Part shown: positions 1-53,781 of the stretch, piece by piece
Numbering within the stretch: position 1 is the stretch's first letter
How the letters are laid out: each line of letters opens with the position of its first letter
Notes under the pieces: generated by a model
Told to the model about the DNA's origin: nothing
Databases searched by the model: none
The model's input: the letters and a program-made list of their open reading frames with translations, nothing else
Virus record (IMG/VR): IMGVR_UViG_3300048904_000089
Span: 1 to 53,781 of that record
DNA: 53,781 bases
Direction: 5' to 3' (one strand)
Origin: a virus
Position numbers and translations under genes: made by a program

Positions 1-127
1 TCCGCGCCGCCGCCGAAATCGGCAAATCAATGCCATGACCACCTGGCGCCAAACCTCACAAGAGCTCCCAGACGATCTAACTCAAGTATGGGTAAGCGAC
101 AACAGGACGGTTGGCATCAGTGAGTAT
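1..127. repeat. Terminal direct repeat, left copy (circle junction)
   Basis: These 127 bases are identical to 53655-53781. An exact repeat of this length at the contig ends is what a k=127 assembler leaves when it closes a circular or circularly permuted molecule, so it is more likely an assembly overlap than a biological terminal repeat. Genes cross the junction: the gene ending at 53692 overlaps the gene starting at 35 by ATGA. Confidence 0.95.
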
Positions 128-220
128 ATTCACGCTATCGAAGACTGGGCTTATTGCGAGGTGGTGCTTGGGCCAATAACTTGTTGGCTTCCGATTGAAT
201 ATCCTGATCCGCCAAAGTAG
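35..220 (+). CDS. Small DUF551-like phage protein
   Basis: A 61-residue acidic protein. Its Trp-rich beginning (TTWRQ) and the C-terminal pattern CWLPIEYPDPP resemble phage DUF551 proteins, which have no known activity. The start overlaps by ATGA with the stop of the gene that ends at 53692 in the other copy of the junction, so it is the last gene of the long rightward operon and is translationally coupled to its neighbour. A strong terminator follows at 231. Confidence 0.75.
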   Translation: MTTWRQTSQELPDDLTQVWVSDNRTVGISEYIHAIEDWAYCEVVLGPITCWLPIEYPDPPK

Positions 221-230
221 CAAATTAATT

Positions 231-254
231 GGCCGCCATTGTGCGGCCTTTTTA
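231..254 (+). terminator. Rho-independent terminator of the rightward early operon
   Basis: GGCCGC (231-236) pairs with GCGGCC (243-248) across a 6-nt loop and is followed by a T-rich run. It lies 10 bases after the stop of the last rightward gene and before the convergent primase gene, so it ends the operon that begins near 41946. Bases 255-337 hold nothing else that I can see. Confidence 0.85.
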
Positions 255-337
255 TTGCCTTGAATTTGGCTGACAAAAAAATCCCCATCCGAAGACAGGG
301 AAAATCAAAACGCGGAGAGGGGAAGTTTTCGCGTTTC

Positions 338-1171
338 TCAGGCGACCTTAGCGGAGTAGGCGTTGGCGATCAAGATAACTTCGTGGCCGTAATCTTCGAA
401 GTGCTCGGAGAATTCTTTGGCGCAGCCGATATGAGTGAAGCGCTCACGCTGCTTGTCGGCCATCCACTTCAGGTTCTCGTAACTCATGGCGCACATAATG
501 CGAGATTGCCCTTTGCGCGACCACCACAGCCGCCAGGCTTCGGCATAGTCCATGGTCAAGATCACCGAGCCGTCATGCTCGCCAACCGGTTCGATGGTTG
601 CGACTGCTCCATAGCTGATGCCACCAGCCGAATACTTCACGGATCCATCTGCCTGGATCGCGGCCAGATTGACCAGTTCGCCAGCCAGGCTGTGCAGCTC
701 GACGATCAGATTGCCCTTTAGGGTTTTAACGGTGTCATGTGGTGCGGTGTTGTTCTTCAGCAGGTGCATGTGCGTTTCTTCGTCTTTGCATTTGGCTAGC
801 AGCGTTTTGGCTTGCTCGGGGTTTTCGATGTGGTCGCTTGGTTTAACGGTACGATCTTGCGTGACTCGCTTGCGCACCATCTCTGGCGTTACGGATGCCG
901 GCATGTTGCCGTTGATGGACTCTACTGCGGCAGGGAACGACAGATTGTCGTAGTCCATGACAAAGCCGATGGCATTACCGCTGGCGCCGCATCCGAAGCA
1001 GTAATAGAAGCCTTCGTCTTCGTTGACCGTGAAGCTTGGCGACTTTTCTTTGTGGAATGGGCAACAGGCTGACCAGTTTTTACCGGTCTTTTTCAGGGTG
1101 ATGCGGCTGTCAATCACGCTCAGGATGTCGTAATTGGCGCGGTTGATTTGGTCTTTGGGGATTAGGGCCAT
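338..1171 (-). CDS. CHC2 zinc-finger DNA primase, short form
   Basis: 277 residues. The N-terminus is the DnaG-type zinc-binding domain: C37-x2-H40 and C58-x2-C61, with the usual CPFHKEKSPSF and YYCFGCGASGN signatures. The remainder resembles the Toprim part of short phage primases (a MDYAEAWRL stretch late in the protein). It is much shorter than bacterial DnaG (about 580 residues) and lacks a helicase-binding domain. Its start overlaps the preceding small membrane protein by TGATG. It probably works with the DUF3987 protein at 42173 to prime the host polymerase. The zinc finger is clear; the rest is inferred. Confidence 0.85.
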   Translation of the reverse strand: MALIPKDQINRANYDILSVIDSRITLKKTGKNWSACCPFHKEKSPSFTVNEDEGFYYCFGCGASGNAIGFVMDYDNLSFPAAVESINGNMPASVTPEMVRKRVTQDRTVKPSDHIENPEQAKTLLAKCKDEETHMHLLKNNTAPHDTVKTLKGNLIVELHSLAGELVNLAAIQADGSVKYSAGGISYGAVATIEPVGEHDGSVILTMDYAEAWRLWWSRKGQSRIMCAMSYENLKWMADKQRERFTHIGCAKEFSEHFEDYGHEVILIANAYSAKVA

Positions 1172-1344
1172 CAGCCTGATTCCTTCTGACAGGCAAATAC
1201 AGAACTGCCGACGTAGAAGGACTTAAGCTTCTGACACTCTGCTGCAACGGTGTTATGGGCATGCAGCCAGCCACCTAGCCAACCGATCAAGATGCAGAAA
1301 ATAGCCGTGCATGCATAGCTCCTAACATCCTCCCAGCTATTCAC
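1171..1344 (-). CDS. Small single-pass membrane protein
   Basis: A 57-residue reading frame starting at GTG, which overlaps the stop of the upstream regulator as GTGA; its own stop overlaps the primase start as TGATG. Residues 10-29 (ACTAIFCILIGWLGGWLHAH) form one hydrophobic segment, followed by a short tail with two cysteines. I do not recognise the family. The tight overlap on both sides argues that it is a real member of the regulator-primase operon. Confidence 0.65.
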   Translation of the reverse strand: MNSWEDVRSYACTAIFCILIGWLGGWLHAHNTVAAECQKLKSFYVGSSVFACQKESG

Positions 1345-1841
1345 GGCGCAATCCCCTCAAACTTATCCGGTCTAACGCTAGCCACATCCATCCCCATCAA
1401 ATCAGCAACCTCTTGGGCGCGCGCAACCGGAATAGCGCCGCGCTGAACCCAGCAGTCGACGATACCGGGCTTGACGCCGATCTTGCCGGCGAACTGCGAG
1501 CGGCCGCCCGCCTTCTTAATAATTGCTATCAGGGCGCGGCCCTGAGATGTCTTACTCATCTCTTCAACCCAGTTGCGCTTAGGCTTCAGCGCGGCTTCCC
1601 AGTCGCCGATGTCTGGCCGCATGAATTCCTTGGTGAAGTCGCCGCCAATCACTTCGTCGATCAACTGCGCGCCTTCTGGGCTGCACTGATGCCAGATGTG
1701 AACCCAGTTGTTCAGGATGTATGGCTCAACTCCTAGCCGCTTGACGACCTCGTTAATGCCGCCGACGTGATCAATCAGCTGATGCAGCGCCTTGCCTTGC
1801 GCCGTCTCAAGCAGCGCCTGATATGGTTTGTTATTTTTCAC
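1341..1841 (-). CDS. Transcriptional regulator with two tandem Cro/YdaS-like HTH domains
   Basis: 166 residues formed by an internal duplication. About residues 13-78 and 97-160 align with each other: both have T-x-QG-x-AL, then GG, then GV-x-P-x-I, then WV, and end in RPD. Each half looks like the single-domain Cro/YdaS family, so the protein may be a covalent pseudo-dimer. The start is GTG at 1841, immediately after an AGGGG box that is itself fused to a CTATAG element (1841-1846). A second CTATAG lies at 1885. The gene is divergent from the rightward early genes, as in a lysis/lysogeny switch. It is the best candidate for the protein that binds CTATAG, but that is inference. Confidence 0.8.
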   Translation of the reverse strand: MKNNKPYQALLETAQGKALHQLIDHVGGINEVVKRLGVEPYILNNWVHIWHQCSPEGAQLIDEVIGGDFTKEFMRPDIGDWEAALKPKRNWVEEMSKTSQGRALIAIIKKAGGRSQFAGKIGVKPGIVDCWVQRGAIPVARAQEVADLMGMDVASVRPDKFEGIAP

Positions 1842-1923
1842 TATAGCCCCTTGTGTTCTCGGTTCTTAATGGCTAGAGTATGGGCTATAGCGAAGACAAA
1901 GTAAATCACTGAGGATTGATGAG
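1842..1923. promoter_or_regulatory. Divergent control region with two CTATAG elements
   Basis: This 82-bp gap separates the leftward regulator from the rightward operon. CTATAG occurs at 1841-1846 and 1885-1890, 44 bp apart start to start, each preceded by GGG when read in its own gene's direction. A possible rightward promoter is TTCTTA, 17 bp, TATAGC (-10 at 1886-1891), so the right element would cover a -10 box. A GAGG ribosome-binding sequence precedes the start at 1924. The leftward promoter is not clear to me. Confidence 0.55.
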
Positions 1924-2181
1924 ATGGAGGTAAGAGCGTGGCATGTGCATGACGGCGATCCTGGAGAGGCAAGCGTACTCATCTTTGCGACAACGCGAAA
2001 TCGCGCTCGTCAACTTGCAACGCAAAGCGCATGGGATTTTGAATACATCAATACCGAGGCGAAGCTGGCTCCACTGTGGAACCAGTACGCAACGGAAGAA
2101 AAGATCATCGAAGACAATTCAGAGCTGCCAGAAGGCGCGCCAAGGTTTTACGCGGATTGGGAGCCTATGTTTTATGTCTAA
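1924..2181 (+). CDS. Hypothetical acidic protein, first gene of rightward operon
   Basis: 85 residues, rich in Trp, Asp and Glu (MEVRAWHVHD near the start, YADWEPMFYV at the end), with no motif I recognise. The start follows GAGGATTGATGAG. The end overlaps the next gene by 8 bases. Its place directly after the divergent switch means it should be among the first rightward products. Confidence 0.7.
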   Translation: MEVRAWHVHDGDPGEASVLIFATTRNRARQLATQSAWDFEYINTEAKLAPLWNQYATEEKIIEDNSELPEGAPRFYADWEPMFYV

Positions 2182-2545
2182 GGCCCACTGCCGCTGCAAA
2201 CATTGCCGCGCACGGCGGGCGCTGCCGAAGCATCCTGGCGATTACCGGATGCGCAAGAAATGCCCGCGCTGCAAGAAGCCGCATTTCTCAGAAAGCAATG
2301 CATGCCAGACAAAGAAATGTGGATTCATTGGCATGATGACTACGCCGAAATGCAGGTCTTGCGGCGGTAGAGAATATTCGGTTGATCAGTACCGAACTGA
2401 CGGCAAGGACAAGTCTGTAACCTGCCACAGCAAAAGCTGTTGTCCATACCCGCACAGGATAGGCTCAACAAATCTCATGCCGGCTCATGGCGAAATCAAT
2501 TGTCTGTTTAACGCGGACGGCACCTACAAGGAATTCACCGAATGA
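2174..2545 (+). CDS. Cys-rich zinc-finger protein
   Basis: 123 residues and strongly basic. It has at least three Cys pairs that look like zinc ribbons (CRCKHC, CPRCKK, CRSCGG) plus CQTKKC and CHSKSCC. It resembles small phage zinc-finger regulators such as late or anti-termination factors, but no family is certain. The start at 2174 is the first ATG after the upstream gene's last codons, giving an 8-base overlap, and the stop overlaps the ParB-like start by ATGA. Its place in an early operon fits a nucleic-acid-binding role. Confidence 0.7.
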   Translation: MSKAHCRCKHCRARRALPKHPGDYRMRKKCPRCKKPHFSESNACQTKKCGFIGMMTTPKCRSCGGREYSVDQYRTDGKDKSVTCHSKSCCPYPHRIGSTNLMPAHGEINCLFNADGTYKEFTE

Positions 2546-3507
2546 CAAATGCAGCCCAACCCCAGCTCTTCACCATGAACACCCTTATCAAAGACAAGAC
2601 CGTCGGCCGAGCGGATCTTCCAAAGGTAGCCATTGAAAACCTGGTGATCGTCGAAGGCTTCAACGAGTCGCGCAAGTTCAACGATCCGGCCGAACTACGC
2701 GCCCACATCGACGGCATGAAAGCTTTCGTGCGTGGCGGCGGTACTTTGCCGCCGATTGAGGTTGCGGTTAATCCCGAGACTGGCGCCACCGAGGTGGTCG
2801 AGGGGCACTGCCGGACTACGTGTTTCCGCGAGTTGATCCTTGAGGGTTTTGAAGTTGATGGCAAACCACTGACACATGTGCCGGCCATTCCGTTCAAAGG
2901 CTCCATGGCTCAGCGTCGCGCCAGGATCGTCACCAGTAACTCTCAGTTGCCGCTCAGCGATGTCGGCCGCGCAATGGTCTACAAGGCGATGCGCGAAGAA
3001 GACCTGTTGCATCCTGACGACATTGCGGCGATGGTCAACAAGTCCCGCTCGCACGTCGACCAGATGCTTATCATTGCCGGTGCCAGCCCTGAAGTTCACC
3101 AGCAGATCGCTGACGGCGTGATCACCGTTACAGAAGCCGTGCACATCATCCGCAAGCATGGCGAAGATGCCGCCGCCGAGATCGAACGCTTAAAAGGTGT
3201 CGCAGCTGAATCCGGAAAGAAGAAAGTCACTGGCGCAGTCCGCAAGAAGGCTGTGGTTACTAAGCGGGAATGGCCGGTCAACGTCATCGCTTCGGCGCGA
3301 GCGGTTGCCAAGAGTCTGGGTGACGGCGTATTCGAGGCCGTGATTCTGGGGAATTCTCCGGAGCTGGTTGAGGTTAAGGCGGATTTGTTGGCTGAGCTTC
3401 TGATGGCGATTGCTGATGTGCCGGAGGATGAGGAGGTTGCGCTGGCTGATGATGGCCAGATGGATATGTTGGATGGCGACGATGTGCCTGCTGCGCCTAC
3501 TACTTAA
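2542..3507 (+). CDS. ParB/Srx-fold DNA-binding protein
   Basis: 321 residues. The N-terminal part carries the ParB/Srx pattern: a substrate loop, IEVAVNPETG, then VVEGHCR (G88-H89-C90-R91), the usual GxxR signature. A helix-turn-helix-like middle follows (DIAAMVNKSRSHVDQML). A lysine-rich linker (about 220-245) leads to an acidic C-terminus. There is no ParA homologue in this genome, so plasmid-style partition is not supported. ParB-like proteins in lytic phages often act as nucleases, CTP switches or transcription factors. Which applies here is unknown. Confidence 0.8.
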   Translation: MTNAAQPQLFTMNTLIKDKTVGRADLPKVAIENLVIVEGFNESRKFNDPAELRAHIDGMKAFVRGGGTLPPIEVAVNPETGATEVVEGHCRTTCFRELILEGFEVDGKPLTHVPAIPFKGSMAQRRARIVTSNSQLPLSDVGRAMVYKAMREEDLLHPDDIAAMVNKSRSHVDQMLIIAGASPEVHQQIADGVITVTEAVHIIRKHGEDAAAEIERLKGVAAESGKKKVTGAVRKKAVVTKREWPVNVIASARAVAKSLGDGVFEAVILGNSPELVEVKADLLAELLMAIADVPEDEEVALADDGQMDMLDGDDVPAAPTT

Positions 3508-3533
3508 ATCCTGCCACTACTCACTCCAAATAC

Positions 3534-3557
3534 ACGCGATCACATTGGTCGCGTTTT
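3534..3557 (+). terminator. Weak hairpin terminator after the ParB-like gene
   Basis: ACGCGA (3534-3539) pairs with TCGCGT (3549-3554) across a 9-nt loop and is followed by TTTAT. It sits in the only real gap (3508-3579) of this part of the operon, so it may reduce read-through into the helicase gene. The stem is short and the T-run is imperfect. Confidence 0.45.
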
Positions 3558-3579
3558 ATATCGCATTCGAGGGGGTTCG

Positions 3580-5466
3580 ATGCTTTTATCATTCCAGCGC
3601 CCAGTAGTGGCCGCATGCCTAAAACACATCAGAACTAAACAGACGATTGAGTTTGAAGGCCTGAAAATTCATCCGCCAACTTGCGTGACCGCATCGGTAT
3701 CTTCCGGCAAGTCAATTATGATTGCCGAGCTAGCAAAGGCGGTTCATGAGGCTGGTATTGCGCGCGGCAATAAAGTCCGCGTGCTTGTTATTGCGCGCGC
3801 CGGAATTTTGGTTGAGCAAGATAGCGAGGCAGGATGGTCTATTGACCTGAAGAACAGTGTCTATTCGGCCTCTGCATTCGGTGGCAGAAAGTCACTGCAT
3901 TACGACATTGTATATGGCAGCGAGGGCACAATTGCCCGCGCGCTAGATATTCGCTTTGCCGCCGACAAGCCATGGCAGCCTGATCTAATTATTATTGATG
4001 AAAACCATCAAGTGCCATGGGACGAGCCAAACTCACAATTTATGCGCGTGCTTTTGCACTTCTACAGGATCCGCCCACATCTTCGGCTAGTTGGTATGAC
4101 CGGCTCCCCGTTTCGCGGTATTGATTCAATCATCGGGCCGTTCTGGTCTGGCTTTGCATCTATTGAGCCTGGAGATCCTCTGTATCCAGAAGGCGGCGCA
4201 GGTAATGGGATTGTCAGCACCGAGGCACTGCTCTCCGAAGGTTGGATTGTGCCACCGCAATTCGGACTGCCTACAGTTCACGGCTACGACTTCAGCTCAG
4301 TTGACTGGTTAGTTGATGACGAGCGGGAGCTAAACCGACTTACATCGTCGGAAAAGTTGTTAGCTGAAATTCTAACTGAAGTAGTTAGTATCTCGAAGGA
4401 CAGAAAAGGTGTACTTATTTTTGCCTCTACCAAGAAGCACGCCAGAAACATCGTGAAAATGCTGGAGTTTCTTGGCGTTGATCCGGCGGCAATTGGGCTG
4501 GTTATTGATGACACGCCGGAAAAGGAAAAGACCAGAATCCTTAAGGCGGCGCAGACGGGCGAAATAAAATACACCGTCAACGTCGGCGTACTCGTGACCG
4601 GTATTAACTGCCCATGGTGGAATGTCCTTGTTTTTTTGCGCCCGATTGGGACGCTAACCCTGTTGACCCAAGCCATCGGCCGAGTCCTGCGCCTCTTGAT
4701 CCGTCATGACGAAATGCCGATGGTTGAGCGCGACAAGCTGACCGCTGAAGAGCGCAAGGATTTGATTGCCGCCAGTGATAAGCCGGATGCTTTGATCTTG
4801 GATTACGCGAGTGTTCTCGACAGGCTCGGCAAACTTTACGAAAATCCCGTATTAGAACAAGCCGAACTAGAGCGCGCCAAAAAACAACACGAAACCATCA
4901 TGTGCCCAGAGTGCAGCGCCGAAAACTCAATGCATGCCAGGCGGTGTATTGCCGTTGATCGCAGCACGAAACAGCGCTGCGAACACTTCTGGTCGTTCCG
5001 GCTATGTCCGCATTGTCAGACGAAAAACGATGTTGTGGCTCGCGAGTGTCGCAACCCAGAATGTCGTCACGAGCTTATAGATCCGAATGAGAAGCTTGCC
5101 AATAAGCATTATCGCGACGGCGAGGCTGTGCCTGTTGTGTCGATGTCGCTGGAGACCGGCAAAGGTGGCGCGCTGTTCGTGAAGTGGGTGCTGTCAGATG
5201 GTCGCAAGCCAATCGAGATTTACTATCCAAATGCTGGCGCCAAGCCGGCGATCAACACGACAATTTTCTACAACCAGTTCATCAAAGAGCATGTCGACAC
5301 GCCAAAGGGCCGGTCAATGGCGCGACGCATGAAGGCTACGCAGATCGTGGCAATGGCTTCGATCTTCAGGGTGCCGACGCATATTGCGGCCAGGCAGAAT
5401 GATAAGTCCAAGTGGAATATCGGCCGCCGCATATTTGCGGTTGAGTCGCAGGAGGAGGCGGTATGA
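3580..5466 (+). CDS. SF2 DEAD/DEAH-like helicase with two zinc ribbons
   Basis: 628 residues. Motif I is ASVSSGKS (residues 38-45), motif II DENH (140-143), motif III MTGSP (173-177) and motif VI QAIGRVLR (364-371), giving a complete superfamily 2 helicase core similar to RadD/UvsW-type ATPases. After the core are two four-cysteine zinc ribbons (C442, C445, C456, C467 and C476, C479, C490, C495) and a further C-terminal domain. The start is set by GAGGGGG 5-6 bases upstream. The stop overlaps the next nuclease gene by ATGA. Likely role: unwinding or remodelling of recombination or replication intermediates together with the nucleases that follow. Confidence 0.9.
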   Translation: MLLSFQRPVVAACLKHIRTKQTIEFEGLKIHPPTCVTASVSSGKSIMIAELAKAVHEAGIARGNKVRVLVIARAGILVEQDSEAGWSIDLKNSVYSASAFGGRKSLHYDIVYGSEGTIARALDIRFAADKPWQPDLIIIDENHQVPWDEPNSQFMRVLLHFYRIRPHLRLVGMTGSPFRGIDSIIGPFWSGFASIEPGDPLYPEGGAGNGIVSTEALLSEGWIVPPQFGLPTVHGYDFSSVDWLVDDERELNRLTSSEKLLAEILTEVVSISKDRKGVLIFASTKKHARNIVKMLEFLGVDPAAIGLVIDDTPEKEKTRILKAAQTGEIKYTVNVGVLVTGINCPWWNVLVFLRPIGTLTLLTQAIGRVLRLLIRHDEMPMVERDKLTAEERKDLIAASDKPDALILDYASVLDRLGKLYENPVLEQAELERAKKQHETIMCPECSAENSMHARRCIAVDRSTKQRCEHFWSFRLCPHCQTKNDVVARECRNPECRHELIDPNEKLANKHYRDGEAVPVVSMSLETGKGGALFVKWVLSDGRKPIEIYYPNAGAKPAINTTIFYNQFIKEHVDTPKGRSMARRMKATQIVAMASIFRVPTHIAARQNDKSKWNIGRRIFAVESQEEAV

Positions 5467-6047
5467 CATTTATAGCAAAGAGCGAGCCGTTGCCAGAAGG
5501 TTTTAAGTGGTCTGAAAAACTAATAGGTGCAGCCCTGTCGAAGATGTTTGAGGGCAAGTTCATGATGGCGATCCCTACCTGCGGCTGGACTGGTCACGAA
5601 TGCGATCTGCTGGCTGTCACCAGGGACATGCGAATCATTGATGTTGAAATAAAAATCAGCCGGTCAGATTTCCGCGCCGACTTCGATAAGGAGAAGTGGT
5701 ATTGCACGCCCGTGGAGGCCAGCGAAATAACTGGTATCAGCTGGCAGGATTATTATCTGCGCAAGGTTGAACGAATCCGCAGGCCGTGGCCGCAAAAAGT
5801 CTGGAAGCACTACTACTGCATGCCGAAATCAATTTGGACTGACAGTATGGCTGCGCAGGCTGGCTCAATGCATTCAGGCATCATCCTGCTCGACTACGTC
5901 GGCGGACAGGTGGTCGCTAGTCTGATCCGTACCGCCAAGCCAGATCGCAAGGCTGAAACCTTGGAACCCGAGCACATCATCGACCTAGCTAGGCATGCAA
6001 GCCTGCGGATGTGGGATGCCTACCGCAAGCTTGAGGCCGCCCAATGA
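5463..6047 (+). CDS. MmcB-like PD-(D/E)XK nuclease
   Basis: 194 residues. The motif HECDLLAVTRD followed by IIDVEIKISRSDFRAD gives the PD-(D/E)XK arrangement: D48, then E62-x-K64 and D69. This matches MmcB-type DNA repair nucleases. It overlaps the helicase upstream and the VRR-NUC gene downstream by ATGA, so the three are translated together. The nuclease core is intact by eye; the DNA substrate is unknown. Confidence 0.85.
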   Translation: MTFIAKSEPLPEGFKWSEKLIGAALSKMFEGKFMMAIPTCGWTGHECDLLAVTRDMRIIDVEIKISRSDFRADFDKEKWYCTPVEASEITGISWQDYYLRKVERIRRPWPQKVWKHYYCMPKSIWTDSMAAQAGSMHSGIILLDYVGGQVVASLIRTAKPDRKAETLEPEHIIDLARHASLRMWDAYRKLEAAQ

Positions 6048-6460
6048 TCCACATCTACGACAGCAACTACAGAGGCGAGTGTTCGTCGGAGACCGTGGAG
6101 CAGATCAATTGCATGGGCTACCTGGAGAAGAATTTCCCGGAGCGCTGGCCGCTGATTTACCACGTTCCAAACGAAACGACCGTCGACAAGAAGAAAGCCG
6201 GTTGGGCAATGCACCTCGACAAGCGCAAGAAGATGGGCGTCAAATCCGGGGTGTCGGACATCTTCGACATCAACGACTGGCCGATCTTCATCTGCGAGCT
6301 GAAGCGCAAGGATGGCGGAAAACTGTCTGCAGAGCAGCGAGATTTTCTGACTGCTGCCGATGCCAGGGGGTGCTGGGTTTGCGTGGCGACTGGGTATGAT
6401 CAGTTTTTGCTTGCCTATAGTGACTATAGCAACTATATTGCATCACACAGCGCACGTTGA
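6044..6460 (+). CDS. VRR-NUC domain nuclease
   Basis: 138 residues, a stand-alone VRR-NUC domain. G69-V-S71-D72-I, then ICELKRK (E85-x-K87), then GGKLSAEQ with Q98, is the family's active-site pattern, and the length is normal for the phage form. Members are Holliday-junction or flap-type nucleases. The start overlaps the upstream nuclease by ATGA. The 3' end (from about 6411) overlaps a promoter for the next gene. Confidence 0.9.
   Translation: MIHIYDSNYRGECSSETVEQINCMGYLEKNFPERWPLIYHVPNETTVDKKKAGWAMHLDKRKKMGVKSGVSDIFDINDWPIFICELKRKDGGKLSAEQRDFLTAADARGCWVCVATGYDQFLLAYSDYSNYIASHSAR
6411..6439 (+). promoter_or_regulatory. Sigma-70-like promoter with two CTATAG elements
   Basis: TTGCCT (6411-6416), 17-bp spacer, TATATT (6434-6439). 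CTATAG occurs at 6415-6420 and 6424-6429, covering the -35 edge and the spacer. The promoter lies inside the end of the VRR-NUC gene and would drive the gene at 6488. Confidence 0.65.
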
Positions 6461-6487
6461 GGCGCGAATACGGCAGAGAGGGATGCA

Positions 6488-7675
6488 ATGAATAACCAGA
6501 TTATCTTCCGCAACAAAGGCAGCATTGACCCGCGCAGCATCACGACGTTTGGCGTCAGCTCCAAAGACAGCGACAACGCTATCGGCTACTTCGGCACTGG
6601 CCTCAAGTACGCCATTGCCATTCTGCTGCGCGAAGGCTGCAAGATCGACATCTGCACTGGCGGCGAGCGTCTGGAGTTTGGCACGCTTGATCAGCGCATC
6701 CGTGTCGACGACTTCACGTTCGTCACCATGAATGGCGATCCGCTGTCGTTCACCACCGAACTCGGCAAGAACTGGCAGATCTGGCAGGCGATCCGCGAGC
6801 TTTGGTGCAACTGCATCGACGAGAAGGGTGAGGCGTTTTCGTCTGACTACTTTGACGACGTGCCTGGCGAAGACGAAACGGTCATCATCGTGTCGGGCCG
6901 TGCTGCAATGGAAGCTTGGAGCAAGCGCGACGAGATCATGGTCAGCACCGAGCCGCTATTTAGCACCGAGCATGTCGACATCCATCCTGGCCAGTCGAAC
7001 CACATTTACTACAAGGGCATTCGCGTTCATGACCTGACTCGGCCATCGCTGTTCACGTACAACATCAAGTCGGTTATTGAGTTGACCGAGGATCGCACGA
7101 TGAAGTCCCCGCCCATTGCCGGATGGTATGCGGCTCGCGGAGTCGGCCTTGTAAGCGACAAATCTTTTCTCTCACGGGTTCTGACCGCTGGCGAGGCGTG
7201 GTTTGAGCATAAGCTGGACTTCGATTGTGTTGCCGCGTGCGACGACTTCAACGGCATCGTTCGCCAAATGGCTCGCCAGCAGGTATCAGGCCTCAACCAG
7301 TCGGCAACTCGCTGCGCACGATTCAGCAATGATGAGCTGTTGGATGATCTGCCGCGCATGGCGATCACCAATGTCGATAATCTGCGCCTGAAGAAAGCCA
7401 TTGCCTTCGCCAAGACCATCGGCTTCGCGGTCGATGAGTACGAAATCGCCGTCATCGAGCATCTCGGCGAAGGTGTTCTGGGTCGCGCCGCTAACGGCAA
7501 GATCTACTTGTCCAAGATCGTCTTCATGCAGGGCACCAAGATGGTGGCCGGCACGCTGATCGAGGAATTCATCCATCTGCGCCATGGCCTGCACGACGAA
7601 ACCCGTGGCATGCAGAACTTTCTTTTTGACTCGCTGGTTTCGATTGGCGAGCAGCTTTCTGGGGAGCCGCTGTAA
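6488..7675 (+). CDS. GHKL-like ATP-binding protein with C-terminal zincin-like region
   Basis: 395 residues. The N-terminus carries IGYFGTGLKYA (G33, G36, G38, K40), similar to the glycine-rich ATP-lid motif of GHKL ATPases. Near the C-terminus E359-E360-F-I-H363, followed by H366, H369 and D370, resembles the zincin helix HExxH but with Glu in place of the first His. Proteins of this design occur in phages as hypothetical ATP-binding proteins with no known role. The ribosome-binding sequence GAGAGGG lies 8 bases upstream. The stop overlaps the RecE-like gene as TAATG, linking it to recombination genes. Fold and function are both inferred from short motifs. Confidence 0.7.
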   Translation: MNNQIIFRNKGSIDPRSITTFGVSSKDSDNAIGYFGTGLKYAIAILLREGCKIDICTGGERLEFGTLDQRIRVDDFTFVTMNGDPLSFTTELGKNWQIWQAIRELWCNCIDEKGEAFSSDYFDDVPGEDETVIIVSGRAAMEAWSKRDEIMVSTEPLFSTEHVDIHPGQSNHIYYKGIRVHDLTRPSLFTYNIKSVIELTEDRTMKSPPIAGWYAARGVGLVSDKSFLSRVLTAGEAWFEHKLDFDCVAACDDFNGIVRQMARQQVSGLNQSATRCARFSNDELLDDLPRMAITNVDNLRLKKAIAFAKTIGFAVDEYEIAVIEHLGEGVLGRAANGKIYLSKIVFMQGTKMVAGTLIEEFIHLRHGLHDETRGMQNFLFDSLVSIGEQLSGEPL

Positions 7676-8484
7676 TGCCAATCATCGAAAACATGCCGGC
7701 CGAAGACTACTTCGCGGCAGATGCTGCCAGCAACTCAGGCCTCAAGCTGATCCGTCGCAGCCCTGCCCACTACCTGCACGGCAAGAAAGGTTCGACGCCA
7801 AACCTTGAGCGTGGATCGGCTCGCCACATGCTCATTCTTGAGCCTGATAAGTTCAAGAATCACTACCACATCGCCGAATGCGATAACCGCACGCGCGCTG
7901 AATTCAGGGGGCTGGCGAAAGACGTTGGAGCTGATCGGGTTCTGCCGCGTGGCGAACTGGAAGCCATGCTGCTTGGTCGAGAAGGCGCCATGCGCAATTC
8001 GCGATTCCGCAAAATGGTCGAGTCTCCAGGGCGCACCGAACTCAGCGTGTTCACGACCGACCCGGTAACTGGCTTAGCGCTCAAATGCCGCTTCGACTGG
8101 AAGGGCGACGGGTTCTCGGCACTTGACCTGAAAAGCACCACCGATGCGCGGCCCGAAGCGTTTGAGAAAGTAATCACGTCGATGGAATACGACTCGGCGG
8201 TGGCGTTCTACGCATTCGTCTGGGAGATCGAGACCGGCGAGAAGATCGACTGCTCTCGTCACTTCCCCCTGGCCGCGCTGGAGAATGACGCGCCGAACTG
8301 CCTGGTGATGCACGACCTAGACGAGATCGCGCTGATGCGTGGCCGCAAGCTGTTCCGTGAGGCGCTGAACACTATGGCGGAGTGCATCAATACCGGCGTG
8401 TGGGGCGGCTACAAAGAAGAATCTGTGACCAGCAGCATTACGGCTTGGGAACAGAACAAGTTGATGGAAGAAATTGATGGCTAG
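7675..8484 (+). CDS. RecE-type exonuclease (PD-(D/E)XK, ExoVIII C-terminal domain)
   Basis: 269 residues, matching the nuclease domain of RecE/exonuclease VIII. The N-terminus has SNSGLKLIRRSPAHY, then the conserved H51 in ARHMLI, then acidic D141 and the D151-L-K153 pair. This is the 5'-3' exonuclease half of a RecET-type recombination system. The usual partner is a single-strand annealing protein; the adjacent candidate is the gene at 9016. An HNH endonuclease gene lies between the two, starting 8 bases before this stop codon. Confidence 0.85.
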   Translation: MPIIENMPAEDYFAADAASNSGLKLIRRSPAHYLHGKKGSTPNLERGSARHMLILEPDKFKNHYHIAECDNRTRAEFRGLAKDVGADRVLPRGELEAMLLGREGAMRNSRFRKMVESPGRTELSVFTTDPVTGLALKCRFDWKGDGFSALDLKSTTDARPEAFEKVITSMEYDSAVAFYAFVWEIETGEKIDCSRHFPLAALENDAPNCLVMHDLDEIALMRGRKLFREALNTMAECINTGVWGGYKEESVTSSITAWEQNKLMEEIDG

Positions 8485-9019
8485 CATTAATTCCTGCGTG
8501 CCGCTGCCTGATAAGGATTATTTGCTTTCGATTCTGTTTTACGATCATGAGTCTGGAAAGATTACGTGGAACAGAAAGAAGAATCCCCAGTTCAACGGCA
8601 TGGAGGCTGGCAATCAGGTTGCAAAGGGGTATCGGCGGATCAAGATCAATCGCCGGCTTTATCTGGCGCACAGAATTGCATATCTGCTGGCTTATGACGT
8701 CGACCCTGGAGGGTTTGAAGTCGATCACAAGGACGGCGATCCAAGAAACAATAGGCCGGGTAATTTGCGGTTAGCCATACACGGGCGCAACCAGTCAAAT
8801 GGAGTGGTTTACAAGAACAACAAGTCGGGCTTTAGAGGCGTCCATTGGAATAAGTACAGGAAATGTTTTCTTGCTCAACTGAATTGCGACGGCAGGAAAG
8901 TCAACCTTGGGAAGTTCTCAACAGCCGAAGATGCTGCCAGAGCTTATGATGCCGCAGCTATCGTGTACTTCGGCGAGTTCGCTAGACCTAATTTTGCAAG
9001 AGAGGGCGTTACGAAATGA
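8477..9019 (+). CDS. HNH homing endonuclease with AP2 DNA-binding domain
   Basis: 180 residues. The HNH domain has H65 (YLAHRIAYL), D83-H84 and N91/N96 in VDHKDGDPRNN...GNLRLA. An AP2-like three-strand domain follows at about residues 118-165 (GFRGVHW ... NLGKFSTAEDAARAYD). This architecture is typical of free-standing phage homing endonucleases. It sits between the exonuclease and its expected partner and overlaps both, which suggests a later insertion. I chose the ATG at 8477 (GGAAG seven bases upstream) over the TTG at 8474. Confidence 0.92.
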   Translation: MASINSCVPLPDKDYLLSILFYDHESGKITWNRKKNPQFNGMEAGNQVAKGYRRIKINRRLYLAHRIAYLLAYDVDPGGFEVDHKDGDPRNNRPGNLRLAIHGRNQSNGVVYKNNKSGFRGVHWNKYRKCFLAQLNCDGRKVNLGKFSTAEDAARAYDAAAIVYFGEFARPNFAREGVTK

Positions 9020-9684
9020 CAATCACCAGAGAGGACTTCATGGGCACAACCCAGGCTAAGTCGAACCAGATCAATGCTGATGACCTGCTTGGTTCGCCAC
9101 TGGTCTGCCAGATTACAGCAATCGAGATGACCGGCGCTGCTGACCAGCCGATCTCGATCCATGTTGATGCGCATCCCCAGCCATGGAAGCCATCCAAGAC
9201 ATCGCGGCGCGTTCTGGCTGCATGCTGGGCTGATGCCGAGCCATCTGAATGGGTTGGGCGCTACGTCGTACTCTGCAACGATCCTAGCGTCAAATGGGCT
9301 GGCGAAGCTGTCGGAGGCATTCGCACAAGCCACCTGAGCCATATCGACGACCGCAAGACGATCATGGTCAACGCAACTCGCGGGAAGAAGGCCGCGCAGA
9401 TCGTCGAGCCGTACTACGCGGAGACTCAGCAAGCACCACAGCAACCAGTATTTTGGCCTGAGGAGGCATTCGAAAAGCAGTTCAAGAATGCCGAGCCGAA
9501 GCTGATCAGTGGCGAAAAGGTTGCTGATGACATCATCGCGGCGCTTGAGAAAAAGGCGCCGCTGACCGAGGGGCAGAAGGCGCGGATTCGTCGCTGCAAG
9601 GCTGAGGAGCCAGAGCCTTTACTGGATGAGCCGCCGCAGATGGAAGATGATGGCGATGTGTTCGGCATGAACGACCCAGAATAA
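9016..9684 (+). CDS. Recombination-associated protein, possible RecE partner
   Basis: 222 residues. The pattern ADDLLGSPLVCQITAIEM near residues 21-38 and WVGRYVVLCNDPSVKW near 80 are shared, from memory, with phage proteins encoded next to exonucleases. The C-terminal third is acidic and probably disordered. It lies where a RecT-like annealing protein would be expected, but I see no recognisable annealing motif. Two starts are possible: ATG 9016 (overlapping the HNH stop, AGAGAGGG 9 bases upstream) or ATG 9040 (AGAGAGG 6 bases upstream). The second may be the original start from before the HNH gene arrived. Confidence 0.6.
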   Translation: MTITREDFMGTTQAKSNQINADDLLGSPLVCQITAIEMTGAADQPISIHVDAHPQPWKPSKTSRRVLAACWADAEPSEWVGRYVVLCNDPSVKWAGEAVGGIRTSHLSHIDDRKTIMVNATRGKKAAQIVEPYYAETQQAPQQPVFWPEEAFEKQFKNAEPKLISGEKVADDIIAALEKKAPLTEGQKARIRRCKAEEPEPLLDEPPQMEDDGDVFGMNDPE

Positions 9685-9691
9685 TCACTAT

Positions 9692-9723
9692 TTGACAGAC
9701 TATAGTTGCGAGGCTATAGTCTG
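9692..9723 (+). promoter_or_regulatory. Consensus sigma-70 promoter overlapped by a perfect CTATAG palindrome
   Basis: TTGACA (9692-9697), a 17-bp spacer and TATAGT (9715-9720) make a near-perfect sigma-70 promoter. A perfect inverted repeat lies over it: CAGACTATAG (9696-9705), 8-bp spacer, CTATAGTCTG (9714-9723). A protein bound here would cover both -35 and -10, the classical geometry of a repressor site. The promoter lies in the gap between the recombination genes and the small-gene operon starting at 9751. Confidence 0.85.
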
Positions 9724-9750
9724 TTTTACTTTTAGAGAGGAGTGGGTGTG

Positions 9751-10083
9751 ATGGGATGGATTGATATTGTTGGTGGGCGCGAGCTGGATGCTTATGGGGC
9801 AAAGGTTAGCCGCCCGCGCTACGTCGATGAGGCGGATGCGGAATACAGGGCAAGGCTGAGGCAGGCACCATCGCCTGCTGATACGCGCGACTATGGTGGC
9901 TCGGCATTTCCTGAGCCTGGATCTGCGCAGTGTGGCGGCATGAGCCTTCGCGACTACTTTGCGGCTAAGGCGATGCAAGGGATTATCTCAACAGTCCCGC
10001 ACCTCTCAGCTATAGATCCGCGAGATGCCGCAGAAGAAGCTTATTCCTACGCCAACGCCATGCTGGCCGAGCGTGCCAAATGA
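9751..10083 (+). CDS. Conserved small phage protein (MSLRDYFAAKAMQ type)
   Basis: 110 residues from ATG 9751 (GGAG 8 bases upstream); a GTG at 9742 is too close to the ribosome-binding sequence. The segment GMSLRDYFAAKAMQGI and the ending EEAYSYANAMLAER recur in many phage hypothetical proteins of unknown role. First gene after the CTATAG-covered promoter. The stop overlaps the next gene by ATGA. Confidence 0.75.
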   Translation: MGWIDIVGGRELDAYGAKVSRPRYVDEADAEYRARLRQAPSPADTRDYGGSAFPEPGSAQCGGMSLRDYFAAKAMQGIISTVPHLSAIDPRDAAEEAYSYANAMLAERAK

Positions 10084-10247
10084 CCAAGCCAGAAAAATAC
10101 TGGGTCTTCGGCATGATCATGATGCTGTCGGTCAGCAGTCAAGAAGCGCCGTCCCTGCTGCATTCTATCGGCAACGTGCTGGCCTTCATCGGCGGCGGCT
10201 GTTTTTTTGTCGCCATGCTCTGGTGCTACTTCAGGGGTGCTAAATGA
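10080..10247 (+). CDS. Small two-segment membrane protein
   Basis: A 55-residue frame overlapping both neighbours by ATGA. Residues 8-17 and 30-51 are hydrophobic (the second is clear: VLAFIGGGCFFVAMLWCYF). Family unknown. The coupling to both neighbours and a membrane-like composition support a real gene. Confidence 0.65.
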   Translation: MTKPEKYWVFGMIMMLSVSSQEAPSLLHSIGNVLAFIGGGCFFVAMLWCYFRGAK

Positions 10248-10474
10248 AGGCCCTATTCATCGGCGGCCCAAAGGCTGGATTGAATATTGACGTTGATGGC
10301 TTCGTGCATAGCGTCGGCATTCCATTTCTTGGCGAAAAAGGCTGGGGCCAAGTTGTTTATCATCGCCGTCAAATTCGCATGGCCGCTGGTTCTGTGATCG
10401 ACGTATTTTGCTGCGATCAAGAAGATCCACTGCTAACTCTCATGAACTTCTACGCCGAGGCAAAACACTCATGA
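10244..10474 (+). CDS. Small hypothetical protein
   Basis: 76 residues with a short glycine-rich N-terminus (MKALFIGGPKAG) and a CCDQED acidic turn near the end. I do not recognise the family. ATGA overlaps on both sides place it in the same translationally coupled series. Confidence 0.65.
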   Translation: MKALFIGGPKAGLNIDVDGFVHSVGIPFLGEKGWGQVVYHRRQIRMAAGSVIDVFCCDQEDPLLTLMNFYAEAKHS

Positions 10475-10761
10475 AACGCCTACTCCTAATCGCAACCCTG
10501 CTCCTGCCACTCACTGCGACCGCCGCCGAAGACTTCTGCGTCGAGGTCTCGGACGCCGCCCGCTCGGTAATGACCAATCGCCTGAACGGCATCAGCCAGG
10601 TTCGCCAGGATAATCTGGCAAAGGACATCCTCGACGGCGAAGAGTTGTCGGTAGTCCGCGAGCTGATCGCCGACGCCTACCAGCAGCCAGAAAGCCGTGA
10701 CAAGGAAGGCGCGTCGGATTCGTTTGCGCTGACTTGGTTGATTAAGTGTTCTCGGAATTAG
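10471..10761 (+). CDS. Secreted or periplasmic small protein with signal peptide
   Basis: 96 residues. MKRLLLIATLLLPLTATAA is a textbook signal peptide: Lys-Arg, hydrophobic core, and an ATA-A cleavage site after about residue 19. The mature part has two cysteines (near the mature N-terminus and near the C-terminus) that could form a disulfide in the periplasm. A secreted phage protein expressed with early genes could act at the host envelope, for example in exclusion, but no motif shows this. Confidence 0.7.
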   Translation: MKRLLLIATLLLPLTATAAEDFCVEVSDAARSVMTNRLNGISQVRQDNLAKDILDGEELSVVRELIADAYQQPESRDKEGASDSFALTWLIKCSRN

Positions 10762-10772
10762 GGGGCTTTGTG

Positions 10773-11015
10773 ATGTGCAATTGCAGACAGGAATTTGAGT
10801 CAAAGGCAGCGGAGCATTACCCAGAGATTGAAAATGGAAAGGCAACGCTTCAGGGTTACATGCTTATCCCTTCAGGCTTTCAGTATCTCGAATGCGAGGT
10901 TGTTGGTACTCGAACCACAGCTAAAGGAAAAGTTGTAAAACAGAAGAAAACTATCAATGCGCTCGGCAAGTTCTGCATGTTTTGCGGCGAGCCATTCAAG
11001 GAGAGGGCATTCTAA
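10773..11015 (+). CDS. Small Cys-rich protein, zinc-binding candidate
   Basis: 80 residues. CNC at residues 2-4 and CMFCGEP near the C-terminus could form a zinc knuckle. The start ATG 10773 follows GGGGG by several bases; an upstream in-frame ATG at 10746 lies inside the preceding gene and lacks a ribosome-binding sequence. The stop overlaps the next start as TAATG. Family unknown. Confidence 0.65.
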   Translation: MCNCRQEFESKAAEHYPEIENGKATLQGYMLIPSGFQYLECEVVGTRTTAKGKVVKQKKTINALGKFCMFCGEPFKERAF

Positions 11016-11209
11016 TGAAGCCAACCTGGTACGCCGAACCCACCGAAAATTACTGGCTGATCCAATGCCGATTCAAGCTCGGCGCTCAGAATGCTGGCTT
11101 GTGCGAAGCTCTGTCGTTCGCGGCCGGCATTGGCGTGGCTCCGGCAATCATCAGGCAAATGGAAATCCGCCGCCAACGCTTCATCGCCGAGGAATTGAAT
11201 CATGCATAA
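11015..11209 (+). CDS. Small hypothetical protein
   Basis: 64 residues (MKPTWYAEPTENYWLIQCRF...), partly helical by composition. The start overlaps the upstream stop as TAATG and GAGAGGG lies about 8 bases before it. No recognised motif. Confidence 0.6.
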   Translation: MKPTWYAEPTENYWLIQCRFKLGAQNAGLCEALSFAAGIGVAPAIIRQMEIRRQRFIAEELNHA

Positions 11210-11432
11210 CCAAGCCACCCGCTGCACCACCAAACAACTCGAAATGCTCGCCTACTGGAAGGGTCGGGGCGTTCAGATTGGTCGTGAGCAACAGATCCCA
11301 TTGCATGAGGAAACACCGCCATCCTTCGCGACTGATCATCCCATCTGGGACGCAATGATTGGCCTAGGCATCATCGTCATGGTCTTCAGTGGCGTGGCGT
11401 TTTGGATTGCTACTGCGGCGAAGTTGATATGA
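11202..11432 (+). CDS. Small membrane protein
   Basis: 76 residues: a basic cytosolic N-terminus, then one transmembrane segment at about residues 51-72 (AMIGLGIIVMVFSGVAFWIA). It overlaps the upstream gene by 8 bases. Family unknown. Confidence 0.65.
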   Translation: MHNQATRCTTKQLEMLAYWKGRGVQIGREQQIPLHEETPPSFATDHPIWDAMIGLGIIVMVFSGVAFWIATAAKLI

Positions 11433-11677
11433 AAAGTAGCCGCGAGACGCCACCAAGGCCAGCTGGCGAACGATCGTTTGCTACTGGCAAGTATCCATCG
11501 CCGCCAGCCATGAAGATTGGCGAGTGCGGCGACACAATAGACAGTGGAGTTCGTCGCAAGCTAGACGGCTCAATCGGTAAAACCGAATCAAGCGGCCCAG
11601 CACTGCTGGCAATAGTTATTTTCGTTTTTTGCGCAGGCATTGCTTGTGGCTGGCAGATGCATGGGGGTGGGTTGTGA
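11429..11677 (+). CDS. Small C-tail-anchored membrane protein
   Basis: 82 residues from ATG 11429, overlapping the upstream stop by ATGA. The first 58 residues are polar and proline-rich; residues about 60-76 (ALLAIVIFVFCAGIACG) are hydrophobic. A pair of adjacent genes with one terminal membrane segment each (this and the previous one) suggests a membrane-associated complex, though this is only inference. Confidence 0.65.
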   Translation: MKSSRETPPRPAGERSFATGKYPSPPAMKIGECGDTIDSGVRRKLDGSIGKTESSGPALLAIVIFVFCAGIACGWQMHGGGL

Positions 11678-11946
11678 GTGACAAGATGCGCAAAGAGTTT
11701 GAAGAAAGAAATGGTCATCGTGCATGGTTCGTTGCCGGCGGCCGAGAAGATACTGGGCCTGAAGGTTACGTCTACGACGATTTCACAACGGATATGTGCT
11801 GGACATGCTGGGTCGACTCCCGTGAATCGCTGGTGATTGAGTTGCCGCCCCAGCAGGCTTTTGGCCCGCATCCTGATGATTGGGGATATCCAGCTGAAGA
11901 AACGCGCACGGCCATCGAAGCCGCTGGCCTGAAGGTGAAGTCGTGA
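11674..11946 (+). CDS. Small acidic hypothetical protein
   Basis: 90 residues starting at GTG 11674, which overlaps the upstream stop as GTGA. Trp- and acid-rich (DMCWTCWVDSRESL), with a C-terminal helix (EETRTAIEAAGLKVK) shared with many phage small proteins. Function unknown. Confidence 0.65.
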   Translation: MSDKMRKEFEERNGHRAWFVAGGREDTGPEGYVYDDFTTDMCWTCWVDSRESLVIELPPQQAFGPHPDDWGYPAEETRTAIEAAGLKVKS

Positions 11947-12068
11947 AGACCTGGGGCTTCAATAACCGATTCCGCCATTTCAGATGGCCAAAACCTGCAA
12001 TTGGGCATCGCTTGGCCAGAAAAAATAAACGCAAGGCGCAGCGAGTTGCGCGAAGGGTTAACAGATGA
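11943..12068 (+). CDS. Very small basic protein
   Basis: 41 residues starting at GTG 11943 (GTGA overlap) and ending in ATGA with the next gene. About a third of the residues are Arg or Lys (RKNKRKAQRVARRVNR at the C-terminus), so it probably binds nucleic acid if made. Supported by coupling on both sides and composition only. Confidence 0.5.
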   Translation: MKTWGFNNRFRHFRWPKPAIGHRLARKNKRKAQRVARRVNR

Positions 12069-12298
12069 GCGAATTGAGAAAACGGATTACCACCTACATG
12101 AGTGGCGCTGGCGGCTCTCGAGATAATTGGTTCTGCACTTGGTGGTTCCGGTTTTACATCGAGCCATTCACTACTAAGCAGATTCGTCGCGAGTTGGAAA
12201 AGATGGAGCGAGAAGGCTTGGTCGAGTCTGATCGTAGCCAATCCAATAACACTAAATGGCGGCTGACCAAATATAATCCACAAGAGGCAACCTCATGA
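12065..12298 (+). CDS. Small winged-helix-like protein
   Basis: 77 residues. FTTKQIRRELEKMEREGLVESDRS followed by a TKWRL strand is the pattern of a winged helix: recognition helix then wing. It could bind DNA and regulate the operon. ATGA overlaps on both sides. Confidence 0.65.
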   Translation: MSELRKRITTYMSGAGGSRDNWFCTWWFRFYIEPFTTKQIRRELEKMEREGLVESDRSQSNNTKWRLTKYNPQEATS

Positions 12299-12351
12299 TC
12301 CTCGCCACCCTATTCATGCTCCAGCACATCTACCGAGGGCCGTGGAAATGA
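12295..12351 (+). CDS. Possible 18-residue peptide between coupled genes
   Basis: ATG 12295 overlaps the previous stop, and its own TGA at 12349-12351 overlaps the next ATG at 12348. The peptide (MILATLFMLQHIYRGPWK) is hydrophobic then basic. It may only serve to pass ribosomes from one gene to the next. Confidence 0.35.
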   Translation: MILATLFMLQHIYRGPWK

Positions 12352-12608
12352 GAGAACGCCAGCGCACTATCACGAAGGCAACGGTAACGGTTACTTTCGA
12401 TCTGCATGAACTTGGCACTTTTGGCGAAGGCTCATTGGTTGAACAGGCCAAGCATGCGGCCGCAAGCAAGCTGGCCGAGCTGTTACGAATCCAGGTCTTG
12501 CCAGAATGCATAAGAATAGAAGAGGTAGAAAGCGAAAGTGGCGACTCCGGGTTTAAGGTGGAGCGCCCGCAATGGGTTCCGGTTATGGATAAAACAAGGC
12601 GCCACTAG
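12348..12608 (+). CDS. Small hypothetical protein, last gene of rightward block
   Basis: 86 residues, beginning with a beta-rich TITKATVTVTFDLHELG and a helical middle with Ala-rich AKHAAASKLAEL. Family unknown. Its TAG at 12606-12608 overlaps the TAG of the convergent o-spanin gene, with no terminator between them. Confidence 0.65.
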   Translation: MRERQRTITKATVTVTFDLHELGTFGEGSLVEQAKHAAASKLAELLRIQVLPECIRIEEVESESGDSGFKVERPQWVPVMDKTRRH

Positions 12609-12826
12609 GCACCTTTCTCATCTCGCAAAACCCCACACTTCAAGTCATACAGTTCATTATGCGCGGCGATTTCTTGCTTGGTCTGCCGCGTCATAACCTT
12701 TCTTTCCGCGGCGGTTGTGGTGATCGGCCTGACCCAGCTGCACGCGGTATCAACCCTTTCTATCGTACTTTGACAGCCGCTCATCAAGCTCAGCATCGTT
12801 ATCAGCATTAACGGTTTGATCGACAT
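12605..12826 (-). CDS. o-spanin, outer-membrane lipoprotein (Rz1-like)
   Basis: 73 residues with a lipoprotein signal: a hydrophobic N-terminus ending in the lipobox LMSGC, Cys at residue 18. Short mature part. The gene starts inside the i-spanin gene in a different frame, the usual overlapping Rz/Rz1 arrangement. Together the pair joins inner and outer membrane to disrupt the outer membrane at the end of lysis in Gram-negative hosts. Confidence 0.85.
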   Translation of the reverse strand: MSIKPLMLITMLSLMSGCQSTIERVDTACSWVRPITTTAAERKVMTRQTKQEIAAHNELYDLKCGVLRDEKGA

Positions 12827-13004
12827 GTGCGCGCTCCTGTACGGCTTCGACGATGGCTTTGGACTGTTCGACTTGCTGGGCTTCGGCTTGTTTCTGGACG
12901 CCCTCAGATACGCCGACAGACTTTCCGCGAGCGTGGCCGAGAAATACCCCGATGCCAGCGCCGACTAGGCCAATAATTGCCATGATGATTGCGGTGATCG
13001 ACAT
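12750..13004 (-). CDS. i-spanin (Rz-like inner-membrane spanin)
   Basis: 84 residues: an N-terminal transmembrane segment at about 3-24 (ITAIIMAIIGLVGAGIGVFLG) and then a Gln/Glu/Ala-rich periplasmic coiled coil. Starts 2 bases after the endolysin stop and overlaps the o-spanin by 77 bases in another frame. Sequence similarity among i-spanins is low, so the call rests on topology and position. Confidence 0.8.
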   Translation of the reverse strand: MSITAIIMAIIGLVGAGIGVFLGHARGKSVGVSEGVQKQAEAQQVEQSKAIVEAVQERAHVDQTVNADNDAELDERLSKYDRKG

Positions 13005-13006
13005 GC

Positions 13007-13486
13007 TCAGTCCTCGATCAGATTGGTGGCGATGCGCGCAGCCCAGCCGCGACCAAATGACGGCCAGGTCTTAAGCTCAGTCATGAATCGCAGGCGGTGG
13101 CCGCTCAAGCGCTTATCGAGAAGCTGCGGATCCATCGCCAGCACTGCGCGCAAAGTTATCGGCCCAAGTTTCCCGTCCTCGGCGGTCTTGGTGGCGCGCT
13201 GAATGAATCGAATGGCCTGCCCTGGCCCGGAGTTAACCGAGCAGTCGAACACGTCAAAGCGGATGGCATCAGGAAGTTCGTCAGCGCGCACTGAGTCCCA
13301 GTAGGATTTGCGGTAGATGGCTTTGGCGGTTGACAGTGGCAGGTCGCGCATTGGGCCGGCGTAGCCATTGGCGATGGCAACCTTCTTGGTTACGCCAAAC
13401 ATCGTCTCGCCGCCTGGATCATCCGGATGATTGCTGTATCCGCCCTCGTGGCCGATCAGCTTTTCAAAGGCCTGATCGAAGTTCAT
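13007..13486 (-). CDS. Endolysin, GH108 N-acetylmuramidase
   Basis: 159 residues. The start LIGHEGGYSNHPDDPGGET carries the catalytic Glu of glycoside hydrolase family 108, followed by FGVT and YWDSVRADELP. The C-terminal half (GPITLRAVLAMD ... ) matches the peptidoglycan-binding domain usually attached. It cleaves the glycan of the cell wall. There is no signal peptide, so export should depend on a holin. ATGA overlap with the holin gene upstream. Confidence 0.92.
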   Translation of the reverse strand: MNFDQAFEKLIGHEGGYSNHPDDPGGETMFGVTKKVAIANGYAGPMRDLPLSTAKAIYRKSYWDSVRADELPDAIRFDVFDCSVNSGPGQAIRFIQRATKTAEDGKLGPITLRAVLAMDPQLLDKRLSGHRLRFMTELKTWPSFGRGWAARIATNLIED

Positions 13487-13722
13487 TGGCTTGGCCCTGA
13501 CACCGAAGTCTGCTTAACCTGCAGCGCAACAAACGTCGCCACCGACAGGCCCAGCATAATCATCTTGTAGGTCGCCGGATCAATGTACTCTTGCACGGTC
13601 GGCATGAACGACACGGCGCCACTCAGCAAGCCGGCAGACGCCAGCAACCACGTCGACCACCGCTTATACCACTTACGCCAGTTCGGGATTAGTTTCACGT
13701 CTTGTACCTCTTGGGATTTCAC
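13483..13722 (-). CDS. Holin, two transmembrane segments
   Basis: 79 residues, basic N-terminus (NWRKWYKRW) then hydrophobic segments at about 24-40 and 52-69 separated by a short acidic turn (QEYIDPATYK). This matches small phage holins of the DUF7940 type. It directly precedes the endolysin with an ATGA overlap, the expected place for the pore-forming timer of lysis. Confidence 0.75.
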   Translation of the reverse strand: MKSQEVQDVKLIPNWRKWYKRWSTWLLASAGLLSGAVSFMPTVQEYIDPATYKMIMLGLSVATFVALQVKQTSVSGPSQ

Positions 13723-14024
13723 CGGCCCTGGCGAACTTTTGCGTTACGCAGCGAATGTCTTTCTTCGCTGCCTGTGTTGAATCTTACTCGGCAGATGCTG
13801 ATCGCCAGCACCACAACAAATACCCCTTGGATCAGCTCCTGCGGCGAGCTGCCCCATCCAAATACGATGGCCTTGCACAGCGCCCAGAATCCAGCGCCAC
13901 CGATCAGCACGACAGCAGCCCTGACAAAGTGGTTTGTCTGCGGCGTCATCCGCTCACTTACGCATATCGACACCATCACAAGATAGGCCGCGCACAAGAC
14001 GACCGGAATTAGCACAATGCTCAT
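13719..14024 (-). CDS. Small membrane protein of the lysis region
   Basis: 101 residues from ATG 14024 (GGAG upstream; ATGA overlap with the previous stop). Three hydrophobic stretches are visible (about 2-21, 35-55, 66-82) and a basic C-terminus. It resembles accessory holin or antiholin-type proteins that come in sets of two or three in such lysis cassettes. Which protein forms the lethal hole is not decidable from sequence. Confidence 0.6.
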   Translation of the reverse strand: MSIVLIPVVLCAAYLVMVSICVSERMTPQTNHFVRAAVVLIGGAGFWALCKAIVFGWGSSPQELIQGVFVVVLAISICRVRFNTGSEERHSLRNAKVRQGR

Positions 14025-14359
14025 TGTTCGCTCCAAGGTAACTTGGCTTTCGGCGCTCGCTTCAGCACCTCGACAGAGGATTTGACCAGGTGAGACGATA
14101 ACAGTGCTATCCAGAAGAATAGCAACAGACCAATGGCGACACTAGCGCTGGCCGGCAGTTCCGGATAGAAGAGATAAATTGCGTACATCGCGGCGGGACT
14201 GGTAAAGCAGGAAATGCAGACGGCGACAACGACACGAATGATCGCCTTGGTTCTCGAAGACGGCGGCCAAAAGGTCAGCAATATGATTGACCCAACAAAC
14301 GCCGCAGCCAGGAATTCAGACCGGATGAAATCGATCCCTTCCTTAATAGGCTCGCCCAC
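14021..14359 (-). CDS. Small membrane protein, possible second holin
   Basis: 112 residues with three or four hydrophobic segments (about 16-30, 38-50, 53-66, 73-93) and a basic C-terminal tail. It resembles phage LydA-type holin candidates in topology. Next in line with the other two membrane proteins of the lysis cassette. Confidence 0.55.
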   Translation of the reverse strand: MGEPIKEGIDFIRSEFLAAAFVGSIILLTFWPPSSRTKAIIRVVVAVCISCFTSPAAMYAIYLFYPELPASASVAIGLLLFFWIALLSSHLVKSSVEVLKRAPKAKLPWSEQ

Positions 14360-15053
14360 TATGCTCTCTCCAGATGCGCCCCAATACGGTCAGGCAATTT
14401 TTGTTTAACGACCATCGCATGCCAATCAGGCTGTCCAGTCGAGAGATGAGGGCGTCGTCTAACTTGGCGCCTCGCGTTACATGATAGCTAATTGCTGGCA
14501 GGCTTGAAACCTTGCGCCGAACTAGACGACCACCGGAGAACTTGTAAAGGAATCCGTTTGCATATAGTGAATATCCACCATCTGGGCCATACAGGCCAGA
14601 CATGGATATCAGAAAGTCTTGGGTGTTGCTGGGGATATGGCGGACGCAGAAGAGTCGGCCGTGCTCAAGATAGTCAGACGGCTGCGTATATGAGCGCCAC
14701 CAGTAGAAGCTGAATGCCGCGACAGCTCCAGCGCCCTGAATGATCAGCGCAGACATTGGCGACGGGAAATGCCAGATGTACCAGGTGGCACAGACAATTG
14801 CGTCGGAAATGTAATAGCCGCACAAGGCGGCTATCAGGCATTTGAGGCGGAGCATGCGCCACGGGGTTAGCGCGGCACAGAGACCCAGTGCGGCAGACAT
14901 GCCGACAGCTCGCAGCACATCATTCGCATACCAGACAAAACTACTCTCCTGATCCGGCAAGGCCGCCAGAAGGTGTCGGCTGCCCAAGGCCGCCAGCACG
15001 ACCAGTAACAGGGCTTTTACCGCCAGATTTTGGCTTTGCTGTGGGTTTCGCAA
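14343..15053 (-). CDS. Multi-pass membrane protein with soluble C-terminal domain
   Basis: 236 residues. About 110 N-terminal residues contain four or five transmembrane segments; the C-terminal half is soluble. The late segment MRWSLNKNCLTVLGRIW with a preceding YHVTRG weakly recalls papain-like (YiiX/NlpC-type) folds with a catalytic Cys, but I would not assign it. It overlaps the lysis genes downstream and a Lys/Pro-rich small ORF upstream in another frame. Such genes between tail fibre and lysis are sometimes envelope or superinfection-exclusion proteins. Confidence 0.6.
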   Translation of the reverse strand: MRNPQQSQNLAVKALLLVVLAALGSRHLLAALPDQESSFVWYANDVLRAVGMSAALGLCAALTPWRMLRLKCLIAALCGYYISDAIVCATWYIWHFPSPMSALIIQGAGAVAAFSFYWWRSYTQPSDYLEHGRLFCVRHIPSNTQDFLISMSGLYGPDGGYSLYANGFLYKFSGGRLVRRKVSSLPAISYHVTRGAKLDDALISRLDSLIGMRWSLNKNCLTVLGRIWREHSGRAY

Positions 15054-15084
15054 TTGGCTTGCTCGCGGGTTTTTTGGCTGCCAT
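14941..15084 (-). CDS. Lys/Pro-rich small protein nested over the membrane-protein start
   Basis: 47 residues (MAAKKPASKPIAKPTAKPKS..., ending in Gly-rich GGLAGSGE), with AAAGGA about 7-9 bases upstream of its ATG. It overlaps most of the first 113 bases of the membrane protein gene (start 15053) in another frame. Similar Lys/Pro-rich phage mini-proteins are common just after tail fibre genes, but their role is unknown. The good ribosome-binding sequence is the main support. Confidence 0.6.
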   Translation of the reverse strand: MAAKKPASKPIAKPTAKPKSGGKSPVTGRAGGLGQPTPSGGLAGSGE

Positions 15085-15108
15085 TACTATACATCCTTTT
15101 GATAGTGG

Positions 15109-15528
15109 TTATTTGGTTGGCGCTTCAGGCCAGACGATTGTTTGCGGGAACCCCGGCTGATCCGGTATAGCTACTAGGGCTTCTGCGTAGGCATCAAGCT
15201 CTTCCACTTTGCCCTTGGCGTAGGCCTCCTGATCCGGCGTTGAGGCCATGCGTAGCGCCCTAAGTGCCATCATTATTCCTGGATCATACGTTGTTTTAAG
15301 GAGTTGATCCCTTTCACCTCTGGCTGATGCCGCCAGCTCTTCATAAGTTGGCGGATCTGGCTCCGGAGAAATAAATTGACCATTAACATATTTCCAGCCG
15401 ATGCTGGCCATATCGGTTTGCACGGTGATAAACCCTTCAGGATCTACCCATCCGGAATTTTCCTCCAGAACAATAAGATTTACGACCAGCCCGCTGGATA
15501 ACTCAATTAGCGCGTAGTTGCTTTCCAT
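15109..15528 (-). CDS. Tail fibre assembly chaperone-like protein
   Basis: 139 residues from ATG 15528, which overlaps the fibre stop as TAATG. A beta-rich N-terminus (NYALIELSSGLVVNLIVLEE), then YEELAASARGERDQLL and a helical C-terminus ending IVWPEAP: the pattern of short phage tail-fibre chaperones such as DUF4376/gpU-like proteins. It probably helps fold or cap the fibre encoded just before it. Confidence 0.75.
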   Translation of the reverse strand: MESNYALIELSSGLVVNLIVLEENSGWVDPEGFITVQTDMASIGWKYVNGQFISPEPDPPTYEELAASARGERDQLLKTTYDPGIMMALRALRMASTPDQEAYAKGKVEELDAYAEALVAIPDQPGFPQTIVWPEAPTK

Positions 15529-16658
15529 TATGCATACTCCATCACGATAACAATCCCGCCGCTGCCTGCGCCACCGGACACTGCCGGAGATGAGGCGAAA
15601 GCGCATGCACCAGACCCGCCGGCTCCCCGCCCGCTACCAGGGTTACCTGGTGCGTTAGCCGAATGCACGCCGCCGCCGCCAAATACAGAACTTGTCCCGG
15701 CTCCGCCAACGCCGCTTGTGCTTGTGTATAAAAATCCATAGCCACCCTCGGCGCTTGGTGATGACACTACATTCCCTCCGGTTGGGGCTGCACTTGGCTG
15801 GCCGCCAAGCTGGCCAACGGTCGGGAACACCGACACGGAAACCCCTACTGTGCCGCCGAGGCCGCCAGGGCAGCTTATGAGGCCGCCGAATGCACTAGCT
15901 CCGCCGGCCGCGCCAGTAACGCCAGCTCCTACGCCGCCGCCACCACCGACCGTAACTGACTGACTCGTAGAGTTCGCGTACCATCCCTCAGCATAGCTCC
16001 CGGCAGAACCACCGCCTCCGGAAGCGGATTGAGATGCGTTAGTTACCGGCGTGCCACCACCACCGCCGCCGCCAGCAAGAACCCTCAAGAATACCCTGGT
16101 TGTTCCTGGGGTCGGCGTATATGTTCCGCTAGATGTAAAGGTCTGAATGTTAATAAGTCTACCGCTTGATGACCACGGCATCAGCACCCATGATCCAGCA
16201 CCAATAGATGAGTCGTATCTGAGCTGTACATATGTCTGGCTGATGGCGCCGGCTGATAGCGCACTGCCAAACTGATCGACGATGTTTTTCGCTCCTAGCA
16301 ATGTGCCTGTCGTCTGCCCTATGTTAAGCGTCGAGGCCCCGCTATTTGCGTTGGCTGGTTTGAATAAAACTATAGTGCCATTCATTTCCGAATATGTGCT
16401 CGGAAGCATGACCCCCAGCGATCCGGATGCGGGAGTTAAAACATAAGAGTTTGCCGCACCGCTGTCTTGGAAGGTACTTGATTTTACTCCGTGCAAAAAC
16501 AGCGATGTAGCCAACTGTGATGTTGATGCGCCACTGAGTGACTGTCCTGATCTAAGTACAGCTGTCTCGTTCTCTGTTGCCAGGTTATTAAATTCTGCTG
16601 CCGATAGCTGACCGCCAGGTGGTGGAGAGTTATCCGCCTTTGTGCCGAAATCCTGCAT
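15528..16658 (-). CDS. Tail fibre with glycine-rich receptor-binding tip
   Basis: 376 residues. The N-terminus (MQDFGTKADNSPPPGGQLSA...EFNNLATE) is the attachment region. After residue about 190 the protein becomes extremely Gly/Ser-rich with repeated GGGGGGG and GGAGS blocks and ends in GGIVIVMEY, the mark of glycine-rich adhesin domains folded as packed polyglycine-II helices (as in gp38 or gp53-like tips). It is the likely host-range determinant. Confidence 0.85.
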   Translation of the reverse strand: MQDFGTKADNSPPPGGQLSAAEFNNLATENETAVLRSGQSLSGASTSQLATSLFLHGVKSSTFQDSGAANSYVLTPASGSLGVMLPSTYSEMNGTIVLFKPANANSGASTLNIGQTTGTLLGAKNIVDQFGSALSAGAISQTYVQLRYDSSIGAGSWVLMPWSSSGRLINIQTFTSSGTYTPTPGTTRVFLRVLAGGGGGGGTPVTNASQSASGGGGSAGSYAEGWYANSTSQSVTVGGGGGVGAGVTGAAGGASAFGGLISCPGGLGGTVGVSVSVFPTVGQLGGQPSAAPTGGNVVSSPSAEGGYGFLYTSTSGVGGAGTSSVFGGGGVHSANAPGNPGSGRGAGGSGACAFASSPAVSGGAGSGGIVIVMEYA

Positions 16659-16667
16659 TTTATGGCC

Positions 16668-17258
16668 TCACTGGAAAATAATTAATACGTTGGCTGGGGC
16701 GATCTGCTCAAAAACGCATCGAATTATATTATCGCCGGTCGATACGAAATTGAACGGAAACAAATACGGGAAACCGCCAATTGCGTCGTTAAATTTTACA
16801 TACAGCTTAAAGTAAGAATTGCCACTAGAGAAGGGTATCGGAAAGTCTAGCGGGAATAGCTCGATCTCTGCGCCGGGGGTTACCGTGACGCTTAGTCCGG
16901 CAAGCTGAAATGCCAGGTTTTCATAATCTGCTTTTGTGACAAACGGGATCTTGCGCAGCCGTAGAATTACCGCATTGCGTCGATCCTCAAGGGATGCCAT
17001 CTGGCCTATACATTCCTCCGGGAGTCCGCATGAAGCCTCCCAGTCTGGTAGCAACTGATCGCTGAGGTTGATATCAAACTCTCGCGAAAGGGTCTCAATC
17101 TGGATTTGTATTTCTCTGAACTCTGCGGCGCAGGCACTTACCACGGCATACATATTTGTACCGGTAATGCTTTTTGCCTGCCAGGCGCGACCATCTGGAA
17201 TGGTAGAGGCCAACTGCCTTGTCGCCTCTTCAATTGAGGCAGCCTCAAACTTCATCAT
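16668..17258 (-). CDS. Baseplate wedge protein, Mu gp48-like (DUF2313)
   Basis: 196 residues. LPDGRAW-like TIPDGRAWQAK near residue 20, DLSREFDINLSDQLLPDWEASCGLPEE and LEDRRNAVILRLR are the DUF2313/YmfQ hallmarks. It connects the baseplate J protein to the tail fibre. ATGA overlap with the gp47-like gene. Confidence 0.88.
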   Translation of the reverse strand: MMKFEAASIEEATRQLASTIPDGRAWQAKSITGTNMYAVVSACAAEFREIQIQIETLSREFDINLSDQLLPDWEASCGLPEECIGQMASLEDRRNAVILRLRKIPFVTKADYENLAFQLAGLSVTVTPGAEIELFPLDFPIPFSSGNSYFKLYVKFNDAIGGFPYLFPFNFVSTGDNIIRCVFEQIAPANVLIIFQ

Positions 17259-18604
17259 GGGAATGTCACCGCGCCAAGAACTGGTATGCTGCCGTCAGCA
17301 ACAACAATCGCTGCGACTGGAGAACTTAGTGTAAATGACTGCAGGCGCTCGCCTGTCACAATGTCTCGGGTATTCTGGATGGCCCCTTGATAGCTTGGCG
17401 CCGGGATATCCTCTTCAAATGTCACGCTATCCTGGAAGAAGGCTGTCAACTGATTTCTGATTGAGGTCTTCATCGTTTCAGTGTTTGGAAGGATCGCCGA
17501 GAAAGTGAAGTTAACTACCTGTGCTACTGGCGCCAAAACAAACACATCATCTGCGCGCGTATGAGCTGGCAGTCTCCCTTTGGTGATAATCGCCGTCTTT
17601 GTCTGATCAAGAACGCTCTGCGTTGGGATGATATTTGCGTCATCGTCGCGCACGATAATGACTACCACTTGCCCAGCGGCGGGGCTGTATGACGGCAACC
17701 CTTGCGTCCCGCTACCTAGAGCAGTTACCGGGCGCTTAACAAATACCCGCGTGTTACCAGGAATGGTGCGCGCCGCGATCTTGATTTGATCCTCGGTAAA
17801 CACGCCACTGATGTTCGAGCGGCTCTCAATGATGCGGTCGCGGTAATCGTCGTTACTCTCGATGTCCGCGCCGCCGCCAATGCCACCAAACTGCACATAC
17901 GCCAAAGATGACGCGCCAGCCACTGCGGCATTCATCGTCGCGCCGGCAATCAGGTTTGTTCCTGGCCCGGTAGTTGTGGCTTGAACGCTCAGCGTGGCAA
18001 AGCTACTCGTCTCGGTAATCGATCCGGTTGCCGGCGTGGCTGGCGAACCTGCTACCTGATAAGTGAAGGTATTTGCGCCGGTCACAGTAACCATTGCCGA
18101 TACGTTGTAGGCAGTTTGCACGGCTCCGCTGATGGTCACGGTCATGCCAGTTGCAAGCCGGTGCGGAACCGCAGTTATTGCTGTGGCGGTAGTGCCTGAG
18201 CGCGTCAGGGACGAAAGCAGTAGCGCGACAACCTCAACGGCCGCCGGAGTGATTACAGAGTAGACAACGTTGTTTGAGCCAGTAAATTGCTCGCCAGCAT
18301 TGATCAGTGTGGCGACAGTTCCATTAAGACTTACGAGACCGCTTGCGCCGGTAGCTGGATTGCGCGGCAGGTCTTCATAGCCTCCCCACCGATCAAGGAA
18401 TTCATCAGTCGCGGTCTGCGGAAACATTTCCTGCTCAAGGTCGCGCACCAAGAATCCCATGGCATGAGCCATCGCACCACAGCCGTCGATAAAGCCGCGC
18501 GACCACGAACCGAAAACGGTAGGGTCAACGTTTGGCAGCTGTCGGCGAAACTCAGCGCGAGCCGTCTCAATCAACTGCTCAAGTGTTGGGTATGACAGAG
18601 GCAT
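17255..18604 (-). CDS. Baseplate J-like protein, Mu gp47-like
   Basis: 449 residues, normal length for the family. The N-terminal SYPTLEQLIETARAEFRRQLPNVDPTVFGSW, a central EQFTGSNNVVYSV, then the FGGIGGGADIESNDDYRDRI motif identify baseplate J (PF04865). A threonine/alanine-rich inserted beta domain occupies about 125-220. It forms the wedge ring that holds the fibres. Confidence 0.92.
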   Translation of the reverse strand: MPLSYPTLEQLIETARAEFRRQLPNVDPTVFGSWSRGFIDGCGAMAHAMGFLVRDLEQEMFPQTATDEFLDRWGGYEDLPRNPATGASGLVSLNGTVATLINAGEQFTGSNNVVYSVITPAAVEVVALLLSSLTRSGTTATAITAVPHRLATGMTVTISGAVQTAYNVSAMVTVTGANTFTYQVAGSPATPATGSITETSSFATLSVQATTTGPGTNLIAGATMNAAVAGASSLAYVQFGGIGGGADIESNDDYRDRIIESRSNISGVFTEDQIKIAARTIPGNTRVFVKRPVTALGSGTQGLPSYSPAAGQVVVIIVRDDDANIIPTQSVLDQTKTAIITKGRLPAHTRADDVFVLAPVAQVVNFTFSAILPNTETMKTSIRNQLTAFFQDSVTFEEDIPAPSYQGAIQNTRDIVTGERLQSFTLSSPVAAIVVADGSIPVLGAVTFP

Positions 18605-19040
18605 CCGTCGCTCTCCAAAGGGTCTGATAGCGGCTGACGACGTTTGAGGTGTCAGTGATCTGAATGTTAATCATGAATCCAGTGCTTGCGGTTTGCGTGA
18701 CGTCAACAAATACGTTTAGTGCCACGCCATCATCGATCATCCATTGGAATGCATCTTGGGCGGCAAGCCTGGCGACGTTGAGCCGTTCCTGCGTAATTCT
18801 GGATTGGTCAAGAATCCACAGGATGGAGCCAAGTTGGCGCATCGTTGCGGCGGTCATTAGGTTGCCGATCCAGCCTCGACGATAGCGCGGCTCGGAAACT
18901 AGCGCGGCAGGAGCGCGGGCATCAGTGAATAGCGAGACCGGAATTGCAGTTTCGAATCCGCCAGCCGAAGCGAACTCATTGCCTTCAATTACGAAGTCGT
19001 AGAGACCGTCACTGTTTGCGCGGATCAGGATGTCCTGCAT
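18579..19040 (-). CDS. Baseplate protein, Mu gp46-like
   Basis: 153 residues matching the GP46 family: GFETAIPVSLFTDARA, YRRGWIGN and QLGSILWILDQSRITQE in the usual order. Sheath initiator or wedge component, corresponding to gp25 of T4. Overlaps the gp47-like gene by 26 bases. Confidence 0.88.
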   Translation of the reverse strand: MQDILIRANSDGLYDFVIEGNEFASAGGFETAIPVSLFTDARAPAALVSEPRYRRGWIGNLMTAATMRQLGSILWILDQSRITQERLNVARLAAQDAFQWMIDDGVALNVFVDVTQTASTGFMINIQITDTSNVVSRYQTLWRATDASVIPNT

Positions 19041-19049
19041 TTGGCACCG

Positions 19050-19562
19050 TTAAACCGTGATAAATTGGTGGGCCGTAACAACTCCAGTTGTAGTGATGTT
19101 TCCGGCCGGATCAATGATAACGCCATTTGCATTTATTTGCGCGGCAGTTGCTGTTAGGTTGCCAGTAATCGCCGCTGTGACATTACCACTAACCGTCGCT
19201 GTCACATTGCCAGTGATATTTGCTATTAAATTTCCCGCCGCCGTGAAGACTTCAATGTCACCATTTTCTCGGAACATCACATAGGAACCGGTCAGATAAT
19301 TGGCAATACCAACTTCACCAGATGCCGTATCGCGGACGGGTCGCAGGTTTGGGTGATCCGCCAGTCCAATGCATGCAGACTCCTGGCCGTTCTGCGGCAA
19401 CAGTAGAACTTGAGAGCCGGTCGGTGGATTGGATATCAGTCCGTAAATACTTGCCAGTTGGATTGGCTGGCTCTCGCGCCCAAGCCAGGACGCCTCTCCT
19501 CGACGTGTTCCACCACTGTCCGTGACCGACTCCAGCACGCCGACCTTTAATGTGTCCGTCAT
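19050..19562 (-). CDS. Baseplate spike/assembly protein, Mu gp45-like
   Basis: 170 residues from ATG 19562 (GCGGGG 6 bases upstream, ATGA overlap with the previous stop). An OB-like N-terminus, then TASGEVGIANYLTGSYVMFRENGDIEV and a C-terminal row of repeated NITGNVTATVSG-type strands that form a beta-helical needle. This is the membrane-piercing spike of Mu-type tails. Confidence 0.88.
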   Translation of the reverse strand: MTDTLKVGVLESVTDSGGTRRGEASWLGRESQPIQLASIYGLISNPPTGSQVLLLPQNGQESACIGLADHPNLRPVRDTASGEVGIANYLTGSYVMFRENGDIEVFTAAGNLIANITGNVTATVSGNVTAAITGNLTATAAQINANGVIIDPAGNITTTGVVTAHQFITV

Positions 19563-20656
19563 AGGAACCCCGCAAATGGATCTTCTTTGCTTTTGCGCCG
19601 AGTCTTGCGGCTTGGCTTGGCCTTGGCGCGGTAGGCATCTGCAGGCCCGCAACCAATAGTTGTTATTGAGCCACTGGATAGATCGACAGTCGTGGAGGTG
19701 GCAAATATTAGCAGCTCGCCGCGCACGCCATTGTAATCATCGAATACATCCGCGAGAAAACCAATATCCCAAGGTCTGCCGCTTACCTGGGCATCACCGT
19801 AGACCGTAGCTGTGTAGGTAAGGCCCTTGGCACGTCGTAGGTTTGATTCCTCAGCTGCGCGCTCAGAGCCTTCGCCAGAGGTCATGGTCTGTTCGCCCTT
19901 GATTTCAAGGTAGCGCGTAGTCCTGATTTCCGGGTCAATTGCTGTGCCAGTAACCGAGACGGACTTCTTATCGTAACCGGCAAGCGGGTCTGCCGCTGTA
20001 TTAGCTTGTGTCCTGACCACATACTTGTTGAAGCGCCGACTCAGGTCTACCTCAAGCTCCGCTGTCTTGACGTTGTTGTTCTGGCCGTCATGGCGGTGCA
20101 ATAGCTGCGTGCCGACCTTTTGCCCGAGAGGCTTGTAGATCACTAGGTCGCCATTGCCGTCAGTGATCAGATATACCTGGCGCTTCCTGGCGAAGGAAAC
20201 CAGAAAGTCCATACATCCTTGCCCGCTCTCGGCTGCCTGCAGATCTTTACCGCTGAAACTTTCAATGCCACCAGTCGCGTCAATTACTTTGATGCTGGCA
20301 CCTAACGCAGAAATGATCTTTTCGGCCATAGTCTTGAGGCTGATTGGCCCTTTCATGGACTTGACGGCATCCGGCACGGAGCTGTCTATCAGATCAGAAA
20401 CCTTGTCGCGACCGGCAACCATCAGGGTGTGGCCGTTGACATCGCCGCTTGCGGTGATCTTGTCGACGAAACCATTGATCACTGAGATGCCGTTGACCAA
20501 AAACTGCACGCGGTCGCCAGCGCGCAAGGGAAATGTCTGATTGAATGGGTTGCTGCTGGTGATCGAAAACTGCCCGCAGTTATTGTCTAGCGACCTGTTG
20601 TAGGTCGCCGTCTCCCACAGAGTGTAGGAGATTCCGTTGTGCCTGATCTCAAGCAT
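19559..20656 (-). CDS. Baseplate hub protein, Mu gp44 (P)-like
   Basis: 365 residues. YNRSLDNNCGQFSITSSNPF and PLRAGDRVQFLVNGISVINGFVDK open a gpD/gpP-type hub; the C-terminus ends in a very basic KAKPSRKTRRKSKEDP tail. The hub trimer carries the spike and ends the tail tube. Position between N and gp45 is the same as in phage Mu. Confidence 0.88.
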   Translation of the reverse strand: MLEIRHNGISYTLWETATYNRSLDNNCGQFSITSSNPFNQTFPLRAGDRVQFLVNGISVINGFVDKITASGDVNGHTLMVAGRDKVSDLIDSSVPDAVKSMKGPISLKTMAEKIISALGASIKVIDATGGIESFSGKDLQAAESGQGCMDFLVSFARKRQVYLITDGNGDLVIYKPLGQKVGTQLLHRHDGQNNNVKTAELEVDLSRRFNKYVVRTQANTAADPLAGYDKKSVSVTGTAIDPEIRTTRYLEIKGEQTMTSGEGSERAAEESNLRRAKGLTYTATVYGDAQVSGRPWDIGFLADVFDDYNGVRGELLIFATSTTVDLSSGSITTIGCGPADAYRAKAKPSRKTRRKSKEDPFAGFL

Positions 20657-21995
20657 TGCCGCCCCTCAAAACCGTTAGCTGTCCAGACATCGCCATAGTG
20701 TTGTTGTCTTGGTTTAGTTGGCGAATCTGCCATGACCTGTCATCAAGGTCATTTGTCAGGGACTCAGCATACAGCAGATAGGTCAGCGTCGGCGCAGTTA
20801 GGCCGCCATTGATAATGATCTGAGATGTCAGCCATGCCGATTGGGACTTCTGGTCGAGCACGGCAAGCGCTCTGATGCGCAACTCAGCCATGGCCTCGCG
20901 CACCTCCCTGTTGGCGGGAATTGAGCCGACCTCCTGGGCATCAACCTGCATCATGAATGAGTAGACATCTTCCAGGTCGGTTCTTGTTGTCTGGATCTGG
21001 TCGATGGTCTGGTAGTCAGCGTTTGCTGCCTGCTCATATGCTACGACAAGCGCGGCAATCCTGTTTGACTCGACGATCTCCGTCCTCGCCTCGTTCCGGT
21101 CGATCCTATCGACGGTTGTTTCTGGCCACAGCGATATGCCAGAAACCGGAGAATTCGGTACTGAAGACGTAACCGGAGCAACCTTGGCGCCACTATCTAG
21201 GTCTGACTGAATCAGCGCGAAGTTGTTGCCGAAGTTTTTGGCGAAATCCAGCATGGAGCTGACAGCAGTTATCGTGTCCAGCCCCTCACTGATGATCTGC
21301 CACAGGCCTGGCGCATCCTCATCAATTCCAAAGAACTCCAGCGCCAGATTGATTGGATCGTTGAGCAGCCCGCCAGCGTTGCCGAGAAGGCTACGGATGG
21401 CGCCGGTCATCTCGCCAAGGCTCTGCGCGTTCAAAATAGTTGATACTGCCGAAAAGGTCTCGTTGGTGACAGAGGTAATATCCGACAGCATTGCGCCGAA
21501 GCCGAGGGAGTCGCTTGGCGCGCCGAAGATCCCGCCGAATGCGCCACCAATTGCTCCGCGTGCATTATCGCCGGCCGCAAAGACCGTCTCTGCTGTCGGT
21601 ACCGCCTCAATGATCCCGGCTACTGCGCGACTGGTAGCAAACTCAAGCTGAAACTCGATTTCGCCGACAGCAGTTTGCGACGCGCTCTTGCTGTACGGAA
21701 GCGCCCAGACAGTCCAGGCACCAAACGTCGGCATAACTAACCGGCCTGGCCCCGCTTCACGCAGCGCATTCTCTAGCGCCTGTGCACGCTCAAGCCAATC
21801 AAGGCCATGGACGAATGCGGTGATCGTGAAGCGTGGCGGTATCTCACCAAGGTCTTCGACGAAGCGCTCATCGCTATTGGGGAACTCATGCAGCGCAGTC
21901 TTGCGGCCACCACTTGGCAGCTCCTCGGATCTAACCGAGAAAACAACGCCCTTCCATGAGGCCTGTACGAGTCGCTGCAGGTAGGGATCTGTCAT
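20649..21995 (-). CDS. DNA circularisation protein N (tail protein, Mu gp43-like)
   Basis: 448 residues. The N-terminal domain (ASWKGVVFSVRSEELPSGGRKTALHEFPN...VEDLGEIPPRFTITAFVHG) is the DNA_circ_N family. In Mu-type phages this protein is a baseplate-hub component and was also linked to circularising injected DNA. Overlaps the neighbours by a few bases on both sides. Confidence 0.9.
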   Translation of the reverse strand: MTDPYLQRLVQASWKGVVFSVRSEELPSGGRKTALHEFPNSDERFVEDLGEIPPRFTITAFVHGLDWLERAQALENALREAGPGRLVMPTFGAWTVWALPYSKSASQTAVGEIEFQLEFATSRAVAGIIEAVPTAETVFAAGDNARGAIGGAFGGIFGAPSDSLGFGAMLSDITSVTNETFSAVSTILNAQSLGEMTGAIRSLLGNAGGLLNDPINLALEFFGIDEDAPGLWQIISEGLDTITAVSSMLDFAKNFGNNFALIQSDLDSGAKVAPVTSSVPNSPVSGISLWPETTVDRIDRNEARTEIVESNRIAALVVAYEQAANADYQTIDQIQTTRTDLEDVYSFMMQVDAQEVGSIPANREVREAMAELRIRALAVLDQKSQSAWLTSQIIINGGLTAPTLTYLLYAESLTNDLDDRSWQIRQLNQDNNTMAMSGQLTVLRGGNA

Positions 21996-24052
21996 TGTTT
22001 TTTCATCATCAAGAGATTGCTGCCAGTTGGGAGGCTTGGCTGCGAAACCTTGGCGTCAGTGCCTGGCTCTGCCTTGACGGTGATTGTACCGGTAACGGCC
22101 TGCTGTGGCGCCGCTTTGCCGGCGATCTTATCTAGGCTTAGCGCCGAATTGAGGTTAGGCGGCGTAAGCTTGTCGATATTCTGGCCGGCTCCAGCCATTA
22201 CGCCAGTCGTATGGAATCCAAGCCAGCCTGTAAGATCAGGAGCTGACGCCCCGGATATCCATTCCATAACCTTTAGCATGTCTTGCAGAAGCGATAGAGG
22301 AACTTCAATAGCTTTGCTGAGCATATCGAATTCCCGGGTCATTTCATTCATAAATGCATTTGTACCATCCTCTTTTGAGGAGAGATCACCGAATCTTTCT
22401 GCAAGTTTTTTAATGCTGTCTGCAATGGCATTAACGCTATCCGGGATAGGGCTGCCACTTGCAACGAGATTATCCCATTGCCATGCGATTAAAGCCGCTG
22501 CCCCTATTGCCAATAGCATTGGGGTTGAGAGCAGCGCTAAGGCCGCTCCGACAAAGCCAAATGCAGCACCTAGCGCCCACGCAACTGGAACTGCTAGCGT
22601 AATAGCTGCCACGGCCAGCGCAACCCCAGCGGCAAACTTGACGATGCCAGGATGCTCACGAACAAACTTGCGGATCTGCGGCGTAACCTCACGCAGGTAC
22701 TCGCCAAATTTCTTGATATCTGGAGCAAGACCTTCACCAATCGCAACCATGACGTTGGTTACGGCGTTCGACATATTCTTCCAAAGCATGGTCAGCGATT
22801 TAAGCTTGGATTGCATTTCGCGTTCCATGCTTCCTAATGCTTTAGAGTCTTTGGCCTTCTTCATGGTTTCTTCGAATAGCTCCATGTTCCCGGCAAGCTT
22901 TATCACAAAACGCCCAGCCTCAAGGCCGAATGCCTTGTTGATTGCGGCTATTCGCTGGGCCTCTGGCATGGCCGCATATTTCTTCATGACCGAGCGCAGC
23001 GTATCCTCTGGCGCCTTTAGCATCTTGGTCGCGATGGCGCTTGAGTTCATGAGCTTGCTCAGCATCATGTTCATGCCGGATGCGGCAAGTTCTGGAGAAG
23101 TTTCCAGCTGATCTGCGACGCCAGCAAATCCTGCGGCAACCTCCGGTGAAAGCTTCAGGGTTTTAAACTGCCCGGAAAGCCGCTCAAGAATGTTAATCAT
23201 CCGCTCGCCATCAGCAGATGTTGCATCTGCGACCAGGTTGGTAACATCCATCATCTTGGTAAGCTGGTCTATATTCAGCCCCATCTTGGCCTTGATCGAT
23301 CCGAGTGCGCGGCCAGCCTCATCCTCAAGAATCTCGAATGCAACGGCGGCATTCGCTGTCAGCTTGACGTACTTATCAAGGTCAGCATTATCGATACCGG
23401 TCTTCGACCCCTCAAAGGCCATGATCGACAGTTTGTCGGTGCTGATACCGATCTGCTCAGACAGCGACATGAAGCGCTCTTCAAACTTCTTCAGCTCTTC
23501 GGCGGGCAGGTTAGTGGCTCGGCCCATGTCGATCATGGCGTTTTCGACGGCAGCCGTATTCTTGAGGACTTTCGTTATGCCGATACTTGTGCCAATGCCA
23601 GTAAGGCCTGAAGCGGCAGCGCCGAAGCGAGAGAGTCTTTCTGCGCGCGTAACATGCGTGGCTGCAGGATGGCGCCCGCCAGGAACATTCGCACCAGGAA
23701 CGACGGCGCCACCAGGCCCTATGCCGGGAATGTTCGGATGAATACGGCTCATGCGATCAAGCTGCTCATTAAAGCCCTTGGCCTGAGTAGTCAGATGATC
23801 GAATGCGTTGTTGTTCTGGAGCGCCTTAAGCGAACCATTTAGGCGCTCGGAGCGATTGGATAGGCGGGTTATTGCGGTGCCAACTTTACCGCTGCTCGCA
23901 GTCATCTTCACCAGCGCGGCGTTGCTGACTGCGATAGCGGCTTTGTTTTCTTTCAGATAGCGCGTATGCGCACGAGTGGCGGCGATGATCTTCTGAATCG
24001 GGGCCGTGTACTTATCAATGAGCTGATAGGTGTATGCAATGTTGAACGCCAT
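21992..24052 (-). CDS. Tail tape measure protein
   Basis: 686 residues, mostly helical, with hydrophobic segments at about 473-535 (AAGVALAVAAITLAVPVAWA and following). N-terminal coiled coil, then the RAAT/SEQIG-type PhageMin_Tail core (TNLPAEELKKFEERFMSLS). At about 0.15 nm per residue it predicts a tail near 100 nm. Short for a tape measure but usual for Mu-like tails. A long ORF on the opposite strand here is a shadow. Confidence 0.9.
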   Translation of the reverse strand: MAFNIAYTYQLIDKYTAPIQKIIAATRAHTRYLKENKAAIAVSNAALVKMTASSGKVGTAITRLSNRSERLNGSLKALQNNNAFDHLTTQAKGFNEQLDRMSRIHPNIPGIGPGGAVVPGANVPGGRHPAATHVTRAERLSRFGAAASGLTGIGTSIGITKVLKNTAAVENAMIDMGRATNLPAEELKKFEERFMSLSEQIGISTDKLSIMAFEGSKTGIDNADLDKYVKLTANAAVAFEILEDEAGRALGSIKAKMGLNIDQLTKMMDVTNLVADATSADGERMINILERLSGQFKTLKLSPEVAAGFAGVADQLETSPELAASGMNMMLSKLMNSSAIATKMLKAPEDTLRSVMKKYAAMPEAQRIAAINKAFGLEAGRFVIKLAGNMELFEETMKKAKDSKALGSMEREMQSKLKSLTMLWKNMSNAVTNVMVAIGEGLAPDIKKFGEYLREVTPQIRKFVREHPGIVKFAAGVALAVAAITLAVPVAWALGAAFGFVGAALALLSTPMLLAIGAAALIAWQWDNLVASGSPIPDSVNAIADSIKKLAERFGDLSSKEDGTNAFMNEMTREFDMLSKAIEVPLSLLQDMLKVMEWISGASAPDLTGWLGFHTTGVMAGAGQNIDKLTPPNLNSALSLDKIAGKAAPQQAVTGTITVKAEPGTDAKVSQPSLPTGSNLLMMKKQ

Positions 24053-24062
24053 CAGCGGCCCC

Positions 24063-24685
24063 TTATTTATGATTCAGCTTGTTCAGCACTTTCGTAACTT
24101 GCAGGGCCTCCCAGATAGGCATATCCCTGGCGGTTTCGTAGCTTATACCACCTTCACTTGCCCTGCTGATGGAGACGGCTTGCTCGACGATTTCTTCTGG
24201 CCGTCTACCGAGGGCATAGCGAAAAAAGCTGCCCACCGAACGGCCATCTTGTAGCCATCATCAAGGCTGAGGTTCTGCCAGATGGCATCGGTCATTGCCT
24301 GCTCGCCGTCAAGCGACACGATTGGCTTGCTGGAACGCATGCATGCCATTGCGCGGAAGCAATCCAGGAACTCGGAGACCTCGACCTTTTCCGACATCAT
24401 GAAAAGCATCTCAAGCATTTCAGCGGTTTCCTCGCTGGTCTGCTCATGATCCTCCTCAATCGGCTTTACCTCTTCGCCGGAGATATCGAACTCGCCAGCC
24501 TTTTTGTGCTTGGCGGCGGTCTCTTGGAAGATCTGCATCACCATCTGCTTGATGCGCATGGCGTGCTTGCAGTGCTCCATGCCTGGTTCGCGCAGCACGA
24601 AGAGCGTCGTGTACTTATCGACGCCCTTGCTGCTGTAGCAGACTTCTCGCTCTGATTGAAAATCAGTTGTGCCGTCGTGAATCAT
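24063..24685 (-). CDS. Tail assembly chaperone, -1 frameshift fusion product
   Basis: The shorter product (stop at 24143) and a longer -1 product share the first 155 codons. Ribosomes slipping at the heptamer T-TTT-TTC (24221-24227) enter a frame open to 24063 that adds 52 residues (RYALGRRPEEIVEQAVSISR...LNKLNHK), total 207. No independent ribosome-binding sequence or start is seen in the extension. This is the G/GT arrangement of lambda and the gp41 region of Mu, placed as usual between tube and tape-measure genes. The extension should recruit the tape measure protein to the tube subunits. Confidence 0.85.
24143..24685 (-). CDS. Tail assembly chaperone, unshifted product
   Basis: 180 residues, acidic in the middle (EEVKPIEEDHEQTSEETAEMLEML), typical of the lambda gpG-like protein. 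It is the abundant form; the frameshift product listed separately is made at a lower rate. Expected to be absent from the mature virion. Confidence 0.85.
   Translation of the reverse strand: MIHDGTTDFQSEREVCYSSKGVDKYTTLFVLREPGMEHCKHAMRIKQMVMQIFQETAAKHKKAGEFDISGEEVKPIEEDHEQTSEETAEMLEMLFMMSEKVEVSEFLDCFRAMACMRSSKPIVSLDGEQAMTDAIWQNLSLDDGYKMAVRWAAFFAMPSVDGQKKSSSKPSPSAGQVKVV
24221..24227 (-). promoter_or_regulatory. Slippery heptamer for -1 frameshift
   Basis: Read on the minus strand in the zero frame the codons are GCT TTT TTC; the heptamer T TTT TTC has the X XXY YYZ form, so both tRNAs can re-pair after a -1 slip. Coding in the new frame begins CGC TAT GCC. Confidence 0.85.
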
Positions 24686-24715
24686 AGTTGCCCCTCGACT
24701 TTCGAATAATTGTTA

Positions 24716-25117
24716 TCAGACGCCAGCCATCGGATCGCCTTTGAACTCCAGTGATACAACACCATCCGAAGAGGCGTTACGCTCAACCTGGTTGATGAGA
24801 GACATGCGGCTCATCGAGCGAGTCACGTTGCCGCCACCACTCAGGCGCTGAACGAACTGGATGCTGTTCTGGCCAACCTGGCCCTTCCAGGTGCGGATCA
24901 GCGAGTCAACATCCGGCGTCAGATACACGTCGAACTTGCAGCTGCCCAGCTTGCCTTCGGCGTTAACCGAGTGAACCGACTCGATGGTGTTGCCACCGCC
25001 AGAGGCGGCGCGGACGTTGATCTCGCCCTCGCCGCCGTTGTAGCTGAAGCTGTTTGGCACAATCGCAATCGTCTGGTTGTTGACGATGACCGACGGAACC
25101 GAAAGAGTGATAGACAT
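24716..25117 (-). CDS. Tail tube protein, Mu gp40-like
   Basis: 133 residues, beta-rich. SYNGGEGEINVRAASGGGNTIESVHS and the end VSLEFKGDPM match the FluMu-type tail tube family. It polymerises inside the sheath and is encoded directly after it, as in Mu. Confidence 0.9.
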   Translation of the reverse strand: MSITLSVPSVIVNNQTIAIVPNSFSYNGGEGEINVRAASGGGNTIESVHSVNAEGKLGSCKFDVYLTPDVDSLIRTWKGQVGQNSIQFVQRLSGGGNVTRSMSRMSLINQVERNASSDGVVSLEFKGDPMAGV

Positions 25118-25126
25118 GGCGCCTCC

Positions 25127-26704
25127 TTAAAAGGTCACTTGCGTGCCGGTCGAGCCGACGCTGAACGAGAACTGAAGCGCGTAGTCGATCTGGCGCAGTT
25201 GGGTAACGATTGGCAGCGGGCCGGCGATGGTCGCAGTACCGGTAGCCAAGTTGATGGTCACCGTGGTGTTGTCGCTGAAGTATTTCTCGGCGGCGTCACC
25301 AGCTTGAGTCAGTGCCAGACCGGACAGCGTGCGATAGATCTCCAGCAGCTTGGCCTTGATGCTTTGAGCGTTCGCCATGGAGCGGCCAGGGATCAGGTCG
25401 CCCTCGGTCAGGCGGGACTGAGCGTAGGCGCTGCGCAATACCCGGAAGAAGATCTCACGGCAAGCAGAGCCGGTATCGATATATTCCAGGTAGTGGAAGC
25501 TGATATTGCTGTTGCCAGCCGCGTCAGTTTTCCAGTTGGTAGTTACCGGCCCCATGATCATGGCGTTGTTCGAGATGTTCACGCCGAAGGTTGTGAATCC
25601 CTGATCTTCCAGGCTCTTCTGCTCGGACATCGCGTACAGAATCGCAGGCGAGGCGAGCGAAGTGCGGGCTAGCGGGGTGTTGAAGTAAGGCAGCGATGCC
25701 AGCGCAGGGCCGCCGAACGCATCCAGTTGGCCTGAGGTCGACACGATGAAGTCAGCAATCGGCGCCGAAGGGGTCAGGCGGCGAGCGCGGACGCCCATGA
25801 AGTATGCCAGCGTCCAGTCAGCGGGCTGCACAATCGCAGGGCCGGTCTGGGTTGCCGTGGTGACCTTGTTGTTGCCGCCGATCACGACAACCTGACTGTT
25901 CTCGCCAGCCACTGCGGACAGGGCGTTTGCGTAGGTCAGGCTGCGGCCATGGAAGGCAACACCATCAATGATGTCGTTGGCAGCGTTGAAGCGGCTTTCC
26001 AGCAGGGTCTTCACCAGGCTCAAACTTGCCTGCCAGTATTCTGGGAAGCCAATGCCGGTGTAGCGGATGCTGGTGATCGGGTCGAACAACGTGGTCAGAA
26101 CCGGATCAGTAGCGCCGCTTGCCCAGCCAGTCAGAGTCTGGGTCAGGCCCGCGGCAGCCAACGCAACCTTGATACCGTAGTAGTTACCACTAGTGCCTTT
26201 CTCGTCAGCGGTCAGCGTCACGGTGCCAGTTACGGCGGCGGCAGTGAATGGCGAGTCAACCAGCGCGTTAAGTGCTGCAGCCAGTGCGGCGCCTACGACG
26301 GTGGCGGTATCGCCAATCGCAACCTGGACAGTCACCTTGAACTGGAACTCATCAACCGCACTGACAACCAGAGTGCCCGCAGCAGTGGCGGTGCCAACCA
26401 GTGCGATGCTCGCAGTAGCCGCAGTGCCAGCAGCGTTTTCCTTGACGGCAATAACGTCCAGCGGACTGTTCCCGTTGTTGGCCGTCAGCCACTTCTGCAC
26501 GCGGCCGAACAACTCGCCAGTGCCGAACAGTGAGCGCTTTTGCGCAAGAGTCAGGGCTTCGACGTTCTGAGTAAGGACGCCGGAGGTAACGCCGGCTGCA
26601 GTCGGCACAACGCCGACAAGCAGGTCGCGCCGATCAGCGTAAGCGTTGACGATGGCCGCAGGGAGCAGCTGGATATTGATGCGCGGATTGCTTGTGGCGG
26701 ACAT
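25127..26704 (-). CDS. Contractile tail sheath protein, Mu gp39 (L)-like
   Basis: 525 residues, about the family's length. The N-terminus (NPRINIQLLPAAIVNAYADRRDLLVG) and the C-terminal YRTLSGLALTQAGDAAEKYF match phage sheath proteins. A long Ala/Val/Thr-rich insert at about 95-190 is a surface domain. Presence of a sheath defines this as a myovirus. Confidence 0.93.
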   Translation of the reverse strand: MSATSNPRINIQLLPAAIVNAYADRRDLLVGVVPTAAGVTSGVLTQNVEALTLAQKRSLFGTGELFGRVQKWLTANNGNSPLDVIAVKENAAGTAATASIALVGTATAAGTLVVSAVDEFQFKVTVQVAIGDTATVVGAALAAALNALVDSPFTAAAVTGTVTLTADEKGTSGNYYGIKVALAAAGLTQTLTGWASGATDPVLTTLFDPITSIRYTGIGFPEYWQASLSLVKTLLESRFNAANDIIDGVAFHGRSLTYANALSAVAGENSQVVVIGGNNKVTTATQTGPAIVQPADWTLAYFMGVRARRLTPSAPIADFIVSTSGQLDAFGGPALASLPYFNTPLARTSLASPAILYAMSEQKSLEDQGFTTFGVNISNNAMIMGPVTTNWKTDAAGNSNISFHYLEYIDTGSACREIFFRVLRSAYAQSRLTEGDLIPGRSMANAQSIKAKLLEIYRTLSGLALTQAGDAAEKYFSDNTTVTINLATGTATIAGPLPIVTQLRQIDYALQFSFSVGSTGTQVTF

Positions 26705-26910
26705 TATTCAGCCCCCTTTTTGGCCTTGGTCTCGCTTTGAGGTTCGACGACAACTACGCAGCCATCAGTTGCGGCGTCTGCAAAACGACGGCGCCAATGC
26801 TGGTCGAGCGGAGTTCCTTCTTCGTCAACTTTGATTTCGGTTCGTTCGCCAGCGCCAAGGCCGTGCAAGCTAACCATGCTTTTGTTCTCGATGGTAATAC
26901 TCTTGATCAC
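26704..26910 (-). CDS. DUF2635 protein, Mu gp38-like
   Basis: 68 residues. Beta-rich N-terminus (IKSITIENKSMVSLHGLGAG), then GTPLDQHWRRRFADA; the length and location just before the sheath gene fit the DUF2635 family, a conserved tail protein of unknown role. The start overlaps the preceding stop (ATGA). Confidence 0.85.
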   Translation of the reverse strand: MIKSITIENKSMVSLHGLGAGERTEIKVDEEGTPLDQHWRRRFADAATDGCVVVVEPQSETKAKKGAE

Positions 26911-28013
26911 GGTAAACGTTCCTCGTCCAGATCGAGCGCCATAGACATTATGGCCTTGTCGCTGTTGTTTACATAGAGGGACTGATTAATATCCCTGAAT
27001 GCCACGTCGGTAATGAACGGAGATTGTCCGTCGAAACCACTTTCGAAGGTTACCACATTAGGCACTTGCCAGTCATATACGTGCAAGTAGTAGGCTGAAT
27101 TATATAAGCCTGGGCCATGGCCTGCGGAAACCGTTACATAATCAATGGCGGATTGGTCGCTGAAGCCGAAGCCGTAGAAGATCTTGGTCAGCGCCTCGTA
27201 GATCTCGCCATAAGCCAGATGCTGGGCATTGTCGCCGCCAACATCATCTTGGGTTGGGATAAATACGGCAATGGCGAAGTTCTGCAGGAGTCGCAGAAGT
27301 CGCATGTCTTGCTTGGTGAAAGTTGCCAGGCCATCGTTCGGCGTGTGCCGATCTTTCGACACCGAAACGTCGGTCATAATGACGAAGATAAACGGCTTCA
27401 GCGTTTGCTGCTTGGTGTAGATAGCGGCAGCGCGAGTGATGTCTGCGGCCGCGCGCGCGCGGATCTTGGTGTTTACCGTGATCTGATGCACGACGCCGTC
27501 ATAGTGGAAGATGCCTTCGGATGGCTGAATGGTGACGACATTGCCGACCACTGAAGTAACGGTGCCGATACCGAGGACGCCAGTTGGCTGTTCGATCAGA
27601 TAGCCAGGCACGGTCGGCACGGTTGCGCCAGCAGGGATATTGATCTCGAAAGTCCGGCGATTTGGCACGCCAATGATGTCGTGGCTGCCATTCCAGATTG
27701 ATGGCGTGACGCCACCGAGTGTCAGTTGCTGAGTATCCAGTCGCTGATGCGGTTCAGTCTGATCGTGATCATTGGCGGTCGTGAATCGCGCGGTGCCGTC
27801 GCCGTTATCGATATAGGCTGTGATCGGGTTGCGAACCTTGATGCCGGACAGCAGCAGCTTCTGGTTGACGACCGGAGTACCTGACATGATGGTGCCAGTG
27901 ATGATGCCGCCGGTTACCGTCACGTTGGTGATTACCAGCTCTTCATTGAATAACGTGGTCACAGACGGCAGATAGCGCCACAGGTGTTCCATCACATCGC
28001 GTGGCGTAATCAT
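26907..28013 (-). CDS. Tail protein in the Mu gp37 position, 368 residues
   Basis: Occupies the place of the tail terminator (gp37/DUF1834) but is about twice the usual length. The N-terminus (TPRDVMEHLWRYLPSVTTLFNEE) and the C-terminal half (FAIAVFIPTQDDVGGDNAQHL..., YGFGFSDQSAIDYVTVSAG) look terminator-like, with a beta-rich insert between them (residues about 30-190). I infer a tail terminator with an extra domain; this needs a structure-based search to settle. Confidence 0.6.
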   Translation of the reverse strand: MITPRDVMEHLWRYLPSVTTLFNEELVITNVTVTGGIITGTIMSGTPVVNQKLLLSGIKVRNPITAYIDNGDGTARFTTANDHDQTEPHQRLDTQQLTLGGVTPSIWNGSHDIIGVPNRRTFEINIPAGATVPTVPGYLIEQPTGVLGIGTVTSVVGNVVTIQPSEGIFHYDGVVHQITVNTKIRARAAADITRAAAIYTKQQTLKPFIFVIMTDVSVSKDRHTPNDGLATFTKQDMRLLRLLQNFAIAVFIPTQDDVGGDNAQHLAYGEIYEALTKIFYGFGFSDQSAIDYVTVSAGHGPGLYNSAYYLHVYDWQVPNVVTFESGFDGQSPFITDVAFRDINQSLYVNNSDKAIMSMALDLDEERLP

Positions 28014-28462
28014 TATTTATAAGCCTCGTCGATGAATTTGATCAGGGTTTGCATGGTGACGGTTTGCATTTCGGTTACTGCAACTCGCAGGTGCGGTCGT
28101 GGCGCCATCCTGAGGGATCCGTCGCGATTATGCGTGCCATCCTCCAGATATCCAGCATATTCAGCGTCTTCGCCAAACACCATCGTGTGATGACCGGTCG
28201 CCTCGTAACGAACGCTGCTCGCAAGCTTGCCAGTCCGATTGGCTGGGACTTCGCCAGGCGCCGAGGCCTGATGCTTGCGACCGCGAAACGTGTAGACCCG
28301 GCCAGTGCGCGGGCCATTGCGGATCATGTACTGCAGCTTATTGACCAACAGCGTGCCGACTTCTTTCCATGCATGCGCCAAGCAAATGTTCGTGGCGCGT
28401 TCGGCGATCAGGATCTTCAGGATATTGGCGTCGTTAGTGGATGCCTCCTGAATGCTGATCAT
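28013..28462 (-). CDS. HK97 gp10-like tail completion protein
   Basis: 149 residues. RNGPRTGRVYTFRGRKHQASAPGEVPANRTGKLASSVRYE is the clear HK97 gp10/virion-morphogenesis pattern, followed by AGYLEDGTHNRDGSLRMAPRPHL. It closes the head-tail interface. Confidence 0.92.
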   Translation of the reverse strand: MISIQEASTNDANILKILIAERATNICLAHAWKEVGTLLVNKLQYMIRNGPRTGRVYTFRGRKHQASAPGEVPANRTGKLASSVRYEATGHHTMVFGEDAEYAGYLEDGTHNRDGSLRMAPRPHLRVAVTEMQTVTMQTLIKFIDEAYK

Positions 28463-28869
28463 GCCTCACCCGCCTCAGTTTCGCCCCGCTCAGTGCACTG
28501 GATCATATCGTAGATCGAGTCTTCGTCCACGTTGTCGGCGCGCAGCACCCGGAATCGACGGTCAGGCGCCATCAGTACGAACACGTTGCCGGCTTCGATG
28601 TTGCGCCAGTCGGTGCGGTGCTTGAGGAAAAACAGGTGGGTGGCGTTAGGATCGATAACCGTCCCGCCGAAGCGCGCGACGCCAGCCAGAACGCCGGCAG
28701 TGGTGCGAATACCTGCCCAGATGTTCGCGTAAACGGTGAAGGCGATGCCACTGCTATCCCAGTCGCCTGGCGTCTGACCTGCAGCCTCGCGGTTGGCCAG
28801 TTGGATCTTGTGGCGCAGATCGCCGAGGCAGATCTTTACCTTTGGCAGGCGAAGGGTTTGGCAGCTCAT
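28459..28869 (-). CDS. Head-tail joining protein (stopper-like)
   Basis: 136 residues. LGDLRHKIQLANREA, TVYANIWAGI and the ending RADNVDEDSIYDMIQCTERG match the phage head-tail joining family (PF05521), the stopper of HK97/SPP1-like necks. ATGA overlaps with both neighbours. Confidence 0.9.
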   Translation of the reverse strand: MSCQTLRLPKVKICLGDLRHKIQLANREAAGQTPGDWDSSGIAFTVYANIWAGIRTTAGVLAGVARFGGTVIDPNATHLFFLKHRTDWRNIEAGNVFVLMAPDRRFRVLRADNVDEDSIYDMIQCTERGETEAGEA

Positions 28870-29498
28870 GCAAACACCCGCAGAATCCGAGACAGCGCCA
28901 GCTTAGCTTGGATCGACTGAGGTATGCCGAGAGCATTGCAGCCACCACCAGCCTCCCCGCATCCGCCGCAGTCACCACGATTGGCATCGAAGAACGCAAC
29001 CAGCTCCAGCAAGCCTTGCTTCAGCGCTGGAGGAATCGCCGCCTCATTCGGATACCCAGCAGTAAATGTCACGCGAATCGGATACGGCTCAAATTGGTCA
29101 GGGGTCAGATTCGAAAAGCCACGAATCAGATACAGACGCCCCTGCTCGTCAAAGGGTTTCAGTCGGTAATCGGCTGCCAGAATCGCAGCAGAACCCGTGT
29201 TGGCGATGAACTGAACATCGGTCACGGCATTATCAAAGATCGGCGCCCGACGCAGCAGCAGGTAGTCGTACGGCATGGTGCAGTCGCCAGCGTCGTAGGA
29301 ATCGAACTTGCCCAGCACGGTGCGTGGTGAAAGCAGCCGATTGGTGTAGCGCTCAACCATATCGGCAGCGTCTGCCACCAACAGGGTCAATTCGTCGTCG
29401 CGAGAGGTATCCGAAATATCAATTTTCAGGAACAGCTTTACCGTATCCAGAGACACGGGAATGCCAGCGGGCGCAGATACCTCGTAGCGATCAGTCAT
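28866..29498 (-). CDS. Head-tail connector, gp6-like
   Basis: 210 residues: VSLDTVKLFLKIDISDTSRDDELTLLVADAADMVERYTNR is the gp6/Phage_connect_1 signature, and LKQGLLELVAFFDANRGD fits the C-terminal helix. A Cys/Gly-rich loop (CGGCGEAGGGC) near residues 178-188 is unusual for this family and could bind metal. Confidence 0.9.
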   Translation of the reverse strand: MTDRYEVSAPAGIPVSLDTVKLFLKIDISDTSRDDELTLLVADAADMVERYTNRLLSPRTVLGKFDSYDAGDCTMPYDYLLLRRAPIFDNAVTDVQFIANTGSAAILAADYRLKPFDEQGRLYLIRGFSNLTPDQFEPYPIRVTFTAGYPNEAAIPPALKQGLLELVAFFDANRGDCGGCGEAGGGCNALGIPQSIQAKLALSRILRVFA

Positions 29499-29692
29499 TA
29501 CTCAGCCTTCTTGCTGGGCTTGCCGCTGGTTTTGGTTTCGTACTCGACCTTTGGCTTGACCCATTCAGCCCAGCCAGCCTCGACCAGCGCGAAGTCGCTG
29601 CCAGGGCCAAAGCTTTTCTCTTCGCCCTCGACCATCTCAACGACGTCGCGACCTTCAAGTGCCCAGTTGCCAGATTTCAGTAGCTTGATCAT
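29498..29692 (-). CDS. Small conserved head-region protein
   Basis: 64 residues, an acidic N-terminal part (WALEGRDVVEMVEGEEKSFGPGSDFALVEAGWAEWV) and a basic C-terminal tail (TSGKPSKKAE). Similar mini-proteins are found between capsid and connector genes of HK97-like heads; role unknown. Follows the internal terminator at 29705-29731. Confidence 0.65.
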   Translation of the reverse strand: MIKLLKSGNWALEGRDVVEMVEGEEKSFGPGSDFALVEAGWAEWVKPKVEYETKTSGKPSKKAE

Positions 29693-29704
29693 GTTTCACC
29701 TCTT

Positions 29705-29731
29705 AAAAGAAAGGGGCCACGAAAGCCCCTT
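29705..29731 (-). terminator. Intra-operon terminator after capsid genes
   Basis: On the minus strand AAGGGGC pairs perfectly with GCCCCTT across a 7-nt loop, followed by TCTTTT. Being inside the late operon, just downstream of the capsid and its neighbour, it probably ends part of the transcripts so that capsid mRNA exceeds tail mRNA. Confidence 0.75.
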
Positions 29732-29749
29732 GTCTTCATTTCGGACGAC

Positions 29750-30172
29750 TTACGACACCGAAGCAGCAGCCGGGCCGTGCAGTGGCGAACCCAGAACCGC
29801 GATTGCGCCGATGGTGCCGCCAGTGGTCACGCCGGTCGAAACGATGCGCAGACGCACGTAACGTTTCTTGCCGACGTAGCCGATGCGGCGGGTTTCGTTG
29901 CTGTCGGCGGTAGGCGTGAACACCGCAGAACCCAACACTTCTTCGCCTGTCAACTGGACGCCATCAGACAGCGCCGGATCGTTGCCGTGGAAGATCTGCG
30001 CGGTGTAGGTGCCATCAGTGATGGTGCCAGACGCCAGGTAAAACTCCAGAGACTCGTAGCCGGCGGTATCGATGATCGCGCCGTCGGAGTTGGTGTTGGT
30101 AGTGATCGCGGCGAAGTTGCGACCGATACGGCTGGTCGCCTCGTTGTGCAGATCGAAAATTTGAAGAGACAT
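29750..30172 (-). CDS. Head protein next to capsid, possible decoration protein
   Basis: 140 residues, beta-rich, with no Cys (TNTNSDGAIIDTAGYESLEFYLASG, then GYVGKKRYVRLRIVSTG). The strand pattern and position right after the major capsid gene fit a decoration or neck protein. No stronger identification is possible by eye. Confidence 0.65.
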   Translation of the reverse strand: MSLQIFDLHNEATSRIGRNFAAITTNTNSDGAIIDTAGYESLEFYLASGTITDGTYTAQIFHGNDPALSDGVQLTGEEVLGSAVFTPTADSNETRRIGYVGKKRYVRLRIVSTGVTTGGTIGAIAVLGSPLHGPAAASVS

Positions 30173-30182
30173 GGCGACCCCC

Positions 30183-31373
30183 TTAAGGTTTGGTTTTCAG
30201 AAGTTTGAAAGCTTCTGGCAGAACAACCTGACCGTGGTTGTAACGGTGGAAGGTCATTTCGATGATGTTGTTTTTCTTGCGGGTCAGCTCATCACGAATC
30301 ACCAGCAAGCCAGTGCGGTCGATGATGGTGTAGCCGCGCATGAAATCAGCCAAGGCAACCGACAGCGAGTTAGCTGCGATGTCCGGCATGTCGTTCATGA
30401 CGATGTACGGCAGACCAGCAATGGTGTTTGGAGCGCCACCACCAAGACCTAGTTGCCACAGGTACTGACCATCCGAACCTTTCAGGGTGCGGAAGTAGGC
30501 CAGCGAGCGGCGGTTGAAGGCGTACATCGGGTTGTAGCCGACCTTCAGGTCGCCAGACATCAGGATCAGGTCGTCGCCGGTAACAACACCGGAGCCAGCA
30601 GACTGGCGGGCGTCAGCAACAACAGTAGCGTTTGCCAGGAAGCCTTCAGGCTGCTTGGCGCCAGTGCCGAGTACGAACTTGTTGCCTTCGGTGAAGGCGA
30701 AAGCTTCGGCCACGTCGTTGGTGATTTCGTTTTCCATGTCGAATTCACTGTCGATCAGCTGATCGTAGGTGTACGGCACGGTAACGGTCAGACGGTACGC
30801 GGTCAGAGTTTCCTGGCCGTAGGTGCTGTTGCTTTCGCCGCTGGCAGCCGCTTCACCTTCGTAGGTTGCGACCGGGATAGTGGTACGAACAGGGATTGCC
30901 AGGGTCTTGCTGCCGACAGTGCGGACGCGCGCAACAGAACGAACCGCCGAGATCTCGGTGATTTTCTTGATGATTGCGTTGTCCATTTCCGGCATTACCA
31001 AATAGCCGCCTTGAGTGGCGATATCGGTACGCAGAGTGTTTTTCTGCTCGACATCCAGCGCTTCCAGGCCTTTCTGCATGTACAGCTGCAGAGCCTTGTA
31101 CTCTGGCTTGTCTTTGTGGCTGTCTCCGGCCTGAGTGCCTTTGCGGGACAGTTCAAGTTCCAGGCCGTCGATGCGCTCTTTCAGCTCTTCAGCTGCTTTG
31201 CGCTCTTCGGCGAGCTTGGTGGTGAAGTCGGCACTGGCCTTTTCTTGCTTTTCGATGGCGTCATTGGTGGCTTTCACCATGGTTTCGAACTGCGAAGATT
31301 TTTCGCCAAACTTTTCTACGGTTTCGCGCAGGGCCTTTACGGCCTGAAGCGCTTGATCGTTGACGTCTGTCAT
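30183..31373 (-). CDS. Major capsid protein, HK97 fold
   Basis: 396 residues from ATG 31373 (GAAGGA upstream). The N-terminal ~100 residues are a coiled-coil scaffold (delta domain: EERKAAEELKERIDGLELELSRKG), usually removed by the protease encoded just before. After it, TQGGYLVMPEMDNAIIKKI, NSTYGQETLTAYRLTVTVPYTYDQLIDSEFDMENEI and the C-terminal GYTIIDRTGLLVIRDEL are typical HK97 capsid elements. An opposite-strand ORF across this gene is a shadow. Confidence 0.95.
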   Translation of the reverse strand: MTDVNDQALQAVKALRETVEKFGEKSSQFETMVKATNDAIEKQEKASADFTTKLAEERKAAEELKERIDGLELELSRKGTQAGDSHKDKPEYKALQLYMQKGLEALDVEQKNTLRTDIATQGGYLVMPEMDNAIIKKITEISAVRSVARVRTVGSKTLAIPVRTTIPVATYEGEAAASGESNSTYGQETLTAYRLTVTVPYTYDQLIDSEFDMENEITNDVAEAFAFTEGNKFVLGTGAKQPEGFLANATVVADARQSAGSGVVTGDDLILMSGDLKVGYNPMYAFNRRSLAYFRTLKGSDGQYLWQLGLGGGAPNTIAGLPYIVMNDMPDIAANSLSVALADFMRGYTIIDRTGLLVIRDELTRKKNNIIEMTFHRYNHGQVVLPEAFKLLKTKP

Positions 31374-31374
31374 G

Positions 31375-32454
31375 TCACTTTCCTTCAATTTTTTGAGCGG
31401 TCAGGGTTTTGGCTAGTTCCAACAAGCTTTTAAGCTCGTCGACAACTGCTGCTCCGGTAGAATCGTCCCGATTCCCTGACATCTCTTCGTCTCGAAGAAA
31501 AGTTTTAAGCGCGGATGCAAGGCGCTTAGATGTTTGATTGGTGAAGCATACGCCCGACTTGAAGAGTTTTTCAAGATCTCGTTCGGTCAGGACGGAAAGA
31601 TCGTCGAGGCGGACGCTGGCCTTTTGATTGAAAGGGGATTCCAGATCCATCTTCGAATAATACTTATTGATGTTGGCGATCACGTCGGCGCGGTCACTTT
31701 CCGGAATATCAACGCCGCCGCGCGCACCGCTAATTGCAGCGGCCGCCGCGAAGATTGCCCGAGGAACAGCAGTGAGCGCGCCATCGATAACGTCAGCAAT
31801 CGGCAACTTGTAGGCGCCAAACTCTTCTGCGTTGGATTCATCGAACCACAGGAAGGCGCGACGATATGCATCGCTTGGAGAATCTGCGGAATCCAGGAGT
31901 GCACGCACACGGCCAATGGCGGCAGCCGAATCCCATTCGCGGTCACGGCTGGCCAGTGGCAGATCCTGATAGGCGACAGCGGATTTGAAGCCAGTGATCT
32001 CAGCCATAGGGTTCATTGGTGTGGTCACCAGCGAGATCTCCCACAGCTTCAGCTTCTTCAGCAGTCGCACGCCGCCTTCAATGGCGTAGTCGATCACCGA
32101 GTAGCCAATGGACATGGCGGTAACGCTTTCGGCCTTCATCTGCGGCATGACGCGGCCACTGACGAAAGTGTCTGCCTTAGGCAGGCGCCCCTTCACGAAT
32201 AGGCCGTAGTTGTCTTCGCGCAACTCGGTGTAGCTGCCAATCGGGTCGTCGCAGTCATGCTGCCACAGAGCTGGCAGCTTGCCGGTCTTGTTGCTCGCCA
32301 TCAGGTTGGCCACAGTCTCAAGAAATGCGCCCTTAACCACGGCATCATTGCCAAGGTCTACGTTGTTAAAAGTCGAGGCGTAACCTTCGAAGATGAAGTA
32401 GTCCGCATCCTCGGTGATCTCTTTAACCTCAAATGGAACTACCATCTTTTTCAT
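31375..32454 (-). CDS. HK97-type prohead protease (S78) with long C-terminal region
   Basis: 359 residues from ATG 32454 (GAGGG 9 bases upstream). FEGYASTFNNVDLGNDAVVKGAF, LPALWQHDCDDPIGSYTELRED (His of the active site) and MSIGYSV (Ser) give the S78 protease in the first ~160 residues. The remaining ~200 residues, ending in a Leu/Lys-rich helix, are longer than in most S78 proteases and may serve as scaffold, as the fusions in some phages do. Confidence 0.9.
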   Translation of the reverse strand: MKKMVVPFEVKEITEDADYFIFEGYASTFNNVDLGNDAVVKGAFLETVANLMASNKTGKLPALWQHDCDDPIGSYTELREDNYGLFVKGRLPKADTFVSGRVMPQMKAESVTAMSIGYSVIDYAIEGGVRLLKKLKLWEISLVTTPMNPMAEITGFKSAVAYQDLPLASRDREWDSAAAIGRVRALLDSADSPSDAYRRAFLWFDESNAEEFGAYKLPIADVIDGALTAVPRAIFAAAAAISGARGGVDIPESDRADVIANINKYYSKMDLESPFNQKASVRLDDLSVLTERDLEKLFKSGVCFTNQTSKRLASALKTFLRDEEMSGNRDDSTGAAVVDELKSLLELAKTLTAQKIEGK

Positions 32455-32465
32455 GCGTACAACCC

Positions 32466-33368
32466 TCAAAATAGATATTGTGCACTGCAGCGACAGTTGG
32501 CGATCTCTCGAATCGGTGCGCCCAGCGAAGTGTCACCAGGGAACATCATACGCGATCCACCGACATTAAACGCCTCATTAACCGGCCGTGTTTGGCCTTC
32601 AGCCTGGCGATGAGTCGGGCGAACTCTTTTATCACGCAACGTAATCCAACTTTTTTTTAATGTCGCCTGCACTGGAGTTAATCGCGGGCCAGCGCCAGGA
32701 GTTGGCTGCACCGCCGGCTCAACTAATGGAACTATATCACGCGGCAGCGGAATACCGGGAATCAGTGTTCTGGCGGTGACGGATGCCTCAATTGCTTTGG
32801 CGGTCTCGGCGGCAGTCTGAGTTTCAGTAACTGCTATTAGATCGACGCGACCGCGCAGTATCCGCTTGAGGATTGCCAGGGCTGCAAGTGCGACAGAGCG
32901 ATTGTCGGTAGGCTTCTGCTCTTCACGCAGAGCCATGCGACCCTGATTGATCGCGTCTTCCATATCGCGCGCAGTAGTGCCGACAATGATGTCAGCCTGG
33001 ACTGGTGCGTGCTGATCATCCCAAAGCAGGAAGATCGCCGCAATCAATTCTTTAATGTTCGATTCTTCTTCACCATCAACTTGCTTGTTCTGCTTTGCGC
33101 GCAATGCCGTGAACGTCATGACATCGTTGTGCAACATGATGGCGCCAGAGAATGACTTCTGGCAGCGGCGATAGTGTTCTTCAAGAAGAGTTTCGAAGGC
33201 TTTGCGATAACGGCTAATCGGCGGCGGCTGCCCGGTTCGCGCAACCGACGTGCGGAAGTCTGCGACGACCATGGCGAATATCTTGCGGATGCCAGGCTTA
33301 ACTAGCGCTTCAAGTCGCAGCTTTTCGGCGACTTCGCGGTGTAGGATTTCGCTACGGCTTGACATCAT
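32466..33368 (-). CDS. MuF-type minor head protein
   Basis: 300 residues. The C-terminal part TLKKSWITLRDKRVRPTHRQAEGQT...FNVGGSRMMFPGDTSLGAPIREIANCRCS is the MuF/SPP1 gp7 motif, a minor head protein bound at the portal that often enters the host with DNA. The first 250 residues are helical and family-specific. It overlaps the small gene upstream by 17 bases. Confidence 0.88.
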   Translation of the reverse strand: MMSSRSEILHREVAEKLRLEALVKPGIRKIFAMVVADFRTSVARTGQPPPISRYRKAFETLLEEHYRRCQKSFSGAIMLHNDVMTFTALRAKQNKQVDGEEESNIKELIAAIFLLWDDQHAPVQADIIVGTTARDMEDAINQGRMALREEQKPTDNRSVALAALAILKRILRGRVDLIAVTETQTAAETAKAIEASVTARTLIPGIPLPRDIVPLVEPAVQPTPGAGPRLTPVQATLKKSWITLRDKRVRPTHRQAEGQTRPVNEAFNVGGSRMMFPGDTSLGAPIREIANCRCSAQYLF

Positions 33369-33531
33369 CTAACTCGCGGCGAGCCGAACGGGCAAGGACT
33401 CTGTTCTGGATGTCGTGAATATCTCGCATATGCTCCGGGTTGTCATGCCCGTGCGGCGCCGGCAGTTTGATAAGTTCATCCCACAGCTCAGCTGTCATAT
33501 CAAGCACCTTGCGCTCCTGCTCAGTCAGCAT
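33352..33531 (-). CDS. Small helical protein between portal and MuF
   Basis: 59 residues from ATG 33531, which lies inside the portal gene's last codons (11-base overlap). MLTEQERKVLDMTAELWDELIKLPAPHGHDNPEHMRDIHD... is the pattern of small phage proteins that accompany portal genes and of DUF5681-like helices. A longer reading of this frame upstream is a shadow of the portal gene. Confidence 0.7.
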   Translation of the reverse strand: MLTEQERKVLDMTAELWDELIKLPAPHGHDNPEHMRDIHDIQNRVLARSARRELDDVKP

Positions 33532-34855
33532 TAGCCGCATCCTCCGCAGCCAGCCTTGCCGCAACAGTCGAACTATCCACGTTGTCATCAGTAAACAGAT
33601 CAGTGCCGACCGGAACCAGCGTCGAAGGCTGATACAGAGTATCTCCGCCTTCCAGCGGCTCACGGTTCGGCAGCTGGGCGCGGAGTTCGTTGATGGTCTC
33701 AACGCCGAGCTTCTGACGGGCCAGCAACATATCAACGCGGCGAGCTACCAGGGCCTCAATTGATTCAGGGTTGTAGGTCAGGCACGCACGCTGCGGGTCA
33801 AGCCCATAGCGTGGCAACAGCATACGACCGAGACCATCAAGCAGGACATCGGCCAGCGGCAACACAGCGCGGTCGTACAGATGAAAGACCGCATGCTGCA
33901 TGTTGTTATCGGTCGAAGCATCGTTGCTCACCAACGGCAGCGGGATCTTGTATCGCAGGAACAGTGCCTCGCGGGCGACGGCATCAAGTTCTGCGTAGTC
34001 CATGTCTTTGTTGGTGGTGCCGGCCTCATGGATCTCCATGTCGCTGGAGGACACCACAGCGATGCGCCCGGCATTCGACGCACCAGACAGCGTGGAGTTG
34101 ATACGGTCGCGACGAGCAATATGCTCATCCTCGGTCATCGGATCCTTGAACTGCACGATCAGCGATAGCCGGCCACCGTTCTCAAGCAGCGATAGGTTAT
34201 GCACGCGCCCCTGTATTTGCTGGCGAGCCTCAAGCGCTACAGCCTCAAGCGGACTATCAGCTCTTGTCTCATCGGTGCGCGAACTGAAGCCATGGACGCG
34301 GAACAGTTCGCGCAGGCCGCCATCGTAATAATTGATTTTGCGGGCTTTCTCTACGCGCGGATAGTTGCCGCCAGCCCTGCCACCAGTCACAAGGAATGAC
34401 TGAGGATAGTTATCAGTGGCATTCTCAATGCTGGTTACGATCTGCGGCTTGACGGCAAACATCTCAAGCGGTGGGCGACTTACACCGCCGCCCGCGTAGT
34501 AGAAGCATTCGCGAGTCAGCAGGTAGTGCCTGGCAGCGGCACCGATGAATCCTGCCCAGTTGTCGAAGCCATTGGGCGACTTCAGCATGCGCAGCAGGTC
34601 GTGATCCTGGATGTACTTGCCGTCTTCCATCTGGATAACCGGCATCAGGTGTTCAACTTCGTCGGCGATCATGTCGACGGCAATGGCGACAGACGAGCTG
34701 CTACGGTAGAACTCCATGGCAGACTGTGGAGTCATTCGACCGTCGCCAAAGATCATATCCAGCAACGATCCACGCTGAATAGGAATCTGAGAGACGCGAC
34801 CGCCTGATTTAATCTCGGGCTTTTCCCAGAATTTCAGGCGGCTCATAAGGGACAT
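33521..34855 (-). CDS. Portal protein, HK97 family
   Basis: 444 residues: YRSSSSVAIAVDMIADEVEHL, PNGFDNWAGFIGAAARHYLLTRECFYYAGG and IPLPLVSNDASTDNNMQHAVFHLYDRAVLPLADVLLDGL are the HK97/PBSX-type portal pattern in the correct order. Twelve copies form the DNA entry ring at one vertex. Confidence 0.93.
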   Translation of the reverse strand: MSLMSRLKFWEKPEIKSGGRVSQIPIQRGSLLDMIFGDGRMTPQSAMEFYRSSSSVAIAVDMIADEVEHLMPVIQMEDGKYIQDHDLLRMLKSPNGFDNWAGFIGAAARHYLLTRECFYYAGGGVSRPPLEMFAVKPQIVTSIENATDNYPQSFLVTGGRAGGNYPRVEKARKINYYDGGLRELFRVHGFSSRTDETRADSPLEAVALEARQQIQGRVHNLSLLENGGRLSLIVQFKDPMTEDEHIARRDRINSTLSGASNAGRIAVVSSSDMEIHEAGTTNKDMDYAELDAVAREALFLRYKIPLPLVSNDASTDNNMQHAVFHLYDRAVLPLADVLLDGLGRMLLPRYGLDPQRACLTYNPESIEALVARRVDMLLARQKLGVETINELRAQLPNREPLEGGDTLYQPSTLVPVGTDLFTDDNVDSSTVAARLAAEDAANAD

Positions 34856-34916
34856 GGATTAATTCCGTCAAATAGTGCAGCAGATAATACGCGACGAAGT
34901 TATTCAAGTCACGCCG

Positions 34917-35237
34917 TCAGTCCTGAGAGACTACCACGACGGTCATTGCTTGTGACGGCACAGTTGTTACGCCGATGCCGAGGACGGAGACTGAAAGTAC
35001 GACTACCGATACCGGATCTTCGACAATTACCGTGAAGCCGGTTTCGGTTGATGCCGACACGCGGAATCGCCGACCCGTGGGCGGATTGGTTAGTGACGGC
35101 TGGACTGACGGGATCTTGCCGGCCGGAAATGGAGTCGAATAGGTGATCGTGTAGACGCCGGATCCATTGGTCTGGCCGGAGTAAAAGTCGATGCGCCTAG
35201 CAGTGCTGGCTGGCGATCCATTCCATACGTCGCTCAT
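34917..35237 (-). CDS. Small beta-rich protein upstream of portal
   Basis: 106 residues from ATG 35237 (ATGA overlap with the previous gene). Thr/Val/Ser-rich beta sandwich-like sequence (GVYTITYSTPFPAGKIPSV, RFRVSASTETGFTVIVE). The pattern PAGKIPSVQPSL resembles C-terminal tips of structural phage proteins. Role unknown; one of three linked genes. The gap 34856-34916 holds nothing I recognise. Confidence 0.6.
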   Translation of the reverse strand: MSDVWNGSPASTARRIDFYSGQTNGSGVYTITYSTPFPAGKIPSVQPSLTNPPTGRRFRVSASTETGFTVIVEDPVSVVVLSVSVLGIGVTTVPSQAMTVVVVSQD

Positions 35238-35554
35238 TGCGCACATACCTCGATAGTGGCGGTCGCAGTTGCAACGCCGCGAATAGCAACTACTGCGCCA
35301 AGTAGCGCATCAGCGGCGGATGCGGATACGCTGCCCTTTGGCCAGTCAATCCATTTGCCACGCCCAGCCTCGATCTCGACAGCCGAGGAAAGCGTGTATT
35401 GGACTTTTGCCGTGCCGGACGCCGGATGAATGGCAGCGCTCACTGTTGGTGATCCGGACATCAGATAAATAGTTTCGCTGGTGCCAGCGAAAGTCGATGC
35501 GGCCAGGTAGAAGCCGTAGTCCAGCGGATCAGTGCTGCGTACCGGCTTGATCAT
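35234..35554 (-). CDS. Small beta-rich protein upstream of portal
   Basis: 106 residues from ATG 35554 (ATGA overlap). IKPVRSTDPLDYGFYLAAS opens it, followed by beta strands (TIYLMSGSPTVSAAIHP) and an Ala-rich C-terminus. Shares length and style with its neighbour, perhaps by duplication, although the sequences are not obviously alike. Likely virion component, by position. Confidence 0.55.
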   Translation of the reverse strand: MIKPVRSTDPLDYGFYLAASTFAGTSETIYLMSGSPTVSAAIHPASGTAKVQYTLSSAVEIEAGRGKWIDWPKGSVSASAADALLGAVVAIRGVATATATIEVCAQ

Positions 35555-36171
35555 GGCCGCTCCTCCCAAACGAAAAACAGCGTGCCGGTCGCAGTGCCGG
35601 ATCCGATGTTTTGATAGGTGACGTAGTAGGTGTTTGCGCCAATGCCGCGATCATCGCCGACCAGATTGCCTACAGTGCTTTGCTGGGCGGTTGCGGTGGC
35701 TGCGACGATGCGATGGATATCTAATGGAGTTGCACCCGTAATTGTGCCGCCAGCCGTGATACTAACCTGCGGAACGTACAGGGGGAGCGGACGCTCAGAC
35801 ATCGTGTTCTTTGGAACGACCGGCAGCGCCTCGGAGAAGGTTCCACCCGGAGTTCCGCCAACCCAGTTAGTGACGCGCAGACTTCCGTCATCAAGCTCAA
35901 TGCCCTGGACTAGCAGGATGATATTGATCGGAACCGAGAACCGAAGGGTCAGAGTTGTGCCGGTCGCAATTGAGAACTCTCGAAACGTGCGAGCTTGTCG
36001 ACCTTCGAAGAAGCCAGCCTCGCCAACGTCAACGCGCATCCGCTGCTTGGTTGTACCGGCCAAAAGAAATGCAGGGGGCTGAGAAAGCACCCGCTCAGCA
36101 TAGGTGCCGTCGAGCTGATCAACGAGGCGCTTCTTCGGCCCCCACAGCACGCTAAAATCAATGTCTGCCAC
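35551..36171 (-). CDS. Beta-rich structural protein candidate
   Basis: 206 residues. The frame starts at GTG 36171 with GGGGGA 8 bases before it. FSVLWGPKKRLVDQLDGTYAERVLSQPP, VDVGEAGFFEGRQARTFREF and a C-terminal FFVWEERP recur in phage structural gene clusters. It may be a head or tail surface protein; no enzyme motif. Confidence 0.6.
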   Translation of the reverse strand: MADIDFSVLWGPKKRLVDQLDGTYAERVLSQPPAFLLAGTTKQRMRVDVGEAGFFEGRQARTFREFSIATGTTLTLRFSVPINIILLVQGIELDDGSLRVTNWVGGTPGGTFSEALPVVPKNTMSERPLPLYVPQVSITAGGTITGATPLDIHRIVAATATAQQSTVGNLVGDDRGIGANTYYVTYQNIGSGTATGTLFFVWEERP

Positions 36172-36226
36172 GATGCATCCCCCAAATGGATGCGGGGATG
36201 GTATCAGTGGTGGTGGCGATTAGGAA

Positions 36227-36424
36227 CTATTGGCAAGCAGCGAAGTTGGAGCAGATAGAGCCAGCAACAGAAATGATCAGCACCACCAGCATGCACGTCA
36301 TGAAAATCGTAATACACCTAAAGCCTTTATCGACCGCATGAAGGTTCATTGACTTGAAGAAAAACCCCATACCAACAACGAATACGATGATCAGGAGAGC
36401 TAACAACCAATACTGGATACTCAT
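36227..36424 (-). CDS. Small membrane protein with two transmembrane segments
   Basis: 65 residues: segments at about 6-23 (WLLALLIIVFVVGMGFFF) and 38-56 (ITIFMTCMLVVLIISVAG). The start overlaps the DUF2591 stop by ATGA. Family unknown. Confidence 0.65.
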   Translation of the reverse strand: MSIQYWLLALLIIVFVVGMGFFFKSMNLHAVDKGFRCITIFMTCMLVVLIISVAGSICSNFAACQ

Positions 36425-36789
36425 ACCAACTCCTCCGGCACTTCGATTTCATCGCCGAGCTTGGCGGATACGATCATCCTGCATGCAGCAATAAGATGCG
36501 TAGGGCCTACGCCTTGATACGTGACATCCTCAGGGCTTGAGAATGCCTGCCAGTTGTCCGCGTCATGCCCTACGAAGCCGATGGCGTGGCTGGCGATCAG
36601 CTTTCCGCCCTGCCTCCAATCCCAAGATGGCGTCCAGTTATCCCATCGCATCGGTTCAAACCCAGGAACAACCCAATGCTTGCAGCCATTGATTTTCTCG
36701 CTTCCGGTTTCCTGTCCGTGCGCACCAAGGGCCACCGCAACTGCCCAGTCCAAATTGGAACCACTCAACTCACCCGTTTTGATTTTCAT
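36421..36789 (-). CDS. DUF2591 (NinX-like) protein
   Basis: 122 residues. MKIKTGELSGSNLDWAVAVALG followed by WVVPGFEPMRWDNWTPSWDWRQGGKLI and HLIAACRMIVSAKLGDEIEVPEEL closely follows the DUF2591/NinX pattern found in many phages. Function unknown. Confidence 0.85.
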   Translation of the reverse strand: MKIKTGELSGSNLDWAVAVALGAHGQETGSEKINGCKHWVVPGFEPMRWDNWTPSWDWRQGGKLIASHAIGFVGHDADNWQAFSSPEDVTYQGVGPTHLIAACRMIVSAKLGDEIEVPEELV

Positions 36790-37157
36790 GATTGGCCTCG
36801 GGCTTTCGACACGGCAGCGATTTCATCGCCGTACAGATCAAGGAAATCCTGATAGCTACTGCTCTCAAGCCATTGAGAATGGACTGATTCGCAATCTCCA
36901 GACGGCCGAGTAGCTGAAGCCCAGTGCTCGAACGACGATTGCTTTTCGTTATCAAGAATATTCTCCAGCGCCTCAAGTAAATCTGGCGCGGCGGCGATTA
37001 GGTTGGCGTTGGCGATCTGAGCCTCCAGACCAATGACAGGCCCTTGAGTTCCATCAGTAAATGGTTGAGACACAATGCAGCGATTACCTGGAGACGCACC
37101 AACAACCTGCACCGAACAACTGACCTCCCAAGGCCCAGGCGTATGCTTATTGCTCAT
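36786..37157 (-). CDS. Conserved phage protein (HTPGPW ... NANLIAAAPDLLEAL type)
   Basis: 123 residues from ATG 37157 (GAGAGGGG upstream). MSNKHTPGPWEV and EAQIANANLIAAAPDLLEALENIL are hallmarks of a very common accessory phage protein whose activity is unknown. ATGA overlap with the next gene. Confidence 0.85.
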   Translation of the reverse strand: MSNKHTPGPWEVSCSVQVVGASPGNRCIVSQPFTDGTQGPVIGLEAQIANANLIAAAPDLLEALENILDNEKQSSFEHWASATRPSGDCESVHSQWLESSSYQDFLDLYGDEIAAVSKARGQS

Positions 37158-37187
37158 GATCATTCCCCTCTCAAATATCAATTATTC

Positions 37188-37583
37188 TCAAAAAACCAAA
37201 CCCGCCACGCCCAGGCAGATCAGGCAGAACATGGCGAAACCGTTAAGGCCGGTTTTCAGGGTTTTGTTTTCCTGGATTTTTGCGTGGACGGATTTATGCG
37301 GAATCAGGCCGCTGTCAATGTCGTCGTAAGTCAGGCAGATGTTCTGATCCGCTTTAGTGATGAAAAAAACAAGACGCATCTGCTTGTTATCAAGGACTGG
37401 AGAATCGACATGAAATAGACGCGCAACCTTTGCCGAAAGAGCTGCAGAAGCCGGATACATCATGCCAGGAGTCTGCGTCGAACGATCACGAACATCTTTG
37501 GCGCTGTATTTGGTCGCCGCCACCGACTGAATCGTCAGCTCCTTGCGGATTTGGGTGGCGATGTAGCGGAATATGGCTTTCAT
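37188..37583 (-). CDS. Hypothetical protein with C-terminal membrane anchor
   Basis: 131 residues: a polar, Ala/Lys-rich body and a hydrophobic C-terminus (FAMFCLICLGVAGLVF, about 116-131). TKADQNICLTYDDID in the middle. Family unknown. The upstream gene stops 2 bases before the start. Confidence 0.55.
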   Translation of the reverse strand: MKAIFRYIATQIRKELTIQSVAATKYSAKDVRDRSTQTPGMMYPASAALSAKVARLFHVDSPVLDNKQMRLVFFITKADQNICLTYDDIDSGLIPHKSVHAKIQENKTLKTGLNGFAMFCLICLGVAGLVF

Positions 37584-37585
37584 TT

Positions 37586-37819
37586 CTAAGCACCCGCGTC
37601 GTAATGAAGTTCGTAGATATTTGGCACCCTGGCGTCACCACTAAAGGTCACGGTGATTTTGTCAGGACTCCCGGTGATACCCCTTGCCTTAAGCAGCTTT
37701 TCGGCAAATCTCACTGACTCAAATGGCTTTGCCGGAGAGTCTATTGAAAGGAAATCATCCAGATCCACGGCCAGCCTGTAGCCTTCAACCTCGACCGCGG
37801 TCATCGTAATTGATGCCAT
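37586..37819 (-). CDS. Small acidic hypothetical protein
   Basis: 77 residues, AVDLDDFLSIDSPAKPFESVRFAEKLLKARG in the middle. The start has a near-ideal ribosome-binding sequence (AGGAGG, 8 bases away). It follows an unusual leader region with a mini-ORF and hairpin. Confidence 0.65.
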   Translation of the reverse strand: MASITMTAVEVEGYRLAVDLDDFLSIDSPAKPFESVRFAEKLLKARGITGSPDKITVTFSGDARVPNIYELHYDAGA

Positions 37820-37844
37820 CTCAATTCCTCCTGTGGGTTTACTG

Positions 37845-37908
37845 GCAAAGCCCGCACATAGCGGGCTTGCGGTCAGCTTGGGTGCCGGTTTTAGCCGGTC
37901 GTGCGCAT
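37845..37908 (-). promoter_or_regulatory. Leader with 5-codon mini-ORF and hairpin
   Basis: On the minus strand AGAGGA (37916-37921) is followed 7 bases later by ATG and the five codons M-R-T-T-G then TAA (37891-37908). Further down GCAAGCCCGC pairs with GCGGGCTTTGC (37845-37870, one bulge) before the AGGAGG of the next gene. The layout resembles a leader-peptide attenuator, but the hairpin lacks a proper T-run. The rest of the gap 37820-38021 contains only one weak hairpin (37988-38005). Confidence 0.35.
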
Positions 37909-38021
37909 GGTCGTATCCTCTGAAAGTGGAACCTACTCACCCCATATGGTTTTCGGCGCAGTAAAAGTGATGCCTTTGCACTGACTCAGCCCAAGTTAAT
38001 GGGCTTGTGGTGGGCGGGGTT

Positions 38022-38228
38022 CTAATTCAGAGGTAGCCCGCAGTCTGCACAGGAAATACGGCCTGTCTTGCTGTTGCCCAATCTTGTGGGGTGCTCGCAT
38101 TCACGCTTGAATGCTTCCTTTGCGCGATCTTCAGTGTAGTAGACATTGTGGGCGGCGAACATTTCGGCGCTCCCTACGGCCACTTTGCGCACCTTGTTGA
38201 TCTGCTTGTCGATGATCCAGATTTGCAT
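38022..38228 (-). CDS. Small zinc-finger protein
   Basis: 68 residues: QIWIIDKQINKVRKVAVGSAEMF then a helix and a C-terminal CEHPTRLGNSKTGRISCADCGLPL, with Cys/His spacing that could bind zinc. It has its own promoter at 38263-38291 inside the terminase gene's end. Role unknown. Confidence 0.65.
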   Translation of the reverse strand: MQIWIIDKQINKVRKVAVGSAEMFAAHNVYYTEDRAKEAFKRECEHPTRLGNSKTGRISCADCGLPLN

Positions 38229-38262
38229 TTTGTCTTGCTCCGTTGTTCGTTTCGATAGCCCA

Positions 38263-38291
38263 ATACTGCATTGCTATAGATCGGTTGTCAA
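38263..38291 (-). promoter_or_regulatory. Sigma-70 promoter with CTATAG in its spacer
   Basis: On the minus strand: TTGACA (38286-38291), 17-bp spacer, CAGTAT (38263-38268). CTATAG lies at 38274-38279, inside the spacer. The promoter starts at the 3' end of the terminase gene and would drive the small gene at 38228 and perhaps the following structural genes. Confidence 0.7.
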
Positions 38292-39526
38292 CCAGCAAAG
38301 AAGGAAGATTTTTTCCGCACCTTCTCGATGGCGTAGCGGATGGCGTCCATGTAGTGGTTCCACTTGTCCACGATGTCAGTCAGCACGTCGCCAGACAGCC
38401 GGTCGACCTTGTAGGAGTACATGCGGAACTCCTTGATGGTCTCCTTGCACCTGGAGTGCACGACGATCTCATCAAAGGACTTCATGAACGAGATGCCATC
38501 CTCGACACTGCCTTTGCCTTTGGCGCACGGCTCGATCTTCGGCAGGCACGGACGCAACCTAGCAGGGTCTGGCTTCTTCAGGTGGCTGATCAGCTCGGGA
38601 CGGGCGTTATCGGCGACAACGACATGCTTCTCAATGTCTGGCAGTTCCTTGATCATCAGCGCCGCTAGATCGTCATTCTCAATCTCAATGCCGCCAGCCT
38701 CTCGCTCAACGTAAAGCTTGCGGTTACTAATCCATAGCTTTACGCCAGCACATGGATCCTGCGAAAACCCGAAGTCGAGGCCGAAGTACGGGCCATCCCA
38801 GTCTGGCTGCGGATCAAACTCGGCTATCCGGTATTTGTTGGCGAAGATTTGGGCTACAGAGTTCTCGCGGTAGGCGCCTTCCCAGATCCATGCGTAGGTT
38901 TCAGGGTCAAGCGTGCGCTGATCGCGCAGACGTTCGCCTTCAAGCACGGCGGGGAACCATGGGTTGTCGGTGTAGTTCAGTTCGACGATCTTGGCGTCAT
39001 CGGATGGGTTTTTGCGAAAGCGGATATCGACAGGGCTGCCATCCAGTTCAGGGTTCCAGGTAATCCAGACTTCGGAGTCGTCGGCGCGGACGGTAGGCAG
39101 TAGCTTCTGCAGCGCAACCTCTGACACTCCCTCAGCCTCGTCAATCCAGGCGATCAGTATGCGAGCCTTGGACTTGATGCTGTCCAGGTTGTGGCGCAGG
39201 CCCGCGAAGACGTAGTGCACGCGGCGGTTTCGCGTCCTGATGTAGCGTTCGCCGATATCGAAGTAAGCATCGAGCCAGGGTGTCTCGCGGATCGCCTGCT
39301 TGATCTCCTCCATGGAGGAGTCTTCCAGGGAGTTCATGAACTCTCGGCCGCAAAAGATTACGCCGCTTGTGCCGGACTCGGCGAACATGTAGGCGCGCAC
39401 CGCAGTCATCAAGGCGAAGGTTCTAGTCTTGGCAGATCCTCGGCCTCCGTGCGCGCCACGGTAGCGCGCCTCGCCGCTGAAGACGGGGATAAGCTTTGGC
39501 GGGATTTCGAGTTGAACTGATGACAT
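38288..39526 (-). CDS. terL: Terminase large subunit
   Basis: 412 residues. Walker A GGRGSAKT (27-34), Walker B ILIAWIDEAE (D129-E130), and the nuclease acidic residues in FGLDFGF (D251) and VVADNARPEL (D306). This is the PBSX/Terminase_3 family. ATPase drives DNA packaging and the nuclease cuts headful or cos sites. The gene follows a small protein and the small subunit. Packaging mode is not shown by the sequence. Confidence 0.95.
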   Translation of the reverse strand: MSSVQLEIPPKLIPVFSGEARYRGAHGGRGSAKTRTFALMTAVRAYMFAESGTSGVIFCGREFMNSLEDSSMEEIKQAIRETPWLDAYFDIGERYIRTRNRRVHYVFAGLRHNLDSIKSKARILIAWIDEAEGVSEVALQKLLPTVRADDSEVWITWNPELDGSPVDIRFRKNPSDDAKIVELNYTDNPWFPAVLEGERLRDQRTLDPETYAWIWEGAYRENSVAQIFANKYRIAEFDPQPDWDGPYFGLDFGFSQDPCAGVKLWISNRKLYVEREAGGIEIENDDLAALMIKELPDIEKHVVVADNARPELISHLKKPDPARLRPCLPKIEPCAKGKGSVEDGISFMKSFDEIVVHSRCKETIKEFRMYSYKVDRLSGDVLTDIVDKWNHYMDAIRYAIEKVRKKSSFFAG

Positions 39527-39528
39527 GC

Positions 39529-39708
39529 TCAGCCGGCCACAAGCTGACGGATCTCTACGCCAGCACGCAGCGACTCGACTTGATAGCTGGCATGTTCAAG
39601 ATCGATTGCATACAGATACGCTGAATACTTACCGTCAGGCGATTTGAAGTCAATTGCAAACAACTTCCATTCCACACCATCAACGACAACCGATTCTTTC
39701 AAGTTCAT
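39529..39708 (-). CDS. Small protein between terminase subunits
   Basis: 59 residues: MNLKESVVVDGVEWKLFAID...KYSAYLYAIDLEHASYQVE. Its ATG overlaps the small-subunit stop (ATGA), and its stop lies 2 bases before the large-subunit start. Similar small proteins occur beside terminases; role unknown. Confidence 0.7.
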   Translation of the reverse strand: MNLKESVVVDGVEWKLFAIDFKSPDGKYSAYLYAIDLEHASYQVESLRAGVEIRQLVAG

Positions 39709-40310
39709 TTGCCGTCATCCTGATCTTTGCCAGCAATGGAAGGCGCAACAAGTTCAATGCGAGTCGGGACAAGCGGCGCACCATCTTTGCCGGTGATTTC
39801 ATGCTTAGTTGCCGACTCCCACCCTTGCATCTTCGCAAGTTGCTGAATAGCAGTTACAGGCGAATGGGTTTTAATCTTGATGCCTTCTTTGCCGGAAGTG
39901 AGTTCCGAGATTGCCGCCATCTTATTCGGATCTTGCATCGCCGAATCTTTGATGCGCCAACTTGCTTGAACTATTGGATTGCCATCGCCATCGCTCCCAA
40001 GCTCATACTCGCCGAACTCAACTAAGTCCTTGAGGTCGGTACGGGCTAAGTTAGATAACTTCTCCAGCGCTTCCTGGCGAGACATGACGGCGTTAGAAAC
40101 AGCCTCTGCCTTCATTGCGTCCATGAAAGTTTTCACCCTATCGTCGCTTATCATTCTTGACGCCATTACATCGGCGGTATCGTCAGTTGCAGCGGTTCCG
40201 CCGGCAGCATAATAAGCTGCTCTTTGACTCATGCCAGCAAGCACATTAATCGCTACTCGCTGCTGTAATTGCGTAAGCTGATCGAATAGTAATTTCTGCT
40301 CTGCGTTCAC
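39705..40310 (-). CDS. terS: Terminase small subunit
   Basis: 201 residues from GTG 40310, chosen because GAGGGG precedes it by 7 bases; an ATG at 40325 lies inside that box. LTQLQQRVAINVLAGMSQRAAYYAAGGTAATDDTADVMASRMI is the Terminase_2 N-terminal HTH, then EALEKLSNLARTDLKDLVEFGE. It recognises the packaging site. First gene of the late operon. Confidence 0.88.
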   Translation of the reverse strand: MNAEQKLLFDQLTQLQQRVAINVLAGMSQRAAYYAAGGTAATDDTADVMASRMISDDRVKTFMDAMKAEAVSNAVMSRQEALEKLSNLARTDLKDLVEFGEYELGSDGDGNPIVQASWRIKDSAMQDPNKMAAISELTSGKEGIKIKTHSPVTAIQQLAKMQGWESATKHEITGKDGAPLVPTRIELVAPSIAGKDQDDGK

Positions 40311-40337
40311 GTTATAGCCCCTCAATGCGTATGCTTG

Positions 40338-40366
40338 ACTATACCCCAGAAAGACGAAAGCCCCAA
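40338..40366 (-). promoter_or_regulatory. Late promoter for the terminase/structural operon
   Basis: On the minus strand: TTGGGG (40361-40366), 17-bp spacer, TATAGT (40338-40343), about 30 bp before the GTG start. The -35 overlaps the terminator stem at 40356-40389, so termination and initiation share sequence. Just after it, GAGGGGCTATAA precedes the start and resembles the GGGGCTATAG box in front of the regulator gene at 1841. Confidence 0.65.
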
Positions 40367-40389
40367 GCTGGTTAGAGGCTGGGGCTTTC
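40356..40389. terminator. Strong hairpin terminator, both directions
   Basis: GAAAGCCCCA (40356-40365) pairs with TGGGGCTTTC (40380-40389) across an inner loop, giving GC-rich stem with A- and T-rich flanks. It ends transcripts coming from the tRNA region and separates them from the late promoter. Confidence 0.8.
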
Positions 40390-40957
40390 GGTGCGGCGTG
40401 ATGCAGATTCGGTTGCTGAATCCGAGTTGACCTGTTTTAGAGGAAGACCCTCAACGCTTTGGCCTCGCACGACGGGCATGAGCATCAGCCTGCTCTTACA
40501 TCTGCATCGGTAAAGCATCCAATCCTGCAATCGAATCAGGATTCACCGCATGGCTAGCGGTCGCATATCTCATTGGGGCCTTTTCTAGAATATCTCCCCA
40601 ACCCCTTTTGCTAGCATCGCCTCAATGCTTTTGGATGCTTTCCGATAAAGACGATTGCCGCACGTGCGGCCACACTTCCGAGGTGATGAGCCTCCCACGG
40701 TTTACGCAAACATCTCAGGCGCTTTGATCCATGCATGGACAATGATCTGGCCAACCGGAGGGTTATGGCCGCTGCCCTGTGATGCATCCCGAAGCCGTGA
40801 CGGGTATTGCACCGAAGATTTGAGCATCGCAGAGAGGCTTATCGGTTTGGCGCTGGTTGATGCTGAAACGGGTGGCACATCCCCACAAGCAGGTTATTCG
40901 CTTCCGTTGATGACCTGGCGCCAGACCATTCGGTATCGCGACTCCTTTCCGTAACTC
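40390..40957. other. Gap of about 570 bp without a convincing gene
   Basis: No frame here has a good start and ribosome-binding sequence. A 99-codon plus-strand frame (40655-40954) and a minus-strand frame (about 40709-40891, ...GHNPPVGQIIVHAWIKAPEMFA) are partly open and read like protein, but both lack starts and the minus frame contains stops. There is a perfect 14-bp palindrome, GCCGCACGTGCGGC (40657-40670), and a quasi-palindrome at 40909-40928. It may be a decayed gene, structured RNA, or packaging site. Confidence 0.4.
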
Positions 40958-41034
40958 TGGCGGGTCGACTAGGATTCGAACCTAGAACTCACGGCTTTGG
41001 AGGCCGGTGTTTTGCCAATTAGAACTACCTACCC
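40958..41034 (-). tRNA. tRNA-Trp (anticodon CCA)
   Basis: Folds as a cloverleaf on the minus strand. The T-arm is CTAGG-TTCGAAT-CCTAG, the anticodon loop CTCCAAA (anticodon CCA), and the 3' CCA is encoded. The acceptor stem has one mismatch (A-G) and one wobble pair; the top of the anticodon stem is weak. A phage tRNA for Trp may help translate the Trp-rich small proteins or replace cleaved host tRNA. Confidence 0.85.
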
Positions 41035-41047
41035 ATGTTCGTAAAGC

Positions 41048-41125
41048 TGGTGAGCCAAGGCGGATTCGAACCGCTCCTTCCATCCGTTATGAGCGGATAG
41101 CATTAACCGATTATGCTATTGGCCC
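41048..41125 (-). tRNA. tRNA-Met or tRNA-Ile2 (anticodon CAT)
   Basis: Cloverleaf on the minus strand: acceptor GGGCCAA/TTGGCTC, anticodon stem ATCCG/CGGAT with loop CTCATAA, T-loop TTCGAAT, and an encoded 3' CCA. The CAT anticodon can mean elongator Met or, after lysidine modification, Ile for ATA codons. Sequence alone does not decide. It lies 13 bases upstream of the tRNA-Trp and is probably cotranscribed with it. Confidence 0.88.
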
Positions 41126-41193
41126 TGCTTTTTCTTGATGACGATTTTGATGATTCCTGGCTTCATTGGGTAATAGGTCATCATTTTTGGCAT
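41116..41193 (-). CDS. Possible 25-residue basic peptide
   Basis: MPKMMTYYPMKPGIIKIVIKKKQGQ, ending inside the 5' part of the tRNA-Met gene. AGAAAGGA lies immediately before the ATG, too close for a good ribosome-binding sequence. Weak candidate. Confidence 0.25.
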   Translation of the reverse strand: MPKMMTYYPMKPGIIKIVIKKKQGQ

Positions 41194-41303
41194 TCCTTTC
41201 TGTCCGGTGTAATTGCTATTCGTGTACCGCCTAAGCTTCGTTCGCCCGGACTCAAAGTCTGCCTGATCTAGGCTCAAGCGATACGCGAATAACAACTGCA
41301 GAT

Positions 41304-41313
41304 TTAAAGAGCA
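41304..41313 (-). promoter_or_regulatory. boxA-like antitermination element
   Basis: TGCTCTTTAA on the minus strand matches the boxA core of bacterial rRNA leaders and lambdoid nut sites. It lies between a possible leftward promoter (41439-41467) and the two tRNAs. The leader from 41194 to 41460 has no other gene I can support; a 32-codon frame exists but has little support. Confidence 0.45.
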
Positions 41314-41438
41314 AACGGCCCCTTTTGATCGGTGGGTCGCCGTAGTTCATCCTATTCTCGCGGCGAGTCTTTCCTCGCTGTCCACTGCTTGCTCTATCGG
41401 CGTCCTAGGTTGTCCCCGATTTCGCTCACTGCACCGCT

Positions 41439-41467
41439 ATAGTCTCAGATCAATTCGAGGGCGTCAA
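41439..41467 (-). promoter_or_regulatory. Possible leftward promoter before the tRNA leader
   Basis: On the minus strand TTGACG (41462-41467), 17-bp spacer, GACTAT (41439-41444). The -10 is imperfect. A CTATAG element lies at 41437-41442, so the site fits the phage's promoter pattern. Confidence 0.45.
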
Positions 41468-41511
41468 CACATCTCCAAAAATAAATTCCTGACTTTCTGG
41501 TAAGGAAAATT

Positions 41512-41866
41512 CTGTGCTACCTGAGGGGTCGCTGAGGGGTGGCAACTAGCACAGCTCCAGCCCAGTAAATACGTGGCTTACAGAGTGGTTGTGCTACCTG
41601 AGGGGTGATTTTAAAAAAAATATATTTATAGAAATATTCTTATTTGGGAATATTTCTCATTTTATTAGCGGAAACGTGCATAAGCCTAAAACGCCCCTCA
41701 GTTAGCACAGAATGGCTGAAATGCACGTCCTAGAGAGTCGCAAGCTGTGCAAGATCGACTAGCACAGCGCCCCTCAATGTCGCACAGATTTTGCGTTTTT
41801 TGCGATGAGTGGCGTGTTATCTCAAACAACTCGCTACTCTCATACACCTCATACACCTCATACAGT
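41512..41866. other. Candidate replication origin with iterons and AT-rich segment
   Basis: About 350 bp without genes, full of related repeats. CTGTGCTACCTGAGGGGT at 41512-41529 recurs nearly exactly at 41590-41606. Inverted copies are at 41692-41710 and, diverged, at 41768-41787. Part-copies are CTGAGGGGT (41532-41540) and inverted CTGTGCTAG (41546-41554, 41759-41767). Between them lies a strongly AT-rich run (about 41608-41668) with a palindrome. Three tandem CTCATACA(C/G) units are at 41839-41865. Iterons plus an AT-rich unwinding segment next to the DUF3987 gene is the usual make-up of a theta origin. Confidence 0.7.
41630..41657. repeat. Perfect AT-rich inverted repeat in the origin candidate
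   Basis: AGAAATATTC (41630-41639) and GAATATTTCT (41648-41657) form a perfect 10-bp inverted repeat around 8 bases. It lies inside the most AT-rich stretch of the window, where strand opening would be easiest. Confidence 0.8.
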
Positions 41867-41887
41867 CCAAGTAAATAAATTAGCCGA

Positions 41888-41917
41888 TTGACATTGCGAT
41901 TGTCGCCAAACTACCAT
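41888..41917 (+). promoter_or_regulatory. Rightward promoter for the DUF3987 operon
   Basis: TTGACA (41888-41893), 18-bp spacer, TACCAT (41912-41917), 29 bp before the start at 41946. It lies directly after the three CTCATACA repeats and has no CTATAG, unlike most of the other promoters, so it may be regulated from the origin. Confidence 0.65.
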
Positions 41918-41945
41918 GCGCACAAACCACACGGAGATCACTCAT

Positions 41946-42173
41946 ATGCAGATACAGAAAGGCCCATGCCCACCTGAGTTTTTCAAGAAAGCCACTCCGA
42001 CCAAATACAGGTTTGGCGAAATGGACGTTGGGAACTGGTTCTTGGTTGACAGCATCGAGGAAGCCGAGCGCGCACAAAATGCCGCATACAGCTACGGCCG
42101 GCGCAAGAGCAATGGCTTCAAGCTTTCCATGTCGAAAAGCAATGATAAGTATTGCCTGAAGAGGGTTTCGTAA
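41946..42173 (+). CDS. Small hypothetical protein, first gene after the origin
   Basis: 75 residues from ATG 41946 (GGAG upstream; the ATG at 41916 lacks a ribosome-binding sequence). GNWFLVDSIEEAERAQNAAYSYGRRKSNGFKLSMSKSN looks like small phage DNA-binding or regulatory proteins that share this W-x-x-VDSxEEA... pattern. The stop overlaps the DUF3987 start as TAATG. Confidence 0.7.
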   Translation: MQIQKGPCPPEFFKKATPTKYRFGEMDVGNWFLVDSIEEAERAQNAAYSYGRRKSNGFKLSMSKSNDKYCLKRVS

Positions 42174-43801
42174 TGTCGGAAAATCCTCTCAACGGAATTG
42201 ATATATCAAGTATTCCTGATTTCGAGGCAGCACCAATCCATGCTTATTCAGACGTTATGCCTGACGAAGAAGATTTCGAGGTCAGCCTTTTTGATGTTGG
42301 CGTTGGCTTTGTCGACACCAACGACTATGACCATGAAGTTGCTGCAGATTTGAAAGAGGCGGCTCCGGTAAAAAAATCTTCCGCCGACCTGGCAAAGGCC
42401 CCTGTTCCTCGCAGAAAACCCAAGCCAGAAGTTACATCTTCCATTGAGCGGATAGAGCAATACATCCAGCTTCCAGATGGCGTAAAAGGTACTGTTATCG
42501 GCAAGTATGCAACTTCGGTAGCTACAGCAATTGAATTCCCTGAAACCAGCGCATTTATGGTGTTCCTGGCGTGCGCAAGTGCGGCCGTTGCTTGTAACTA
42601 TGCCGTGCAGTTCAAGTTCGGCGACAGCTTGCCAACTGGTCTTTATGTAATTGTCGAGCAGCCGCCGTCCACGCAGAAAAGCCGGATCCTGGGCGCGGCC
42701 TTGAACTCTTACCTGATTAGTATGGGCAAGCACAACCGCATTGTTTTCAGCAAGCTCCGGGAGGCCAAAGAGGGGAATCCAGAGGTTGCCGAATGGCTGC
42801 GGCCAGGATTCCTTTCGACGACAGACGCAACTACCGCTGCAATGGATAAGGCCATGGCTGGCCTATCTGAAGGTCGATTCGTTATTGCCACCGATGAAAA
42901 ATCCATTCTCGGATCTTTATTCCCGCCGGCTACATCATTCGCCAGCAGCAACGACATTGTGCTTAAGGGGTATACGGGCGACCGAGTTGCCTCGATGCGC
43001 AGTGGGCGTCTTGCGTTCAGCGGTCGGGCGAATGGCACGGTTGTCATCAACGCGCAGGGCGGTGCATCAGCCAGGATTCTTCGCGAGTCTGACGGGTCTG
43101 GTATGGCTGAACGCTTCTTCTTTGTTTCGGAGCCTAGCTATCTTGGCTCTCGAACATTTGATGAACATCCAATCGACGCCGAGGTTAAAAAGGCATACGA
43201 CAACGCATCAATTGGGTGTGTACAGGCCTACTCAAAAGCGATCCTAAAATACGCGATGGCCGATGAGCAGTCAAAAGTCACGCTTGACCCTGAAAACCTT
43301 GAGCAGCTTAGGCTGACCGCTGCGGGCTACGAAAAGATCCGGATTTATCGCCGCGAAAATGAGCCGCTAATGGCCGAGCTTGAACGTGCCGGCGAGATGG
43401 TAATGCTTTCATGGCTTGGAAAATTCGAGGCGCACGTATTGAAGATCGCCGCGGTTCTTCATGTTTACGAATGCATCGGCAACGGAAGCAAGGTATCCAG
43501 CGTAATCACCGACAAGATTCTGGTTGCCGCCATGGAGCTTGTTGATTTGATGGCTGACCACCAGCAGCAAATGATCCGCGACTCTGGTGACTCTGGGTCT
43601 GATGCAGAAGAGCAGGTGGTTATTGAGGCGCTCGGATCCAGCAAAATGGCATTAAGAGCGCTGCTTCAAAAGATCAGGTATCGCAAGCCATTCAGCTCAA
43701 TGGGTAAGAATGGCTATTCAGCGGCCAAGCGCCGAGTTGAGACAATGGTCTCTGGCGGCGTAATCGTTATTAACGCCTCGGGAACCCTGGAGGTCGTATG
43801 A
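42173..43801 (+). CDS. DUF3987 helicase-like replication protein
   Basis: 542 residues. After an acidic N-terminal region, the DUF3987 ATPase-like core has a degenerate P-loop (VEQPPSTQKSR, K169-S170), a Walker B-like VIATDEKS (D241-E242) and an arginine-finger-like GMAERFFF (R314). The C-terminal part has a helix-turn-helix-like ALRALLQKIRYRKPFSS...AKRRVETMV. DUF3987 proteins are found with primases in phages and plasmids and are thought to act as replicative helicases or initiators. It is the first large gene beside the origin candidate, which supports an initiator role. Confidence 0.8.
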   Translation: MSENPLNGIDISSIPDFEAAPIHAYSDVMPDEEDFEVSLFDVGVGFVDTNDYDHEVAADLKEAAPVKKSSADLAKAPVPRRKPKPEVTSSIERIEQYIQLPDGVKGTVIGKYATSVATAIEFPETSAFMVFLACASAAVACNYAVQFKFGDSLPTGLYVIVEQPPSTQKSRILGAALNSYLISMGKHNRIVFSKLREAKEGNPEVAEWLRPGFLSTTDATTAAMDKAMAGLSEGRFVIATDEKSILGSLFPPATSFASSNDIVLKGYTGDRVASMRSGRLAFSGRANGTVVINAQGGASARILRESDGSGMAERFFFVSEPSYLGSRTFDEHPIDAEVKKAYDNASIGCVQAYSKAILKYAMADEQSKVTLDPENLEQLRLTAAGYEKIRIYRRENEPLMAELERAGEMVMLSWLGKFEAHVLKIAAVLHVYECIGNGSKVSSVITDKILVAAMELVDLMADHQQQMIRDSGDSGSDAEEQVVIEALGSSKMALRALLQKIRYRKPFSSMGKNGYSAAKRRVETMVSGGVIVINASGTLEVV

Positions 43802-44142
43802 CTCCGGAATCGATGATCTATGACATCTACGGCGTTCGAATTCGTTCGGCGCCTCGCGATGGAGTCATGCGCAGCTTCAAGATAAATGACCTGCACAATG
43901 GATTCCTGATCGCCATGCATGAGGGGGCTGTATTTGGCTCAATCATCCATGGAGACCGATGGATCATCATCCCTGGCTACTTCAAGCACTATGAAGCAAA
44001 GCACAACGAATCAAACAAAATCCGCGCCGAGTGGCTTATCTGGGAAATCGCCAGATCATTGCTTGAGCGCGGCGAGCGGCTGAATGCAGTAGATTCCGAG
44101 CGATTGGCGCTGGCAGTGCAGAGATTGGAGGCTTGGTTATGA
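43798..44142 (+). CDS. Small hypothetical protein
   Basis: 114 residues with a beta-rich first half (IYGVRIRSAPRDGVM) and a helical second half (WLIWEIARSLLERGERLNAVDSERLALAVQRLEAWL). ATGA overlap with the DUF3987 gene. Family unknown. Confidence 0.6.
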   Translation: MTPESMIYDIYGVRIRSAPRDGVMRSFKINDLHNGFLIAMHEGAVFGSIIHGDRWIIIPGYFKHYEAKHNESNKIRAEWLIWEIARSLLERGERLNAVDSERLALAVQRLEAWL

Positions 44143-44483
44143 ACGACAAAAGCAGAGAGCAATTTGAGGCATGGTATCAGGCAGACATCGTGAACTGGTC
44201 GCTTCGGTTCGACCGGACAAATGGCAAGCATGGAGCATATGCGTTTTCAGGAACCGAAAAGGCTTGGCAGGCCTGGCAGGCGAGTCGGGTAGCGCTGAAT
44301 GCTGAGCCGGTAAAATTAGAGCGCCAAGCTGGTAGCAATATAGGTCATGGCCATGTATTCCCGCGCGCAGACGGTGTGATCGCCAAGTGTGGCGGCCCTG
44401 GCTTATGTCGCGAATGTCAGTCAGACGCCATGAATAAGGTAGCTCAAGATGCACCGCTGGTAAGCGATGATTTGCCAGGCTGA
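44139..44483 (+). CDS. Common phage accessory protein (WQAWQA type)
   Basis: 114 residues from ATG 44139. SREQFEAWYQ and GTEKAWQAWQASR are a frequent motif in accessory phage proteins of unknown function; CGGPGLCRECQ near residues 87-97 may be a zinc knuckle. Overlaps the previous gene by ATGA. Confidence 0.75.
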   Translation: MNDKSREQFEAWYQADIVNWSLRFDRTNGKHGAYAFSGTEKAWQAWQASRVALNAEPVKLERQAGSNIGHGHVFPRADGVIAKCGGPGLCRECQSDAMNKVAQDAPLVSDDLPG

Positions 44484-44509
44484 CATATAGCAATTACCAA
44501 ACTGATGCG

Positions 44510-44541
44510 CTATAGTCATCAGACCAAGAACTTAGAGAGGG
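44510..44541 (+). promoter_or_regulatory. CTATAG element and ribosome-binding sequence before the gene at 44549
   Basis: CTATAG lies at 44510-44515 and TATAGT at 44511-44516 could be a -10 box, but the -35 position (TAGCAA) is poor. GAGAGGGG follows at 44535-44542. The gap 44484-44548 is therefore a likely control site, with the promoter itself uncertain. Confidence 0.4.
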
Positions 44542-44548
44542 GATGGGA

Positions 44549-44878
44549 ATGAGCGAATACGAGAAATTGCACCAGCGGATTTCGCAGCTGGTCGAGCGCA
44601 ACGAACAGTTGGGTGCCGAACTCGAATGCGCACTCGGCGACCTGGCTACGGCAAAGGGAGTCATTGATCGCCTACAGAAGGATGCGGATCGGTATCAGCT
44701 GATCAAGTCAAAAGCCTGCACGGAGGATCGTGATGGCGGGTATACCGGATTCTGGAGACTGCCATGTATGCCGGCATGGGATTGCACGATGCGTAGTCGC
44801 TCTGAGAAAAGCAACTATAGCTATCGTGACTCGCTAGATAAATCGGTCGACTCCGTAATCGCCAAGGAGCGCACCTAA
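44549..44878 (+). CDS. Coiled-coil phage protein
   Basis: 109 residues from ATG 44549, which gives a normal spacing to GAGAGGGG (the ATG at 44543 is too close). The N-terminal 55 residues form a coiled coil (LHQRISQLVERNEQLGAELECALGDLATAKGVIDRLQKDADRYQ), the usual start of phage Ead/Ea22-like accessory proteins. Function unknown. Confidence 0.7.
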   Translation: MSEYEKLHQRISQLVERNEQLGAELECALGDLATAKGVIDRLQKDADRYQLIKSKACTEDRDGGYTGFWRLPCMPAWDCTMRSRSEKSNYSYRDSLDKSVDSVIAKERT

Positions 44879-45096
44879 TGGCCGACATCTGCGACCAAGC
44901 CGACGAAGTAATCGCCGAAGACCTGAGTCATGCGCTGGCAAACATCCCGCGCTATGAGGGTGTCAGTGCGACCGAGTGCGATGAGTGTGGCGAGGATATC
45001 CCTGAAGATCGCCGCGAAGCTGTGAAGGGTGCGACTACCTGCTTTGAGTGTGGTAGTCGGTTGGAATTGGCCAAGAAGGGGGTTAGGCGGGTATGA
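44878..45096 (+). CDS. TraR/DksA-type zinc-finger protein
   Basis: 72 residues. CDECGEDIPEDRREAVKGATTCFEC is the four-Cys zinc finger of TraR/DksA family proteins. Phage members bind the secondary channel of RNA polymerase and change host transcription without ppGpp. The helix before it (VIAEDLSHALANI) fits TraR. The start overlaps the previous stop as TAATG. Confidence 0.9.
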   Translation: MADICDQADEVIAEDLSHALANIPRYEGVSATECDECGEDIPEDRREAVKGATTCFECGSRLELAKKGVRRV

Positions 45097-45287
45097 AGCC
45101 GGAATGGAATGATGAAACGCCGTACTGGGCCAACTATTTGGCTCAAGATGAAAGCGGTGCGTGGTATTGGTTTGAGGACAAGCCAAAGCTTGGGCCTAGC
45201 GGAAATTGGCATGTAGTAACTGGCGACTGCCAGGAGGCTCTAAGCAATCCTGACTGGACTAAAACCCTGGAGCAACGCCCATGCTAA
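45093..45287 (+). CDS. Small Trp-rich hypothetical protein
   Basis: 64 residues with six tryptophans (YWANYLAQDESGAWYWFEDKP), a pattern shared by many small phage proteins. ATGA overlap upstream. Role unknown. Confidence 0.65.
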   Translation: MKPEWNDETPYWANYLAQDESGAWYWFEDKPKLGPSGNWHVVTGDCQEALSNPDWTKTLEQRPC

Positions 45288-45451
45288 CCACCTACGCATT
45301 CCTCGGCGCCATCGTCCTCGGCATCCTAATCCGAAGCGCCCTAGAACCTGGCGTCATCAACCGAAAATCTGACTGGCTGATCATCCTGCTGCTGGCGGTG
45401 ATCTGGCCTTATGGCATCTATTTGATTTGGCGGCATGAGGTGAAGAAATGA
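45281..45451 (+). CDS. Small two-pass membrane protein
   Basis: 56 residues: hydrophobic segments at about 3-19 and 31-49 (WLIILLLAVIWPYGIYLIW) separated by a basic loop. It overlaps the neighbours by 7 and 4 bases. Family unknown. Confidence 0.6.
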   Translation: MLTTYAFLGAIVLGILIRSALEPGVINRKSDWLIILLLAVIWPYGIYLIWRHEVKK

Positions 45452-46152
45452 TAACCGAAGAAATAGCAAATATCCTCGACGGCAAATGCATCAAATATGC
45501 GCTTGTCGGCAGCCGGGTTACCTGCAATCCGCCACCGACAGATACGGATCAAGACGTTCTAGTGCTTACGAATGATCAGCTTTGGACTGAACAGCTTGGT
45601 GTCGGACTAGCGGCTAGTGGTTTCGAAAAGGACGGCAGCGACTGCGGCAATCAGGTTGATTATCTGGCAAATAACGGGATGAGCTTTCAGTCGTTCAAGT
45701 TGGGTGATCTGAATCTGATTGTCACTTTTGATCCTGAATTTTATCGTCGCTTCCAGGCTGCTACTGGCGTGGCAAAGCAGCTTAATCTGCTGGATAAATC
45801 TGACCGGATTACACTGTTTCAGGCTGTCTTGTACGGCAATGCTCCATTTGTCCCGACTCCTGCCGACGACATCCCTATTGCGCAGCCAAAAGAATACGTT
45901 CGCGCATGGTGGGTTCATGCCAATGGCTTTGGATCTGGGTGTGTCGAAGCTTTAAATGAGGAAGATGCCAGGCTGATCGGCACTGGAAAGCTTGGCGGCG
46001 AAGTTACCGAGTGCGATCAGCTGCCTTATCCGGCAAGCCCAAGGCTAAATGCTTACGAGCATGCATTTGGTGTCATCCCATCATTCTGTTTTGATCCGCA
46101 CAGCTGCAAAGGCCGCAGCAGCTGCCCTAAAAACTATTGCTGCACGGAGTAA
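45448..46152 (+). CDS. Nucleotidyltransferase-fold protein with Cys-rich tail
   Basis: 234 residues. LVGSRVTCNPPPTDTDQDVLVL has the nucleotidyltransferase pattern G21-S22 followed by D32-x-D34 (and D36). A helical middle follows, then a region after about 150 (YVRAWWVHANGFGSGCVEALNEEDARLIG) that looks like a separate small domain, and a Cys-rich end (CFDPHSCKGRSSCPKNYCC). This could be an antitoxin-type or RNA-modifying enzyme, perhaps protecting phage or host tRNA, but activity is not shown. The start overlaps the membrane protein by ATGA. Confidence 0.65.
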   Translation: MITEEIANILDGKCIKYALVGSRVTCNPPPTDTDQDVLVLTNDQLWTEQLGVGLAASGFEKDGSDCGNQVDYLANNGMSFQSFKLGDLNLIVTFDPEFYRRFQAATGVAKQLNLLDKSDRITLFQAVLYGNAPFVPTPADDIPIAQPKEYVRAWWVHANGFGSGCVEALNEEDARLIGTGKLGGEVTECDQLPYPASPRLNAYEHAFGVIPSFCFDPHSCKGRSSCPKNYCCTE

Positions 46153-46155
46153 TCC

Positions 46156-46293
46156 ATGACCCCATTCGAACAAGGCTATGACGCATTCCTAAAGGGCAAA
46201 CCGAAGGATGCGAACAAGTTCACCGACAAGGAACCTTGGTCAAGAACTGAGTGGGACAAGGGCTGGACTAAGGCGCGGAGGGAGAGGAAATGA
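46156..46293 (+). CDS. Very small RMF-like protein
   Basis: 45 residues. FEQGYDAFLKGK and a C-terminal DKGWTKARRERK recall the ribosome modulation factor motif seen in many phage mini-proteins. ATGA overlap with the next gene. Confidence 0.55.
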   Translation: MTPFEQGYDAFLKGKPKDANKFTDKEPWSRTEWDKGWTKARRERK

Positions 46294-46673
46294 AAAATGG
46301 GTTTGATATTCCGGTCAATGCGGTTGCAGCGAGAGTCCTGTCCGTCGGCGAGCGCCACGAATATGCGGCGACTGCAATTATCTATGATTCGCCTTTCCCG
46401 ATGCCTACGTGGATTCCTGATCAGCCAAGCTTTAAGAATCTCACCGGTCTTAAGGTTGGGCGCCTTACGGTCATTGGTTATTCCAGTGAATTTAAGCGTA
46501 GATGGGTGTGTCGTTGCGCGTGCGGGATGTACTGCCTGAGAAAATCAAAAGGACTTACCAGTACAGAGAATCCTGTTCTTCCGTGCCATCAGTGCTACAG
46601 GCTTGCCGTTCGGAAGAAGAGTGACTTCTTTAAAAGAACGGGAAAGTTATCCGAAATCTCTGAATTTCTTTAG
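46290..46673 (+). CDS. Zinc-ribbon phage protein
   Basis: 127 residues. LTGLKVGRLTVIGYSSEFKRRWVCRCACG and PCHQCYRL show the Cys pairs of a small zinc-ribbon protein often found with HNH genes. DNA binding is likely; function unknown. Confidence 0.7.
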   Translation: MKNGFDIPVNAVAARVLSVGERHEYAATAIIYDSPFPMPTWIPDQPSFKNLTGLKVGRLTVIGYSSEFKRRWVCRCACGMYCLRKSKGLTSTENPVLPCHQCYRLAVRKKSDFFKRTGKLSEISEFL

Positions 46674-46681
46674 GTGAAACC

Positions 46682-46828
46682 ATGACCCTCTACATCCTAG
46701 CCAGCACCGGCTTCAACAACTCAAGCTGGGCCAAGCTGTGCACGATTCGTTCGGGCTTGTGGCGCGCCCAGGTTTGCGATGACGCCACCAGTTCGGGGCT
46801 GCATTGCAAGATTAAATTTAAGGGGTGA
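46682..46828 (+). CDS. Very small hypothetical protein
   Basis: 48 residues (MTLYILASTGFNNSSWAKLC..., ending IKFKG) with three Cys. Little can be said; kept because it fills the series between coupled genes and the next gene's ribosome-binding sequence AAGGGGTGATGGG overlaps its end. Confidence 0.45.
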   Translation: MTLYILASTGFNNSSWAKLCTIRSGLWRAQVCDDATSSGLHCKIKFKG

Positions 46829-46832
46829 TGGG

Positions 46833-47051
46833 ATGATAAATATCAGATATTGGACTAACGCGAAGACCCGGATGTGCAGCATGACTACCGGACCAATTGA
46901 CGAAAAAGAAATGGCGTCTGATGGATTCGTCGAAACTACTGAGCCGCTGATGGAGGACTTCCGCAACGACACCAAAAAGCTGGTCGCTGCAGGTTGGGGT
47001 AAGTCACCTCGCAATCTCAAGAAGTTCATGCACGTTCTGGAGGCTGAATGA
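46833..47051 (+). CDS. Small hypothetical protein
   Basis: 72 residues from ATG 46833 (AAGGGG upstream). INIRYWTNAKTRMCSMTTGPIDEKEM, helical end LVAAGWGKSPRNLKKFMHVLEAE. Family unknown. ATGA overlap with the next. Confidence 0.6.
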   Translation: MINIRYWTNAKTRMCSMTTGPIDEKEMASDGFVETTEPLMEDFRNDTKKLVAAGWGKSPRNLKKFMHVLEAE

Positions 47052-47179
47052 AACGCACCTGGACAGTCCGCGTAAAAGGCTACCGGCCATTCAGCATGGT
47101 TCTACTGGATGGAGAGCTTGATCATGCTGGCGCGCTGGCTGAGGCGCGGAGCATTTGGCCTGCTTGTGAGGTGAGCTGA
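47048..47179 (+). CDS. Very small hypothetical protein
   Basis: 43 residues: MKRTWTVRVKGYRPFSMVLLDGELDHAGALAEARSIWP. This is the pattern of a common phage mini-protein of the WTVRV-x-G-x-x-F-x-M type. Coupled by ATGA upstream. Confidence 0.55.
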   Translation: MKRTWTVRVKGYRPFSMVLLDGELDHAGALAEARSIWPACEVS

Positions 47180-47180
47180 T

Positions 47181-47324
47181 ATGCGCAACTTGATCTGCTA
47201 CCTCGGCGCCGCAATCGCAGCATTCGGCTACGGCGCCTATCTCAATGGCTACCAGGTCGGCGGATCTGTTGCGCTGCTGCTGGCGGCCGCCATCTACTTT
47301 TTGATGCCAAAGGTGAAATCATGA
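47181..47324 (+). CDS. Small two-pass membrane protein
   Basis: 47 residues, nearly all hydrophobic: segments at about 3-20 and 27-42. Coupled by ATGA to the next gene. Family unknown. Confidence 0.55.
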   Translation: MRNLICYLGAAIAAFGYGAYLNGYQVGGSVALLLAAAIYFLMPKVKS

Positions 47325-47533
47325 GCTGCGAATACTGCACAGATCCAGACGGCGACCCATGCTTCCCCATGTTCGGGCTGGCACCGCATAGGCATCCCGA
47401 AGAAGGCGGCACCGTTTTCGACGAGTCGCAAGAAACTCCAGGATTCACGCCGTCGAAAGAAGAACCGCATACCGGCATTTGGTGGTGCATCCATTGCGAG
47501 GAAGGCAAGCCGTCATGGCATGGAAAGAAGTAG
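47321..47533 (+). CDS. Cys-rich small protein
   Basis: 70 residues with CEYC near the start and CIHC near residue 57, a probable zinc site; the rest is acidic and proline-rich. Resembles small phage zinc-finger proteins with a C-terminal WHGKK. Confidence 0.65.
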   Translation: MSCEYCTDPDGDPCFPMFGLAPHRHPEEGGTVFDESQETPGFTPSKEEPHTGIWWCIHCEEGKPSWHGKK

Positions 47534-47712
47534 GCCCATCAACTTGGCAGCAAGGACGCTTCCGCCTTTATCGCGCCACGATGCCGGCTGATGTCTACTG
47601 GCTAAGCATCGATGGTCGCGACCCAATCCGCTGCGAGACTAGGGAAATTGCGCAGGCTGTCATCAAGAAGGCTAACGAGAAATTCAGCCAGACGAACGGC
47701 CAAAACAAATAG
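47515..47712 (+). CDS. Small hypothetical protein
   Basis: 65 residues from ATG 47515, overlapping the previous gene by 19 bases. MAWKEVGPSTWQQGRFRLYRATM..., helical C-terminus REIAQAVIKKANEKF. Family unknown. Confidence 0.6.
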   Translation: MAWKEVGPSTWQQGRFRLYRATMPADVYWLSIDGRDPIRCETREIAQAVIKKANEKFSQTNGQNK

Positions 47713-47741
47713 TTGCTATATCGTGATTGCGTGGCTATAGT
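47713..47741 (+). promoter_or_regulatory. Sigma-70-like promoter with CTATAG at the -10
   Basis: TTGCTA (47713-47718), 17-bp spacer, TATAGT (47736-47741). CTATAG at 47735-47740 covers the -10, and a related CTATA lies at 47716-47720. It directly follows a stop codon and drives the gene at 47776. Confidence 0.7.
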
Positions 47742-47775
47742 TTGTTTCAACAGAGACGAACACGGAGTGGCCGAA

Positions 47776-47955
47776 ATGAAATACCTCGCACAAATCACCC
47801 CTGAAGCCAAAGCAAGCAACGGCTGCTATCGGTTCGACTCGGACAGTCTTGATGATATCCGCGCATGGGCCAAGCGTATTGGTAAGCCTGGCGATGAGCT
47901 GCTGATTCAGCCTAACGGCAAGAATGGCTTGGCCGCTCGCAAATTCATTATTTGA
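47776..47955 (+). CDS. Small hypothetical protein
   Basis: 59 residues from ATG 47776 (GGAG upstream). ASNGCYRFDSDSLDDIRAWAKRIGKPGDELLIQPNGKN resembles a common phage mini-protein family. First gene after the promoter at 47713. Confidence 0.7.
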   Translation: MKYLAQITPEAKASNGCYRFDSDSLDDIRAWAKRIGKPGDELLIQPNGKNGLAARKFII

Positions 47956-47971
47956 TCTCGGAGCGCACAAG

Positions 47972-48139
47972 ATGAAACCAACCAAACTTCCCGACGCCCA
48001 CACCCCATGGCTTCCGCTGTCATGGGTTGGCGATCCAAAACCAGTAAAAACCGAAATCCTTTCTGACGACAGTCGCCGCAAGTACGCCGCCGTCAAGGTC
48101 AACAAACTGCTTGCGAGGATTTGCAGTCATGACATTTGA
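47972..48139 (+). CDS. Very small hypothetical protein
   Basis: 55 residues from ATG 47972 (GGAGCG upstream). Proline-rich first half, basic second half. Overlaps the next gene by 11 bases. Unknown. Confidence 0.5.
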   Translation: MKPTKLPDAHTPWLPLSWVGDPKPVKTEILSDDSRRKYAAVKVNKLLARICSHDI

Positions 48140-48380
48140 ACCGTTTGACGATGGCACCAGGCTGATGGAAAAGGGGCGCTGCAAGGTTGGGGCGCTGACG
48201 ATTGCCCAGCAGGTTCGCAAGACGCCAAATCAGTATCTTAAAGCGGTTGCGTGCCAGGTTCGTCGGCAGCTTGTGGATTCTCCTGATCACCTTACCGACA
48301 AGAAGATCTTCTACTTTTCTGACGGCTCGTTTCTAACCTTCGAAGTCAGCTATATGGCTGTCGAGGACGGCAAAGAATGA
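48129..48380 (+). CDS. Small hypothetical protein
   Basis: 83 residues from ATG 48129 (AGGA 9 bases upstream). LTIAQQVRKTPNQYLKAVACQVRRQLVDS and a beta hairpin end FYFSDGSFLTFEVSYM. ATGA overlap with the next gene. Confidence 0.6.
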   Translation: MTFEPFDDGTRLMEKGRCKVGALTIAQQVRKTPNQYLKAVACQVRRQLVDSPDHLTDKKIFYFSDGSFLTFEVSYMAVEDGKE

Positions 48381-48643
48381 TGCCGCGCAAGTTTACCGAT
48401 TCCCAGCTGGATGAGGCCAACTCCATGCGCGCCGATGGTATGCAGTGGCCTCAGATTGAATCGGCGCTCGGCCAGGGTATTAAGAATGCCTGCCAGTACC
48501 GCGATCACATCGGCTACGTCGCCGAGTATAACGAAGAGCGCGAAACTCAATCAGCGCTTGCCGCCTGGAATGGTCTTGGCGACCGACAAAGTTTTGTCGA
48601 GGGCTGGAAGTTCCGCGCAAGACGCGAGCGGAGTTTTTCATGA
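48377..48643 (+). CDS. Small protein with HTH-like N-terminus
   Basis: 88 residues. DSQLDEANSMRADGMQWPQIESALGQG is the pattern of a helix-turn-helix (Trp-containing turn) as in small phage regulators, followed by a charged helical tail. Could bind DNA. ATGA overlap with the next gene. Confidence 0.6.
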   Translation: MMPRKFTDSQLDEANSMRADGMQWPQIESALGQGIKNACQYRDHIGYVAEYNEERETQSALAAWNGLGDRQSFVEGWKFRARRERSFS

Positions 48644-48819
48644 AGCCGCGCAACGCAATTTACATCGGCGGCCCTCCACTGGATCCGCCGGACGAAGCGC
48701 CGATTATCCACTGCAAATTCTGCAAGAAGAAATCACTGCGCACCGAATGGGTACGCAACCACTGGCACTGCCCCGTCTGTCACGAAGAAGACGCGGCCGG
48801 GATTACTGAAGAGGATTGA
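48640..48819 (+). CDS. Small zinc-ribbon protein
   Basis: 59 residues, one zinc ribbon: CKFCKKK and CPVCHEED about 20 residues apart. Common phage mini-protein design; role unknown. Confidence 0.65.
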   Translation: MKPRNAIYIGGPPLDPPDEAPIIHCKFCKKKSLRTEWVRNHWHCPVCHEEDAAGITEED

Positions 48820-48822
48820 GTG

Positions 48823-49005
48823 ATGGACAACAAGCAGCTCCAAATTCTTGCGTTGATCATGGCGGCAAATGCTCGGGTAATCGGCATGCAGGCCGGGAAT
48901 GACCAGCGAAAGGTTCAAGGCGATTCGATGATGTACAGCGAGGATCACTTTCTGGCCGAGGCAGTACACCTCGAAACGCTATCGGTGCAGGCGATCAACT
49001 CATGA
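48823..49005 (+). CDS. Small helical protein
   Basis: 60 residues: LQILALIMAANARVIGMQAGNDQRKVQGDSMMYSEDHFLAEAVHL. Matches a common phage accessory pattern that ends in helical AEAxxLE. The ATG at 48823 follows GAGG by 10 bases. Unknown role. Confidence 0.6.
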   Translation: MDNKQLQILALIMAANARVIGMQAGNDQRKVQGDSMMYSEDHFLAEAVHLETLSVQAINS

Positions 49006-49142
49006 CCGCCCTCTACGCCGCCCTAACCTGGCTGGCAATCATCACCATCGCCATCTACGGCATCAGCCTTTACGGAGCACACCTGGCCAAGCTTCGCGAT
49101 CAGCGGGCGAAGGACGGGGTTAACTGGAGTATCGAAGCGTGA
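49002..49142 (+). CDS. Small membrane protein
   Basis: 46 residues, one transmembrane segment at about 5-24 (YAALTWLAIITIAIYGISLY), then a charged tail. ATGA/GTGA overlaps on both sides. Confidence 0.6.
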   Translation: MTALYAALTWLAIITIAIYGISLYGAHLAKLRDQRAKDGVNWSIEA

Positions 49143-49882
49143 GCAAGATTCTTATCGGCTATTCAGCGTGCCCCTTGACTCGCCAAGCCTTTGAAGCCCA
49201 AGGCCACGAAGCATGGACTTGCGACCTTCTGCCGGCGCGCGGCGATCAGTCACGACACCTTCAGTGCGACATCTGGGAGGTGGCCACAGACCCTTCTTGG
49301 GACTTCGGGGTCTTCCATCCTATGTGCACTTGGATGAACGTCGCTTCTTCATGGGCGCTGAAAGATCCCGACTTCAAGCGTTACCCGGAAAAGGGCGGAT
49401 ATCACCAACAAGTAAAGCCAGGAACCCTGACTGGCGCTCCACGTCGGGCAGCTCAAGCAGAAAGCTTTGAGAATTTCAGAAGGCTGGAAAGGTTGAAGTA
49501 CCCGCGGGTGATCGAGAACCCGGCACCATCATCGCTTAGCACCAACGTGCGCAAGCCTGATCAAATCATTCACCCCTATCAGTTTGGGGATGACGCCAGC
49601 AAGGGTACAGGGCACTGGCTGGCCCCGGGTGTTCCACTTCTCAAGCATACGGGTTATGTCGAACCGCGCTTGGTGTGTGAAAACAAGCACACCTTTGAAT
49701 ACGGTGAGATCCGGTGCCCTGAATGCGGATCTCAAAAATACTTACCGCGATGGGCCAACCAAACCGACTCCGGACAGAATCGTTTGTCGCCTGGTGAGGA
49801 TCGTTGGCTTGACCGATCTGAAACTTGGCCCGGCATTGCCGCGGCACTCGGCGACCAATACGGCCGGTGGCTCAAATCATGA
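49139..49882 (+). CDS. Cytosine methyltransferase-like protein, divergent
   Basis: 247 residues starting at GTG (GTGA overlap). It has the C5-methyltransferase layout: GYSACPLTRQAFEAQGHEAWTCDL (SAM pocket), HPMC (Cys63, where DNA methylases have PPC) and RVIENP (E126-N-P128). A zinc-like CENKHT...CPECGS sits in the C-terminal part. Such divergent phage proteins are annotated as DNA methylases but may modify DNA in another way or be inactive. Anti-restriction is the plausible purpose. Confidence 0.7.
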   Translation: MSKILIGYSACPLTRQAFEAQGHEAWTCDLLPARGDQSRHLQCDIWEVATDPSWDFGVFHPMCTWMNVASSWALKDPDFKRYPEKGGYHQQVKPGTLTGAPRRAAQAESFENFRRLERLKYPRVIENPAPSSLSTNVRKPDQIIHPYQFGDDASKGTGHWLAPGVPLLKHTGYVEPRLVCENKHTFEYGEIRCPECGSQKYLPRWANQTDSGQNRLSPGEDRWLDRSETWPGIAAALGDQYGRWLKS

Positions 49883-49956
49883 CCACCTACGCCTACTGCC
49901 TTATCGCCCTGGCCTGCAACGGCCTTCCGCAACTTATTCAATGGGGTATGTCATGA
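49879..49956 (+). CDS. Possible 25-residue coupling peptide
   Basis: MTTYAYCLIALACNGLPQLIQWGMS, hydrophobic, with ATGA overlaps at both ends. May be a real micro-protein or just a ribosome relay between its neighbours. Confidence 0.4.
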   Translation: MTTYAYCLIALACNGLPQLIQWGMS

Positions 49957-50273
49957 GTGAAGTTCAGGTTTACACCTACGAAGTTGATGACGGCGTATTT
50001 GCCGAATGCGTTCTTATGGACGACTTCGACGCCCAACGCCTGCGCGCCGATATGGCTGAGGGTGCACTTGAAGTCGCCAATCGAACGGTGGCCATGTTTG
50101 CCGATGACCTGCAAGTCGCCGAGCAGCGCATTGCGGATCTGACCGGACTTTTGCAGCGGGCGTATGACGCAGATTTAGCATCTCGGCATTGCCAGCCCTA
50201 CAACACAACCAAGTTGATGGACGACATTGAAGCCACCCTCAACCCCAAACCCGAGGCAGGAAGTCATGAGTAA
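49953..50273 (+). CDS. Helical protein of unknown function
   Basis: 106 residues, MSEVQVYTYEVDDGVFAECVLMDDFDAQRLRADMAEGALEVANRTVAMFADDLQVAEQRIADLTGLL... mainly coiled coil. Overlaps upstream by ATGA. A longer reading of this frame upstream is a shadow. Confidence 0.65.
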   Translation: MSEVQVYTYEVDDGVFAECVLMDDFDAQRLRADMAEGALEVANRTVAMFADDLQVAEQRIADLTGLLQRAYDADLASRHCQPYNTTKLMDDIEATLNPKPEAGSHE

Positions 50274-50493
50274 GGAAATTGCCCTGCAAAAACTGCTCAA
50301 CCGAATTTCTTCGGACAGTCGAAAAGCTCATGAGCTGGCCCAAGAGCTATACGGCCCTGATGCCTTTATTTTCCTTGAGAGCGATAACCTGTTCGCGATG
50401 GATGGTGATGAAGATGGAGGCGCTACAGCACGCCAGTCTCACATTCGTCTTAGCGGCAAAGGTCTATGCAAAATTGGTGGAGGCGCATGGTAA
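50266..50493 (+). CDS. Small hypothetical protein
   Basis: 75 residues from ATG 50266, 8-base overlap with the upstream gene. SKEIALQKLLNRISSDSRKAHELAQELYGPDAFIFLESDNLFAMDGDEDGG is acidic. The stop overlaps the next start as TAATG. Confidence 0.6.
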   Translation: MSKEIALQKLLNRISSDSRKAHELAQELYGPDAFIFLESDNLFAMDGDEDGGATARQSHIRLSGKGLCKIGGGAW

Positions 50494-51503
50494 TGACCAA
50501 TAACCCAACGATTGACGGCGTGTCGCTAGCGACAATCGAAAAAGGATTCGATTACGTCGAAGGGATCCACGTACCTACAATCAAAATCAGCTTTGCGCCA
50601 TGTCGTGCTGATGACAATGACGCGTGGAATGCGCGGGATGCAGTTAGCGAGAAGATCCGCGCCATGCTGGATGACCCTGTCGTCGAGCGCCAGCCGAATG
50701 CGTACATTGTCGAAGCTATTGACCCAAACAGTGGGCATATCCGCCGTCGCGGCCTGCATTGGCATTCGACGGAAACGCTGAAAGGAACACGCGATTTCCA
50801 GGAATGGGCCGGCGAAAACGCCATAAAAGAGCAGGCGCTCTACACTGCTCCGCCCGAAGTCGCCGCCCTGCAATCCACTTTGTTCGACGCTATAGCTCAT
50901 GGCGATGACGGACATCGTGACTGGCTTAAATCAGCAATCGATGCTCACTTTTCAAAATCGCCTTTGCCGGAATATGTGCCATCAGGAAAAGATGAAAAGA
51001 TTGACGCCCTGCAATCCACCATTGCCCAGCTACAGGCGCGGATTGCTGAGCTGAAAGACGGCATAGACAAGCACTGGAAGGTTGTCTGCGATCAACGGTC
51101 GCGCATCGCTGAGCTGGAGAGTGGGAGGGGTGAGCCGATCAAAACCCCTGACATGCCGTACAAGATGCTGCCGCTCGAGGAAGATGGTTGGTTCCAGTGC
51201 GTCAACGCATACGAGGCGATGTACCCGTTGTTCACCGCCTCGTATGCGCCGATTGCTCAACAACTCGATCAGCCGACTGCGTATCTGCGCAACGAAGGTG
51301 TGCCGAACAACTTGGTCGTCTGCGGGTTCGATCATCCGGACGAATTCAAGGTTTTCAAAGCTCCGCCAGCGCCTGTGGTGCTGCCTGAGCGCGCCGAGCC
51401 AACACCACAAGCAAGTCAGCGATATCATGGCGAACTTGAGTATTGCCAAGGCTGGAACGCCTGCCTCGACGCCACCGCTGCGCTGAATGAGGTGCGGAAA
51501 TGA
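50493..51503 (+). CDS. Large early protein with coiled coil, unknown function
   Basis: 336 residues from ATG 50493, whose TAATG overlap and GGAGG spacing (10 bases) suit it better than ATG 50487. N-terminal third is beta-rich; residues about 175-220 form a coiled coil (DALQSTIAQLQARIAELKDGIDKHW); the C-terminus repeats an ALYTAPP/LFTASY-type element. It looks like a mosaic of domains found in several early phage proteins. No enzyme motif. Confidence 0.65.
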   Translation: MTNNPTIDGVSLATIEKGFDYVEGIHVPTIKISFAPCRADDNDAWNARDAVSEKIRAMLDDPVVERQPNAYIVEAIDPNSGHIRRRGLHWHSTETLKGTRDFQEWAGENAIKEQALYTAPPEVAALQSTLFDAIAHGDDGHRDWLKSAIDAHFSKSPLPEYVPSGKDEKIDALQSTIAQLQARIAELKDGIDKHWKVVCDQRSRIAELESGRGEPIKTPDMPYKMLPLEEDGWFQCVNAYEAMYPLFTASYAPIAQQLDQPTAYLRNEGVPNNLVVCGFDHPDEFKVFKAPPAPVVLPERAEPTPQASQRYHGELEYCQGWNACLDATAALNEVRK

Positions 51504-51850
51504 CTCTGCCAATCAGCACCGCCGAATTGGCTGAGCGATTCCACAAAGGCGAAACAGTGTCATACCTGGCTGCGCAATACCGTTGCAGCCCAGGAACCAT
51601 TCTGTATCGCCTCAACCAGTCTGGAGCGCGTAGCAGAACCAGGGCCAAGATCAATGCTCGCGCACTTCTGGTTGCGCACAAGCCTGTACTGCTAGGTCTG
51701 CTTGCTCAACTAGAAAAGTCGCTTGAGGTCGTGCGTGAGCAGTTTGCAGCCAAATCGCATGACCGCGACCAAAGGAAGAGATTCGTCGCCAAAATCGAAA
51801 AGCTTGAGGATCAGATATTTGCTATTCAGTCGCTGACGAATCGGCCGTGA
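51500..51850 (+). CDS. HTH protein with helical tail
   Basis: 116 residues. STAELAERFHKGETVSYLAAQYRCSPGTILYRLNQSGARSRTRA is a helix-turn-helix of the resolvase/sigma-like type, then a long helix. DNA-binding regulator by design. ATGA overlap upstream. Confidence 0.7.
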   Translation: MTLPISTAELAERFHKGETVSYLAAQYRCSPGTILYRLNQSGARSRTRAKINARALLVAHKPVLLGLLAQLEKSLEVVREQFAAKSHDRDQRKRFVAKIEKLEDQIFAIQSLTNRP

Positions 51851-51858
51851 GGTGAGCC

Positions 51859-52125
51859 ATGTACGAACCAACAAAGGATCATCTTGACATGTGGAATCGC
51901 GGCTACTCCTGCACGCGCATTGCCAGGGCGGCAGGCGTATGCAGGATGACCGTGTGTCGCGCCATGAAGCGTCTAGGTATCGATCCGATGCGTAGGCCTT
52001 CACCAGTTATTGATGAGGCCAAGAAGGCATCCGCCAAGCTGCGAGCGGAGGGCGTGGTGATGCGTGACATTGCCGATATTGTCGGGTACTCGCGGCGGCA
52101 GATTCAGCGGTGGCTGAATCCGTGA
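51859..52125 (+). CDS. Small protein with two HTH motifs
   Basis: 88 residues made of two helix-turn-helix motifs: WNRGYSCTRIARAAGVCRMTVCRAMKRLGID and LRAEGVVMRDIADIVGYSRRQIQRWLNP. Each looks like a resolvase-type HTH; a two-HTH arrangement in 88 residues is unusual. It lies next to another HTH protein and a CTATAG-type promoter, so it may take part in regulation. Confidence 0.75.
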   Translation: MYEPTKDHLDMWNRGYSCTRIARAAGVCRMTVCRAMKRLGIDPMRRPSPVIDEAKKASAKLRAEGVVMRDIADIVGYSRRQIQRWLNP

Positions 52126-52154
52126 TTGCGTGCGGATGATTGCTGGTCTATAGT
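52126..52154 (+). promoter_or_regulatory. Sigma-70-like promoter with CTATAG at the -10
   Basis: TTGCGT (52126-52131), 17-bp spacer, TATAGT (52149-52154). CTATAG at 52148-52153 covers the -10; a related GCTATA follows at 52156-52161. GAGAGGGG lies before the gene at 52189. Confidence 0.7.
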
Positions 52155-52188
52155 TGCTATACCAATAACGATGAGAGGGGATTTGAAA

Positions 52189-52608
52189 ATGAAACTGGTA
52201 GATATTTTGGCGCGTGATTTGAAGGAGTGGCCGGAAGGCGTTCGGCACATTGACCAATCAGATTTCGATGGCCAGCTATATTTTGATGATGATGGTCAGG
52301 AAATTTTCCTAGAAGTACCTAACGGCAGCAAGGGCATTCTCGAATTTGGCGGCGAGTGCGTTAGCCAGGAAGAATGGGAATCTGCAAGAGCTACCCAGGG
52401 TATGCATATCCAGCAAGTTGGCCGAATTTTTCGAGTGTTAAGCTCTGATCCTGGAGATATCGCTCGGGCACACATTTCCAACTTGATCTATGGCGCCATG
52501 AGTAAGCTTGGTTCGGCTCCTACGGTTGCTCAGGTTAACGCCGCGGCGTCGGCACTCACTGCTGCTGGCTATCAGCAATTCGAAATAATCGAAGAGCCGC
52601 AATCATGA
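52189..52608 (+). CDS. Hypothetical acidic protein
   Basis: 139 residues from ATG 52189, with GAGAGGGG about 10 bases upstream. DILARDLKEWPEGVRHIDQSDFDGQLYFDDDG is a common N-terminal pattern in phage proteins of unknown role; the C-terminal half is helical with ASALTAAGYQQFEIIEEP. First gene after the promoter at 52126. Confidence 0.7.
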   Translation: MKLVDILARDLKEWPEGVRHIDQSDFDGQLYFDDDGQEIFLEVPNGSKGILEFGGECVSQEEWESARATQGMHIQQVGRIFRVLSSDPGDIARAHISNLIYGAMSKLGSAPTVAQVNAAASALTAAGYQQFEIIEEPQS

Positions 52609-52997
52609 TCGCCTACCTGCGCCGAGAGCTGGAACGCTGCCTGATGGATCGAGCGTTTCGTACTTTGCATGAGAAGATTGATGACTTGAATCGCCAGGTC
52701 AAGCAACTGGCCGCAGCCAAAGAGCGAGTGCTGATCAACCTGAAACAGCAGGAGGACGATCTTAAGCAGAAAATCGACAACGCCATCACTGACCGCAACG
52801 AGGCCAGGTCGGAACTTGATCGCCAGATCGGCATCAACCGCGTCATCAAAACCAATCGGCATATTGAAGGTCAGCGCCAGAAGGCTGTCATCAATCAGTT
52901 GCGCGATTTCATGACGCCAGAGCAGTTCGTGAAGATCTGCGAGAGTGTTAATGCGTTGCCGGATTCGGAATTCTTGGCGGAGGATTTTCGGCCATGA
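52605..52997 (+). CDS. Coiled-coil protein
   Basis: 130 residues. Residues about 15-85 are a charged coiled coil (LHEKIDDLNRQVKQLAAAKERVLINLKQQEDDLKQKIDNA), then a helical end RDFMTPEQFVKICESVNALPD. May pair with other coiled-coil early proteins. ATGA overlaps on both sides. Confidence 0.7.
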   Translation: MIAYLRRELERCLMDRAFRTLHEKIDDLNRQVKQLAAAKERVLINLKQQEDDLKQKIDNAITDRNEARSELDRQIGINRVIKTNRHIEGQRQKAVINQLRDFMTPEQFVKICESVNALPDSEFLAEDFRP

Positions 52998-53107
52998 AAA
53001 AGTATCTTGAGATGATTGCTTACGGCTTCCTGCTTGGATTCGGCTACATGATTGCCGAAGACCTGTGGTATTCGATAACTGGACTAATTGGTATTTGCCG
53101 TGGATAA
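52994..53107 (+). CDS. Very small membrane protein
   Basis: 37 residues with a central hydrophobic segment (MIAYGFLLGFGYMIAE) and a hydrophobic end. ATGA overlap upstream; overlaps the next GTG start by 8 bases. Confidence 0.5.
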   Translation: MKKYLEMIAYGFLLGFGYMIAEDLWYSITGLIGICRG

Positions 53108-53378
53108 CTTCAAATTCCTCCTAGCTGAACTCCACCGAGCCCAGCACCAGGGTTTCAAGACCTTGGAAATATCAACTATCGAACTGTCGGAGTTGCTTGC
53201 CAAAGTTGAATCACTGGAAGCCCGTGCCGCAAATGAGTTCAACGGCAAGCACTTGGGCTATGCGACCGGCCACAAGTTGAAATCAATGCTGTCTGGTGCC
53301 CGCAAGTACCTGACCGTTAGCGCCTACAAGACTGAGAACTTCGATACTGAGGTTACTATCCCGGAGATGGGCAAATGA
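53100..53378 (+). CDS. Small hypothetical protein
   Basis: 92 residues from GTG 53100. FKFLLAELHRAQHQGFKTLEISTIELSELLAKVESLEARAANEF is mostly helical. Start uncertain, since no ribosome-binding sequence is clear; coupling to the preceding gene may serve instead. Confidence 0.6.
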   Translation: MDNFKFLLAELHRAQHQGFKTLEISTIELSELLAKVESLEARAANEFNGKHLGYATGHKLKSMLSGARKYLTVSAYKTENFDTEVTIPEMGK

Positions 53379-53692
53379 ATGATTGCAAGTTGCTTGAATT
53401 GGCATCGAAGGCTGCCGGAATGCCACCGATTACTGATGACAATGGCGTATTTTCTGCTTGGGTTGGCAGTCCAGAAACCGGGCATTGGTGGAATCCGCTT
53501 GAGGATGATGGTGATGCCTTGCGTCTAGCAATTAAACTAAAAATTGGATTGGAGTTCGACGAAGACTGCGACTCTGCAGTTGTAGGACTTGATCTCGGCG
53601 TTGCATTTTGCGCTGTCGCGCCATTATGTGATGAGGGAGTTCGTAGGGCAATCGTCCGCGCCGCCGCCGAAATCGGCAAATCAATGCCATGA
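53375..53692 (+). CDS. Phage ABA-sandwich-domain-like protein
   Basis: 105 residues. CKLLELASKAAGMPPITDDNGVFSAWVGSPETGHWWNPLEDDGDALRLAIKLKIG...RRAIVRAAAEIGK follows the phage ABA sandwich domain (PF18066). No known activity. Ends in the ATGA shared with the gene at position 35 of the circle. Confidence 0.8.
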   Translation: MNDCKLLELASKAAGMPPITDDNGVFSAWVGSPETGHWWNPLEDDGDALRLAIKLKIGLEFDEDCDSAVVGLDLGVAFCAVAPLCDEGVRRAIVRAAAEIGKSMP

Positions 53693-53781
53693 CCACCTGG
53701 CGCCAAACCTCACAAGAGCTCCCAGACGATCTAACTCAAGTATGGGTAAGCGACAACAGGACGGTTGGCATCAGTGAGTAT
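53655..53781. repeat. Terminal direct repeat, right copy (circle junction)
   Basis: Identical to 1-127. One copy should be removed to give the circular genome of about 53,654 bp. Confidence 0.95.

Follow-up and report, generated by a model that had tools for sequence, protein, structure and literature searches.

A putative two-armed replication origin beside a DUF3987 gene in a tailed phage, and its differing repeat units in related viruses

The window, i.e., the whole stretch of 53,781 nucleotides that was analysed, very probably carries a replication origin at 41488-41790, where the DUF3987 protein would bind short repeats (iterons), open an AT-rich core and initiate bidirectional theta replication. 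We infer the iteron binding, the unwinding and the origin activity. A preliminary description, made from the nucleotide sequence alone, had proposed an origin adjoining an initiator-type DUF3987 gene, and this proposal is supported by comparison with related viruses. In these relatives the layout of the array is kept, while its repeat unit differs.

Repeat array, AT-rich core and gene context

The region at 41512-41866 was confirmed to be gene-free. On its left is a leftward operon, which contains terS, terL and two tRNA genes, and on its right a rightward one, whereby transcription diverges at the array and terS and terL, located immediately to its left, are read away from it. The repeats had been described as preceding the DUF3987 gene, which is indeed close by, but the next gene is an ORF for a 75-aa conserved protein, behind which DUF3987 starts (Table 1). 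For the 75-aa protein a beta-alpha-beta-beta order is predicted, and a structure search with it gave no significant match. The window encodes terL and terS, and other leftward ORFs form a long block. Both ends of the 54-kb virus record share an exact overlap of 127 b, which looks as if assembly had left a k-mer overlap, the genome being circular or circularly permuted. Neither a primase nor a polymerase was detected among the approximately 30 window proteins that were scanned (Pfam etc.), so that host enzymes would copy the DNA. The lack of a polymerase had been anticipated, whereas a primase gene, which had been assumed as well, was not among these proteins.

The preliminary description reported a 17-18 bp repeat in two direct, nearly exact copies, and CTGTGCTACCTGAGGGGT (41512-41529) and TTGTGCTACCTGAGGGGT (41589-41606) do agree at 17 of 17 positions. 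Of two full inverted copies, one was recovered (41693-41710, 16 of 18 positions matching); the other (41757-41779) consists of the two halves in swapped order. The length given for the unit did not hold, since the arrays of the relatives have units of 8-9 bp and the 17-18 bp repeat, as read from these sequences, is therefore a tandem of two 9-bp iterons, TGTGCTAC and TGAGGGGT. Altogether, 12 iteron sites occur at 41513-41786 in two forms, seven with TGTGC and five with TGAGGGG. By strand they are ordered >>><>> core <<><<<, which makes two mirror-image arms standing head to head, with offsets from the conserved anchor of 26, 35, 46 and 62, then 103 and 112, and, beyond the core, 208 and 218, then 259, 275, 284 and 295. 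A search of 2.9 million viral contigs with the exact anchor pattern gave 18 matches, and an iteron array adjoins at least 13 of them.

Against 2000 dinucleotide shuffles, in which exact direct repeats did not exceed 12 nt, the region has one of 17 nt; TGTGC occurs seven times (mean 0.7, maximum 4) and TGAGGGG five times (mean 0.03, maximum 2). The strongly AT-rich core with a perfect 10-bp inverted repeat was found as described: the lowest-GC 64-mer of the whole genome lies at 41604-41669 (GC 16%), and the inverted repeat AGAAATATTC/GAATATTTCT is located inside the core at 41630-41639/41648-41657; it is not conserved in the relatives. When the genome was scanned for AT cores between repeats of inverted sense, the array site ranked first. 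No DnaA box TTATCCACA with 0-1 mismatch was present in 34.7-48.7 kb. Cumulative GC skew over the circle, a check that had been suggested beforehand, has its minimum after detrending at 42009, some 370 bp away from the core. However, the minimum falls near the site only after detrending, it is confounded because transcription diverges near 42 kb, and in the cultured relative Amjad_SA (OP917824) the skew minimum is far from that phage's own array. Thus, skew was rejected as proof of the origin and lends it weak support.

The threefold tandem of a further 9-bp unit, also described before, was found as CTCATACAC/G and is possibly regulatory. Second sets of short direct repeats (CTCATACAC, CTCAA, CTAAG or AAGG-like) were observed in each phage, at 41790-41900 of the window and at the equivalent place in L006, L011 and L012. 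They are clade-specific, spaced by ~9-12 bp, and lie between the last iteron and the possible promoter of the rightward operon.

Some observations were made besides. A match to the abiF RNA (Rfam RF03085) at 40810-40846 on the minus strand scores 40.7 bits against a threshold of 37, with the conserved core intact; its neighbours are terS and terL, no abiF-type gene was seen beside it, and it is absent from the loci of 14 relatives. It could be a decoy RNA against an AbiF-like defence of the host. At 41216-41300 an imperfect 10-bp inverted repeat, TATTCGTGTA/TACGCGAATA, surrounds the anticodon-arm-like CGGACTCAAAGTCTG, and a decayed tRNA is possible there; neither ARAGORN nor Rfam called a tRNA. 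The motif GCGAATAACAACTTCAGATTTAAAGAGCG is present in L004 and L051, with a near-match in the window.

Table 1. Features of the putative origin region and of genes considered in the analysis (window coordinates).
Feature	Position	Strand	Remark
ParB-like protein, PHROG 1033	2542-3507	+	
Anchor CCTGACTTNNNNGTAAGGAAA	41488-41508	+	conserved immediately left of iteron 1
Iteron 1, TGTGCTA	41513-41519	+	
Iteron 2, TGAGGGG	41522-41528	+	
Iteron 3, TGAGGGG	41533-41539	+	
Iteron 4, TGTGCTA	41547-41553	-	
Spacer element AAATACGTGGCTTACAG	41567-41583	+	kept in relatives; L005 has a second, inverted copy right of the core
Iteron 5, TGTGCTA	41590-41596	+	inner left pair
Iteron 6, TGAGGGG	41599-41605	+	inner left pair
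AT-rich core, putative unwinding element	41606-41693		88 nt, GC 0.25
Iteron 7, TGAGGGG	41694-41700	-	inner right pair
Iteron 8, TGTGCTA	41703-41709	-	inner right pair
Iteron 9, TGTGCAA	41746-41752	+	partial match; slot also occupied in relatives
Iteron 10, TGTGCTA	41760-41766	-	
Iteron 11, TGAGGGG	41770-41776	-	
Iteron 12, TGTGCGA	41780-41786	-	partial match
CTCATACAC/G, three times	41839-41865	+	directly upstream of possible promoter (TTGACA 41888, TACCAT 41912)
75-aa conserved protein ORF	41946-42170	+	always immediately 5' of DUF3987 in the clade
DUF3987 gene, about 541 aa	42173-43801	+	putative origin-binding initiator/helicase; start is ATG 42173

Arrays of the relatives and the gene that they follow

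Relatives were taken from IMG/VR as DUF3987 homologues with 38-89% identity, and their arrays were found at the matching place. About 20 loci share the slot order at nearly equal positions, with differing units. The full strand string of the window recurs in L006, L022 and L039 (TGAGTCT), at offsets 27-28, 37, 48, 63, 105 and 114, followed by 211, 220, 262, 277, 288 and 298, and an identical string is present in L046 (TGAGTGC) and L012/L063 (TGTGCCC/TGTGCTC). In L018/L051 (TGCGGGC and ACGTGC) as well as in L011, L015, L054, L058 and L064 (TGTGCTC/CCC) the first ten slots are ordered as in the window. All array units fit TGnGnnn, except for the ACGTGC form. Two-word arrays exist in the window, L044 and L049, where TGAGGGG takes the inner and the TGTGC form the outer place of each inner pair. 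Since the geometry is kept almost to the base while the units differ, the word is replaced as a block: all sites change together, and apparently they do so along with the initiator that the phage itself encodes. Absent or scrambled repeats in close relatives had been named beforehand as evidence against an origin; as sequence, the repeats are indeed absent there, whereas their layout is conserved. The full 16-base word, which was tried as a probe for relatives, had 48 matches in viral contigs, with more than one copy only in L126 (the contig of L044), and thus does not find relatives by itself. A blastn search with the 500-bp region against phages and plasmids gave nothing significant. Genome contigs yielded one distant match (Ferrimonas, 27%), upstream of which no array was recognised on reading.

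Beyond this 38-89% clade, Vibrio phage 1.291.O has an array upstream of DUF3987 with 11 copies of TCGCA, a number reached in 0 of 500 shuffles. The arrays of SB28, pYD38-B and L068 are suggestive, that of L067 is not significant, and in AAS23 and ESP2949-1 the sequence immediately 5' of DUF3987 showed no recognisable array. For AAS23, no origin-binding protein has been found (PMC8004638), and our literature search retrieved no report that locates the origin of a DUF3987 phage. In phage T1 (L069), GATTAAC/CGATTA repeats (48687-48836 plus 1-539) flank a very AT-rich segment of ~110 bp in a divergent intergenic region, with the 7-mer GATTAAC reached in 8 of 500 shuffles; as a lead only, this region is a candidate for the unlocated T1 origin. 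The T1-like phage TLS was reported to be without origin repeats anywhere (PMC11447400). In L023, paired GCGAGATA repeats in both orientations were observed on the reverse strand, 200-370 bases past the anchor. The first 18 bases of this anchor are duplicated, and it lies 3' of a protein ending like another AAA+/winged-helix replication protein, which is possibly a PICI-like order of gene and origin.

In order to see which gene the array follows, iteron types were compared with the neighbouring proteins. L044 has window-type iterons (inner pair CTGTGCTAGTTGAGGGGT) with a DUF3987 identity to the window of 67%, a TerL identity of 27% and an unrelated TerS, and L005 has the window-type TGAGGGG iterons with 88% in DUF3987 and 28% in TerL. 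Conversely, L024, with 88% in TerL and 42% in DUF3987 (over a 94-aa fragment), has iterons of the L018 type. In a set of 17 loci, rho between iteron distance and protein distance was 0.68 for the winged helix, 0.54 for the AAA+ part, 0.47 for the small ORF and -0.10 for TerS. When the AAA+ part was controlled for, the winged helix retained a partial correlation of 0.48; here, slot words were read by hand and shared ancestry was ignored. The arrays thus follow DUF3987 and not the adjacent terminase. The natural recombinants together with the correlations speak for DUF3987 as the protein that reads the iterons, and against packaging as the role of the site. A second protein binding the array is possible, because the window array uses two units.

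The arrangement invites other explanations nevertheless. Repeats beside terS are typical of cos and pac regions, and the array adjoins terS and terL and has an anchor that is conserved as a recognition site would be, so that terminase might bind the repeats for packaging. With iteron type independent of both TerS and TerL, and with an AT core and two head-to-head arms that packaging does not need, we regard this as highly improbable, and the recombinants led us to reject a terminase site. Slightly less improbable, though still very unlikely, is an array of operators that controls the divergently oriented early and late promoters and is no origin; a transcription regulator would bind it, perhaps DUF3987 or the 75-aa protein itself. 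The divergent intergenic position and the second repeat set at a possible promoter would suit an operator, and initiators commonly autoregulate. However, 12 sites in mirror arms about the genome's most AT-rich segment, with a core length and a slot order that persist when the repeat sequence is replaced, would be excessive for an operator, and the divergence of the small ORF tracks the iterons less than that of the winged helix does.

The least probable of these explanations, and one to which we give hardly any credence, is a parS-like partition site. A ParB-like protein is encoded in the window and in all 15 searched relatives with contigs of >40 kb; it is likewise family-wide, and it might also be the reader of the iterons. 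However, on the circle some 14 kb separate its gene from the array, and the scanned proteins included no recognisable ParA. The iterons are not palindromic, whereas parS sites are, and the AT core would be left without explanation. An origin read by DUF3987 is the reading that we prefer.

Beyond this, a further reading is put forward tentatively, and we consider it rather doubtful as a whole: a fixed scaffold of 10-12 slots would have its word rewritten as a block, with two-word arrays like that of the window (TGTGCTA plus TGAGGGG) as intermediates read by a bispecific initiator; conflict over origins, with satellites, competing phages or nucleases directed at origins, would drive the turnover; and an MCM-type protein would be the reader in a bacterial virus.

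DUF3987 protein and proposed mechanism

An earlier prediction places DUF3987 among the helicase families that mobile elements carry (PMC5862659). The protein of the window matches PF13148 (E 5.7e-28, 98.6 bits against a cut-off of 27) and PHROG 2373 "DNA helicase". An AlphaFold model built with 24 sequences (mean pLDDT 77) has an AAA+ core and disordered residues 1-92, and its secondary structure suggests a C-terminal winged helix (helix-helix-helix-hairpin) at about residues 476-541. Foldseek searches against the PDB gave 144 matches at E<=1e-3, of which the top 50 are all MCM subunits (E 1.6e-6 to 1.3e-4), though with low TM-scores of about 0.3; among viral structure models, DUF3987 proteins annotated as primases or helicases and one DUF927 protein were matched. 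No sequence homology to MCM was detected by hmmsearch of the PDB at E<=10. At fold level, the model predicts an MCM-like AAA+ core with a C-terminal winged helix.

The P-loop had been called degenerate, and its Walker A sequence, EQPPSTQKS, does lack the classical glycine and is unlike GxxGxGKS. It resembles, however, the MCM form GDPSTAKS, and together with the predicted MCM-like fold this means that the P-loop need not be inactive. The Walker B region reads TDE in the window, whereas AEQ replaces DE in most relatives. Because of the atypical Walker A and of AEQ in most relatives, the ATPase/helicase activity may be weak or absent. The DUF3987 homologues of L062 and L066 lie in open frames of 748-822 aa; they are extended far at the N-terminus and are probably primase fusions.

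By analogy to the C-terminal domains of SaPI Rep and Cch2 and to the two-set origins of PICIs, we propose that the MCM-like AAA+ ATPase DUF3987 would bind the 8-9 bp iterons via its C-terminal winged helix. With both arms occupied, two oligomers (probably hexamers) would face each other head to head across the AT-rich core, which would be opened by ATP-driven distortion. For bidirectional theta replication, the two rings would then either act as the helicases themselves or bring these in, with the host replisome doing the copying. DUF3987 proteins occur in >1,100 phage records, where they are mostly annotated as helicase or unknown, and the proposed pair of origin and initiator, for which nature offers a set of specificity variants, allows a direct test of how an MCM-like protein of a bacterial virus recognises an origin.

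Comparison with known replication origins

The preliminary description had likened the layout to that of iteron-bearing theta plasmids (RK2/TrfA, P1, Rep_3 family), which also have iterons adjoining an AT-rich segment, and the half-site TGAGGGG resembles the RK2 iteron. However, these plasmids have longer, all-direct, one-sided repeats, a WH1-WH2 Rep and DnaA boxes, none of which were found in the window. Its iteron sets stand head to head around the core, the region is free of DnaA boxes, and no Pfam match to Rep_3/TrfA was obtained among the ~30 proteins scanned, a set that takes in part of the small ORFs. The likeness to theta plasmids was thus not upheld, and a Rep_3/TrfA origin, which the RK2-like half-site had suggested, was rejected, as no such initiator was found among these proteins. 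With SV40 T-antigen, papillomavirus E1 and the eukaryotic-archaeal MCM double hexamer, the proposed arrangement shares two AAA+ rings head to head around a melting segment, and with MCM also the fold, which is MCM-like with no detectable sequence homology to solved structures. In T-antigen and E1, by contrast, the origin-binding domain is N-terminal.

The rep-ori segments of PICIs and SaPIs (SaPIbov1, EcCICFT073; PMC6092414, PMC7581432) likewise have short iterons in two sets, one on each side of an AT-rich segment, an AAA+ initiator-helicase encoded by the element (a putative one in the window), and units that differ between elements. PICI origins always consist of two iteron sets around an AT-rich region, and the rep+ori segment drives replication (PMC6092414). 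In SaPI Rep, iteron recognition is the task of the C-terminal domain, and that of Cch2, when isolated, binds to the repeats of the origin (PMC7581432). SCCmec Cch/Cch2 is similar in being a self-loading AAA+ helicase, but belongs to the DUF927 or Primase_Cterm families and has three 5-nt iterons only, located downstream of the gene (PMC7581432). In the PLE of Vibrio cholerae, initiator and iterons covary, with evidence that an origin-directed nuclease has selected for the origin change (PMC8263062); its RepA is a RepA_N initiator without helicase and its ori has three semi-palindromic repeats of ~30 bp (PMC7145576, PMC8263062). In contrast to the PICIs and SaPIs, which are satellites lacking virion genes of their own, with a DUF927 or D5-type Rep and, in PICIs, an origin 3' of the rep gene, the window represents a complete tailed phage with terL and terS, a putative DUF3987 initiator, a putative origin 5' of the small ORF and DUF3987, and 10-12 sites in fixed slots with two alternating units. 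What appears to be new is thus a satellite-type, double-armed origin in complete phages, with another initiator family, position and slot geometry.
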